64,000 bases of DNA, taken from assembly GCA_958450365.1 (NCBI GenBank), contig CAUEEP010000916.1:1124001-1188000 (forward strand), read 5' to 3'. The translations under genes were made by a program, and so were the position numbers. Shown piece after piece: positions 1 through 64,000 of this stretch (the stretch's first letter is position 1; each line of letters begins with the position of its first letter). The stretch comes from Mesorhabditis belari. Its lineage: Eukaryota > Nematoda > Chromadorea > Rhabditida > Rhabditidae. The notes under the pieces were generated by a model. That model searched no databases, was not told the DNA's origin, and saw only the letters and a program-made list of their open reading frames with translations.

Positions 1-802
1 GTATTTTGTACAGCAACGTACTCTTTCTAGCTTCCTAGCGTACTCTTTCTCTTGAATTCTTTAGTTTTCTTGAAAAAATAAAGAATCAAATGCTCCAGAA
101 AGGGTTCATTTGTCAAGCACAATTCAGAGAAGCAAATCCAGGAAAAGTACAGTACAGTACAGTAATTCTAGTACAGTATAACAGAAAACGTACAGTACTT
201 ATAATCCTTTAGATAAATATATTACTGTAGACTGTTTATCTATAAAAAAACATTAGAAAATCAACTTTTAAAACTCAATTTCTTTCAATTTCTTTCAATT
301 TCTATAACCTGATCAGAACAATTCATCAAATTTCAATCAAAAACTTTTCAATTCAATCGAAAACTCTCTCTATTCAGTCTTTTTTTTTGAAATTTTCTTA
401 AAAATACAAAATCTATTCATAATATCTATTCATAATATTAATATAAACAATTTACTCATTCGTTTACAAAAATTTTGATACTTTTAATAGCTTTTTACTA
501 GACCAACGTGTCATTTCCACTCATCTTCCCTCAGAAAATTCTTTGATCAACGTTTTTTTTTCCGAAAAACAATTTGCAAATAATTCTATTCTGTCGGAAT
601 GAGCTTTTTCTGAAACGTTTTTGGAAACAGTTCACTTTTATGAGATGTAAAGCTAAAAATAATGATTTGATGTCATTTTCTTTCCAATTTCACAGCTTTA
701 TTGCTTTCTCTGTTTTCCATTCATTTCTAAAAGACATCTTTTTAAAAAACTATTGTAATCAAACCGCTAGTTTAAATTCAATCAATCACCTTACTTTTGG
801 TA
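1..802. other. Intergenic, no gene seen
   Basis: AT-rich sequence with short direct repeats (gtacagtacagtac near 150; aatttctttc near 285). The first 130 bases loosely resemble the hairpin family whose ends read TTGAGCACAAAGTAC elsewhere in the window. No coding stretch with splice support was found. Confidence 0.6.
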
Positions 803-1360
803 TCATTGACGGACAATGAGCCTTGCCATTGACGGGCAATGAGCCTTGTCATTGACAGACAATGGGCCTTGTCATTGACGGACAATAGGCCCTGTCATTG
901 ACAGACAATGGGCCTTGTCATTGACGGACAATGAGCCTTGTCATTGACGGACAATGGGCCTTGTCATTGACGGACAATGAGCCTTGTCATTGACAGACAA
1001 TGGGCCTTGTCATTGACGGACAATGAGCCTTGTCATTGACGGACAATGAGCCTTGTCATTGACGGACAATGAGCCTTGTCATTGACGGACAATGAGCCTT
1101 GTCATTGACAGACAATGGGCCTTGTCATTGACGGACAATGAGCCTTGTCATTGACAGACAATGGGCCTTGTCATTGACGGACAATGAGCCTTGTCATTGA
1201 CGGACAATGAGCCTTGTCATTGACGGACAATGAGCCTTGTCATTGACAGACAATGGGCCTTGTCATTGACGGACAATAGGCCTTGTCATTGACAGACAAT
1301 GGGCCTTGTCATTGACGGACAATAGGCCTTGTCATTGACGTGTCATTGACAAACAATGAG
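803..1360. repeat. 23-bp satellite, about 23 units
   Basis: A 23-bp unit (core CCTTGTCATTGAC plus GGACAATGAG) is repeated head to tail about 23 times without spacers. Two unit types recur: one with GACGGACAATGAG and one with GACAGACAATGGG. The A and GGG changes nearly always occur together, so the array grew by spreading two variants. The last unit is broken (GACGTGTCATTGACAAACAATGAG region). No coding role is apparent. Confidence 0.95.
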
Positions 1361-2711
1361 AACAAAAAGATTTCTCATTGAAAATCCAAATTGGGTTAAC
1401 GATTTTCTAAAATAGAAATACTTTGTGCATAAATCTGTAAACTCACACTTTTTGATGCACTTAAATCATCATTTTTCTCATGACACCAAGTTGCTTCTTT
1501 GAGGAAAATGATCAGCACACTAGAAAGGGCGCATTCACACTGTTACCTGGAATTGTTTAAGATTACGATATGGTTATAGATTTTTTTACGTCACTCAAAC
1601 CCCAACTCGAACGTTTTCTAACTATGAGAAAACGTTTTTCCTAGAAAGCAAGAAAGCACCAAGTAAAACCCAAAGTTTATGTTTACTATATTGTTTTTTT
1701 TCACTCTACAATCTACCCAAAAGACATTCTTCTCTTTTATTTTAAAATCCAAGATATGTACTTGTTCAAATTGTCGAAAAACTTGTCGAAAAACGAAAAA
1801 CGAAAAAGAAATTCTGTCACAAAACAACCTTTGGAAATGTTGAACTCAATTTTCTGCATGTGAATCCAAAGAATTTCCCCGAAAAAATTCGTCTATACCC
1901 TTAAGAAATGCGATTTTTTTTTTGAGCGTTCACAATAACTGAAGTTCTATTCAAAATTTTCTCAAAAAAAACTGACGTTGTGAAAAGCAGTCGGTAACGA
2001 AATTCTTTTAGTAAGGAAAAATTCGCGGAGAGAAATTTTCGTCGACTTCAATAAGATGAGAACTTGTCGTCAGTCGAGCGCTTTTGCCTCGAAAAATGGC
2101 AGACGTTTTTCCGTTTTTTTTCCCCCTTTTCCCTTTTCCTGGATTCTTTGAAAGATGGACAAAATCTATCTCCATTTTTCCATGTCTTTCATCCAATCCT
2201 TGAGTGATGCTGAGTTCTATATTCTTTAAAAATTCTTTCAAACCAATCAGATCACTTTTAAAAGTCTAGATCTTCATTCTTAGATCTTAGATCTTCTCAA
2301 AATAATTACAAAATCTGTCTTAAAGTTATTTAACTAGTTTCTTTTACAAACACGTTACTGTAATAAATCTTTTGTCTCTTCTATTCTTTCAGAATCTCTA
2401 TTAAAGTCAAGCTGATCATTTTTAAAGAATTAAATCCTATTTACACTTAAAGAAGATGGTCCTAACTCAGCTTTTAACTTTTATTCCTCTTTGAATTAAA
2501 AATTAAAAACGTTAAACTTTAATCTATCGTAAATACTCTAATAGAAGCGCACCAGTTGACTGAATATCATTGAGAAAGCCAGAGAGGATGCGTTTCCATC
2601 ATTCAGCTCAAAGTAAACAGTATTTGAGCTTTAATATAAACAACTTCTTTAAATAAAGAAATAAATGCTGAACTTGTTAAAGTAAGGATAACCCAAAAAC
2701 TTGTTAAGATA
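1361..2711. other. Intergenic, no gene seen
   Basis: AT-rich, with homopolymer runs. At about 1420-1560 there is a degenerate relative of the GCACAAAGTAC hairpin family (ctttgtgcat ... agcacactagaaagggcgca). No supported gene. The stretch 2640-2712 recurs inverted at 4620-4690. Confidence 0.55.
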
Positions 2712-2943
2712 TACCGTATTCTCTCTAATAGAAGTTCACCCTGAGCGTTGCCCGAATTCCTCGAAATCTCGAGAACCGATTATCAGAACCTATCGATGTG
2801 GGGTCGGAAAATGTAGCTGACGATGAGATCTAGTGGGGGATTCGAGTGTTGAGCTTCTGCAAAAGCTTGGAAACTGTAAAATAATCATCAACTCGGCTCG
2901 GCCGGGCCGAGGGAGAGAGGGCAATACTATTAGAGAGAATAAA
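2712..2943. mobile_element. ACCGTATTCTCTC MITE, copy 1
   Basis: Non-coding element of about 220 bp with terminal inverted repeats beginning TACCGTATTCTCTCTAATAG and a conserved interior (GATCTAGTGGGGGATT, TCGATGTGGGGTCGGAAAA). This copy has a GGCCGGGCCGAGGGAGAG interior end shared only with copy 11. Probably a DNA-transposon MITE with a TA target site. Confidence 0.85.
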
Positions 2944-2946
2944 GAA

Positions 2947-3168
2947 TACCGTATTCTCTCTAATAGTAGTGCACCTTGAGCGTTGCCTAAATTCCTCGAA
3001 ATCTCGAAAAGCACTTATAAGAACCTATCGATATGGGGTCGGAAAATGTAGCTGACGATGAGATCTAGTGGGGGATTCGAGTGTTGAGCTTCTGCAAAAG
3101 CTTGAAAACCGTAAAATCCTCACCAACTCGGCCCACCGGGGTGCACTTATATTAGAGAAAATACGGTA
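2947..3168. mobile_element. ACCGTATTCTCTC MITE, copy 2
   Basis: Complete copy immediately after copy 1, in the same orientation, bounded by TACCGTATTCTCTC and GAGAAAATACGGTA. The tight pairing with copy 1 suggests that insertion is targeted to an existing copy, or that the pair amplified together. Confidence 0.88.
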
Positions 3169-4101
3169 TTATGAAATCATGCAAATTTTTGTGAAAAACA
3201 AAGCGTTTTGGAGTATAAATTTTTGTTTTTAATATAATTTTCTTGTAATTTATTTTTATCTCTGTTTAAACATGTGGGTGGATTCGAAATTATCAGATTA
3301 TCCCAGTTTTTCAAGAAGATTTCCTTTCTTTTTTCCTTTTAACCACCGGAAATTCAAATTCATCTCGGAGGAAAAGCTTTTAATGCAAAAAAATAGCCGT
3401 TTCATTTTTGGCAATGGATGCTTATAGGCCTGTATACTAACCGCTTTGTCCTTTATTAATTGCCCTTGGCTTTAACCACCGGAATTTTGACTTTAAATTC
3501 GATACAATTGACTTTTGAGTCTCTTGGAAAGTTGACGTAATTGGGGCTAATTCTTTGCTTTAGTCGCTCACTTCACAAGGCAAGTAAATGGCCATTTTAT
3601 TTTGAGGTAAACAAAGGTGCAAATGCAAATTTAAGGTGCAAATGAAAGTAAAGGCTTTATAAATTTATTTTATGTAAAATGTCTTTTATTTCCTTAAAAA
3701 ACAAAACAAAACAATTTCGTCATTAAGAAAAGAAAAAGAAAAACGAAAAAGAAAAGAGAGAAATTGTCCTCGTAAGACTTAAATTTTAACGAGAAAAGCC
3801 GTCGATTATTTCCAAAAAAAAAAGTCTGTAATCCTTTTTTTGTTGCCAAAAATGAGAAAAGGCACAAAATTCTTTGGGAAAAAGTTCCTGTTTCTCAAAA
3901 TTTACTGCACAATTTTTTTTTCATCAAAAGGATTTCAGAAAAATTTAGGCGTTTATCAATTTTTCAATCTCGACTTTTTGCTGTCTCAAACGCATCCTTT
4001 CTAGTGCACTCAATTCTCATCTTTCTTCAAGAAATGACTTGTTTTCACATAGAAAATGAAGAAATCAGTGAAGAAAGGTGTTTACAAGTTTGAGCACAAA
4101 G
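3169..4101. other. Intergenic, no gene seen
   Basis: AT-rich, no supported exon. At 3985-4100 there is a hairpin-family member (aacgcatcctttctagtgca ... ttgagcacaaagtac). Its right end touches the next MITE. Confidence 0.55.
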
Positions 4102-4322
4102 TACCGTATTTTCTCTAATAGTAGTGCATCCCAGTGGGCCGAATTGATGACTATTTTACGGTTTCCAGGCTTTCGCAGATTGATCAACACTCTAATCCCC
4201 CGCAAGATCTCATCGCCAGCTACATTTTCCGACCCCACATCGATAGGTTCTGATAAGCGGTTCTCGAGATTTCGAGCAATTTAGGCGACGCTCAGGTTGC
4301 ACTACTATTAGAAAGAATATGG
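4102..4322. mobile_element. ACCGTATTCTCTC MITE, copy 3
   Basis: Complete element in the opposite orientation to copies 1 and 2. The left end is TACCGTATTTTCTC and the right end is mutated (GAATATGGTC). It is followed by a stretch (cttcaactatttaactatt) that also follows copy 6, so flanking DNA was duplicated with the element. Confidence 0.85.
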
Positions 4323-4401
4323 TCTTCAACTATTTAACTATTCGCTATTCAGTAATTGAATTTTATTCTATATTGTTTAAATTTGTTCATTTTCTCACTG
4401 T

Positions 4402-4623
4402 TACCGTGTTTTCTCTAATAGTAGTGCGCCTCGGCGAACCGAGTTGGTGACTATTTTACAGTTTCCAAGCTTTTGCAGAAGCTCAACACTCAAATCCCCC
4501 ACAAGATCTCATCGCCAGCTACATTTTCCGACCCCACATCGATAGGTTCTGATAAGCGGTTCTCGAGATTTCGAGCAATTTAGGCAACGCTCAGGGTGCA
4601 CTACTATTAGAAAGAATACGGTA
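4402..4623. mobile_element. ACCGTATTCTCTC MITE, copy 4
   Basis: Complete element, same orientation as copy 3, TIRs TACCGTGTTTTCTC and GAAAGAATACGGTA. Its right flank (4624-4690) is the inverted repeat of the left flank of copy 1. Confidence 0.87.
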
Positions 4624-4690
4624 TGTCTTAACAAGTTTTTGAGTTATTCAGCTTTAACAAGTTCAGCATTTATTTCTTTTTCTAGTTTTA

Positions 4691-6148
4691 TAAGCACTTA
4701 AGCTTTTTTTTGTTATTTTGCGAGATTTTTGACCTTTTCAGCAACTTTCTATTGTTTTATATGAAAATTAAGGCCAGAAAGTCATTCAAGCATTGCACGA
4801 ATGATTCGGAGTTTCATATAGTTCCCCCGATTGATTCATAGAATATTCTAGCATTGACTTTTTAATTCTTTTTTCCCAGAGCTAAATCCGGTCTGTCCTT
4901 TATGCTTTCCTAAACAAGTCCTTTCTGACAAACGAAACTCCATTTTCGAAGTTGGTCATTTTATTGATTTGTCTTCAATTTGTATCTTCAATCAAGAGAC
5001 AGGTGTGCTAACGAGTTTGCTAGATCGTGTGTGTTTCCTAAAGCACAAAGTCTACTCAGGCACATGGTACTCATAGTCGTCACCTGTGCTTTCTTCATTG
5101 CCAAAAACATGGCTCCTGGCACACTTGACTTTCTAAGCTGCTTGAATATCTTTAGCCTTTCATTTGCTTGAATTTGAAATAGTTTTGACTTAAAGCTAAA
5201 GTCCATCAATTGTCATTTGTAAATAAAGATAATCTTATTTCACCTCTATACCCATTACTTTCTAATTTTATACTCAAATTTGTTAATTTTAGCTCAAGAA
5301 AAAGCTCTAAAGAGCTTCATAGAGTGATTTTCGTACTCGACGAGAGCTGAGAGAACTCCTTAAAAAGAAAAAACGCAGTAGAGAACCGTTCGAGCGAATC
5401 AAATCAAATCGAATCTTTTCGGGAAAAGAAAAAAAAGAAAAAGGAGTCCAAAGAGGAATCCATTTGGGGGAATCTGAAGAAAAATTGGGAGAAAAAAAAG
5501 AGAAGAAAGGACCAGAAAGAACAGGAAAAGAAAGAGCGAAAGGAGAACGAGTTCTTCCATTCGACTTCACGGTGATTCTCTTCTTGATTCTCTTTTGGAT
5601 TCGTGGATGAAAAGAGCTCGGTAATCAACACGTCACTTTTTTTTGACGATACTCAGAAGATCTACAATTTTCTGGATTTACAATTGATCTAGAGATCAAA
5701 TCTTGAAGCTACAATTGTTCAATTCTATCAAATTTGAGAGTTCAATCGAATTTGAACTATTTAATTACTCAATTCTGTCAGATTGAAAAGATTCAGAAAG
5801 ATTTTCTTTACTTGAATCGATTTGGTTCATTTGCTAGAAATTTGACTTTGACTTGAGAACAATCAAAGTTCTTACAGTTCTTGAATCCATTCAAATCTGT
5901 GACTTACAGCTGTTACAGCTGCTTTAAAAGATTCATTTTCATTCATTCATTATCTTCAATCAGATACTCAATTCAAAGAACAATTCAAAGAACAATCCAA
6001 CGAACTTCCAGAAATTCCAAATTCTGGAATTACATTCACATCTAATCGGATCGAAAAGCTTTCTCAGACTTGAATCCTCCGTACTTCAAGCCTTCAAACG
6101 TACATTCAAAGATGTTTCACTTGTTTGACAATATTTAAGTCAAATAAA
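4691..6148. other. Intergenic; purine/pyrimidine-skewed segment
   Basis: No supported gene. About 5290-5640 is strongly purine-skewed (long A/G runs). 5025-5125 contains a degenerate hairpin-family relative (GCACAAAGTCTACTC ... GGCACAC). The stretch may include promoter or leader sequence for the exon at 6149, but no specific element can be named. Confidence 0.4.
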
Positions 6149-6285
6149 ATGTTCGCAAGAGTGCACAAAACGTCGCAAAGTCATAAGATCTCCGGGCTGG
6201 ACCCAATCGCTCAAGTGTCGATCCTCAGCCCGATGGCAATGCTTCAACGCTATCATCATCCACCGAAAACAAGCTGGGTGCAAAG
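6149..6285 (+). CDS. Probable alternative first exon of the CLC channel gene
   Basis: An ATG at 6149 opens 45 codons (starting MFARVHKTSQSHKISG, then a PMAMLQRYHHPPKTSW segment) that end in phase 2 at a good donor (AAAG|GTAAAA). Base composition and codon use are visibly more coding-like than the surroundings. The only downstream acceptor of matching phase that I found is the CLC exon at 17035, which also accepts the phase-2 exon at 14959. Joining it would give an isoform with a different cytoplasmic N terminus; worm CLC genes commonly have alternative N termini. The 10.7-kb intron this needs is long for the window. It could instead be a first exon of an unrecognised gene. Confidence 0.45.
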
Positions 6286-7014
6286 GTAAAAAGAAGTTTA
6301 AGAAAGTTTTAAAGAAATTTCTTCATTCTACATGAACAAATGAATGGTTTATTAGCCGAATTTTGTCTTTAGCTCGACAAAAGATAACCCGGATACCATA
6401 CTCAAGGAAGAAAGTTGAGAACTTTTTGAAAATCGGGCTTAGCAGGGATTAAAGAGATGTTGTGTTGCTTAGATACTGTAGTACTTAGGCATATCCTTAA
6501 AAAAAGAAATATCTAACAAATAGACTTTCTATAGTAAAGAGATACATCTACAGGATGGCTGAAAAGTCTTGTCTTCTCTCCTAAAATGGGTAAATTTTGA
6601 GAGAAACTTTTGTGAATCCAGCTAAACGGTGTTGATTTTCAAATTCTCTATGCATTTTCACAGCAAGAATCAAATTTTTAGATTGCTAGCTTTATTCGGA
6701 GAATTTTTATGTATATTTCTTTATAGAGAATCTGAAAAACAACGCCATTTCGCTGAATTCTCAAAAGTTTCTCTTAAAATTACCCATTTTCGAAGAAGAT
6801 AAGCTTTTCAGCTACCTTATATTATGTCTGAATGGAAACAATCAAAGATTCTCACTCAAGTTTTGAGTTGCGCAAAGTTAGAGCTCTGTCCTTTGCTCAT
6901 TGTCAGATGAGCTTTGTGCTACCGTTTTTACCGCAAAAGACTTTATCTAAAGTCTAAAAAAAAGCTTTCTAAGCTAAATTCTAATCTTTTAAACTTGATA
7001 TTTAAAAATTTAAA

Positions 7015-7086
7015 ATAGAGTATTTTCTCTAATAGTAGTGCACCCCGGTAAGCCGAGTAGGTGACGATTTTACGGTTTCCAAGTTT
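7015..7086. mobile_element. ACCGTATTCTCTC MITE, truncated (copy 5)
   Basis: Only the left 70 bp remain (TATTTTCTCTAATAGTAGTG through GGTTTCCAAGTTTTC). The rest is deleted. Confidence 0.75.
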
Positions 7087-7190
7087 TCTTGTTTAGAGAA
7101 AAACAAGTTTGAAGTTTTGTATAATAACTTAAAAATAATGATAGAAATTGGAGTCAAGATTACGGTAAAGATTGATGTTTTGATGATGTA

Positions 7191-7410
7191 TACCGTATTT
7201 TCTCTAATAGTAGTGCACCCCGGTGAGCCGAGTTGGTGACTATTTTACGGTTCCCAAGTTTTCACAGAAGCTCAACACTATAATCCTCACTAGATCTCAT
7301 CATCAGCTACATTTTCCGATCCCACATCGATAGGTTCTTATAAGCGCTTTTCGAGATTTCGAGGAATTTAGGCAACGCTCAGGGTGCACTACTATTAGAG
7401 AAAATACGGT
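7191..7410. mobile_element. ACCGTATTCTCTC MITE, copy 6
   Basis: Complete copy with TIRs TACCGTATTTTCTC and GAGAAAATACGGTC. The right flank (cttcaactatttaactatt) matches that of copy 3. Confidence 0.87.
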
Positions 7411-7509
7411 CTTCAACTATTTAACTATTTGCTATTCAGTAATTGAAACGCTAATCAAGTGAGCGATGAGTGAAAGTGATAGTTGATCTTTATCTATATA
7501 TTGCACAAC

Positions 7510-7731
7510 TACCGTATTCTCTCTAATAGTAGTGCACCCCGGTGAGCCGAGTTGGTGACTATTTTACGGTTCCAAAGTTTTCCCAAAAGCTCAACACTCT
7601 AATCCACCACTAGATCTCGTCGTCAGCTACATTTTCCGATCCCACATCGATCGGTTCTGATAAGCGGTTCTCGAGATTTCAATGAATTTAGGCAACGCTC
7701 AGGGTGCACTATTATTACAGAGAATACGGTA
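7510..7731. mobile_element. ACCGTATTCTCTC MITE, copy 7
   Basis: Complete copy with TIRs TACCGTATTCTCTC and GAGAATACGGTA. Same orientation as copy 6, 100 bp away. Confidence 0.88.
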
Positions 7732-7812
7732 ATAGATCCCTTAAATGCTTCCTTAATAGCTTCAAATATAAAAATTCATCTAATTGATGACCTTTTGGCG
7801 AGCGAGAATTCG

Positions 7813-8136
7813 TTAGCCACCGAAAAATTTCGTATTTCTTAAAATATCAAAAGTTTTCTTATTAAAAAAGGCTTTAGATCGATTTGATGAAAACATCTCC
7901 ATTCGGATTTTTCTCCTTTTTTCCCCGTTCGTTTCCAATTCATCGACATCATCGGCCTTTATTGGCTCATTTATGGGTTTCTCCGCCTTCTCTTTGTCAT
8001 AAGAACATTGGAACTCTCTTGCGGAAAAATAACTTTTCAACATAGCTTTTAGTTTCTGGTTTGAACTACTTGAACTTCTTTTGTTTTTTGCGGTTAAGTT
8101 TAAAGCTCTAAAGATCCAAATTTTAATCTTTTTCTT
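7813..8136 (-). other. Unassigned open frame without ATG start
   Basis: About 108 codons stay open on the minus strand, with a polar, charged composition (Lys, Glu, Ser) and a plausible protein-like texture. The open stretch has no ATG at its upstream end, only a GTG-type codon, and no convincing acceptor or donor was found. It matches no family I recognise. It could be a decayed exon or chance in AT-rich DNA. Confidence 0.15.
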
Positions 8137-8242
8137 CACTTTGTGACAACAAAGTTAGCTCAAAAGATTGAGATGTAAAAATTTAGCTTTTTGAGTTTTT
8201 GGAGAAGATTTTGTGAAAGATATAGCAGCCAATTTGTAAGAC

Positions 8243-8345
8243 GATATGATTTGAAACAATTTTAAACAATTTTGAAACAATTTTGAAACAATTTTAAACA
8301 ATTTTAAACAATTTTAAACAATTTTGAAACAATTTTGAAACAATA
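8243..8345. repeat. AAACAATTTT(G) short tandem repeat
   Basis: About nine imperfect repeats of a 10-11 bp unit (AACAATTTTGA / AACAATTTTA). Confidence 0.9.
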
Positions 8346-8694
8346 TGAAAGAATTAAATTTGAAAACGTCAATTCGTCGTCAACAACAATTTCAAACAAT
8401 TATATTTGAAATTATCAGTTCAAAATCTAAAATAATTTGGCAATGTTAAAAACTTTACAATACTCATAATGAAAGGAGGCACGATTGAATAAAACAAGAG
8501 CCAAGAGTGATGTGATCACACACAACATAACATTTCTAAAGCAACAGATTTACATTTACCCATTTTTATCATAATTCTTGAAATCTTCTTGTCTTTTTGT
8601 CAATAAAGTTGACCTTAAAGAAGTTCTGAATATTCTCAAATTCTCAAAGGAATTCGAAATTGTTATATGCGGTTATGTTTATACTCTTTATTCT

Positions 8695-8915
8695 ATCGTA
8701 TTCTCTCTAATAGTAGTGCACACCGCCCAGCCGAGTAGGTGACGATTTTACGGTTCCCAATCTTTCCCAGAAGCTCAACACTCAAATCCCCCACAAGATC
8801 TCATCGTCAGCTACATTTTCTGACCCCACATCGATAGGTTCTGATAAGCGCTTTTCGAGATTTCGAGCAATTTAGGCAACGCTCAGGGTGCACTACTATT
8901 AGAGAGATTACGGTA
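8695..8915. mobile_element. ACCGTATTCTCTC MITE, copy 8
   Basis: Complete copy. The left TIR has ATCGTATTCTCTC, the right end GAGAGATTACGGTA. Confidence 0.85.
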
Positions 8916-9055
8916 TATGGAAAAAGATCTAAATTTTCCAGCCGCTGGAATCGAACCGTATTGAAGTATTGAAATCACAAAAGGATTTTAGATTGAGATT
9001 AGACCAAAATCTGCATATTCTCTTTGTACATTTAGGTAGGATATCTTTTGCTGAT

Positions 9056-9277
9056 TACCGTATTCTCTCTAATAGTAGTGCACCGTACCGAGCCGAGTTG
9101 ATGCCTATTTTACGGTTTCCAATCTTTCCCAGAAGCTCAACACCCTAATCCCCCGCAAGATCTCATCGTCAGCTACATTTTCCGACCCCACATCGATAGG
9201 TTCTGATAAGCGCTTTTCGAGATATTGAGCAATTTAGGCAGCGCTCAGGGTACAATACTATTAGAGAGAATACAGTA
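9056..9277. mobile_element. ACCGTATTCTCTC MITE, copy 9
   Basis: Complete copy, TIRs TACCGTATTCTCTC and GAGAGAATACAGTA. Same orientation as copies 6 to 8. Confidence 0.87.
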
Positions 9278-9797
9278 TCTGATTCGCTTCTATTCGCCCT
9301 TTGAATAAAGCATTTATATAAATAGAAATTCTAAATAGAAGCAATAAAACAAAGAAAAAAAAGGGATTTCGTTTTTCCAAATCTTGCAAATCAAGTTTTC
9401 CTTTAGCTAAATAGCTTGATCATTTCTGAGTTAATTTTCGAGAAAATTTATTGTTCCACTTTTTCCCACGGTGCAACGAAAATTTAGGGTTTTTTGCGAT
9501 ATAATGTAAAAACATTGATTTCTCGAGAAAATGCTTAACTGAATATTCTTAAAACTTATTATAAATCTAAATATTTTTTCTGTATAACATAATTATATTG
9601 ATTTAAAGTATTATATTTTAAAAAACAATGTTTTCCTCAATCACCGCTTTCTCGTGTATCACTCTGGGAAAATCAAATGTTCAAAGTCAGGTTAAAAAAG
9701 TCTTATCGAAAAAATCTAATAATCATTTAAATGAATAGCTGAATAGCCTTTAAATTCTTTTAAATACTTTTAATATTATTTGAATAAGTGGTGTTTC
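9278..9797. other. Intergenic, no gene seen
   Basis: Very AT-rich spacer between a MITE and a foldback element. No supported coding sequence. Confidence 0.55.
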
Positions 9798-10203
9798 TGG
9801 GGGTGGGACAAATGTGACCTTTTTTTGCGCACCTGGACATTTGCGCACTTTTTTTTGCTGGAAAAGGCCTTAGGAAAGGTCGTAGAGCTTCGAAAATAAT
9901 TCCATGTAAGGGAATCGTATGCGTAGATTCCGAATTTCGACAAATCAAACCTCGCTGACACGTCAAATTTGAGCTAAAAGGCAAAACTGCGGAAAAGCGT
10001 TAAGTTGCGTAGTTTTTGGCTTTTAGCCCAAATTTGACGTGTCAGCGAGGTCTGATTTGTCGAAATTCGGAATCTACGCATACGATTCCCTTACATGGAA
10101 TTATTTTCGAAGCTCTACGACCTTTCCTAAGGCCTTTTCCAGCAAAAAAAAGTGCGCAAATGTCCAGGTGCGCAAAAAAAAGGTCACATTTGTCCCACCC
10201 CCG
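9798..10203. mobile_element. Foldback element (GGGGGTGGGACAAATGTGACC ends)
   Basis: Nearly perfect palindrome. The left arm runs from GGGGGTGGGACAAATG to about 9972 and the right arm from about 10024 to CATTTGTCCCACCCCC, with a short loop near 10000. The flanks share GGTGTTT, a candidate target-site duplication. A decayed partial copy of one arm lies at 51190-51300. It encodes nothing: the frames inside are mirror images of one another. Confidence 0.9.
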
Positions 10204-11036
10204 GTGTTTTTTCTTTAAAACTTGAAGAAATTCAAATTTTCTTTCAACTTTTCACTTTTGAATAGGTTGAAATTTAGAAAATTTTCCAAAATCTTATTTT
10301 AGTTTAAACTTCAATAGCTTAACTTTATTTGTACTTTACTTGTACTTGTAAAATACTGTACTTGTACTTGTACTTGTACTAAAATTCTCCTTAAAAACTC
10401 AAATATAATCGTTCTAGAAAGTCAAAAAAAGGGAAACTTTTGCTATTCTTCTTTTGGATTTTGGGATTTTGGGGTTTTAGGATTCTTTTTGGGATTCTTT
10501 TTGGGTTTTTTTGGATGAAAATGGCAAAGAAAAGTGAACACGCGAGTCCTCTCTTCATCGGGTTGCCTAGAGAAAATCGTTTCAATAAGAAAATTTTTTC
10601 TTCTGACTTTTTTTTCTCTCTTGGATTAGATCTTGTTTCATAGTTTCCCAGTGATTCATTGTTTTTTTGGTTTCCTTCTAATCACTGATTTGTCACGTTT
10701 CGGTAAAGAAACACTTGATTGATCCTCTAAAAATTTTGTAGAGTTCGTAGAGTCTAGAAAAAGTCCAAAAAAAAGTTTGATTACTGGATCTAATCGAATT
10801 TACATTTGCATTGAATAGCTTTTAAAGTTATTAAAATAATATCAAGATATTCAGTTCGATTAAAAAATGATCGATTAAGAACTATTTCGATTAGGTTGGA
10901 AAGAAAGTTCGTAGAAAAAGTTTGCACGGTGATTTCTCAAAAATGAAGCCATAGATTCATTAAATCCATTCTTTCCAGATTTAGATTATTCTAGCTTCTT
11001 CACTGTTTACTAAATTTGATATTCCAAAGATCGATT
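10204..11036. other. Intergenic, no gene seen
   Basis: AT-rich. Contains a (TACTTG)n-like run near 10330-10380 and a TTTTGGGATT repeat near 10450-10510. No supported gene. Confidence 0.5.
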
Positions 11037-11270
11037 TACAGTACTGGACAATGAAATATCATATTTGAAAAATGATCGTCACTTTCGCGCGTCGGTAACT
11101 CCCTTGTCTTTGAGTTTAAACTATTAGTGTTATACATTTCTGAAAGCTCTTTTCAAGGGCTACACAATGGTAATATTAATATTTAGAAATACGGTAAAGA
11201 CAAGGGAGTTACAGACGCGCAAAAGTGACGATCTTTTTTCAAATATGATATTTCATTGTCCAGTAGTGTA
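11037..11270. mobile_element. Foldback element, TACTGGACAATGAAATATCA ends (copy 1)
   Basis: Inverted-repeat element of about 234 bp whose arms read CTGGACAATGAAATATCATA then GATCGTCACTTTCGCGCG, with a short centre (CTTTTCAAGGGCTACACAATGG). A second copy in the opposite orientation lies in a CLC intron at 19661-19894. Confidence 0.92.
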
Positions 11271-12597
11271 TTAGAACGCGATCACCAAATTTCACCAAAG
11301 TCAGATCCTAGTAGCTTAGCTAGTTCGTAGAAAGTTCGTAGAAGAAGTTTGAACAGTGATTTCAACCAATTTCAACCAAATTCTACCGAATTGACATGAT
11401 CTATAGCTCAAAAAAATAGAGAACCTTAAGAGCTTTCGAATGAACTAAAGCACATCGAAAAATACTAAGGCTAAAGAAAGTTACAGTCGTTTGTAGTTTA
11501 TGGTAGCTTTATCCCTTAAGGAATCATTTTTCTAATACAAAAACTGAGCTGAATTTCAGCTGGAAAATAAGGATTTTTCAAAAATCTCAAAAATTTTATG
11601 GGAAAGCTGCACTCATTTTTTACGAGTAATTTCTTGGAGTCCACTTGTAAATCGTAGAACAAAATGTTCTTGTTCTTGGTGGATTTCTTTTTAGGAAATT
11701 CTAGTCAAACTTTCTCCGAGAAGTTTCTTTCGAAACTAATATATCGAAAGAAAGATGAAAAGACAAATTTTCTCCAACTCATTCGGTATTTTTCTTTTGT
11801 AGCTTCAATTTTATAGTTTCGATTAGAAAACTGAAATTTTTTCTTTTTTCATTAAGTTTTCTCAAAAATCACTCAATTTTTCATTATCAGAACTAGTTTT
11901 AATCAAAAATTTCTTTGAATTTGAAAGAAATCTTGAAAGAAAACAAGTTTCGATTGGAAGCATCTTTTAAAGTCAATAAGTTTTCTCAGAGAAAAGCTTT
12001 TAGTTTTATTTGTCGTGATTTGTTGAAAGGTGACGTTCTCAATGGGTTTCCGTTTTCAATGGGTTTCCGTTTACAATAGGTTTCTATAAAAAGTAAGGAG
12101 CAAATTCACTCCTTAAATTGCCACACAAGAAATACGATTTGTTTTAATGAAAATTTTGCCCAGGCTTTTGTCTTTTTTTATAGAATTTCCCCAGGGAAAC
12201 CTCATGTGATTTCACAAAAATTTTCAAGAAAAAGAAAGTGAAAAAAAAAAGCTAAAATTTTCCCTGGAATTTTTCATGTTTTGTGAAGCGATTTTTGAAC
12301 ACATTGTGTGACGTTGAGAGGGGAATCCCTTTTGGAAAGAGATTTAAAAGTTTACACCACTTTTTCTTCCCGCCATTACCTAGCGTCACACCGAATTTTC
12401 GATTGGATAATCCGCTTTGGAGATTAGCTAGGCGAGATTTGTGATTTCTTACTTTTCCAGATTTAACAAAGAGATTTTCTGAATTTGAAAGAAATCTTGA
12501 AAGAAAACAAGTTTCGATTGGAAGCAGATGGCTGCTTTCGAGTTGCCTATGAGCTTCGAAATTTCAAAATGCTTAACTTAAAGGTAGACTTGTAACG
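11271..12597. other. Intergenic, no gene seen
   Basis: AT-rich. A short direct repeat is seen at 11925-11965 and 12490-12530 (GAAATCTTGAAAGAAAACAA, then GTTTCGATTGGAAGCA). A GGGTTTCCGTTT repeat lies at about 12050. No supported gene. Confidence 0.5.
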
Positions 12598-13209
12598 AAT
12601 GACTTTGTAAGCCTTTACAGTAAACTTGTAACGAAAACATCTGTCGATCCTTTTTTGCCGTTAGCAATTCAAAGTTTTTCGTGTTTTTTATCTGAAAGAT
12701 TCCTCTTTTAAATTTAAACATTCACTAGACAAAGACGCTACAAACTACAAGGTCAGACTACAAACTAGATTTTTAACGAAAACATCTGTCGATCCTTTTT
12801 TTGCCGTTAGCAATTCAAAGTTTTTCGTGTTTTTCTCAGCACCAACCCATCAATTTTGACTATTTTGATTGTCATTCGATGCAGAATAAAATTGCGCATC
12901 AAATGATACCAAAATTAACTCAAAATATAATAACTATGCAAAGTTGTTGGCTAAAAAAAACCGAAACCTCACTCATTATGGGCGGGACTTAACCTTTTGC
13001 CTCACGACTTTGCATAGTTGTTATATTTAGAGTTAATTTTGGTATCATTTGATGCGCAATTTTATTCTGCATCGAATGACAATCAAAATAGTCAAAATTG
13101 AAGGGTTGGTGCTGAGAAAAACACGAAAAACTTTGAATTGCTAACGGCAAAAGAAAGGATCGACAGATGTTTTCGTTACAAGTTTACTGTAAAGGCTTAC
13201 AAAGTCATT
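12598..13209. mobile_element. Foldback element, AATGACTTTGTAAGCC ends
   Basis: Long inverted repeat. The outer left arm starts AATGACTTTGTAAGCCTTTA and the right end is its complement at 13209. The inner arms run 12775-12945 and 13012-13185 around a short loop near 12975. Part of the left arm (AACGAAAACATCTGTCGATC to TTTTTCGTGTTTT) is present twice, at 12628 and 12776, so the element carries an internal duplication. Confidence 0.88.
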
Positions 13210-13509
13210 AAGCCACCAAAAATTAGACCCTTATCACCAGGATACTTTAGTTAAATAGAATATTACAGTACCCAAAAGCTTACAATTAAATGTGCTTTTG
13301 TTAGATTCTGTCTAGCTTACAGACAATAGAACTCAACTAGAAGGTTCCTGGTATAAATCGAATATCTTTTGAAAAGCTTTTAAAGCCAAAAAAGATGTCC
13401 AGGCTTGTCATCTGAATACTCTTTATTTGTGCTGTAGTGAGACAGATCCTTACAACACTCAGAAAGTATTCAGCTCTATTCTGAACAGATTTGAGTTGTA
13501 CTTTTTGTT

Positions 13510-13722
13510 TTTTGTACTTTTGTACAGTACATTTTGCTCAAAATTACAAAAAACGCCCTCTTTCTGTTGCACTTGATTCTCGTTTTCTGCAAATGAGTGC
13601 AAGAAAAGATGAAGAATTGAGTGCTCGAGAAATGATGGGTTTGAGCGTACTTTGTACTCCACAAAGTACACGTTTTACTCAAAATCACAAACGCCCTCTT
13701 TCTGTTGCACTTGATTCTATAA
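13510..13722. repeat. GCACAAAGTAC hairpin-family repeat pair
   Basis: Two direct copies of about 45 bp (CGCCCTCTTTCTGTTGCACT) lie at 13552 and 13690, with GTACTTTGTACTCCACAAAG between them. The arrangement resembles two nested members of the short hairpin family with TTGAGCACAAAGTAC ends. Confidence 0.6.
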
Positions 13723-14371
13723 AGAAAATTCTATAAAATCTTATAAACAAGTTTGATTTTAGTGAAGAAGAACACGTATTTTTTTCAAAGACCAAACGCA
13801 TTTTTTTCACGAGATCCCCTAATGAGATAATAGAAAAAAAAACTCCTCGATCCAAAGAGAAAAGAAATTTCTCTCTGGAAAATTCCCAAATTTTCTATGT
13901 ACTCGTGAAAAATTCAAAACGTAAACATAAGAGATCACTCGTAATTGCGAGCTTTTTGAATTATTGATAAAGAGAATGATCGGGATGAGATTTTAAAAGG
14001 ATTTAAGTAAAGATATTCAGCTAAACACATATAGATATTCAGCTTATAAAGTAACAAAAGATAAAAGTAAACGTATTTCGGGAGTAAACAAAAGCCAATG
14101 AATTGTTCAAATGATCTCCTAGAAAGCTAAATTTCTATAGAAGTTCTTTATCCTTAATTTTATTTTATTCTAAAGACCAGCAGTTTTCAGCAAGATTCTA
14201 TGCGATCTAAACCATTCTAGGCAGAATTTTATGCTGATTTCGAATCTGTATTCCGTTTTTGCTAAATGACAATATGTTACGAGTTATAAGCGTCTAAAAT
14301 TTTGTTAGTTAGTTGCTGAAAATGTGGCCATTTGGGTCTCGGTCTGGCGCGCTCTATTCGGTGCAGTCATT

Positions 14372-14446
14372 GTGGTAGAACGCTCGAGTGGTAGAGCGCT
14401 CGTTTCCGGAGCGAGCCCTCACAACTTCGATCCCCACTTTGGGTTC
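14372..14446 (+). repeat. tRNA-like (SINE-type) sequence
   Basis: Contains an A-box-like GAGTGGTAGAGCG, a good anticodon-type stem (GCTCG ... CGAGC around TTTCCGGAG) and a B-box-like ACTTCGATCCC. A regular acceptor stem is not evident, so a working tRNA is unlikely. It is best read as a tRNA-derived repeat or tRNA pseudogene. Confidence 0.45.
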
Positions 14447-14958
14447 TTCTTTTGCTTTTTGTCAAGTGCTTGAATCGTTTTCAAGTTCAAGCAGTTCGAT
14501 CCAGACTAGTGTTCTTTGTAAATATTAAATACTTTAAAGCCACTGAAAAGGATAGCAAAATGTTCCAATTAAGATATTCAGTTATGTTTTAGAGATTAAG
14601 GAACTAGTCCAATTTTTAAGGCATTCAATGACTCTCTTCTCAAATATCAAAGTATTTTCGTGAATCCGTGACTTTTGCAGAAAGAGAGCAAGATAAACGA
14701 AGATAAAACGATGAAAAGAGAGGGAAATTGGGAACATAAACGGATTTGAAGAGGGATTAGAATGGAAGAAACATCCGACAAAAAAAAGGGGGGACCGTAA
14801 TTCTTTTACGGGGATTCTTCTCTTTCCAACAAATCCCCCCAGCAATTCTTGTCTATTCAAAAAATCCCATGTCCAATTAGTCGATTCTCTGGAGAGATTC
14901 GAAAATATTCTGAAACTTGAAAGTTATTTTTTGGATCATTTTCTAAATTTGATTTGAA

Positions 14959-17900
14959 ATGCCCTTCCCATTACGGCGTCGACAGCGCGAGCAAAACCGA
15001 GATAAACCCCAAAATTTGAATGCCACCGATTTAATGCTGATGGGTTTATTGGAAGAAGCTTATGATATTGCGTGAGTCATCAAATCATTTCAAATTTTGT
15101 TTGAAATTTGAGATTTACGATTCAAAAAGTTAGCCTTATCTTTTGTGATTACTAGACCCTAGACTTGTACTTTGTAAACAAAATAACTAGAAGAAGCTTA
15201 TGATATTGCGTGAGTCATCAAATCATTTCAAATTTTGTTTGAAATTTAAATTTACGATTCAAAAAGTTAGCCTTATCTTTTGTGATTACTAGACTGTACT
15301 TTGTAAACAAAATAACTAGATAAAATTTTAAATTATTCTTTAAAAGCTATTTAAAAGCTTTAAAAGCTTTAAAAGCTTTAAAAGCTATTTAAAAGTATAA
15401 AAGCTATTTAAAAGTATAAAAGCTATTTAAAAGTATAAAAGCTATTTAAAAGTTTAAAAGCTTTAAAAGCTTTAAAAGCTATTTAAAAGCTTTAAAAGCT
15501 ATTTAAAAGTATAAAAGCTATTTAAAAGTATAAAAGCTATTTAAAAGTTTAAAAGCTTCAAAAGCTATTTAAAAGTTTAAAAGCTATTTAAAAGTTTTAA
15601 AGCTTTAAAAGCTAAAAGCCTTAAAACCTAAAAGCTTTAAAAGCTAAAAGCATTTAGAGTTGCTAGTTTTATTAAAAATCAATTTTTGAGATTTTTAAAG
15701 CAATCCAAGGTACTCAAGGTAAAAAACTAGACTAAACTTGGAAAAAACAAAAGATCAAATCATAAATTTTACCTAATTTTATAAAATTATTATATTAAGA
15801 ATGTTATTTAGAAATTATTATCAATACTTAAATGCAAAATAAGAAATAAAAGATTCCATTAAAAGACTTTTTTTGAAATCTTGCTCTTGTTTTCTAGCTG
15901 AAGTTCGTTTGTAATCAAAATTCAAAAGTTCTGATATTTACATGTTTTTCTCATTTTTAAAAGTTTTATTATCTTTTCAATCAAAAACTTTTCTCATTGG
16001 CTAATGCGATATTGAAAAAAAAAACCACGTGATTAGCCGGATGTTGGGTAAAAAAAAATTTGTCTTTCTGTTGTAATCTTTGAGTTTTTTAAAGCTTTCT
16101 TTAAAAGCCAATGATATCATTTTAAAGATAAATGTTAATTTAACTTAAATGTTCATTTATTTTATAAAGTTGATTGATGTTGTTTTACTGTTAACTTTAT
16201 CCGTTTCCTGTCAGTTTTGATCTGAATGAGTATTCAGACGGGAGATTAGTGGGAAAAGGCAAAAAACCGGAAAGATTTTGAGTTATTAATTTTTCAAAAA
16301 AAATTATCACAAAACAATCGAATCTTAATGAAACATTTAAAAATAGCAAAACTAAAAACTCAGCTGGGTAACTGAATATCTTTTAAAAATGGTTATATGA
16401 GGAAAAACCTGAAATTAAGTGTAAAATCAGGGTAGGCTAATTTTCGCAATTTTTTTTTGCGCAACAGGGTTATTTGCGTAACTGGGTCGTTTGCGCAACT
16501 CGCTATAACTTTCTTCTAAGTAGACCAATCTTTATGATTTTGGTTTCATTTTGTTGCACTTATTGAGATCTACAAAATGAAACCAAAACCATAAAGACCG
16601 GTCCATTGGTTAGAAGAAAGTTATGGCGAGTTGCGCAAATAACCCTGTTGCGCAAAAAAAATTGCGGAAATTAGCCTACCCCCGTAAAATCAAAGCTTTA
16701 GAGCTATAAAGTTTTATCAAGCGAGTGAGGATGGCTTTTTGCGCCAAATTTTTTTGTGCAACTCGTAACTTTCTTTTAAATGGGTCATTCTTTATGATTT
16801 TTGATGTCATTTGGTAGATCTCAACAAGTGCAACAAAATGAAACCAAAATCATAAAGATTGGCTTATTTAGAAGAAAGTTATGGCGAGTTGCGCAAAAAA
16901 AATTTGGCGCAAAGGCCATCTCCATAATGGATATATCGCTTAAGATCAGATGATAAAACTTTATAGCTCTAAAGATTTGATTTTTCTATTATATTATATT
17001 TATTATATATATATAATTATATAGTTTATTTTAGTGTGATGTCTGACATCAAACGCTCTCTACTCGACATTTCACCTGGATCGAAGGGCGATGGGGATGA
17101 GGAAGAAGATGAAGACAGCCAAGCTCAACTTAACCCAGAGACTTTCGCCGAGTTTTGCACAAGTGGGGAAATTGTTTACGGTTTTATAATCTTTAAAGAA
17201 CATATAAATATTTAGAGAGTCTAGTTTTAGTATGTAGCCAATCTTTGTGTACTGAAGAGTAACCAAACCGGGCTCTAAGTCCAAGGAGGCTTTTAGCTAA
17301 CTTTTGAGCCAGATCTTTAACCTTTTTGGTCTTGAAATTAATCCTAATAACAAGCTAATATAGACGATTTTATATAGTGATTCTGAAGGGAAATTAAAAG
17401 CTGATTTTTTTCTAATACTGTCATCAGAATATTTTCTAGGACAAACGCGAAACGTGCTACATTTTCTCGTCGAAGATTGGTGTCTGTCAGCGTGTCTCGG
17501 GATCATCACTGCTGTCCTTTCTGTGGGGATGGATGTAGCCATTGAGGAGATTCAACATTGTAAGTGGAAAGCTTTTGAAACCGAGTACTTTCTTTATACG
17601 TGGTTCTAAAGGATTTGCTGTTTATCAATCTTTCTCTAATCTTTTTATCTCTTTCACTCATCGGAGATCAAAGAGAGAGAGAGATTTGGTAGCGAAAAAC
17701 ACTTTTTTTTCTTCCCCCTTGTCGTTCCCTTTTTTTTAAGCTACCAGATAGTTCAGTGGTTAAAGCAATTGCGTTAGAGCAATTGCACGGAAATCAAAAG
17801 AAGGAGTTCAATCCCTCCGGAAATCTTTCTTTGTCATTCCTTTACTTCTTTAATACCTAAAGTACTAATACAAATTAGCAATAAAAATTTAGAAGGTTAG

Positions 17901-20900
17901 TAGAAGATTTAGATTTAGATGAAACAACCATAATTATAAGATTTAGTGCACGTTGTGGCTCATGATTGGACGATTAAATATTTACCGTCGATGGCTTTAT
18001 CGACTTGGGTCATTCACGTGGTCTTCTTCACCGCAATGGCTACATTGTTTTGTAAAATTGTATCGGAAAAAGCTGTGGGTTAGTGCATTTCAGAAAGATT
18101 TTATTTTACCGCCATTGATTTAGGCAGTGGAATTCCGGAAGTGAAAGTGATCATGCACGGCTTTAAAATGGATGGATATCTCACACTTCGAACGCTCATC
18201 GCCAAAATGGTCGGTCTAACGCTGGCGATGGGTGGCGGGTTGCCAATCGGAAAAGAGGTTCGTCGCAAAAATGCAAAAATATGGTTACATTTATGCATTT
18301 AAAGTAGATTTTGGTTAGATCTCTCTTGTAGCGCACTTTGTACTCAAAAAAATGCAAACATTAACTTCTGGCAAACTATCTCTTGTTCCAAAAGAAAATT
18401 TTAATGAATTTAGTTGCAAAGCTGGGCATTTGAGCATTTGCAGAGCATTTGCATTTTGCATAATTGCACCCAAAACACACTCTTTTTGTCGCTCAGACAG
18501 AATCCGTTGTTTTTCTTTAATTTCCTGTGAATCACAGCTTCATCTCATTGTTCTCAAACAGGAAATAATTCAGAAATTCTGTTTTTATTCATTTTGTTAA
18601 ATTTTTGATTTCTTTTGATTATGAAAAGACAAAGAGACAAAAGTGAGGAGGGAAATCGAAGCGAGACAAATGAGGCTTTTGTTCGAGCCCTGTTTTTTCT
18701 TTTTTTTTTTCGTCATTTCCCCATAGAGATGACTGAGGAAAATCCGGGAACTAAGGAAAAATGAAAAAATTGGATAAATTGGAGTGTAAAGTTTAGTTTA
18801 AATTGAGAATTTACAAGAAACTTTGATGAACTTTGAAATTGCAATTGAAATTTTTGAACCCAAAACTTTAGCTAGCCTTGAGCTCACAATTTCTTGATCA
18901 AGAACAGCACTAAGCAATTGAATATCAAAGTCTGACAAAAAAAGTTTCAAAACTAAAGAACTTGACAGCTATTTTAAACTCAACTTTATAAAATTTCATT
19001 GAAAATCATGATTTCTTTAAAAAATGACGAAGTTTTGGTTGTGTTTTTTGAATTTTCAAAAACTCTTAGTTTCTTGGAAAGGGAAAAATCCAAAAGATCA
19101 AGTTTGAGCTTTAGAAGAATCGCTCTGAAGCTTAACTTTAAACTTTTTATGGCTTCTGGACTTTTTCAAAATAGAGTTTTGCTTGTTTTCCTCCGCCAAA
19201 AACAGATTTCACAAATTTCCATGTAAAATGTGCTGAAATGTTCAGTTTTTTTCGGTGCCAAACTCAATTTTTATTGATCAAGAATCAAAGATTTAGAGGT
19301 TGCAGCTTTTGGAAAATAATATTTGAACAATTTTTAGTTTGCCCACAAAAAAACCCACTCAAAAAGCTTTCCTCATCAATTAAAGTAAAACCTATAAGAT
19401 ATGAAAACTGATTAGATGTAGGTGAAGCTCAAAAATTGAAAATCAAATGTGTAATCTGAACACTTAATCTAACATTAATTGGCTTTTTAGGGTCCATTCG
19501 TGCACATTGGCGCCATTGTGGCGACACTGCTCTCGAAGATCACCGCCTCGTGTCAGTACTCGGCTTTCTTCTCGAATGAAGGTAAAAAAAATTTGATAGA
19601 TTTCAATGTCCAGTCGAATAGATCCTTAATAGATTAAAAGCCAGTTTTTGTCAAATAATGTACACTACTGGACAATGAAATATCATATTTGAAAAAGATC
19701 GTCACTTTCGCGCGTCTGTAACTCCCTTGTCTTTACCGTATTTCTAAATATTATTATTACCATTGTGTAGCCCTTGAAAAGAGCTTTCAAGAAATGTATA
19801 ACACTAATAGTTTAAACTCAAAGACAAGGGAGTTACCGACGCGCGAAAGTGACGATCATTTTTCAAATATGATATTTCATTGTCCAGTACTGTATGTACC
19901 TAGTTGATGAACTAGAGTAAACCGATGTTCAAGCTACCTTTCTTGGCTTTCCAGAGTTACTGCAGACATTAAGAATTTTGATTTTAAATCGTAAGAATTT
20001 AAATAATATGCTTAGAGTCTGTAAAATTGCCTTACAAAAACTCTTGGCGCTATCTTCATCTTATGAAATTTTTACTGGCTTTCCTTTCTCTACCCTACAG
20101 CTTTGAACTCATTTTGCAGGCTTAAAATTTTGTTTTTCGCCTTTTTCGCTTTGCTAACTTTTTCGTCACCGCTGAGCAAAGTGGCTTAGAACGTTCTACT
20201 GATGACAAACAGATAAACAGCTTATTGTTAGATTTAAGATATTAAATCCAGAATTAGCATTCAGTTTCTATGAAGTAGGGATTTCTTGAAGAGAGACAAA
20301 TCGATTCCAGGCCGAGAAATGGAGATGCTGTCGACGGGTTGCGCTGTGGGAATCGCTTGCACATTCAGTGCACCGATTGGAGGTAGAATTGATTTTAAAA
20401 CCAAAAAATGAAAGAAATTTGTTATTATCAATATTTTCAGCCGTTCTTTACGCTATTGAGTCGACAAGTAAATATTTTGCGGTGAAAAATTATTGGCGGA
20501 GTTTCTTGGCGGCCACTTGTTCAGCTATCGTTTTTCGCTTTGCTAACTTTTTCGTCACCGCTGAGCAAAGTGGTGAGTTTTTGAAAGTAGAGAAAACTTG
20601 AAATGTAAATTTGTTTTAAATAAACTCATACAATAGCCTTAGGCACGATCACCGCTTTCTACCAAACGCGTTTCCCTACCGAGTCGTTTATGATCGAAGA
20701 GTTGCCCGTTTTCGCGTTACTTGGGTAAAAATAAGAGAAAGATATAAAGATTATAGTAACAGATTTAATAATCAGATACTGTTTAAACTCATAGTAAAAG
20801 AAATATAAGAAAAGAACTCTACAAGATCTCCAAGATCGGCTGAAAAGTTTCAACCAATATAGTCCGATCTATTAGGTTGATGCATAAGTGTTTTTGTTCC

Positions 20901-23900
20901 TTTTCGTCTGCCGTTTCAAGCCAACAAATGCACGAATTAAACTACGGTTGATTTCATTAGAAAAACCAATTATTTTTCTGCAAAATAACATTAAAACGGG
21001 TTTAAAAATATTTTATGCCTGGATTTTCTTGAGAGTATGAAGTCGGGCAGTCAAAAAGGGCTAACTCGATGATGCGGTTTAGACACCTTAGCTAAAAAAA
21101 ACCTATCTTCGTGTCAATAGATAAAAGATAGAGAAAAAAAGTTTGATATTTCGCCAAAATTTCAGAGAAATTCATTCAGCCAATTTTCCGTAGAGTTTTT
21201 TATAGATTTTTACGAAAAAGGCGTTTTTCACTCTCGAATTTGCTTGAAAGTGAACCGAAATTCATTTAAAAAGATGCAAATTGAACAAAAAAACACTTTT
21301 TTTATAGAGCAAACTATAGATTAATTGGTGAATTTGTTACTTTTTAACAGAAGTACGAAAAAAACGAAAAGACTTATGCATCAACCTATTAGATGATACA
21401 ATAGTCTAGATGATCTAGACAATAGTCACCTACTAGATACTTGGTCTATTATCCAATATCTACAATACTCGATGCATCCTATCTATATGATACCAATGCA
21501 AATAAATCCAACCTTTCAGCCTCTTCCTTGGCATTCTGGCAGCTTTATTCACTTTCACTCATCGCCGCATTTTCCTCTTTCGACAAAAGAATCGACTCTA
21601 TCGATTGATCTTCAAGAATAAGTGGGTTAATGTTTTAAAATATCTTCTAAGATAAAATGTACTTAGATTTTTCTTAATTATCCAAAAAATTTAGCTTCTT
21701 TTCCTTCACCCTCTTCTTCGCATTCATCGTCGGCGTGGTCACCTATCCGAAAGGTTTTGGGAAGTATATCGCTGGACGGGTAAGTGATATAAAATATAAT
21801 ACGAGTAATCTAATATGTAAAAATGTTAGATAACTTTTTAAATCCTAAAAATTTCAGTTAACTTTCCGCGAGACAATGGCTGATTTTTTCAACAATTGCA
21901 CGTGGGGAGCAAATGATTCAAGGTAGAGAGAAAAATTGATTTCAAAAGTCTTAGTTCTTTTTCTTTTACTGTAACCTTTAAGATATTTAAATTCGTTATC
22001 TATGTAGAGAATTTGCATAGAATTTGCATACGAGTTACGAGTTTGTAATTACCATTAAAAGAGATCTAAAACGATCGGCTATACTTTGATTTTTGGCTTT
22101 CTTTTTTTCAGTCACTTCAAATGCAAATTTCTAAACAAATTTCTTTACAAATTTCTATGCAAATTAACCAAATAGAATTGCAAGTATCAAAGCTTTATTT
22201 AACTTCATCGCTTTCAGAGCTTGCTCGAACACATTGCTCAATCATTGGATGGGCGGCGAGGAGAGAGATGTGCCGATCTTTCTCTCATTAGCCTGCTACA
22301 TTGCGGTCTATGTGAGTACTATAACTATAGAAAATATCTATAAATTATCTAATTCTATCCAAATTTTTTTGAAAGAATCAGAGCTTGCTCCAGGATTTGC
22401 TTTTGATCATAAAAAGTTTCTTAGAACACATTGGGTCTGGCTCCTGATACCCTGACCTGACCTAGAGCCTAGCCTGGATCTGGGGCCACATTTGGGTAAC
22501 TAAACCGGATCAATATCCAAAAATAGAGTCGCTTTCTTTCAAAACTAATAATGGATTCGAATTCCTCATCCTCGAAAACCCTTGATTGCAAATCTTTAGC
22601 CTAATCGGCCAAAAAAATGCTAAATGCTTTTATGGATAAAAATGTAATTCAACCAGTAAATGGATTAACCTGAAAAGCAGGATTCAAATTGTAATTTTAG
22701 TTCGTGCTGGTAGCGATTTGTATCAGCATCAATGTGCCAGCCGGAGTCTTCGTCCCATCATTCATCATCGGTGCGGCGTGTGGGCGCTTGACTGGAGAAA
22801 CGATGATGTTGCTCTTTCCGCAAGGACTCCGCGGACCCGGCGGTCCACCTATCTACCCTGGACTTTACGCTGTTGTCGGTTCGTGTTAAGCTAATACATT
22901 TATATATATCGTAGCCGTTTACGAAACTCAGCCGTTAAAAAAAGGTTTGTTAGGGGGGAAAATTTTAAAAAGGGGGAAATCGTAGCCCACTATTTATATG
23001 GTCCAATACTAATATCTTTTTCTCGTTTAGGTGCTGCCGCGTACACGGGCGCTGTCACGCACACCCTCTCCGTAGCGGTGATCGTTTGTGAGCTCACCGG
23101 GCAATTGACCCCAATTTTACCCGTATTGGTAAGTAATTGAATACAATAATCCACGCGATTTTGTGCTCTTTAAAACAAACACAGTAATCAAAATGTCTTC
23201 GATTCTAATTCAGCTTATTCAGATCGCAATGTTGATGGGCAATGCAATTTGTAAATTTCTCCAACCGTCGATCTATGAGAGTATAATTCGAGTCAAGAAA
23301 TACCCATATTTACCAGAGTTGCCACCAAGTCGATTCAGGTTGAAAAGAGAGTTTCATATTTTTAAAAAAAAAACAAAACTTTAGTGTTCACACAGTAAAA
23401 GTCGAGCAGATCATGGTTGAAGATGTGATCTATATCACAAAGGATATGACATATCGAGAGCTCAAAGAAATCCTTACATCAGCGCCACACTTGAGGAGTT
23501 TCCCCATTGTCACCGATCATAGTAAGGACTTTTTTCTTTTCTTTAGTTTTTCATTAACTTCTTCGTCGAGTTGTACTTTGTGCTTTGAAAATTGAAAATG
23601 ACCTTTTCTGGCATCAGTATTACTCTTATAGTATCAATCTAATGATATAGGAAAGCGAAATGATGTCTATTTTTCATTGTGAGTACAAAGTACAGTCTTG
23701 TCTAGTGTTTTAGTCTTTAGAATCTATAGTTTGCATAGAGAAAACTCTATTTTTATATCTAAATACCTTTTTTTGAAAGTTAATCAAGTTATACAAGTTA
23801 AGAGTATACACGTCAAACTTTCTATAATAATCTTCTTTCATCTTTAGCCAACAAATTGCTGCTTGGCTCAGTCGCAAAGCGTTACTTGGTGATGTTGTTG

Positions 23901-26900
23901 AGGCGTCACGTGTTGATCTCTCAACAAGACAGTCGAACAAGTCGCCTCTCTCCGGCCGATATCATCAACACAATTCGGAGGACGTCGATGAGGTAAAGAA
24001 GAATAAGTGAAAAGCATATACTTTAATACAAGGTGTTCAATATTTATGGGGATCAGTAGATTACTAGGTTTCGAGCTCATTTTGTACAAATCTAATGCTA
24101 AAAAGGAAACACACTTATCAATACGTCCAATGTGAACAATTTTAAGTTACTTTTTTCAAGAATTCTTACCTTTTCCACTGTTGCTTGCCTAGAAGCGCCT
24201 AGAAGCGCCTAGAAGCGCCTAGAAGCGCCTAGAAACGCTAGAAAGTCGAATCAATTTAGTTTATCACAAACTCTCGTTAAGCTTTCTTGGAAGAACCAAA
24301 ATTTGATTGGAAAATTGATTTAATGTGATTCTAACATTTTTAATTTTCTGTAGATTCGAAAACTGTTAAAGAATGAAGACTTTTTCATTTTTAAACAAGA
24401 ACAACAAAGATAAAGAAGAAAAGAACAAGAACTAGGATCTGACTTTGGTGAAATTTGGTGATCGAGTTCTGATAAATCGATTTTTAGAATATCAAATTTA
24501 GTAAACAGTAATCTAGAATCTAGAATAATCTAGAAAATAATCTATTCTTTGAACTCCTGTGCAATGCTTTCTTGACGATTTTTTTTCATAAACCAATTTT
24601 GAGAGCCCTAAACAACTTGCGAGCTGAAAAGTTTCCATAAATATTGAACATCCTGTAGTATGTGTACTATACAATAAGCATAGTTATTGTACTATGCTGT
24701 AAACTCAAGCAAAACTTTCGAGTAACCCTTAAGCATTATGTCATTTGTCTAACACATTTGTCACGTTAACTGTCACGTTAACTGTCACGTTAACTGTCAC
24801 GTTAACTGTCACGTTAACTGTCACGTTAACTGTCACGTTAACTGTCACGTTAACTGTCACGTTAACTGTCACGTTAACTGTCACGTTAACTGTCACGTTA
24901 ACTGTCACGTTAACTGTCACGTTAACTGTCACGTTAACGCTCTCAAAACAATATTCATTGTGTCCAAGTCAAATTCAAAGCTAAACTTCACACAAAAGCT
25001 TCTTCGTTTCAAAAAAAAACTTGCAAGCATGATGAGTTTCCTGTTAACAATAAAATTTTCAATGTAACACTGAAGTCTCATTGTTAGCACTGATGAAACG
25101 ATCAATTTTCATTTGATCATTTGATTTTCAACGATCAATTTTCATTTGATCATTTGATTTTCAACAATCAATTTCCTCTCAACAAAATACTCAATGTAAT
25201 CACTCGAATCTTAGCACTTTAACCGCTCTTCAAGTGCAAGTGTCCAGCATCAGGTGAATCAACAAAAAAAATAAATGAAAAGGATTGAGTAGACTGGGGA
25301 AATTTTGAGATGAAATCGGATTTTTGAAGAGGTTGTTAGCTTGCAAATTGAAGAATTACAAATTACAAATTTAACTCAATACTTTTTAAAGTTTAAAGTC
25401 TATTTTAAAAGTTTTTGCATATTGTTGCAACCTCTTTTAACTTAAAAAGTCTCTTTCCGGTTTTATAGATCTCAAAATTTCTCATTTTGTGATCTTGTTC
25501 TTACATCTGTAAAACGGTAAAAGACTCAACTTGTTCTTTACGGTGTACATTGTGCTGAAAAAACGGAAACGCATCCTTTCTGGTGCACAAAAAGAAAAAA
25601 TTTCGGGATAATAAGTCTTTTTTGGAGAAACGAGTGCACTAGGAAGTCTGGATTTCTATTAGTACATCGTACATCGCAAAGAACGAAGTAATTGGGGAGA
25701 TTTCGGTTGAACTTCTTCTAAACTCTCACTTCAAACTGCACTCCACTCATCTCTAGCGATTCGGTTCTTTTTTTTCTATTTCTTTTCAAACTTTCTCACC
25801 TGTCACCTCGTTGCAAAAGTCGAGATTAATCAGTTGAATATTGTTATCATTTTTTTTGGTGCTTGTTGATCTTGTAGACTAAATTTGCATTTAAGCTTAC
25901 TCAGGAAGCTCACGAACATGCGTGACGATTCGCGTAAAAAGCATAGAAACAAAATTGTTTCAAGTTTCAGGCAAGTCAAAGCCAAAGTCAGCTCTAGAAC
26001 TATTGCAGCTCTGGCCCAGGTAAGTACCTGAAACTGGCAGAAAGCTGGCCAGCTTTGACAAGGCAAGACAAGACTAGATCAAAGTCAGATCTGGGATCAG
26101 GCTTGACTTGGCTCAAAAGCCCTAGAGTCAAGGTAAGACAAGGCAAGACAAGACAAGATCAAAGTCAGATCTGGCTTCAGGCTTGGCTTGGCTTGGCTCA
26201 AAAGCCCTAGAGTCATTCCTGAATGCATTCAAATCCTATGTGTTTACAAACTTAAATGCAAATTTACCTGTTTATAGTATCTCATTTAGATCATGTTTAT
26301 AGATCAACAAGTATCTCATTTATTTTTGCTGTTTTAAAATCAAAAAAAAATGAAGATTTTAATATAGTAAACAATTTTAGACTCTCGAAGAGAGGGACAG
26401 CAAGGCGACAAGAACAAGAACAGAGGATTGCCGAGAGGGGAATCTCACGAGTCGCCTCGAATCGATCAGCTGAGGTGAGGGAAAGATTGGGGTTACTCTA
26501 TAGAAAAGATTTGTACACTTAAACAACATTTACAAGAACTTACAAGAACATTTCATAACACTTATTAAGTGTATAAGGATTACTGTAACTAACAAGGAAA
26601 TGCCCAGATATGGGGGTGACCGTTTGGGATGAGTGATACCTCATTCGATAAATCTAATGATAAATATTGATGACCAAAAAAGCTGCTTATCTGGATTTAA
26701 ACACAGATTTCTGTGTTCCTCTCGGTCAGCCAAAGCTAAAGTCTAACCATGTCCATCCAGATCAGGCCAGGGTCTTAGGCCTTGCTTGACCCTGGTTTGC
26801 CCAAAAAAAACCATGAAAAATCATCATTGACCTAGCTGGATTATATGGATGGTCCGGATAGAACCTTGGCTTTAATAATTACAGCTTTCAATTCGAAATA

Positions 26901-29487
26901 CTCATCTACAACTTGTTTTTTTTTTAGAAACCCAAAATCAAGGCCAACAAGGTGAGTGCTAGTTGAGATGAGAAAAGAAAAGACAAAAGAAAACCCAGTG
27001 AATTCCCTTATTTGCTGTGCTTTGGGATGCTTGTTTTTTTGATTTTTCGGATGCTTTAGTTTAGGTTATTGTAGAAATGAGGAAATTTCAGAGTGCACCC
27101 ATGTTGAGTGTGACGAAAGAAGAAGAGCAATTTGATATGGTCAACGATCGGACATTCAGCGGGAATACGTACTTAAGGTAGAGATTCTTCGTGTACTTTG
27201 TGCTCAAAAGTAGAAACGCACGCTTCTGCCTCACTGAATCCTTGACTTTTCAAGTTCTTCACTTCACTTCACAAGTGAAAAGTGAAGAATTTCAAGCTTT
27301 CAGACTCCAAGAGAGAAAAGTGAAGAATTTAAGTGCGCCAGAAGAGGTGCGCTTAAATTTTTCGAGCACAAAGTACATGAATATAAATCTAGAATGAAAC
27401 TATTCATGTACTTTGTGCTCAAAAACGGAAAGACACCTTTTCTAGCAAATCAGAGCTCATCTTTCTTTACATTGAAGGCATGATAATGCTTCAGTTGCGC
27501 CAGAAAGGATTTGTTTGCAAAGTTTGAGCACAAAGTACATAAAGAAATGGGAAAATGCTTAAAATTCTAGCATTTCACCCCTTCACGCTCCGAACAACGT
27601 TCCACTTCATGCCGTTTTCACTCGGCCATCCTCTTCAGAACTGCACAAGGTTTTTTAATAGAAAAATTTGAATAATTTTGAAGAATTCTTTTAGAAATAA
27701 ATATCTAAAAGAATTAGATATTTAATTCTAAAGTGGATATTGATAATTTGTAGGATCAAAGTGAAGAGGAGCTGCTTGGACGGACGATTGACTTGGACGA
27801 GATCGCTATTGATTCGGCTCCATTTCAACTCGTTTTGGCCTCATCTTTGTACAAGGTAATACTAAAAATCTTTTAGATATTAGATTTTAAATATTAGCTA
27901 ATAAATTCTTCAAATTTAAATGCCAGGTTCACACATTGTTCTCCCTTCTTGGCCTTTCGCATGCCTATGTGACGGACAAGGGTCGTTTAATAGGTGTCGT
28001 TGGGTTGAAAGAGGTTTGTTATAAGAAAAAAAATTGATAATCTATAATCTACTTTTAGATAATGATAGATAAATATCTAAAGATCATCGATATTTTTAAT
28101 TTTAGCTTCGTGATGCTTTAGCGCATATTTATGTGAGGGGAGTATTGCCGGCGAAACCTGATCGAAAGCTGACCTCGGGGGTGATCGGTGTGATTCAACG
28201 GCATCAAAGTGATGAAGAGAATAAAGATGATGAAGAAGAGGATGGATATAAGGTAGAGAATAGGTTGAAATCGAAATCAATCAGAAAAACTATGTGGTTT
28301 TAAATGAATTCGGATTTGGAAAGACGATTTGATTCAAAAAAACCTAGTGAATGTTTTTCAATTTCCGTTTGGAGAACATTTGATGTTCTTCAAATGTTCA
28401 AAGTGTACAAAGTACTTTTGGTTATAACTTTCCATAGATTCTTTCTACGATTTGCTATCATTCTTTCTCTTTTTCTTTCTTCTCTTTCTTCCTTTCTCTT
28501 CCCCTTTGTTTATCCTCTTTCTTCTCTCGATAAAGATACCAAATAGCTCAATGGTTAGAGCATTTACGCGTCGGTTCATAAGCATCAGCAAAAAGGTCGA
28601 GGGTTCATCCCTCTCCGAAAATCTTTCTTTGCAATTCCTTACTTTACTTTATTGTCTATCAGTCTATAAATCTATATCTAAATCTATATCTATCATCAGT
28701 GATGAATATATATATGAAATAAATGTTCTCCCGCATTCGCGCAACTACTGATTGATTGATTGTATAGCAAAAAGGTCGAAGTCGAGGGTTCCCTCACTGG
28801 AAATCGTTCTTTTTACTTTACTTTATTATGTACAACTGTTCAATTACCATATCAAATTATACAATCAATCAATCAATCAATCAATCAATAGTTGCGCGAA
28901 TGCGGGAGAACATTTCCTGTCAAAGATCCGGGAGATCATTTCCTATCGAATGATCGTAGATCGAACGACGAAAATCGTAGATCTTTTAAGTTTTGAGTAC
29001 TTGTTACACCAATGAACATTTATGTGTTCCTCTTGAGTAATGCGTTTTCTAAAATGTACTTATTTGAGAAAACTATCGTAGTCAAATTGCTAGTTTGCAT
29101 CAAATCAGCTTAAGTTTGGTATAATTCGATGATGAATCAAAATAATGTGAAATGATAATGTAAATGATGTAAAAACTGAGCTGATTTGATGCAAAATGAC
29201 CGTTTAACTAGGGCGCTTTTCTCAAATAGGTCCATTTTACTTTACAAATACTTGTGAGGAATACATTCTATTTGTGAAACTAATATTGGATATTATCCTA
29301 ATATTGTTCTAATATTTTCCTAAAATTGTCCAAGTACTAAAGCACTAAAGTTTTGAGTTGTTAAATGTTTTTAACAAAAGTATTTTAGTCAGAGAACGGT
29401 GACGTCTCGAATGGAAATGGGATCACAATCCGAGCGAATCCGACACAAAATTTCGGCAACACTCTCACCGTTCCGTCAAATGTTTAA
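14959..29487 (+). CDS. CLC-family chloride channel (ClC-1/2/Ka type) with two CBS domains
   Basis: Twenty-six exons of consistent phase give about 925 aa: 14959-15071, 17035-17162 (this donor is uncertain), 17440-17559, 17947-18078, 18124-18257, 19491-19581, 20311-20382, 20441-20572, 20643-20724, 21520-21621, 21695-21779, 21858-21922, 22218-22311, 22701-22878, 23031-23128, 23214-23338, 23385-23521, 23848-23992, 26381-26474, 26928-26951 (24 nt), 27065-27177, 27571-27649, 27754-27855, 27927-28013, 28106-28252, 29389-29487. CLC hallmarks in order are GSGIPE (residues 165-170), GKEGPFVHIG with the gating Glu as the last codon of exon 5 (residue 209), [10 protein letters not shown], the NYWR segment, and [21 protein letters not shown]1 lies near residues 545-630 and CBS2 near 780-850. 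The acidic N terminus ([10 protein letters not shown]) and acidic C-terminal stretch are cytoplasmic. The protein should be a plasma-membrane dimer conducting chloride. An alternative start at 17039 (ATGTCTGAC) or from the 6149 exon is possible. Confidence 0.95.
15052..15319 (+). repeat. Tandem duplication spanning the exon 1 donor
   Basis: A unit of about 130-138 bp beginning GAAGAAGCTTATGATATTGC occurs at 15052 and again at 15190, differing by a few bases and an 8-base indel. It includes the last six codons of CLC exon 1 and its GTGAGT donor, so two identical donors lie about 138 bp apart. Confidence 0.93.
15340..15660. repeat. AAAAGCTATTTAAAAGT minisatellite
   Basis: About 20 imperfect units built from AAAAGCT, ATTTAAAAG and TATAAAAG lie in CLC intron 1. 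Strongly AT-rich and able to form hairpins (AAAAGCTTTT). Non-coding. Confidence 0.9.
16430..16683. mobile_element. Foldback element, GGGTAGGCTAATTTTCGC ends (copy 1)
   Basis: The inverted repeat arms begin GGGTAGGCTAATTTTCGCAA and end TTGCGGAAATTAGCCTACCCC. Both sides are flanked by GTAAAATCA, a good 8-9 bp target-site duplication of the size made by hAT or Mutator-like transposases. It sits in CLC intron 1. A related copy lies at 52188. Confidence 0.87.
16686..16985. mobile_element. Nested foldback with GGATGGC...GCCATCTCC core
   Basis: The inner palindrome 16727-16925 (GCTTTTTGCGCCAAATTTTT ... AAATTTGGCGCAAAGGCC) shares its middle (AACTTTCTTCTAA / TTAGAAGAAAGTTATGGCGA) with the neighbouring element. 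The flanks are themselves inverted repeats (CTTTAGAGCTATAAAGTTTT at 16690, AAAACTTTATAGCTCTAAAG at 16956), giving a palindrome around a palindrome. Confidence 0.8.
17741..17850 (+). mobile_element. tRNA-derived SINE in CLC intron 3
   Basis: Starts CTACCAGATAGTTCAGTGGT (A-box region), has a B-box-like GAGTTCAATCCCTC, and ends in a tail (AAATCTTTCTTTG then ATTCCTTTACTT) shared with the copy at 28537. The cloverleaf is imperfect. Consistent with Pol III-promoted SINEs. Confidence 0.72.
19661..19894. mobile_element. Foldback element, TACTGGACAATGAAATATCA ends (copy 2)
   Basis: Nearly identical to 11037-11270 but in the opposite orientation, inserted in CLC intron 6. The high similarity, including the loop, points to recent mobility. 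Confidence 0.92.
20142..20184 (+). repeat. 43-bp copy of the 3' end of CLC exon 8 inside intron 6
   Basis: Identical over 43 bases to 20531-20573, which encodes [15 protein letters not shown] and the first base of the donor. The copy continues with GCTTAG instead of the GTGAGT donor, so it cannot splice as an exon there. Confidence 0.92.
20873..21389. mobile_element. Mariner-type MITE (TTAGGTTGATGCATAAGT), copy 1
   Basis: About 517 bp with TIRs TTAGGTTGATGCATAAGT and ACTTATGCATCAACCTAA at a TA target. Such ends are typical of Tc1/mariner elements in nematodes. No transposase frame is visible. It lies in CLC intron 9, reversed relative to the copies at 52402 and 63671. Confidence 0.9.
24186..24243. 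repeat. GCGCCTAGAA tandem repeat
   Basis: Five units of a 10-bp repeat in CLC intron 18; the last is slightly mutated. Confidence 0.9.
24759..24938. repeat. Perfect 12-bp satellite TGTCACGTTAAC, 15 units
   Basis: Fifteen apparently identical copies of TGTCACGTTAAC lie in CLC intron 18. The period of 12 keeps every frame open, which produces false Thr-Val-rich reading frames on both strands. Perfect uniformity suggests recent expansion. Confidence 0.97.
26062..26214. repeat. Tandem duplication of about 75 bp (CAAGACAAGA...CCTAGAGTCA)
   Basis: Two copies of ATCAAAGTCAGATCTGG...CAAAAGCCCTAGAGTCA, each preceded by a CAAGACAAGA run, lie in CLC intron 18. Related GTCAAAG/GGCTTG wording appears at 26740-26800 and 60830-60930. 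Confidence 0.85.
27184..27382. mobile_element. GCACAAAGTAC hairpin element (intron 21, first)
   Basis: The left end GTACTTTGTGCTCAAAAG is followed by ACGCACGCTTCTGCC. The right end is the complement (GCGCCAGAAGAGGTGCGC ... TTCGAGCACAAAGTACAT). A central inverted motif (CACTTCACAAGTGAAAAGTG) lies between. No coding capacity. Confidence 0.82.
27404..27543. mobile_element. GCACAAAGTAC hairpin element (intron 21, second)
   Basis: The same end structure as the preceding element: ATGTACTTTGTGCTCAAAAA and TTTGAGCACAAAGTACAT, with inner ACACCTTTTCTAGC / GCGCCAGAAAGGAT. The two copies make up nearly all of CLC intron 21. Confidence 0.82.
28537..28640 (+). mobile_element. tRNA-derived SINE in CLC intron 25
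   Basis: TACCAAATAGCTCAATGGTT (A-box region), GAGGGTTCATCCCTC (B-box stem-loop) and the tail AAATCTTTCTTTG/CAATTCCTTACTTT match the copy at 17741. Both are preceded by pyrimidine-rich DNA. Confidence 0.75.
28725..28910. repeat. Inverted repeat around a 3' SINE fragment
   Basis: TTCTCCCGCATTCGCGCAAC followed by (TGATTGAT)n at 28725 is mirrored by (CAAT)n and GTTGCGCGAATGCGGGAGAA at 28890. Between the arms (28768-28835) lies the 3' part of the SINE (AAAAGGTCGAAGTCGAGGGT) and a similar Pol III-type tail. Confidence 0.88.
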
Positions 29488-29515
29488 ATATTTAATGTTA
29501 CTTTAATAGATTATT

Positions 29516-29728
29516 TACCGTATTCTCTCTAAAACCCGCCGAGCCGATTTGGTGACTATTTTACGGTTTCCAAGCTTTTGCAGAAGCTCAACACTCTAAT
29601 CCCCCACTAGATCTCATCGTCAGCTACGTTTTCCGACGCCACATCGATAGGTTCTTATAAGCACTTTTCGAGATTTCGAGGAATTTCGGCAACGCTCAAG
29701 GTGCACTACTATTAGAGAGAATACGGTA
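29516..29728. mobile_element. ACCGTATTCTCTC MITE, copy 10
   Basis: Begins TACCGTATTCTCTC, lacks a few bases after the left TIR, and ends GAGAGAATACGGTA. Starts 28 bp after the CLC stop codon, so it may lie in the 3' UTR. Confidence 0.87.
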
Positions 29729-29964
29729 TTCTGTATTCTCTCTAATAGTATTGCCCTCTCTCCCTCGGCCCGGCCGAGCCGAGTTGATCACTATTTTACG
29801 GTTCCCAAGTTTTCACAGAAGCTTAACACTTAAATCCCCCACTAGATCTCATCGTCAGCTACATTTTTCCGACCCCACATCGATAGGTTCTGATAAGCGG
29901 TTCTCGAGATTTCGAGCAATTTAGGGAACGCTCAAGGTGCACTACTATTAGAGAGAATACGGTA
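29729..29964. mobile_element. ACCGTATTCTCTC MITE, copy 11
   Basis: Abuts copy 10 head to tail. It shares the GGCCCGGCCGAGCCGAGTTG interior and the CCCTCTCTCC end with copy 1, so these two form a subfamily. Confidence 0.87.
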
Positions 29965-31200
29965 ACTAACTAAAAGCTTAGCTAAAAGCTTGTTCAGCTA
30001 AAAATCCTCTAAACAAATCAACAATTCCTTTTCTATTTCATAATAGACTTTGATGTGAATTTTATGCTCGAATTTGTAAACACATCATTTCTAGTGCAGT
30101 CATCACTTTTCTACATAACGTTACTGTTGGAAAAGTAAAGAATTCTGTGCCTTAGAAAGGGTGTGTTTCTATTTTCGAGCAAAAACTGTAGCTACAATTT
30201 TAGTGTTGAAAAGTTTTATCATTTCTTTTATACATAAAATTGTTTTGTTATCATTTGCCTACTTTTTGGCCCTGTAAAATGTTCGCGTTTTCTAAAAAAA
30301 CGTGTCAACTTTCAAAATGATCCTAACTTTAACGGATTAAAGATCGATTTTTTTAGTTTTTTTCAAAAATTTATTCTTTAAAATCTCGAAAAAACCCTTG
30401 TAAATAGCTTTATTTCCTCAAACTTCTAGTCAAACGAATTCTAATTCTAATTTTTTTCCATATTTTGTTCATTGTTGTCAAAAGAACATTTCTAGGTAAG
30501 AAAAGTGAAAGATTACGGTAATTTTACCCATCGTTTACTGGTAGCTGAAATGATTTTAAAGAAGTTTACTCCAATTTTTTTCCAAAAAAAACCATTACTT
30601 AATGAAAATTACAGGTTTCTTGATAATCAAAAATGAAAGTTTTTTGATTTTTGATCATCAAATTGATTTGTTTCATTAGGGTAATTTTTTGTGCTTTTTT
30701 TTTATTGATTGTTGTTTTTAAAAGAACGCTTTATTTGTCTGTTTTGTGAAAATTTTTCAACCCGGTGAATCATTGAGTGAATGAGAAAGATTTCTTTTCT
30801 TTTGATGTCAATAAAATATTGTTTTTTTTTGATTAATACTTAAAACATCAAAGCAAAGTACAGGAGAGTTATACAAGACTGTCAATTATGAGACTAGACT
30901 TATCGTTTTTTTTTATTCAAAACCCCTTTTATATCGCCGTATTTACTTTGATATCTTATTTACTTTTTGCTATAAAATTCTTTTCCACCCTAAGTCGCAT
31001 CCAGATTTTCAAAGCCTCTTTGAAAATTGTGGAAAGTCTTAGAAGTACACGTAGTGATCCTTATCAAATTTCGGTCGGTTCTCATCCTCATCACCTCTCT
31101 CTTTATCATTCTTTTAACCGTATTAGTAGGGTTTGGATCTGGTATCTTCTCGTCTGTAGGAAAATTCAAAGTAACTTGATTGTATCAGTAACTTGGGAAA
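29965..31200. other. Intergenic, no gene seen
   Basis: AT-rich. 30055-30195 holds a hairpin-family relative (TTTATGCTCGAATTTGTAAA ... TTTTCGAGCAAAAACTG). No supported gene until the duplicated block begins near 31200. Confidence 0.5.
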
Positions 31201-31212
31201 GTTGAAATAGAC

Positions 31213-33105
31213 CCATGGGCTCATTGTTGTTTAAAAATGTTCAGAATTCACCTCTAATTCCTGATCAATAAGCACTTCCATTGCTCCGATGAAGGCTTCA
31301 CGGATGTCATCGCCGTCCAAAGTCAATGCTGAAGATTGTCAGGGTTTAAAAAAAGTCAATAATTGTCTTACAAACTAGTTACAACCGATGTCTACTATGG
31401 ATCGGTCGATCGATCAAAAACTATCATTACATACCATGTTCGGAGATTGTTGGCCTTGGAACAAAGAGAGGAATCATCATCTCATCATCCTAGAATAAAG
31501 TATACTTTTATTGACTTGATTGACTTTCTTCTGTCAATCTCTTTCATCAAAATTTCAACGTTTCTAATTGATGGTAGTAGAACTTTCGAAGTGTCAAACA
31601 AGGAACGAACGATGCAAATATCGCGACGAAGCGCTTTGCTGAATTGGTATTGATGTTAGCATTAATAAATATCATCAAAGAAAAAGTTAAATACCTATCA
31701 GCATCTTTCGAGTCTTTCAGGCGTTGAACCGCTTTCTTGAAATAACTAAAAAGTTAATAATATTATAAATTAATACACAAATACTTGTTGATGATGAATC
31801 GTGCGAAATCAATTTTAGCCTGGATTGGGATGTTCCAATGGGCTTTTTGATGAACTTCATCGAAAAGTTCCCCCCAATGCTGAACAAGTTCTTTGAGAAT
31901 TCATATGGTCGTTTCCTTGCTTGGCTCAAGAATCATCACAGTTGAAAAGCCAAATATTGACACTCAAACACCTTTCAAAATATTGCATTCATAAGTTCAT
32001 CGATATCTTTATCTTCACCTTGGCAATCGAGCTAGAGCTCTCTTTTTGCTGATCTCAATGTTTTTTTCTTTCTTTTTTTCTTCAACCTCACACTCGTCAC
32101 TCCTTTGCAAATCCTCTCCCGTCCCTTCAACGATTGATAGAATCCTGAATGGGCTCAATGAATTTTAATCAAATTTCAATACTTTTCCAAGACATTTTCA
32201 GCAATTCTTGGTGACTACCAGTCAGCTGTCAGCCGACAAAGGGTTCGCTCTTCTTCGGTTAATGCGATCTTTGGCTCATCATTTTCAGCCAAAGCAGAGC
32301 ACTCCACCGTTGGCACCAAATAGAAAATGTGAGATATGATCTAAAAGTTTATCTATTGGTATTAAATAAAAAAAATACTTGAACGACGCGATAGGTTTTC
32401 CCGAGGTCGTTGACGTCCAATCCTTCCAAAAGAAAGATGACATGGCATCTAAAATCTAAACATCTAAACATCCAAAGCTAAAATCTAAACGCCCAAAGCT
32501 AGAATCTAAAATATAACATCTAAAATAAAAGTTGATCAAGTAAAGATGTAAACCTGATGGAAATATTCGGAATGTCCTTTTGATCAATCAAAGCTGGGAA
32601 ATTGGTTGGCATTTCCGATTTTTCTTGACAAAGAAGAAGGATGACTTGCTGTAAAGATTTACTTACAATTGAATATCGAGAACATCTCGAGGTTATTTCA
32701 CTTTTAAGAAATTAAGCAAAAAAACTTAAAGAAGTTATTGAAGTTATATGAAGTTATTGCTACAACACCTCAAGACATCTGAGCGACTGCTTTAGACGAT
32801 GGGGCTCCGAGTTGGCCTTTAACGAGGGAAAGACGCTAAATCGAGAGAATTAAATAGAAAATTCAAAAACTCACATTTTGAGAATCTCCGGAAGCACCAT
32901 ATCTGGTGCAAATGTCGCCAAATATTTCAGAATTATGGCTGGTTCCTGAAATTTTTGAGATTGAATTACCACAAAATAATTTCACCGTTCTGTGACTCTT
33001 ATCGAAAATGCTTGGAAGGATGATTGGGAGAGTTGAAGAAACGATCGTTTTCAAGTCTTCATCACCCAAGTGACACTCTGATGATCTCTGTAAATCAAGT
33101 TCCAT
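31213..33105 (-). pseudogene. PA200/PSME4 (BLM10-type proteasome activator) pseudogene fragment, copy 1
   Basis: On the minus strand from 33105, short exons give, in family order, a LATFAPDMVLPEIL segment, SEPHRLKQSLRCLE, EGLDINDLGK, ILVPTVGCS and LTKEERTLCRLTA. These parallel the PSME4 HEAT-repeat stretch containing LxPELVIPP, LTEPHQL, PGVDPNDF, LVPLVDCSS and LTExERELC. A later PSME4 region follows (AHWNIPIQAKIDFA, ALRRDICIVRSLFD). The PA200 family is normally about 1,800 aa and caps the 20S proteasome; here only a few hundred residues remain. The phase between the second and third exons does not match, and the frame shifts near 31885. The copy at 56934-58549 has the same start but a different deletion. 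It lies beside UBL genes in the same inverted arm. Confidence 0.7.
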
Positions 33106-33960
33106 AAAAAATTGTTGAAAGTTTTTAAAAATAAGTTTTGAGCTGGAAACGAAAAAAAATAAACGCACTTTACAAGCAAATCGCAGTTGCAAATACATTT
33201 CGAGTGTCCCTGTAGGGGCACACTTTTTTCCGACGTTTTTTGCCCATAACTTTCTTCAAATTTAACTTTTTCGACTGCTTTAGTTATCATTTTGTTTCTT
33301 ACATCAAAACAAACCTAATGACCTAATAAATCTGATGATCTAATAAGTTTGAATCTTTTAAATAGTACATGGGGCACTTGATGCAAAAAGTTTTCGTTTA
33401 ATAGTAGTATATAATAGGCGTTTCTAGGACAGCCGATTTTTCACCCACCACCCCCGATTCTACACATCAAAAAATACGGTACAAACGGTTAAAAAACCTG
33501 TATTTTCACAAAAAATTTCATATAAAATCATTGTGCAGAATTATCCTCCCCCAGACCTGGGATAGCCCAAAGTACTCCATCCCCCTCCAAAACCAGGTAC
33601 CAATTTTTAGCCTTCCAATCGCAAAAAAGTCTAAATTTAGCAAATTATCCCACAAAATCATATGAGACAATTTTCAAAGCTGCCATACCCCACCAGACCT
33701 GGCACAGCCCAAAACCTCCACCTCCCGGATTGACCATTTGCTTGAAATTCAGAGTCCTGTTTAAGAAAAAAGCTACAATTTTAGCAATAATTTTAAGGGC
33801 TATATCCTAGGACAATTCTAACATCCTTCAATTTAAGACCAAAGTAGAAATTTTTTTCACATTAAAACATACATAAATTCAACTAATTAAAAACTTGTTT
33901 ATTCATAAATAAATTATTTTCAAACAAAGATTACTCTCCAGCATTTAGCATTTCAGCTAG
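33106..33960. repeat. Non-coding part of the inverted duplication
   Basis: The reverse complement of 56105-56933 is present almost throughout (CCAGACCTGG, GGACACTCGAAATG, AGAAAGTTATGGGC). It includes a foldback sequence (GTCCCTGTAGGGGCACAC) that also occurs at 51905-52190. No gene seen. Confidence 0.88.
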
Positions 33961-33991
33961 TTTTTTTTAAGTTTTGCTTGATAGCGCTTAT

Positions 33992-35154
33992 TTATCGATC
34001 AAGCTCTTCGGTAGGACTGTTGAAGCCTTTGAAGTCAAGTCCTTTCTCCTCCATTCGATCTTTCTCGGGCTTAATTTGTTCATTGGCCATGTCGATCTTA
34101 GACAGCAGATCCCATTTCTTCAAATACTTCTTTGCCATCTCCAAACGCGTTTTTTCATCGCATTTTTCCCATGCATCGATGTGAACTGCTTCCCAATACA
34201 CCGATGAATCATTGCTGAGAAGGGCTTCCTTAACATTTGTGCAAGTAGCGTACGCTTTGGGCATAAAATCAAGGATTGCCGCCTCCTTGGTGTCTTTCCA
34301 CTGACCTAAATAAAAATTACTATTCTTTTCCTAAGCCATTCAAATCTATATTTTAAAAATCAACTGACCGCAATTGTCAGGATGTAAATCATCGATAAAG
34401 AGAAACGCGCCAAGCAAGAGAAGTTGCACAAGGACTTCCACGCCAACGTCTTCTTCTTTTTCGATTTTGGAAATGGGAACAAAATCGTCATTAAATATAG
34501 ATTCGACTTTCCTCGCAACAGTTGAAAGTTCATAAGCCTCACTATAAGTTTCTTACAAGTAAATTTCTTCGGTTTTTAAAAAAGTCTTGAACTTTTTTTC
34601 ACTTCAGCATTTTAAAATTATAAATTTTGATACGTTCTAGCCATAAAACCTAATCGAAAACCTTGCCAAGACAATGGAAAATAAAAGATTCAACTTACCA
34701 CAATAATCGCGTTTCGATCCTTCAGGTCTGCTTCTTGCAGAGTTGTTGCAGCTCCAGCTTCAAGATCTTTCAATTATAAATTTTAATAGGTTCTAGCCAT
34801 AAAACCTAATCGAAAACCTTGCCAAGACAGTGGAAAATAAAAGATTCAACTTACCACAATAATCGTCTTTCCATTCTTCGGGTTTGCTTCCGGCAGAGTT
34901 GTTCCAGCTGCAGCTCCGAGTTGTTCCAAAGTTTCATCATCGCGACTGACGTAAAGCTCTTGATAGTCCAGATTGACTTGCAAAACATCACGGATTAATC
35001 GACGTATATCGTCTACTGTCGACTAAATAAATCCGTTTAAAGATTAAATAAACTAAAAGTGAACCCCGGCAACAAAAGTGAGACTATTGACGCCTCCAAC
35101 GTTATCATCATTGTGATCTCGCAGTTGGACCATCAGGGCGATTCGAGCTTCCAT
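33992..35154 (-). pseudogene. UBL/kinase-like family member D, truncated
   Basis: An ATG on an acceptor at 35154 starts a ubiquitin-like domain over two exons (35065-35154, 34855-35022; MEARIALMVQLRDHNDDN, then STVDDIRRLI and ending KNGKTIIV). A partial copy of the second exon's end is repeated at 34699-34772. The central exons present in paralog B are missing. The C-terminal part is retained: LLLLGAFLFIDDLHPDNC up to 34369, then 33992-34305. It stops early at EELDR* where B continues about 20 residues. No phase-matched acceptor links the UBL exons to the C-terminal exon, so it is most likely a pseudogene, though a short UBL-only product is possible. Confidence 0.7.
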
Positions 35155-35644
35155 CTAAAAGATAAATGATTAATCAAATTGTTGTTGTGAAAGTAGAAAA
35201 GGAGTTGCTTCGCTGTTGCCTGCGTCCGAGTTTTCAAAATTTTCACTCATCTCTGCAAAATGAAAATCTTAAGAAAGTTGCAGAGAAGAAAACACTGCCA
35301 AAAAATAAGTTAATTCTTAAATCAAGACCATCGATTACAACTAAACTAGGTAGGTAGGCAAAACGGTTGAAACTTTGTACAAATTTATTAAAACAACCGC
35401 AAACTACTGATATTTTTTTCTGATGATGAAACTACTGATGAAAGTTTTTCAACGCTTTAACGGCAAGAAAAATAATCTCAAAGGAAGTTAGAAACAACGC
35501 ACCCCTTATGGTACATACATATTACAAAGACAGAAAGTTAAATATATTGATTTTGTAACATAACGGTGAACGAAGTGGTTACAGACATGAAATAATAAAA
35601 AACAAACATAACAAATAATAAAAAAATCAAAAATAAAGGCCACA
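35155..35644. other. Intergenic spacer between D and A
   Basis: AT-rich. Part of it (35340-35520, CTAGGTAGGTAGGCAAAACG) recurs inverted at 55320-55480. It holds the presumed 3' UTR of gene A and leader of gene D. No other gene seen. Confidence 0.6.
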
Positions 35645-37437
35645 TCAATTTCCTCCATCTTCCTTCTTCTCCTTCTTCTCATTCTTTCCTTCTCCCTCGC
35701 TGGCTGTCTTTCTCTTCAGAGCTAAAAATGATTTAGCATAGATTTTTTAAATAAATTTGCAAAACTTACATTCGTTGCCTTTTGGTGGCTCCGCTACTTC
35801 GCGTATATGGTTTCTGATATACTCGATGTATTCGTCCAAACGGACGGCTTCCTTCGTCTTGCCGGCTTTGTCGTCCTCTCCGAATTTCTTTGCGATGGCT
35901 GGGTCGCTCTGCACTTGGTCAAGGGCTTTTGCAATATTGTCCTCGATTTTCCATGTAGTGGTGACATATTGATTGAAAGGCTCTTTAACTTCCTTCTTGC
36001 ACGCTTTTTTTTCGGCTTGGACCTGAAATTAATGGGTTTGTTTAGTCTTTAATTCGAATAAAGGCTGTTTGTGTTCTTAGTTGTAAATAAAAATAATTAC
36101 CGTAAAATCGACGACCTTCAATTCGTGCGCCAGACCTCCCTCCAGAGTTTGAGTTTCGACGTATCCCCAGTTGGCCTGATTTACCAACCCAAGATCTTCT
36201 AAGCCTAACAACCAGACAAGTATCTCCAACTGTTTCTCCATTACTCCTCTGCTCTCTTTATCGATCGCTCGCCATTTTTCTTCATCCTTGTCTAAACTAG
36301 ATATATTTAATTGAAAATATTTGTGAAATTTAACCTTTAATGCCCTGCATCGCAGCCTCAACCGACCGTCCGTCACGTGTCCAGAAACCATGAACTAAAT
36401 TATTAGAGTTTACGCTTAAAATCAAAAATGAGCCTTACTTATCTTTGTTGCCAAATACACGTATCCACTTTCAGCTGCATCTCGTATAACGAGGACCTCT
36501 TCTGATCCAACGTTGATGAGACTGAGCAGACGGTAGACGAAGATCTCACGAAGATCGACGTAATGAAGATTCTTGCTCTTGAGCTCCAGACCCGAGTTCA
36601 TGCCAGCCATGAACTTGGCATAGTAGGCAGTAGACTTGTCGTCCCACTCCAAATTAACGCGACAGGCAGTCTAAAAAGTTAGAATCGTTCGGAGAAAACG
36701 AATTTACCTGGATACCAGCACCTTCAACTATTGCACAAGTCACAGATGCCTGGGAACATCTCTCCTCGAAGTAAGCTTGAACAGCTTTTAGAAACCATTT
36801 TTTCTCCATGTGAAGGAGCCAAAAGCCGGTCCTGTTGGCCTGTTCATTACGAATCCGATTGAACTCGCGATACGCGGAGAAGAAACGGGCTTGTTCAAGA
36901 GTCTCCAAGTACTTAGCAGCCTTTTCTGCAATCAACAGCAAATTTTTACGGAGGTTCCTATCGGCCTTTGATCCCCTCGATGTGGATCCCCCGCGGATTT
37001 CCTTCTCGCTCAGAGTCATGAGCTTGTGCACTTCCTTCTGATAGTCCTCCCATTCTCCAAGCATTGCATGTTTCTGAAATACATAATTTTCAAGTCTTAA
37101 TCGAAAATCTCGGCTAGGGAATGTCAAATAAAAAGATTCAACATACCACAACCAGCGTGTCTCCATGCTTCACCCTAGTTTCTTTCAAAGGAATTTCATC
37201 AAGTGCCGTGAATTGTTCCACACGTCGATCATCGCGATTGATGAAAACTATTTGATATTTCGGATCGACTTTCAAAACAGTATGGATATGATCTCTCAAA
37301 TCCTTTGCCGTCGACTAAATAAATCCATTTAAAGATTACATAAACTAAAAGCGAACCGCGTCACCAAAAGTATGCATCAAGATGTCTCCAATGTCCGCAT
37401 CATCCGCATCATGCAGCCGAAAAAGCAGTTGGACCAT
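35645..37437 (-). CDS. UBL/kinase-like family protein A (475 aa)
   Basis: Eight exons of consistent phase on the minus strand: 37357-37437, 37147-37314, 36708-37073, 36439-36670, 36335-36394, 36101-36291, 35770-36022, 35645-35721. The ATG lies directly on an acceptor (ttttag|ATG), as at a trans-splice site. Residues 1-83 look like a ubiquitin-like fold (MVQLLFRLHDADD ... STAKDLRDHIHTVLKV ... TRVKHGDTLVV). Residues 84-205 are helical and charged. The C-terminal half has VWLLGLEDLGLVNQANWG and LKVVDF, in the same order as the kinase-type catalytic-loop and DF-like motifs of paralog B, but without its HPDN residues. The tail is Lys/Glu-rich (KKEKKEDGGN end). It diverges from gene B across a palindromic promoter block. 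I do not recognise an annotated family; enzymatic activity is unproven and may be lost. Confidence 0.8.
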
Positions 37438-37654
37438 CTAAAAGATAAATGAATATATTTAGAAAAGAATTGAAAGGACGTGCAAAAATGTGAAATTAGA
37501 CTATAAATTGAAATATTCAGAGTAAAAATGCGAGAGACTCAGGAAGCCACCCGGCAAAAGCTAAATGCAGATTCGGAATTCGCGTAAAAAGCGCTAGCGG
37601 ATAGGATATGCCTCATTTTAAAACCATCGGATAGGCTCTGTCTACTATAAGTTG

Positions 37655-37957
37655 GTGCAAAAACATTATAGATTTTACGGAGGGGGAAGGGAAGTTATGA
37701 GCGAGTCGAAATAAAAAGTTGCACAATACCACACGACTCCACCACAAAATGGAGAAAAATGAAAAGAATGGCAAATGGGGAATTTTGTGCGGGGTACGGT
37801 AGGACATCCACGCTTTAGAAAGCGCGCCGCACCACTTTCGCATCAGCCCCTTTAAACCGCACGTAAATAGGAACCTAACCACATATTGACTGTAAATTTG
37901 CTGGAAAAATTAGCTTTTTTGTGATTTATAATGGAATGGGATTTCGGTGAGCGAGAA
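37655..37957. repeat. Palindrome left arm (promoter of gene A)
   Basis: Reverse complement of 38370-38664 with few changes (AAGCGCGCCGCACCAC, GTACGGTAGGACATCC, TTTCGGTGAGCGAGAAA). The 412-bp centre is unique. A third copy of the inner segment lies upstream of the UBL gene at 53857. Confidence 0.93.
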
Positions 37958-38369
37958 ATTTGGCGTATGAAAAATGCGTAGGCGATGAAAAATGAATATT
38001 TTATAACTTTTTTTAGGCTTTTTGCGTATTTTAGAGTTAAAAATAGCAAAAAAGGGGGTAAAAATTGAGTGCGGGATTTTTGGGTATATGGGTGTGCCAG
38101 AGGCGGCATATATGTGTATACTACTCTTATCGAGAGCTCGATAATCAATTCTAGTTAAAGCCCAATAAACGGGGCCTTGAAGGTTATAAAACAGTAGAAT
38201 TAAAGTTGTGATATTTAGGTTGTGAATTTGAAAGCGCTGTTTGAAGTACGGGATCTGAGTTGGGACACCGCTTCTGTAATCTTTGATCAATGTCAACAAC
38301 GGGAGCCATTCAAGATTTATCGAGCATGGCGTAAGTAAGCATTCATCTTTGCATTGGGATTTCTCGCTC

Positions 38370-38664
38370 ACCGAAATCCCATTCCATTATAAATCACAAA
38401 AAAGCTAATTTTTCCAGCAAATTTACAGTCAATATGTGGTTAGGTTCCTATTTACGTGCGGTTTAAAGGGGCTGATGCGAAAGTGGTGCGGCGCGCTTTC
38501 TAAAGCGTGGATGTCCTACCGTACCCCGCACAAAATTCCCCATTTGCCATTCTTTTCATTTTTCTCCATTTTGTGGTGGAGTCGTGTGGTATTGTGCAAC
38601 TTTTTATTTCGACTCGCCCATAAGTTTCCTTCCCCCTCGGTAAAATCTAGAATGTTTTTGTAGC
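38370..38664. promoter_or_regulatory. Palindrome right arm; shared putative promoter of the UBL family
   Basis: This block, about 90-400 bp upstream of gene B, is repeated inverted upstream of gene A and directly upstream of gene C (53455-53660). Conserved pieces include GTGGTGCGGCGCGCTTTC, GGATGTCCTACCGTACCCCG and TCGACTCGCCCATAAG. Conservation in front of three paralogs suggests a promoter or 5' control region (inference). Confidence 0.55.
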
Positions 38665-38753
38665 GCGTTTTGAAAGTACTCGCTTGCCCTCCCTTCTTTT
38701 TATATAATTTGCCCATAGTTTGTTGTTTAGATTTCTAAAATGGTTTTTTTTAG

Positions 38754-40388
38754 ATGGAAATCGAACTGTATGTCTATCTGCAAGATGACACGGGTGGTGT
38801 TGGAGGCTTCAAGACTTTTACTTTTGGTGCCACGGTTCGCTTTTAATTTATTTAATCTTTAAACGGATTTATTTAGTCGACAGTACACGATTTGAGGAAA
38901 CAAATCCTTGCTGCTTTTCATATCCCTCTGCAACATCAACAAGTTTACCTCGTTCGCGCTGAAACTGAAACTAAAAAGGAAACACGGGAACAACTCAGAG
39001 GTGGTACTCTGCAAAAAGCAAATGTGACGAATGAAAGCAAGATTGTTGTGGTAAGTTGAATCTTTTGTTTAACATTCCCTAGACGAGATTTTCGATTAAG
39101 ACCTGAAAATCATATATTAAAGTGTGAATTTTTTCTTTTCAGAAGCACGCAGATCTTCAGTGGTGGCCGCAGTACAAAAAATCTGTTGAGATTGCAATGA
39201 AGTCATCGGGCCGTGAACGAATGTTAAATGCGCAAGAGGCCGTCAGGCTGCACATGCGATTGATGGAAAGTGGCTTTTTCGATGTCTACACCAGCTTCAA
39301 CTCTTTTCGCATGGAAAATCAGCATGAGGTGACCTATTGGGCTGACGGAAACTTGATTTTGATGAAAAAAGCCGTTAAAAGCCATTTTCGTGCCCAACAC
39401 TACAAACTCAAGGACGCCAAGGACGAATCTGACTTCATTTGTCGCTTTGAATCTCGACCGACGGATCTGGGAGGCACTCGCAAAAACACCCTTGCTTTTG
39501 TCCGGCTTCATGGAGAGATGGAAGAGACCAAGTACAATGTGAAGTAAGATTTCTCTAATTTCGAGCAATTTAATTATCACAATTTGTTTAGATGCCATCA
39601 CTTTGGATCTCGAGCATGGAGCAATTCTGGAAAAGGGCAACCTCCGGACATAAAAGAATTGTACTGCTACAAACTGCTCGAATTGATCGACGTAGGACCG
39701 CATTCTCAATTCATCCTTCCAAAAAAAGTCGTTGACAGCAAGACTTCCATGTAATAATCTTTACCTTTTTTCTCTTATTTACGTATAAATTTTAGGTACA
39801 TCGCAACAGAATGGCATGACGATTTTGTTCCCATTTCCAGGATCAAAGAAGAAAAAGATGTTAGCGTGGAAATCCTTGTGCAACTTCTCTTGCTTGGCGC
39901 GTTTCTCTTTATCGATGATTTACATCCTGACAATTGCGGTCAGTTGATTTTTAAAATATAGATTTGAATGGATTAGGAAAAGAATAGTATGTTTTTATTT
40001 AGGTCAGTGGAAAGACACCAAGGACGCGGCAATCGTTGATTTTATGCCCAAAGCGTACGCTACTTACACAAATGTTAAGAGAGTCCTTCTCAACAACGTA
40101 TTGGGAAGCTATTCATCGATGTATTGGGAAGCAGTTCACATCGATGCATTGGAAAAATGCGATGAAAAAACGCGTTTGGAGATGGCAAAGAAGTATTTGA
40201 AGAAATGGGATCTGCTGTCCAAGATCGACATGGCCAATGAACAAATTAAGCCCGAGAAAGATCGAATGAAGGAGAAAGGACTTGACTTCAAAGGCTTCAA
40301 CAGTCCTACCGAAGAGCTTGATCAATACATAAGCGCTATCAAGCAGAACTTGGAAAAACTAGCTGAAATGTTGAATGCTGGAGAGTAA
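38754..40388 (+). CDS. UBL/kinase-like family protein B (447 aa)
   Basis: Six exons of consistent phase: 38754-38834, 38877-39050, 39143-39543, 39592-39750, 39796-39938, 40003-40388. The ATG is directly on an acceptor (tttag|ATG). Residues 1-85 resemble ubiquitin (MEIELYVYLQDDTGG, STVHDLRKQILAAFHIP, closing SKIVV). Residues 86-270 form a family-specific region with WW and aromatic residues (LQWWPQYKKS). The C-terminal half has an N-lobe-like YCYKLLELIDVG, YIATEWHDDF, then FIDDLHPDNCG (H315, D317, N318) and AAIVDF (D332). This is the order of an HxDxxxxN catalytic loop and DFG-like site in atypical or APH-like kinases. The tail is helical and charged. No stops or frameshifts. A kinase role is inference; family name unknown to me. 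Confidence 0.85.
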
Positions 40389-40544
40389 TTTTTGTTGAAA
40401 ATAATTTATTTATGAATAAACAAGTTTATGATTAGTTGAATTTGTGTATGTTTTATTTATCGAGCATGGCGAAAGTAAGCATTCATCTTTGCATTGGGAT
40501 CTATTGTTCACTGTTTATTAAAACTTTGATGTTTAGTTGTGAGC

Positions 40545-43265
<2,721 letters not shown>

Positions 43266-43577
43266 ACTGCCTCACGTAAAAATCTATTTCAATAGTTTTT
43301 TATTTGTCTTTAATTGATTTTTAAGTGTGTTTGATTGCTATGTTTGTGGCTCGAGTTTTATTCCACTCTGCGTCTAATTCCATATCGTGTTTGTGGAATT
43401 ATTGGTCACTTGTGAAAACCCCTTTGCCCTGTGAAATGTGGTGTTCTTCCTTTAATTGTATTGTTTTTGTGTATTTCATAAATGGTTTTCAGAAGAAAAT
43501 GGAATTGAGCTGGGGTGTATACGTGCGCTCATATTGTTGATAGGAGCTGAAGTGGAATGTGATTATCGTCATTAAGA
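43266..43577. other. Spacer between helicase pseudogene and Kelch gene
   Basis: About 300 bp of AT-rich sequence with no supported exon. Presumed 3' end of the pseudogene and 5' leader of the Kelch gene. Confidence 0.6.
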
Positions 43578-46336
43578 ATGGAGAAGGTTGAGAGCGACCT
43601 TGGCGGTCAATTCGCCGATAGAGAAGAGGTACATATTCAAGCAAACATGAACCAATAATTTAACCTTAAGAACCTTAAGGCTAGTAATTCGCCACCACCA
43701 AAACTTTACGTCGACACCTCTCACACCTCCAGTTTCTTCGAACAGCTTGATTCATTGAGAAGGTCTTTTAAAATTCGATTCTGATTCAACAAAGTTTTAG
43801 TGACCGTTTATTATGTGACGTTTCACTGGTACCAGTGAAACGAGTCTCGCTTGACAGACCTGAAACTCCTTCGAACGTTTGTAAAGGCTCGCCAATTTAT
43901 GCACACAAGTAAGATTTTTAGTCAGCACTCCAACTGCAATTTTAGGGTTATTCTATCTTCTACATCTCCCTATTTTTGTGCCATGTTTGCAACTTCCAAT
44001 ATGATTGAATCGAAAGCTAGCACTGTAGAATTACATGATATGGATGAAGAGGTAAGTTAACACAAGTTGTATATGTACACTACGTGTTGATAGCTTTGAA
44101 TTTCATTACTTTTTATTGGTTTCAGGCTCTTCGCCAATTGATCGACTTTATTTACACAGGTCAACTCACAATAAATTCAAGTGGAAAATTTGTATATTGT
44201 CAAAGCAAAACTTTATTTAGATTTAAGCCATGCCCTTCTAACAACAGCCTCGATGTTGCAACTAAATTCAGTTAAAGATGCTTGTGCAAAGTATGGACTA
44301 AAGGTTCACCGAAAAAGCGAACGTTTAGCTTTTTGATTGATACAATAACGCTTGGAAATGTCATATCTTTGCTCGACTTTGCCTGCATTTATAATTGTAC
44401 TCAACTATCAGCGTCTGCTCGTAATTATATTTGCAAGAATTTTTGGTATGTTTTCATTACCTTCCAAAAATATTGTTTTTCAGTCATCTGGTAGATTCTG
44501 ATGAGCTTTTAACGCTGGATTTTGAACGATTCTGCAGTTTAATCTCGGATGATCGCCTAGTTTGTGGTGAATGTGGTGAAGAAGAGGTTTATCGAACGGC
44601 CATCAGATGGATCCAAGCAGCACCAGAAGAACGCGAACAATATACACCAAAGTGAGTGATTTTCGTAAAGATTTTGTGAAATACAAACGTCTTTTTGCAT
44701 AATCTGCATTTCTTAGGTTGTTGTCGCAAGTGAGACTTGGCCTCTGCTCCGCAGACTTTCTAGCGGAGACAGTTTTCAATGAGCCAGTTATTAAAAATCA
44801 GCAAGAGTGCAAGGTAGATAAACTTGTTAACGATTTTCTATTCTAACATTTCTTTAAGGATATTCTTCTGGAGGCAAGTAAAGTACATCTACGCCGAGGG
44901 CGACTTTCCCCATCTGCGTCATCACTTCGTGAGCGGTTTGTCCGACCCCGACAACAAATTGGATCGAACAAGGTTTGATTAGTGTATGATTCAGAAATAT
45001 TGTGGTTTGTAGATTGTGATAGTCGTCGGAGGTCAGGCACCAAAGGCAATTCATAATGTTGACGCCTATGATCCAACTACAATGCAATGGACTTCTTGTT
45101 AGTCTTCAATCAATTTTATTCTAAAAAATAGCTTTAGTGAGCCCTTTATCGCAAAGACGTTGCCGATGTGGTGTTGCCCTAATCGATCGTCATATCTATG
45201 CTGTTGGTGGTTTTAATGGAGCTCAGCGAATGAAATCTGTTGATGTGTATGACACTATTAGGTTGGTTACTTTGATTGCCCATATGCATTTTGTTTTTAA
45301 ATAATTTTTCCAAACAAAAAAATTTAGGAATCAATGGATCCCTGGGCCACCTATGAGGTATTAGTTTGTGATACAAAATGTTATGTGAGTATCGAGTTTA
45401 CTTGTTAAGTTGTTTGGTCTTGTAATCAAATAAATTTTAGGCTTCGTCGGGGAACTCTTGGGGTGACCACTCTCAACGATCAGCTATTAATTGCTGTAGG
45501 AGGTTTCGATGGAGCAACAGGGATTGCAAATGCTGAACTGTTGGATCCACGAACAGGTTCGCTAAGTTGTTTTGCAAAAACTATTGTTGTGTTTAGGAGA
45601 TTGGTCAGAACTTGCCTCGATGATAACGCGTCGATCGTCGGTTGGCGTGACGTCTGTTGGCTCTAGTGTTTATGCGGTTGGCGGATACGATGGTCAAAGT
45701 AGACATTGTTTGAATACGGTATGTCTTCTTAAACTTTTCAAGAATAACCAATTCTTTTAGGTAGAAGTTTTTGATCTGCGAGCAAATCGTTGGCGTGCTG
45801 GGAAACCATTACGCGAGGTAAGTTTTGATTTACAGCTTTTCTTAAAATTGCATTAGGTTCGATCTGGAGCTGCAGTATGTTCTCTTAATGGTTTAATCGT
45901 TGCTGCGGGTGGTCACGAGGGAGCAACTGTGAGAGATACCGTTGAGGTTTGTAACATTTTCGTATGTAATTATTCAAAAGAAAATAGATCTATAATCCTG
46001 GGGTAGATGATGATTGGGCATTGATTCCAAACATGAGCGCTCCAAGACGAAATGCGGGTGTACTTTTTGTGAATAGGTAATCAAGCTTTTGAGTAAACAT
46101 AATACATTTATTGCAGCTCTTTAATGGTTTTCGGTGGCGATGAGGGAGATTCTCATTTATTGGATTCGATTGAAACATTGACAATGGATATGGGTAGAGG
46201 ACAACGGGCAGAGTTTGCCGGAAGATGGCAAGTAATAGAGGTACTTTCAATTTTCTTTAAAAATGAGCATTTTATTTAGTCAACACTTCCGCAACCTCGA
46301 TCATACAGTGGATTAGTGCTTGTCGATAAGCCGTAG
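43578..46336 (+). CDS. BTB-BACK-Kelch (KLHL-type) protein, 620 aa
   Basis: Twenty exons of consistent phase: 43578-43628, 43680-43762, 43801-43908, 43946-44051, 44126-44180, 44221-44290, 44329-44445, 44484-44651, 44717-44813, 44859-44972, 45013-45097, 45138-45261, 45328-45357, 45441-45556, 45597-45718, 45761-45817, 45857-45946, 45988-46076, 46117-46240, 46280-46336. The BTB domain is at about residues 30-145 (LLCDVSL, HKVILSSTSPYF, FIYTGQL), BACK at about 155-270 (LDFACIYNC, CKNFCHLVDSDELLTLD). Six Kelch blades with GG doublets follow (VVGG, AVGG, AVGG, AVGG, AAGG, VFGG). The BTB loop after DVSL is unusually long (VPVKRVSLDRPETPSN). KLHL proteins recruit substrates to Cullin-3 ubiquitin ligases or bind actin; the substrate cannot be told. 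Introns are mostly 35-60 nt. No lesions seen. Confidence 0.93.
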
Positions 46337-46576
46337 CTAAAATTTAGTTATTATCTTTAAGCATTTGTTTCCATGGATTTCATGTTTCTGATTTTTTTTC
46401 TGATCTAGTCTTTCAGTTTTTATTTTTGTTGTCTGAAATAAAAAAAATTCTATTTCTTTACTGGTACGTAACGCGTTTGAACACGTTTGAGATACTCTTG
46501 GGTGTAAAAGCACACAGCTCGATTAAACACACATTTTAAGCTTTTCCAAGTTGATGACAACTTCCTATAAGCTTAA

Positions 46577-46860
46577 ATGGACGCGGTTTTTGATCCAGCA
46601 AAAGTAAAGTTTAAAATTGAAGTTGAATGAAGTTGAAGAAACTCACGGAGAGCGCCGTCAATGCATTCCGGCAATCGAAGTAACTATTTTGAAAAAATTT
46701 GATAACTGTTTCAATGTAGCCCAGCAATAGAGGCACTCGAACACGAACATATGGCCATGGTTAAACATATCAACGAAGATACTTTATTTGTGATAGCAAG
46801 GTTTAAAGCTTTCAATACAATACAATGTTGTTGGGAAAGATTTTTCCAATTTTGTTTTTA
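46577..46860 (+). CDS. Possible small gene downstream of the Kelch gene
   Basis: Three short blocks join in frame through two small introns: 46577-46603, 46639-46679, 46720 onward. They start MDAVFDPAKKLTESAV and continue PAIEALEHEHMAMV and INEDTLFVIAR, then run to a stop at about 46860. The second intron (40 nt, GTAACT...TGTAG) is convincing; the first acceptor (TTGAAG) is weak. I do not recognise the product. It may be a small protein or an exon remnant. Confidence 0.3.
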
Positions 46861-47153
46861 ATCTTTTATCTAAATATCGAGTAGAAGCAAATAGAAAATG
46901 ATTTGTTTTGCGTGTGAGATGTAGTTTAAGCAATATGTATGCAAATTTATTATCAATTCAAATTTGCTCAGTGAAAATCTCGTGGTACTGTACAATCTCA
47001 TAGATGAAAAGAGGTCAGCAAGAAAAAAAATGATTACCCAAAGATAAAAGGCCAAGAAATCATAGTTTGAACATGAAGTATTCCGGGAAATTAATGCAAG
47101 TGCACTAGAGAGCTATAAATATTCAAAGAATCGATACAAGTTGTAAAAATCGA

Positions 47154-48842
47154 TCAATTAGCAGCCGCCCATGCCTCCAACTCGGCCATAGTGTCCTGTT
47201 TTTGGACTTTTCCCTTTGAACGAGTGATAGGCCCGGAAGGAACGGTGGGAAGATCGGAAAGGGTGTCCATTTCTTGATCCGATTGTCGAGATGGAAGAGA
47301 TGGAGCTTGTTTGGCTTCCTAAATGGTAACAATTGTGATTGATTATGAAGATGGTAATAATAGGTCTACTATTGTGTAAAACCCAGTCCATTTTCTCACT
47401 ACACTATGCCAAACTGTATTCAGGCTAAGTATTCAGGCTTTAATTAGTGCTGAACTAAAAGACATGTCTTGTATGCTTATTCCTTATTGCAGTTCGTTTT
47501 ATTAGCTTTTTGTTTTGTTCTTTTTGTTCAACGATCTTTTCTTGTGTTCTTTTTTGTCCCCTCACCTCTTCAAGTTGTCTCAATTCATCCATCAAATCAT
47601 CCTCATCGGCCACATCACCAATTGGCCGCGAGATCGCATCGTTGAGCTCTTTTGAGTCTTGCATCTGCTCACCAATATCGTCCATCAAGTCATTCACCTG
47701 CAAAAAATGAATTCATAAGCAAATAATTTCAGTTTCTAGTCTATTTAGTTAGCCGATAAGTCTTTGAACACTTCATTTTGATAACTATTTAGAAAGAGCC
47801 AATTCAGCAAATGACATACGGTTTGCTCCATTAGAAAGGCCTACTATTTTTCTATAAAGTATCGTTGAAATCTTAAGAAATGTTTTGTTTCTGGTTTCTT
47901 GTTCGAAGTGTGAAGTTAACGTTTGCGAAGTCAAAAGAGAAACGATCCGATTACGCGATTTAGACATTTTGGTTCAAAGAAACATATTTTAGTGTCAATA
48001 AATAAAAGACAGAGCGCAAAAAGTTAGACATATAGTCAAATTTTTAAAACAATCTGTTCATCCAATTTCTTTGTTTCACATTTTTTACGCAAAACAAGTT
48101 TTTGCACTCAGATTTTCTTCGAGACGAGCCCAGATTAGCGGAAAAAGTTAGAAAATTGTATAATAAACATCTTTTATTTGAAGCAAACCAGATGTTAATT
48201 GGTGAACTTTTATTTCGAAACAGATTTAAAAGAAAGTGTTCAAAGATTTACCGGCAACCTAATACAAAGCTTATCTTAACTTAGCTAACTAGAGTGCATC
48301 AACCTGTCCTTTAGTTTTTCATAGATTACATTGCTCACCTTATCAATGTCGAGATCGAGATTCGCCTTCTTGAGCGACTTCGATGCATCGGCAAGAACTT
48401 TCAATACTTCGGCATTCGTTCCCGCGTCTTCGAGGGCCGCTCGTTGAGCTTCAAGCTTTGACAACGTCCCATCAATTCGGCTGAAAGTTTTGTTTCTCTC
48501 CATTGAACAATTAATAATTTATAGTTAGCCAGTTCAGGCTCAGCTGGCTCAATTCCCACCTCAATTCCAATTCATGATGTTTCTTTCTCTTCAACGCATT
48601 TAATGCAAGCCGTTGATTCTTTTGCCCGTGCTTCTTTGCGGTTGCGATTTCCTAAAATTTCACGTGAATTCTTTGATAGTTCCATATAGTTGCTACTCTT
48701 TCCAACAAACCTCATCAATTTTCTGTTCATAATACTCCTGCTTTTTGATCAGAATTGCTTCCGTGTCTCTCAATTGATTTATCGCCTCTTCTGCAGTGAT
48801 TTCTTCCTTTTTCTTCCCGAATAGTCGTCCAAACATTGACAT
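47154..48842 (-). CDS. vps-32: CHMP4/Vps32 (Snf7) ESCRT-III subunit, 220 aa
   Basis: Five exons on the minus strand: 48711-48842, 48560-48651, 48339-48480, 47566-47697, 47154-47318. The product begins MSMFGRLFGKKKEEIT (membrane-binding N terminus) and continues EAINQLRDTEAILIKKQEYY, AKKHGQKNQRLALNALKRKK, RIDGTLSKLEAQRAALE, DIGEQMQDSKELNDAISRP and DEDDLMDELRQLEE. It ends TMAELEAWAAAN, matching the Alix/Bro1-binding tail of CHMP4. Length and exon order fit the family. It polymerises into filaments that cut membrane necks in multivesicular-body formation. The ATG lies directly on an acceptor (ttttcag|ATG), suggesting trans-splicing. An in-frame upstream block at 48913-48972 (MPFHRKIEINRGV, donor GTAGCA) could add 20 residues but would mask the membrane-binding N terminus. 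Confidence 0.95.
47745..48305. mobile_element. Decayed mariner-type MITE in vps-32 intron 3
   Basis: The left end TTAGTTAGCCGATAAGTCTT and right end GAGTGCATCAACCT match degenerate ends of the TTAGGTTGATGCATAAGT family. The interior keeps GTCAATAAATAAAAGACAGA, TTAATTGGTGAACTTTTA and GCAAACCAGATG, which parallel the intact copies. An old insertion. Confidence 0.7.
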
Positions 48843-48974
48843 CTGAAAAGAATAATTGAATAGTTAAAGTAATCTTATGCTAATCTTTCTTTAATTTAAA
48901 AGTTTCTGCTACCAGATTGCGGTTTTCTTTATCGACACCGCGATTGATCTCGATTTTTCGATGAAAAGGCATAG

Positions 48975-50147
48975 CTGAAAATTGAGAGGCTAAGATTGGC
49001 AGAAAATGGAGAAATATCAGAATTAAAAGCACAACGGAGATTGAAGGGATAGAGCATTTACGGTAGATTACGGTAGTTTTGAAAAGTTGACATGATTTAG
49101 AAAACGCATTAGTCTCTCGTAGGCTTGTTAAATTTAGAGGTTCAAAAAGGATCCATGTAACGGATTTAGAGTCAAGAAGCTGAAATTATAATGCAATTTC
49201 TCAAATGAATTTGTTCTTTATTGAATTCGAACGAAATGATTCATAGAATTTCACACTTGCGTGCGTCGCTTCATCTTTTTTCAAGCTGCTCATTTCTTTT
49301 TCATTTGGGTGAAAGAATTTCCATCCAAAATGAAAGCCGAACGAAAAGAAAAGAAAAGAAAAAGGCTTTTTCTTCTAGAAAAATTTCTTTTAAACACTTA
49401 CTATCAATTGGGATTCAAATTTCCAGAATTAAATAGAGGACGTTCACAGTAGAAACCATTGATAGTAATTTCAAAATGAGTTCAACTAATACAGCTAGAC
49501 TTGTCCTAATCTGATATAAATTACCCAAGAAAAGTTTTAAATTTAAAGTAAAAATTGTAATGACCTTGAAGTTCTGGAGCTTGAAAATGCGAAAAAACTT
49601 GAAGCCTCAAAAATCTACAACAACAGTATCTCACCTGAAACACTAAAAAGACGATGATCGCTAGAAGTTTTTACGGTCTACCCGAATCTTTTATAGCAGT
49701 GAATTTTAGAAAAGATTGTAGATTAATGGTATTCGTTGAGAGATCTTACAAAAGAGAAAAGAGCTCTGTGAAATGATCAATACTGCGTATGTGAGTGAGA
49801 AAGAGAAGAGGAGACAGCAAGAAACGAATCAACGGCCAGCCCAAACACGGGAAAATCCCATTTTTAGCTCTCACACTTTTCGAAAAGAAAAAAATACGTG
49901 AAGGAAATGAACTAGAGGGGATTAAGAAGTGAGAACATGAAGTTATTCAGCCCAATGAATAAAGAACTATTTACAGATTGCTGGACCTATAACGTAAAGA
50001 TTACTAGTGAATCTAGTATTCTACCGTTGCGGTCAACCTTGACCTTACTCGAGATCCTCAACTAAAAACTTATAGTACACTGCATTCTAGCTAAAATCCC
50101 TGTCAAAATTTTAAGCATTTTAAATGCATCTCTATTAAATCCTATGT
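48975..50147. other. Intergenic, no gene seen
   Basis: AT-rich with several A/G-rich runs. Probably includes the upstream region of vps-32. No frame has splice or family support. Confidence 0.5.
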
Positions 50148-50264
50148 TCAACCCACATCAACATCTCCAATATTGTCCCGAATATTGTCAAATCCATCTT
50201 CAATAGCTTCTTTTACTTTATCTCGTGCCTCTCGTGCACGCCGTCTCAATGATAAACGACCCAT
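50148..50264 (-). CDS. Short basic/acidic open frame (38 codons)
   Basis: Starts MGRLSLRRRAREARDKVKE and ends in an acidic, hydrophobic-patterned tail (FDNIRDNIGDVDVG), stop at 50148. The pattern would form an amphipathic helix, and base composition is coding-like next to AT-rich flanks. It may be a tiny protein or a first exon ending near GATGTG|GGT. Family not recognised. Confidence 0.3.
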   Translation of the reverse strand: MGRLSLRRRAREARDKVKEAIEDGFDNIRDNIGDVDVG

Positions 50265-51189
50265 AGTGATCAGGAATGAGATTTAAAATATAGACAACGA
50301 ATCGATGTGTTGTGAAGTTTTTTGGTTGACCGAGAGAAGTGGAGGGTCCTGACGGGGGAAAGAAAGGGAATGGGATGGCCGGAGAAGATGGGGAAAGGGT
50401 CACCCCTTTCCTCAAAATCCTTTCTAGTTTTTTGAGGGCATTTTTTCCTTCTCTGAGTTCTCTGAAAATCTCCCCAACATTTTCTCTTATGACCCTCGTT
50501 AGAGAGAAATTCCCATCAGAGTCGTCCTTTTCTCTCTTTCCTTTCATCAAATCTCCTCACTTTGCACTTTTCATTCGACACACCGAGTGTTTGTATTTGA
50601 TCGAACGATTAGGAAATGAATATTCAACAAAATAGGCTAGGAAATAAAAAAGTGGAATTTTAACAAATAGAAAAATAAAATTAAAAAGTCTGTACAGCAG
50701 AATGTTGAATATTCATTGACTTGTATCTACAATTAGTTGATAATTTGGCATACAAGTTAGCAAAACAAACAAATGGCTACTAGATAATACAAAAAGATTT
50801 CTAAATAACTCATTGACTCACGCCCGCAAATAGATTTCAAGGTTGATTGAAAGAGATTAAATATTACTAATCAAAATGATCAACCATGAGAAAAAGAAGA
50901 AAATAGTTCAAATGAGCCACCATTTGACGTCATAAAGAGAAAAGAAACAATTATTGTCCACTATACTTATATCTCTCATCTCTTTTCCTTTCTTTCTTTC
51001 TTCTAGATCATGACTCATAGTCCTGTTTCCCTTGTAAAGAAAGGCCGATCATTTCTTGCAAAATACGAGAAAATAAATCATCACGTACTACGATGAGTAA
51101 TGAAGATCTCGAGAGCAGTGGTATTAAGTAGATCAAAAGAGTGACTTGCAATTCGTTTTCCGAATAACAGCAATTGCAAAGAAGTTTCA
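50265..51189. other. Intergenic, no gene seen
   Basis: Mixed purine- and pyrimidine-rich segment (50330-50560) then AT-rich DNA. No supported exon. Confidence 0.5.
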
Positions 51190-51305
51190 GGGGGTGGGGC
51201 AAATGCTACCTTTTTTTCGCTGTAAAAGGCCTTAGGAAAGATCGTAGAGCTTCAAAAATGTTTTCATGTAAGGGAATCTACGCATACGATTACCACTGGG
51301 GCCTT
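51190..51305. mobile_element. Partial foldback element (relative of 9798-10203)
   Basis: GGGGGTGGGGCAAATGCTACC followed by AAAAGGCCTTAGGAAAGATC and ATGTAAGGGAATCTACGCAT is one arm of the 9798 element with a deletion. The second arm is absent. Confidence 0.8.
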
Positions 51306-51377
51306 TACGGTTAACGGCGCAGGTAGCGATTATCGTCGGCGGTCAATTTTTTGGCCAACTTGCAGCCCAATTTCAGA

Positions 51378-51763
51378 TACCGTAAATACTGTAATAGTAC
51401 CCCACCCCCATAATGACGGTGCGGAGTGTTGCGTAGTCTAGCTTTGAACGAGTTTTTAACGAACACTGGTTTATGCTACAATGCGCGCTAGGTACAAAAA
51501 AAGCGAAACAGGGCTATTTTTGATACCAAAGAATGACGGGCGGGGTTGGTAGTCTAGCTTTGAACGAGTTTTGAACGAACACTGGTTTATGCTACAATGC
51601 GCGCTTAGGTATCAAAAAATAGCTGAAATTCAGGGCTATTTTTTGATACCAAAGACGCATTTTTTGAAAGTACGGGCGCTTTGAAAAAAATGAAATACTA
51701 AAAAACTTTTGCGACTACGCGACTGTACGAGGGAGGTGGGGTACTATTACAGTATTTACGGTA
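51378..51763. mobile_element. TACCGTAAATACTGTAATAG TIR element (386 bp)
   Basis: TIRs TACCGTAAATACTGTAATAG and CTATTACAGTATTTACGGTA. The interior contains a tandem duplication of about 110 bp (TAGTCTAGCTTTGAACGAGT, then TTTATGCTACAATGCGCGC at 51437 and 51549). The ends resemble those of 59597-60252. Non-coding. Confidence 0.9.
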
Positions 51764-51904
51764 GGTTTCTGTTAACAACTTTTGATAAAACAAATAGTTT
51801 CTGAAAGCTGCCGTTCTAAGCTATCTAAATCTTATTAAATTAACGGCAAGAAAAATAATCTCAAAGGAAGTTAGACTTGCTGTAAGAAAGTCAGAAACAA
51901 CGCG

Positions 51905-52187
51905 CGCGCGAGCTGGAAACGAAAAAAAACAAACGCACTTTACAAGCAAATTGCAGTTGCAAATACATTTCGAGTGTCCCTGTAGGGGCACACTTTTTTC
52001 GACGTTTTTCGCCCATAACTTTCTTAAAATTTAACTTTTTCGACTGCTTTAGTTATCATTTTGTTTCTTACATCAAAACAAACCTAATGACCTAATAAAT
52101 CTGATGATCTAATAAGTTAGAAGAAAGTTATGGGCAAAAAACATTAAAAAAAAGTGTTCCCCTAGGGGACACTCAAAATATATATTG
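51905..52187. mobile_element. Foldback element with GTGTCCCTGTAGGGGCACAC motif
   Basis: Left part GAGCTGGAAACGAAAAAAAA through GTGTCCCTGTAGGGGCACAC and GCCCATAACTTTCTT. Right part AGAAAGTTATGGGCAAAAAA and GTGTTCCCCTAGGGGACACT. The left half also flanks both PA200 fragments (33130-33290, 56750-56900), so it was inserted before the inverted duplication. Confidence 0.82.
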
Positions 52188-52376
52188 GGGGTAGGCTTAA
52201 TTTCCGCCATGCCATAACTTTCTTCTAAGTGGGGTCATTCTTTATGATTTCTGATGTCAATTTGTAGATCTCAATAAGTGCAACAAAATGACACCAAAAT
52301 CATGAAGATTGGCCTACTTAGAAGAAAGTTATGGCGAATTGCGCAAATAAAATGGCGAAAATTAGCCTACCCCGTG
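52188..52376. mobile_element. Foldback element, GGGGGTAGGCTTAATTTCCG ends (copy 2)
   Basis: Related to 16430-16683 (GGTAGGCT ... AGCCTACCCC, with TTAGAAGAAAGTTATGGCGA in the arm). Shorter and slightly decayed. Confidence 0.83.
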
Positions 52377-52401
52377 TATTGCAAATAAAAAAATTTTATC
52401 T

Positions 52402-52922
52402 ATTAGGTTGATGCATAAGTCTTTTCGTTTTTTTCGTACTTCTGTTAAAAAGTAACAAATTCACCAATTAATCTATAGTTTGCTCTATAAAAAAAGTGTT
52501 TTTTTGTTCAATTTGCATCTTTTTAAATCAATTTCGGTTCACTTTCAAGCAAATTCGAGAGTGAAAAACGCCTTTCTCGTAAAAATCTATAAAAAACTCT
52601 ACGGAAAAATTGGCTGAATGAATTTCTCTGAAATTTTGGCGAAATATCAAACTTTTTTTCTCTATCTTTTGTCTATTGACACGAAGATAGGTTTTCTTTA
52701 GCTAAGGTGTCTAAACCGCATCATCGAGTTAGCCCTTTTTGACTACCCGACTTCATACTCTCAAGAAAATCCAGGCATAAAATATTTTTAAACCCGTTTT
52801 AATGTTATTTTGCAGAAAAATAATTGGTTTTTCTAATGAAATCAACCGTAGTTTAATTCGTGCATTTGTTGGCTTGAAACGGCAGACGAAAAGGAACAAA
52901 AAGACTTATGCATCAACCTATT
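52402..52922. mobile_element. Mariner-type MITE (TTAGGTTGATGCATAAGT), copy 2
   Basis: Full-length 520-bp copy at a TA site with the same TIRs and interior as 20873-21389, but reversed. Very few differences are visible. No transposase frame. Confidence 0.92.
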
Positions 52923-53162
52923 ATTTATAGTAACAAAATGATTAGCTTTTGAATTAAAGTAAAGATATTCAGTACTTTTCAGTAAAGATATTCAGTACTC
53001 CAGAGAGAGAAAACTGCAATTTAACGAGTGGTACCATTGTGGGAGTGGGACAGATGCAACCTTTTTTTCGAGTCCGTTTTCTTCATGCTTAGATCTTCTG
53101 ACTCTTCCTGGTGACACGTACCTAAAAGTAACAAGTTTGCTATTAAGTCTACAACTTAAGTC

Positions 53163-53324
53163 TTATTGTTCTGAGCTTAAAAAACCCACAATGTATGTGC
53201 TGTGCTCGGTGGTGGGATTCCGGGGCTGAAATTGACCGACAGCCTTGTTCCGATTCTTTGCCGCCTTCGTGATTCGACTGCGAAGCCGTCTCCCAGCCAC
53301 CAAACGTCGCCGTTTTCGTGGCAT
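53163..53324 (-). CDS. Short basic open frame (53 codons) after an acceptor
   Basis: Reads MPRKRRRLVAGRRLRSRI then KAAKNRNKAVGQFQPRNP and ends VGFLSSEQ. An acceptor (gattttag) lies three bases before the ATG, as for a trans-spliced start. The DNA just upstream (53365-53423) is a copy, in the same transcriptional sense, of the sequence before the N-terminal part of the helicase pseudogene (40935-41000). It may be a fragment of a duplicated gene. Function unknown. Confidence 0.3.
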   Translation of the reverse strand: MPRKRRRLVAGRRLRSRITKAAKNRNKAVGQFQPRNPTTEHSTYIVGFLSSEQ

Positions 53325-53454
53325 AAACTAAAATCAAATTTGAGAATGCCTATCGGTTTTATCGACAAGTTAGAAGAATAAACGTCGCAATAGCGTTTTG
53401 CTCGTGATTGGGTAATCAGATAATTAGAATTAGGTAATTAGAAAGCGCCGCGGC

Positions 53455-53660
53455 GCGCTTTCTAAAGCGTGAATGTCCTACCGTACCCCGCATAAAATTC
53501 CCCATTTGCCATTTTTCTCCATTTTGTGGTGGGGTCGTGTGGTGTTGGGCGACTTTTTATTTCGACTCGCCCATAAGTTTACTTCCGCCTCCGTAAAATC
53601 TAGAATGTTTTAGCAGCGCGCTTTGAAAGTACTCCCTTCCCCTCCCTCCTATTTATATGA
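53455..53660 (+). promoter_or_regulatory. Third copy of the UBL-family upstream block
   Basis: Matches 38475-38680 (GCGGCGCGCTTTCTAAAGCG, GAATGTCCTACCGTACCCCG, TTTCGACTCGCCCATAAG). Lies about 200 bp before the start of gene C. The promoter role is inferred from conservation ahead of three paralogs. Confidence 0.5.
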
Positions 53661-53856
53661 TTTGCCCAACTTAAAATGAGGCGTAGCCTATCCGCTAGCG
53701 TTTTTTTTACCCGGATTCCGAATATGCATTTAACTTTTTCCAAGTGGCTTCCTTAGTCTCTAGCATTTTAACTCTCAATATTTCAATTTATAGTCTAATT
53801 TCACATTTCTGCACGTCATTTCAATTCTTTTTTAAACATATTCATTTATCTTTTAG

Positions 53857-56104
53857 ATGACACAAGCTGAAATCAACCTGTTTGTCTGGCTACGAAATGA
53901 CAGTGGTAATGTTGGATCCAAACGAACTCTGACTTTGGGTTCCAAGGTTAGCTTTTAGTTTATATAATCTTTAAACAGATTTATTTAGTCAACCGTAAAC
54001 ACGATGCGTCAACGAATCCATAAGGCTTTGTCGATCGATCTGGACCATCAAGAGCTTTACGTCGAGCTCGATGATGGAACTTTGAAAGATCTCGAAGCTG
54101 GAGCTGCAACAACCCTGCAAGAAGCAGACCTGAAGGATCGAAACGCGATTATTGTGGTAAGTTGAATCTTTTATTTTCCATTGTCTTGGCAAGGTTTTCG
54201 ATTAGGTTTTATGGCTAGAACGTATCAAAATTTATAATTTTAAAATGCTGAAGTGAAAAAAAGTTCAAGACTTTTTTAAAAACCGAAGAAATTTACTTGT
54301 AAGAAGCTTATAGTGAGGCTTATGAACTTTCAACTGTTGCGAGGAAAGTCGAATCTATATTTAATGACGATTTTGTTCCCATTTCCAGCATCAAAGAAGA
54401 AAAAGATGTTAGCGTGGAAGTCCTTGTGCAACTTCTCTTGCTTGGCGCGTTTCTCTTTATCGATGCTTTACATCCTGACAATTGCGGTCAGTTGATTTTC
54501 AAAATAATATTTTCAATTAATTATATCTAGTTTAGACGAGGGAAAGCAAAAGCCAGTTTACGACTTAGAAAGCAAAACACGAGCAAACGAGCAGATGGAT
54601 ATACTTGCCTACTTGTTAGACTTAGGAGATCTGAAGAGGGCAAATGAGGGGGCTACGTCAAAGTGGAAACTCAGGAGGGAGAGAGGGAGGCGCACAAATT
54701 GATGATCGTCGATTTTTCGGTAATTATTTTTATTTACAACTAAACACAAACGGCCTTTTAGGCTATTCGAATTAAAAACTAATTTCTAGAAACTAGAAAA
54801 CCCATTAATTTCAGATCACCGATCACGAAAATCCCACGGGGCCGAAGACGTGGAAGGAGCTATCTAGTTTCAATCGATATGTCGCCGAATGGGAGATCGA
54901 GAAAAGAATTGATGAAGCCCATGACAAAATGCTGATCCACGACACTGTCATCCAAAAGAAAGTCCAAAAGGACGACCAAGCCTACAAGGAGGAAGTCGAC
55001 AAGAAGAAAGTCGACGAGAAGAATTTGCGCAAATACATCGAGGGGATCAAAGCAAAATTGGAGAAGGGCCGCGAATGTAAGTTTTGCAAATTTATTTAAA
55101 AAAAATCATTTTTATGATGCTAAATCATTTTTAGCTCGAAAGAGGAAGACAGCCAGGGAGGGAGAAGGAAAGAATGAGAAGAAGGAGAAGAAGGAAGATG
55201 GAGGAAATTGATGTGGCCTTTATTTTTGATCGGGTTCTGTTTTTTATTATTTCACGTCTGTTATCACTTCGTTCACTGTTATGTTACAAAATAAATATAT
55301 TTAACTTTCTGTCTTTGTAATATGTATGTACCATAAGCGGGTGCGTTGTTTCTAACTTCCTTTGAGATTATTTTTCTTGCCGTTAAAGCGTTGAAAGACT
55401 TTAAATATCAGTAGTTTGCGGTTGTTTTAATAAATTTGTACAAAGTTTCAACCGTTTTGCCTACCTACCTAGTTTAGTTGTAATAATCTTTACTTTTTTT
55501 CTCTTATTTACGTATAAATTTTAGGTACATCGCAACAGAATGTAATGACGATTTTGTTCCCATTTCCAGCATCAAAGAAGAAAAAGATGTTAGCGTGGAA
55601 GTCCTTGTGCAACTTCTCTTGCTTGGCACGTTTCTCTTTATCGATGATTTACATCCTGACAATTGCGGTCAGTTGATTTTTAAAATATAGATTTGAATGG
55701 ATTAGGAAAAGAATAGTAATTTTTATTTAGGTCAGTGGAAAGACACCAAGGAGGCGGCAATCCTTGATTTTATGCCCAAAGCGTACGCTACTTACACAAA
55801 TGTTGAGGAAGCCCTTCTCAGCAATGATTCATCGATGTATTGGGAAGCAGTTCACATCGATGCATTGGAAAAATGCGATGAAAAAATGCGTTTGGAGACG
55901 GCGAAGAAGTATTTGAAGAAATGGGATCTGCCGTCTAAGATCGACATGGCCAATGACCAAATTAAGCCCGAGAAAGATCGAATGAAGAAGCAACAAATTG
56001 TCTTCCAAGGCTTCAACAGTCCTACCGAGGAGCTTGGTCAATACATAAGCGCTATCAAGCAGAACTTGAAAAAACTAGGTGAAATGTTGAATGCTGGAGA
56101 GTAA
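53857..56104 (+). pseudogene. UBL/kinase-like family member C, composite and broken
   Basis: An acceptor-linked ATG at 53857 begins two intact UBL exons (53857-53946, 53989-54156; MTQAEINLFVWLRNDS, then STVNTMRQRIHKALSI, closing DRNAIIV). Next comes an isolated fragment of the kinase-like exon (ending 54486). Then a stretch homologous to the last three exons of gene A follows (54545-55211): it has a frameshift near 54640, retains LMIVDFS and a Lys/Glu tail ending EDGGN*. Last is a second, open copy of the B-type C terminus (55525-55667, 55731-56104; LLLLGTFLFIDDLHPDNC then MPKAYATYTNVEEALLS). The order UBL, B-part, A-part, B-part does not form one gene. It looks like a rearrangement of at least two paralogs. 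A UBL-only product remains possible. Confidence 0.75.
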
Positions 56105-56933
56105 TTTTTGTTTGAAAATAATTTATTTATGAATAAACAAGTTTTTAATTAGTTGAATTTATGTATGTTTTAATATGAAAAAAGTTTCTACTTTGGTCTT
56201 AAATTGAAGGATGTTAGAATTGTCCTAGGATATAGCCCTTAAAATTATTGCTCAAATTGTAGCTTTTTTCTCAAACAGAACTCTGAATTTCAAGCAAATG
56301 GTCAATCCGGGAGGTGGAGGTTTTGGGCTGTGCCAGGTCTGGTGGGGTATGGCAGTTTTGAAAATTGTCCTATACGATTTTGTGTGATAATTTGCTAAAT
56401 TTAGACTTTTTTCCGATTGGAAGGCTAAAAATTGGTACCTGGCTTTGGAGGGGGATGGAGTACTTTGGGCTATCCCAGGTCTGGGGGAGGATAATTCTGC
56501 ACAATGATTTTATATGACATTTTTTGTGAAAATATAGGTTTTTTAACCGTTTGTACCCTATTTTTGATGTGTAGAATCGGGGGTGGTGGGTTAAAAATAG
56601 GCTGTCCTAGAAACGCCTATTATATACTACTATTAAACGAAAACTTTTTGCATCAAGTGCCCCATGTACTATTTAAAAGATTCAAACTTATTAGATCATC
56701 AGATTTATTAGGTCATTAGGTTTGTTTTGATGTAAGAAATAAAATGATAACTAAAGCAGTCGAAAAAGTTAAATTTGAAGAAAGTTATGGGCAAAAAACG
56801 TCGGAAAAAAGTGTGCCCCTACAGGGACACTCGAAATGTATTTGCAACTGCAATTTGCTTGTAAAATGCGTTTGTTTTTTTTCGTTTCCAGCTCAAAACT
56901 TATTTTTACAAAGCAAACTTTCAACAATTTTTT
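56105..56933. repeat. Non-coding part of the inverted duplication (right arm)
   Basis: Reverse complement of 33106-33960, nearly colinear (GGTACCTGGCTTTGGAGGGG, GGGGGTGGTGGG, GAAAGTTATGGGC). No gene. Confidence 0.88.
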
Positions 56934-58549
56934 ATGGAACTTGATTTACAAAGATCATCAGAGTATCACTTGAGCGATGAAGACTTGAAAGCGATCGTTT
57001 CTTCAATTCTCCTAATCATCCTTCCAAGTATTTTCGATAAGAGTCACAGAACGGTAAAATTATTTTCTGGTAATTCAATCTCAAAAATTTCAGGAACCAG
57101 CCATGATTCTGAAATATTTGGCGACATTTGCACCAGATATGGTGCTTCCGGAGATTCTCAAAATGTAAGTTTTTTAATTTTCTATTTAATTCTCTCGATT
57201 TAACGTCTTTCCCTCGTTAAAGGCCAACTCGGAACCCCATCGTCTAAAGCAGTCGCTCAGATGTCTTGAGGTGTTGTAGCAATAACTTCATATAACTTCA
57301 ATAACTTCTTTAAGTTTTTTTGCTTAATTTCTTAAAAGTGAAATAACCTCGAGATGTTCTCGATATTCAATTGTAAGTAAATCTTTACAGCAAGTCATCC
57401 TTCTTCTTTGTCAAGAAAAATCGGAAATGCCAACCAATTTCCCAGCTTTGATTGATCAAAAGGATATTCCGAATATTTCCATCAGGTTTACATCTTTATT
57501 CTACTTGATCAACTTTCATTTTAGATGTTATATTTTAGATTTTAGCTTTGGATGTTTAGATGTTTAGATTTTAGATGCCATGTCATCTTTCTTTTGGAAG
57601 GATTGGACATCAACGACCTTGGGAAAATCTATCTCGTCGTTCAAGTATTTTTTTTATTTAATACCAATAGATAGACTTTTAGATCATGTCCAATATTTTG
57701 GTGCCAACGGTGGGTTGCTCTGCTTCGGCTGAAAATAATGATCCAAAGATCGCATTAACCAAAGAAGAGCGAACCCTTTGTCGGCTGACAGCTCGACTAC
57801 CAAGAATTGCTGAAAATGTCTTTTCAAACGGCTTTTCAAATGTGATGGCTCTTGAGCCAAGCAAGGAAACGACCATATGAATTCTCGCACTTGTGTTTTC
57901 ATACCTTGAACTGTTGAAATAATCAAAATGACGTCAAACTTGATAAATTCCCCATCAAATACACAAGACAGCGAAAAATGGTACGAAACGAGGCTTTTCT
58001 CCGTGATGACATCGATCAACTTTTCTCCGCTCTTTTCAGCAATGCATCAAAGCAAACACGAGTGGTAACGTCTTTAGATTCAATTTCAATTTCAACTTCC
58101 CTTTCAACTTTCAACTTTCCAGAAACACGCTCACCGAATTTTTCTCTTTATCCGATCGACGATCTTCATCAGCTGCTGCAAAAATCGCGCAGACTTTAGT
58201 GACGACATTTGTGAGTGGTGTCGTAAAAACAAAAATAACCTAAATTTTAGTATGTACCTGAAGTAGCTGAAGAGCTGTCGATGTTGATTTGTGACAAAGT
58301 GATCGAGGAACTCGACGAGTTCATTAAATCGAGAACCGAGAAGAGCAATGGTACAAGATTTTATAGTGGAAAATCGGAAGATAAAAATAAACCGAAATAA
58401 ATACATTTGTAAATTACAGGTGGTCTGGGTTGTTCGAATCTCTTTTAAGTAGATACTACCATTTGGTGACTGAGAAGACCAGAGAGAAGATGCTCAAAGT
58501 GATCGATGGTCTCTTAGCGAAAACGGATCAGCCACTTTATGAACATTAA
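56934..58549 (+). pseudogene. PA200/PSME4 pseudogene fragment, copy 2
   Basis: Starts with the same ATG context as copy 1 (MELDLQRSSEYHLSDEDLK) and shares its exons up to LTKEERTLCRLTA near 57790. It then runs to a stop (ETTI*, 57880), followed by middle-region sequence absent from copy 1 (EVAEELSMLICDKVIEELDE, EKMLKVIDGLLAKTDQPLYE*). After 58555 the two copies match again (ALTLDGDDIREAFIGAMEV at 58750-58830). The order of the LATFAPDMVLPEIL, SEPHRLKQSL, GLDINDLGK and ILVPTVGCS segments fits PSME4. It is far shorter than the roughly 1,800-aa family, with a phase mismatch between exons two and three, so it is not functional. Confidence 0.7.
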
Positions 58550-58997
58550 GACCAATTCAATCAATCAAGTCAATAAAAGTATACTTTATTCTAGGATGAT
58601 GAGATGATGATTCCTCTCTTTGTTCCAAGGCCAAACAACATGGTATGTAATGATAGTTTTTGATCGATCGACCGCTCCCTAGTAGGCATCGGTTGTAACT
58701 AGTTTGTAAGACAATTATTGACTTTTTTTTAACCCTGACAATCTTCAGCATTGACTTTGGACGGCGATGACATCCGTGAAGCCTTCATCGGGGCAATGGA
58801 AGTGCTCATTGATCAGGAATTAGAGGTGAATTCTGTAACGAAAGAACATTTTTAAACAACATATTCCCTATGGGTCTATTTCAACATCCCCAAGTTACTG
58901 ATACAATCGACGCTCGATTTAACGAACAGGGAACCGGAAAGATAATTCGTTGAATAGGAAGTTCGTTAAATCGAAATTCGTTAAATAGAAGCAAATA

Positions 58998-59554
58998 CAG
59001 GATGATCAAAAAGTTTCCGCACACTTGTAAATGATTCATTTTCTAAATGAAAGCTAAAACAACATTTCCCGTGTTTTATAGTATTTTGAAGCTAAAATTC
59101 TCATGAACATTTCTATAAGTAAATCACTGCGATCAGAAATTTCCAGCTTTTTCAAGAAATCTTGCACTGCATTCGAGGCAAATCCCGCATCAGACAACAC
59201 ACAGTTCCGCATGCTTTTGAAGACTATTTTACGTTTTTATTTTGACGAGGGAGTTTATTCTTTAAAAATAACAACTGAACTGTTACTTAAAACAAAAGGC
59301 GTAAATTTCAAAAGGCTTTTTAAAGGATTTTTCAATTGAAAACAGGTTCAAATAGGTGAGCGCCATGACAGTTTGCTTCCAGCGCACTACAATGCTTCTT
59401 TGGAGAGCTAGGTGACTGTGATCAGGATGATTTTGGTGTAGAAATGCTTTCCAGGATTTCAGCTTTAAAATACTATATAGTAGGTCCAATTTCGATCTAG
59501 GTTTTAGCTGAAAAATGGAGTTTGTAAAGTATAGGGGAACTTTTTGATCACCCA
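58998..59554. mobile_element. Decayed element with GGTGATCAAAAAGTTTCC-type TIRs
   Basis: Left end AGGATGATCAAAAAGTTTCC, right end GGGGAACTTTTTGATCACCC: imperfect inverted repeats 555 bp apart, of a type common in mariner elements. The interior has no intact transposase. Inserted just after the PA200 fragment. Confidence 0.6.
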
Positions 59555-59596
59555 AAAGGTCAAGAAACTGACTTCTATATTGAAATAATCTAAATC

Positions 59597-60252
59597 TACC
59601 GTAAATGCTGTATTAGAGTGATAGCCTCAGATAGAATGACACCTCAATTACTTAATATTACTTAATAGTTTTTTTGGGTGTTAGCATTACCCCCACCAAA
59701 AATTGCATTATCGCCCATCACCTTTCTTTTTGGTGGGGCGGTAGCGATAATGCATCTGCAGAGTAGCCCCCACGAAAAGACCGACAAACTTTTGGACGGC
59801 AAAGATCAAAGAATATGTCATGTCATGCACATTTGACCGTTCCCCTGCCGTTGCCCATGCGAGGCTACCCTTGTGGTGGACCTGCTATTTACCTAGGCTT
59901 TTTATAGTACGTCGAAGTTCAGAGGTATCAACCTCTCGGCAGAATCGTTGCTTGACCGGATTTGCACATATTTAAAATAATCTCCCGCTTCGTGTTCACT
60001 CATTTTTGCTGTTTATTAAGAAATCGAATTGTTTTGAGCATTTCACATCAGAAGATTTTCACTAATTTCAAAATTTTCAAATTCAATAGTTGAATTTCCT
60101 GAAACCTGAGCAGAGCAGCGATACTTTTTGTGTTCCGTAGTGGTTATTTGGGTGAAAAATAGAATGAGACCATCTATTAGGGTGTCCGGAATGAAAATAC
60201 CGGACAACCTAATAATAGAATGACCTATCTTTCTAATACAGCATTTACGGTA
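59597..60252. mobile_element. TACCGTAAATGCTGTATTAG TIR element (656 bp)
   Basis: Ends TACCGTAAATGCTGTATTAG and CTAATACAGCATTTACGGTA. Internal short inverted pieces (CACCAAAAATTGCATTATCG / CGATAATGCATC around GGTGGGGCGG). Related by its ends to 51378-51763. Non-coding. Confidence 0.9.
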
Positions 60253-60329
60253 TCTTTTTTTCTAACAATTTTGTTTTTAATTGTAACAATACTAATTGTT
60301 AAATGTTCTTTTTTGTTTTTTATCTAAAA

Positions 60330-61205
60330 ATTAGACATTCTTCCTTTTATTTTAACATTCTTTAATTACAAATGCTTGCTGGATCCATAAATAGGATTCA
60401 GATCTCATCTAAATTCGATCAACAATTTTAAGATCACTTTTTCAAAAATTAGCACTGAAATTTGAACCCATCAAACACTTTAATCTCACTCAAACCCACC
60501 CACCAAAGTGGTTACGGTAATCATACTGAGAAAAGTCACGAAATGAACTCTTCCCAAAGTAATTTGCAACCACACAATGCATTTGATTCAATCAACCAAA
60601 TTCATCCCAAAAGAGAAACAGACAAAAAAAAATGAAATTATTGCAAGAATTATCAGAAAAATCGGCATTTTTCTTGCTGAGATTATGCATTGAATGAGAA
60701 AAAAGAAGCCGACAAAATGGCGATTAGTTTTATTTTTCAAGATTTCTTTTTAATTCTAAGCTGTTTGAAATAAGTGAATAGATATTTCTGCATAACTTTC
60801 CTAAGCTTAAGCCTTACCTTAATGCCAGATCCCGATCAGGAATCTGGGGCTTGGCTTCTGGCGGACTTGGCCAGGCTTACAGTAAAGCCAGCTCAGACTA
60901 TGCAAGTCTTGACATGGCTCTGAGTCAAAGGACTTTTAAAAATTACTTTTCAGTCACCTCTAATTATGTCACTTGTAGATGAAAAAGTGTAGCTTTTGCC
61001 CAAAAACAAATTGAGTATTGTGGGATTTCGGAATAATTGCATCTTGCATAGTATGATTTGTAGATTGTGATTTGAGAATGATCTCAATTTGACATTCTTC
61101 CTTTTGTTTTAACATTCTTTAATCACAAATGCTTGCTGGATCCATAAATAGGATTCAGATCTCATCTAATAATATGCTTTGTACATTGTGATTTGAGAAT
61201 GATCT
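60330..61205. repeat. Direct repeat pair, otherwise gene-free
   Basis: A segment of about 75 bp (TTAACATTCTTTAATTACAA, TGCTTGCTGGATCCATAAAT, AGGATTCAGATCTCATCTAA) occurs at 60350 and 61108. TTGTGATTTGAGAATGATCT occurs at 61065 and 61186. No gene seen between. Confidence 0.85.
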
Positions 61206-62187
61206 CAATTCTGTGAATTCGGCGATATCAAATAAACAGCTGTACTTTGTCTTGCTGGAGTTTGGAGTTTCCTAATTGCTTTTCTTCGTTTTTATTATTC
61301 CGAAATCACTTTAAAGTGTCTGTTGCAAGTCAAGGTTTTCATGCAAAGATTGAGTACAAAAGGCTAATAATAGATTTATCGAGAAATCTTTGAACACTTT
61401 TTTTCTAAGTTTGTTTAGAAAAAGAAAAAGTTTTGAAAGTCTTCTGCTTTGAAAAGTTCACCAAGTCATCTACGGTTTACTCTTTTTGACTGCTCGAGTT
61501 TTGAGTCCGAACAAAAAGTGAGAAAAAAAACCTTTCTTAAGATTTCAACGACCTTTTTGGAGATAAATAGTAGGTCTTTCTAGTGAAGCAAACCGTATGT
61601 CAATCGGTGAATTGGCTATCTCAGAAAAGCTTTTTAAAAAAGCGCCTTATCGACCAACATAATAGGAAGAATGTTTTCCTTTCCGTACATCCAATTTCAG
61701 TAGAAATGCTCTAAATAGTTTCTATTAATCATCGGGGCCCTCAAAGTACAAAACCAGTGCAAGACCCTTGCCCTGGCTTTACTACAAGTCTGCCTATCAA
61801 AAGTATAGTTTGAACCGGGATTCCTAGTCTGGCTCTAGCCATGTCGGAGAGAAGTTTATGAAGTGTAGACTGGAAGAAGTGAAGATTGGATTCAGAAGAA
61901 GTTCCCGTTATTTCTTCTGAATCCAATCATCACATGGATTGGAAGTGAAGATTGGATTGGTCTATACTTGGTCAAATACTACTCGACTTTGGAAAATCCC
62001 TGCAGATCTTACAAGAGAATCCAGCTCAAAGTTGAGAATCACTTTGTGCCCAAGTGCATCTTATAAAGTCGAATATGCTGATTCTGAATCTTTAAAAAGT
62101 AACTCCAAACACTCACGCAATTGCAAGGAGTCTGGCATAGAAAATTCTCTTAAATTTCGGGCTCTTCATTAGCTACAAAGAAACGTT
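61206..62187. other. Intergenic; possible mariner relic
   Basis: 61375-61640 keeps pieces like ATCTTTGAACACTTTTTTTC and GTATGTCAATCGGTGAATTG that resemble the decayed mariner copy at 47745. A short hairpin (ATTGGATTCAGAAGAAGTTC / TTCTTCTGAATCCAAT) lies at 61886-61928. No supported gene. Confidence 0.4.
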
Positions 62188-62285
62188 TCAACGGCTTCGG
62201 TGGTTTAGTGGATAGTGTGCTATCCTACTGGATTTGTGAAGTCTTTTGGCTTTGTTTCGAGTCCCACATGACCAAGTTGTTAGGT
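62188..62285 (+). repeat. tRNA-like (SINE-type) sequence
   Basis: GGCTTCGGTGGTTTAGTGGA (A-box region) and TTTCGAGTCCCACATG (B-box) are separated by about 35 bp. The acceptor stem is not convincing. Likely a tRNA-derived repeat rather than a working tRNA. Confidence 0.5.
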
Positions 62286-62552
62286 TTATTTGGTTAGAAC
62301 GTTCTTGTACTCATGGACGGTGAGGAAGATGGTCAGGAAGATGGCTTGGTCTGAAATTGGTCTTGGAGCAATGCTGGACTTGCTTTGTAAAACATCACAG
62401 TTTGAAACAATTAACGGTTCAGAGTGCTTGTCATCCTGAAGACTTGAATGTTTTTCTTTGTCTACACTTTGTCTAGTGGATTTTTGAGCAATAAATTCCA
62501 ATATTTCTATCTCTGTTCCATCTTCTCTGTCCTCTGTTCCACCCTGTCCCAT
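62286..62552 (-). other. Unassigned open frame (88 codons)
   Basis: ATG at 62552 (MGQGGTEDREDGTEIEIL), polar, ending FLTIFLTVHEYKNVLTK. The last part weakly recalls the TFLxTYRxF motif of RasGEF N-terminal domains, but this is a short resemblance only. No clear splice partners. Could be an exon or chance. Confidence 0.2.
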
Positions 62553-62775
62553 TCAGCCGCCCTCGTCAAAATTCTCATAATCTGTCTGTCAAAATATGTT
62601 CGATAGATAAAAAAAAAGATAAACGGCTTATTGACGAGATTTTGAACCGATTTCTAATTTTGGCGAACTCATGAAGAAGTGTAGGCGCGGATTTGGAGAT
62701 TAAAAAGAGAGAAGTCTCGATATTTTTGTGGTCAATTAATCGAGGAAAATCCGTTGCATTGAATTGGGCAAAAGA

Positions 62776-63048
62776 ATGGGGAAAAGAACGAAAAAGAGGA
62801 GATCAACGGGATTATGCTTTTCAGAGTTTTCAGGGAAATATTTCCTGAAAAAAAGATGGAAAATGATCTTGAAGACAATGCGCAAAAACGATAATGGCTT
62901 TCATGTTCGAGGAATTTTCATTGTGCTCAAGATTAGCCATTATTTGATGGCATTTCCCGAAAAATTTCGAGAATCTCAGGTCGGATTAGGCGGCAAACTT
63001 TGCAAACAAGATTTGAATAGGAGAATTTCTGAAAAAAACTGGCTTTAA
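62776..63048 (+). other. Unassigned basic open frame (90 codons)
   Basis: ATG at 62776 opens a Lys/Arg-rich frame (MGKRTKKRRSTGLCFSEFSG) to a stop at 63048. No domain recognised and no neighbouring exons supported. AT-rich DNA can give such a frame by chance. Confidence 0.2.
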
Positions 63049-63670
63049 AAGCTTTGAAAATACGATAGTTTAAGTAAAAATCGATTTGCGTTCAACTAAT
63101 TTATGCTTTAATTTGTCGAAAATTTGTATCTGCTTTTCAGAAAGATCAAAAATCGATATTCCGCTGTAGAGCTATTCATTTTCGATTGGATTTTCAATGG
63201 GAAAACGGAAAATGTAAGAATGGAAAACGAGATTTGACCACTTAAACAGCTTCTTTTCAGGATTTCTTCAAAGATAGAATTTCCTGGTTCTAGTTTTTTA
63301 AAAAACTCTTGAAAAAGTAGCTGTTAAAGGAGTCAAATCTCAATTTTCCGTTGTTTGACTGCTGTAATGGTATAGAATTGCTATTTCAGATATGATTGTT
63401 AGCAATTTATCTAACAAAATCGAAATCAAGACCACAGAGTAAAAAAAGAACAACAGAAACATTTGAAAATGAGCAACTGTTGTATACGTATTTGTTTCCT
63501 TGATATCGTTGATGTTGATGATACAATTTGAATTAGAGTTTGTTCCTCACGAGTAATGCGTTTTTTAAAACGCAAACTTAGGCGAAATTACCGTACTTTT
63601 ATATTTGTTTGATATTTGATAACGATCCCGTGTGACTAAACCAAGAAAGATTAAGAAAGAACTTGTGATA

Positions 63671-64000
63671 ATAGGTTGATGCATAAGTCTTTTCGTTTTT
63701 TTCGTACTTCTGTTAAAAAGTAACAAATTCACCAATTAATCTATAGTTTGCTCTATAAAAAAAGTGTTTTTTTGTTCAATTTGCATCTTTTTAAATCAAT
63801 TTCGGTTCACTTTCAAGCAAATTCGAGAGTGAAAAACGCCTTTTTCGTAAAAATCTATAAAAAACTCTACGGAAAAATTGGCTGAATGAATTTCTCTGAA
63901 ATTTTGGCGAAATATCAAACTTTTTTTTCTCTATCTTTTATCTATTGACACGAAGATAGGTTTTCTTTAGCTAAGGTGTCTAAACCGCATCATCGAGTTA
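63671..64000. mobile_element. Mariner-type MITE (TTAGGTTGATGCATAAGT), copy 3, cut by window end
   Basis: Begins ATAGGTTGATGCATAAGTCT and follows the 52402 copy almost base for base to the end of the window. The right TIR lies outside. Confidence 0.9.

Follow-up and report, generated by a model that had tools for sequence, protein, structure and literature searches.

The folds of the aminoglycoside-phosphotransferase (APH)/fructosamine-kinase-like type carry an Asp-Leu-His-x-x-Asn loop followed by a hydrophobic-Asp-Phe motif, with a Lys and a Glu upstream, and in the plant PI4K-gamma proteins a ubiquitin-like domain precedes a lipid-kinase-like domain. In nematodes, the krma kinases of Widen and colleagues are reported to be cargo of Maverick elements that has been exchanged between species (described in PMC10680173); Maverick/Polinton elements are recognized by a protein-primed DNA polymerase B, capsid genes, and terminal inverted repeats. 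In this study, we analyzed a window of 64,000 nucleotides from Mesorhabditis belari (contig CAUEEP010000916.1, positions 1,124,001 to 1,188,000) that carries genes A to D of a family joining a ubiquitin-like head to a putative kinase-like core. Our results go beyond the initial annotation of this DNA in three respects, namely, positive selection, module reassortment, and mobile context; we read the family as mobile, conflict-driven kinases.

Results

Gene A (8 exons, 475 amino acids, every intron GT..AG) and gene B (6 exons, 447 amino acids) were modeled from the sequence and are intact, as initially annotated (Table 1). The NCBI protein P0023 of M. belari matches the product of gene A at every one of the 475 residues; therefore, the splice model of A has been annotated independently. 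A search with B returned 22 homologues at E ≤ 1, of which 21 reached 4.2e-66 or better, so its reading frame is no chance product. Both models contain the shared N-terminal module noted earlier: a first exon of 81 nt and a second of 168 or 174 nt, separated by a 42-nt phase-0 intron at a matching position, with the acceptor TTTTAG immediately 5' of the ATG. An ATG right behind an acceptor is the typical appearance of a nematode spliced-leader site.

Table 1. Positions of family members and associated features in the window
Feature	Position	Strand	Basis or remark
D: ubiquitin-like exons 1-2, broken	33992..35154	-	Sequence matches
Gene A	35645-37437	-	Gene model
Gene A exons 1-2: ubiquitin-like domain, 83 aa	37357-37437, 37147-37314	-	Model identical to P0023; Pfam UN_NPL4
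Gene A exon 3: intermodule linker	36708..37073	-	Gene model; dN/dS 3.6 versus P0024
Gene A exons 4-6: kinase-like core	36439-36670, 36335-36394, 36101-36291	-	Gene model; dN/dS 3.5 versus P0024
Gene A exons 7-8: C-terminal part, Lys/Glu-rich tail, stop	35770-36022, 35645-35721	-	dN/dS 1.4, 0.9 versus P0024
302-nt inverted repeat, 98%	37658-37959, 38359-38660	.	Between A and B
Gene B	38754-40388	+	Gene model
Gene B exons 1-2: ubiquitin-like domain, 85 aa	38754-38834, 38877-39050	+	Gene model; excess of amino acid changes versus C179 copies
Gene B exon 3: linker, then core start	39143..39543	+	Gene model
Gene B exons 4-5: putative alpha-C Glu, hinge, catalytic loop	39592-39750, 39796-39938	+	Gene model, alignment
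FIDDLHPDNCG	39908-39938	+	Counted by eye
Gene B exon 6: AAIVDF metal-site motif, C-terminal helices, stop	40003..40388	+	Gene model
AAIVDF	40026-40043	+	Counted by eye
C: ubiquitin-like exons 1-2, then A-like exons 6-8, second B-like 3' end	53857..56101	+	Sequence matches

The ubiquitin fold proposed for the N terminus was confirmed by profile searches and a fold search, which support a beta-grasp fold; the head of A matched Pfam UN_NPL4 at 3.6e-5, better than the Pfam cutoff. A C-terminal GlyGly was absent from A (..LVVKHAML), from B (..KIVVKHADL), and from all 23 heads listed, and the head is therefore not a conjugated tag.

That the C-terminal domain is kinase-like, also proposed initially, is supported by the alignment, in which Lys, Glu, the catalytic Asp, Asn, and the metal Asp are present in order and conserved, and by the predicted secondary structure of this part, in a model with a mean pLDDT of 66 and values below 50 at residues 102 to 164. 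However, no credible match of the core to a kinase family was found in Pfam, NCBIfam, PHROGs, or PDB sequences. A match to LegK1 (E 0.019) was obtained with 1 of 33 sequences, amid unrelated matches at equal or better E values, and the best 50 matches of each fold search were all to the ubiquitin-like part and have no bearing on the fold of the core. In B, FIDDLHPDNCG is followed by AAIVDF, as originally described, and the putative beta-3 Lys has a codon that is split by intron 3, so that exon 3 stops within it. The core of A carries the motifs YYAK, DLREIFVY, YLATK, EDLGLVN, and VVDF. The catalytic-loop His is replaced by Gly in all four A-type proteins; in one of them, P0026, the Asn and the second Asp are missing as well. 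Of the HPDN residues initially noted as lacking in A, the His is absent, but the Lys, Glu, Asp, and second Asp are retained in A, and these residues do not establish a partly pseudoenzymatic family. The family proteins would have kinase activity; B is probably an active kinase, and A probably represents a divergent M. belari branch, a possible antagonist or weak kinase.

C and D proved to be broken paralogues, in agreement with the initial annotation. D has a 156-nt tandem duplication, no exons 3 and 4, and a premature stop within its last exon. C, which lies beyond positions 33992 to 40388, shares the deletion of exons 3 and 4 (97.3% identity with D over 301 bases spanning the junction), and its 3' exons form a mosaic, some A-like and some B-like. 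Fragments of the inverted repeat between A and B also occur on other contigs, where they adjoin complete or fragmentary copies of the family. When the window was compared with 68.6 kb of C702, the main matches (92 to 97%) were gene A and positions 41352 to 47558; the others were cross-matches among family members, matches to the inverted repeat, and two short repeats at 9.8 to 10.2 kb and 51.5 to 51.8 kb of the window. Because the C702 matches are confined mainly to these two stretches and their order is rearranged, we rejected allelic copies as an explanation and regard the copies as paralogues.

Gene A and its paralogue P0024 differ by 214 amino-acid-changing versus 24 silent changes, with a dN/dS of 2.3 to 4.4 (by part in Table 1); their introns differ by 3.6%, and dN is six times the intron distance. 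The A pair has been under positive selection. Synonymous sites of this pair also diverge more than the introns (p 0.016), chiefly in exon 7 (dS 0.31). A DEAD-box gene (dN/dS 0.64 over 327 codons) was discarded as a selection control because of five stops and intron-spanning matches. The B-type heads showed the same trend more weakly when compared with the C179 copies; counts of amino-acid-changing versus silent changes were not significant alone (p 0.26, 0.08, and 0.08), and two of the three heads are alike over the 90 residues compared. Outside the head of B, dN did not exceed dS, with slight exceptions in exon 3 of L050 and at the C terminus of L049 and L051. More distant heads gave dN/dS values of 0.9 to 1.8 in 6 of 10 pairs, the 4 pairs with D being left out.

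Among database proteins, cores that are 95 to 98% alike bear unlike heads across species, and heads that are 92 to 97% alike occur on unlike cores across species. In two Caenorhabditis bovis proteins, P0001 and P0006, the first part of exon 3 is missing, and some swaps may therefore be gene-model joins. By these sequence comparisons, heads and cores assort independently among database proteins. Cores are 93 to 96% alike between species, and paralogues within one species are far apart; these raw identities may reflect transfer between nematode species. An rve + DUF5679 integrase that is rare in the M. belari genome lies within 3.5 kb of three of the four loci of one subfamily, one of the three being a fragment and two of the subfamily's loci looking like duplicates; it was not found near the A/B loci. 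Relatives of the kinase-like family were absent from viral contigs and phage records, and relatives of the integrase were absent from viral contigs.

Discussion

Coding divergence far above that of introns in one gene pair, together with apparent exchange between species, points to a genetic arms race. Genes whose coding sequence outpaces their own introns severalfold over most of their length are rare, and such divergence is a mark of the sharpest molecular conflicts. The reading that we favor, to which we assign a probability of roughly 0.55, is that a two-part family of docking head and kinase-like core has been moved between nematode genomes and driven by conflict, which would be the cause of its fast change. 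We propose that the ubiquitin-like head is a docking module that selects a partner and that the core, of the APH kind, phosphorylates the target so held; the head would be swapped among cores and would change fast because the partner evolves to escape it. The family would travel between genomes at least partly on virus-like, probably Maverick, elements, with later amplification in M. belari by segmental duplication. More tentatively, these proteins may form a combinatorial kinase system, in which a few cores and more numerous, fast-changing ubiquitin-like heads are exchanged horizontally in animals and reassorted within and between nematode species, the head choosing the target and the M. belari A-type proteins acting as a fast-evolving counterplayer.

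A selfish toxin-antidote element, in which some copies are kinase toxins in eggs or sperm and others, such as the His-less A, are antidotes, would fit the opposite orientation of adjoining, intact, diverged paralogues and the positive selection observed; in addition, the krma kinases emerged from studies of toxin-antidote elements in Caenorhabditis briggsae (PMC10680173). The antidote would bind the toxin or its target, and the excess of amino acid changes would reflect a mutual chase. We regard both this element and the chase as unlikely, and the gynogenesis by which M. belari females are produced, according to PMC7433073, would limit drive. The ubiquitin link, the multicopy expansion, and the positive selection would fit a host immune family, whose ubiquitin-like kinases would sense, or be hijacked by, intracellular parasites or viruses under vertical inheritance and duplication; however, cores so alike across species beside paralogues so distant within one, and the integrase that adjoins one subfamily, make this explanation unlikely.

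Relaxed decay of transposon cargo, with amino acid change in dying copies as a mere loss of constraint, would account for the broken state of C, D, and the C179 copy at 78 kb (a 2-nt insertion) and for whole-gene dN/dS values of 1.15 to 1.32, near 1, between B and the C179 copies. It predicts a dN/dS of about 1, in contrast to the A pair both in this ratio and relative to introns; furthermore, reading frames are complete and no splice site is lost in B and in the C179 copies at 21 kb and 59 kb, and the core of B is under purifying selection relative to C682. We consider decay very improbable. If, as under the conflict-driven reading, a portable ubiquitin-like/kinase-like pair crosses worm species, it would be a concrete, testable cargo of virus-like gene transfer in animals and a route toward new incompatibilities or immune factors.

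The family combines features of several known systems. Its core resembles APH/fructosamine-kinase-like folds in having the Asp-Leu-His-x-x-Asn and hydrophobic-Asp-Phe motifs and the upstream Lys/Glu in proper order; unlike those folds, no Gly was seen behind Asp-Phe in the core sequences examined, and searches including Pfam and NCBIfam gave no sequence-profile match to such families. The order of domains is that of plant PI4K-gamma, but a lipid-kinase family was not among the best 25 of the 31 families matched by the family proteins. The heads have the beta-grasp fold in common with ubiquitin (PF00240) and UN_NPL4 (PF11543), from which they differ in lacking the C-terminal GlyGly, in their N-terminal fusion to a kinase-like core, and in their fast change. 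The krma kinases, as described in PMC10680173, are likewise a nematode family, named as kinases and reportedly exchanged between species; the A/B family may perhaps be the krma kinases. The proposed reassortment of heads and cores in nematodes can be likened to the module swapping of bacterial polymorphic toxins.

Results

Gene A, once spliced, matches Mesorhabditis belari protein P0023 at all 475 residues, which supports its splice model, and gene B joins six exons into 447 residues; both had been called intact, and both stand. C and D, described as broken paralogues, each lack exons 3 and 4 and share the junction that this leaves (97.3% over 301 bases); C is in addition a mosaic copy. The start ATG lies directly on an acceptor, the expected look of spliced-leader trans-splicing in nematodes.

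A and its paralogue P0024 (contig C702) have diverged mainly in amino acids, as under positive selection. Over 470 codons, 213.7 of 1115.5 nonsynonymous sites differ versus 24.3 of 294.5 synonymous sites (dN/dS 2.53; bootstrap, 1.80 to 3.97, with none of 1000 replicates at 1 or lower; Fisher p = 2.8e-6); other estimators gave 2.3 (LWL85), 4.4 (YN00) and 3.9 (ML). The ratio is 4.1 in the N-terminal ubiquitin-like head, 3.6 in exon 3, 3.5 in core exons 4 to 6, 1.4 in exon 7 and 0.9 in exon 8 (24 codons). Across the seven introns, 13 of 363 aligned positions are different. Two features complicate this comparison: synonymous divergence exceeds intron divergence (p = 0.016), mostly because exon 7 has a dS of 0.31, and similarity is as low as 65% over 300 bases of 3' flank, against 95.5% over 110 bases of 5' flank. 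A shared block beyond the flanks is 92 to 97% alike; therefore, the neutral distance is roughly 4 to 8%. Gene conversion confined to introns would mimic this pattern; however, it would need to strike the introns yet skip the exons in between.

Between B and three copies on contig C179, the heads carry 15.5, 24 and 24 nonsynonymous versus 1.5, 2 and 2 synonymous changes, with intron distances of 0.025 to 0.039 and whole-gene dN/dS of 1.15 to 1.32. Change in these heads exceeds that in introns (p = 0.004, 6e-4 and 5e-5), its excess over synonymous sites is not significant (p = 0.26, 0.08 and 0.08), and the last two heads are not independent because they are alike across the 90 residues printed. 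Two of the three copies have full frames and every splice site, and the third carries an insertion of 2 nt. B-type pairs show no clear amino acid excess outside the head, and the B core is under purifying selection relative to a C682 copy (dN/dS 0.39 over 350 codons, with 97 codons gapped and the head not aligned). Among the six pairings of the heads of A, P0024, B and C, the more distant ones, all but A versus P0024 (4.1), gave dN/dS of 0.9 to 1.8 at intron distances of 0.06 to 0.25.

Protein searches returned 22 matches to B with E ≤ 1 in one and 26 in another; the named homologues are all nematode (Caenorhabditis, Auanema, Mesorhabditis, Halicephalobus and Aphelenchoides), and the remainder are contigs. 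A matched four M. belari proteins, itself included, among the 7993 candidates with most shared words that were scored. In the joint alignment, both types share a Lys, a Glu, a Tyr-x-Ala-Thr hinge, Asp-Leu and Val-Asp-Phe. In the structure model, a strand bears the Lys and the helix that follows bears the Glu; a long helix precedes the first Asp, and two short strands precede the second. This is kinase-fold order. Residues were counted in 29 B-type and 4 A-type members, excluding at each site those gapped there. The B-type Asp-Leu-His-x-x-Asn resembles the aminoglycoside-phosphotransferase loop. The initial annotation had A keeping the frame and losing the HPDN residues; Gly does replace His in 4/4 A-type members, yet Lys, Glu and the first Asp are kept in 4/4 and the second Asp in 3/4. 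The annotated kinase-like C terminus agrees with residue order and predicted secondary structure, but no profile library searched confirmed it, and the fold-search match lists were filled by the head; for these reasons we consider the body likely, short of proven, to be kinase-like.

Features of the family and its surroundings (window coordinates unless stated)
Feature	Position	Remarks
Gene D	complement 33992-35154	broken paralogue
Gene A	complement 35645-37437	intact
Inverted repeat, 302 nt	37658-37959 and 38359-38660	between A and B; arms 98% complementary
Gene B	38754-40388	intact
DEAD-box helicase-like gene fragment	41352-42559	adjoins family copies on C702 and C179
Gene C	53857-56101	broken paralogue
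Tandem repeat, 12 nt	24755-24939	15 copies of TGTCACGTTAAC
Dispersed repeat	47742-48264	49 of 52 genome matches listed fall in this query half, 72-81% alike
Integrase, 286 aa	298-1158 of L053 (C568:1624300)	rve, 6.3e-15; DUF5679, 7.7e-11

The M. belari genome (207.6 Mb, 714 contigs) carries copies of the subfamily of Aphelenchoides P0017 on C353, C568, C544 and C676. The integrase beside the C568 copy, probably of Maverick/Polinton type, ends early at a short repeat recurring at 22 genome places; its 39 genome matches comprise 8 strong (E of 2.1e-67 or better), 22 to the end repeat and 9 weak. On both C353 and C568, a kinase-like exon has a strong match 0.3 kb away; on C544 the distance is 3.4 kb and the match is a fragment, and C676 has no such match. 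Integrase is thus near three of four loci, or two of three if C353 and C568, which look like duplicates, are counted once. A simple after-the-fact binomial gives a chance of 4e-7, or 9e-9 for all 11 family loci (7e-6 with duplicates counted once). No integrase match lies close to A- or B-type loci, the one on the window's contig being ~0.86 Mb off.

On C564, C680, C698, C669 and C702, pieces of the inverted repeat sit next to copies or fragments of the family; the repeat may therefore be a foldback element helping to rearrange the family. The window's DEAD-box helicase-like gene looks damaged, and P0022, from C179, joins such a part to a B-type head. One gene model, P0033 of Caenorhabditis remanei, combines a kinase-like family member with a Pif1-like 2B helicase domain (PF21530). 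Such domains occur in Helitrons, and the join may show another mobile carrier.

Discussion

Heads and cores are reassorted among the database proteins, as judged from 253 pairs among 23 of them. C. bovis P0001 and P0006 and C. japonica P0005 agree by 95 to 98% in the core and by 19 to 30% in the head, although P0001 and P0006, in which exon 3 lacks its beginning, may have arisen by the joining of gene models. Conversely, P0006, C. sp. 36 P0021 and C. angaria P0027 agree by 92 to 97% in the head and by 42 to 63% in the core; Auanema P0013 and P0027 share 85% in the core and 27% in the head. The full head-core junction is present in P0013, P0021 and P0027. Aphelenchoides P0017 is 77% identical to P0027, and species intermix in the core tree (31 proteins; good support for 10 of 28 inner branches). 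From these identities, compared among family proteins only, we take the mixing as exchange between species.

We postulate that the head docks on a partner that the body would phosphorylate; as the partner evolved, the head would evolve too, and head swapping would be a quick route to retarget a core. Candidate opponents in such a conflict are hosts, parasites or sibling genes, and toxin-antidote and immune readings of the family are rivals to this docking account. The initial annotation's observation was confirmed and its interpretation partly supported.

The krma kinases are a nematode family reported as Maverick cargo and as passed between nematode species (PMC10680173); in the part of the literature covered that names at least two of krma, wosp and Caenorhabditis, krma and wosp are named together in one report only. 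The ubiquitin-like and kinase-like modules are of known kinds, the family perhaps being krma, and their evolution here is unusual.
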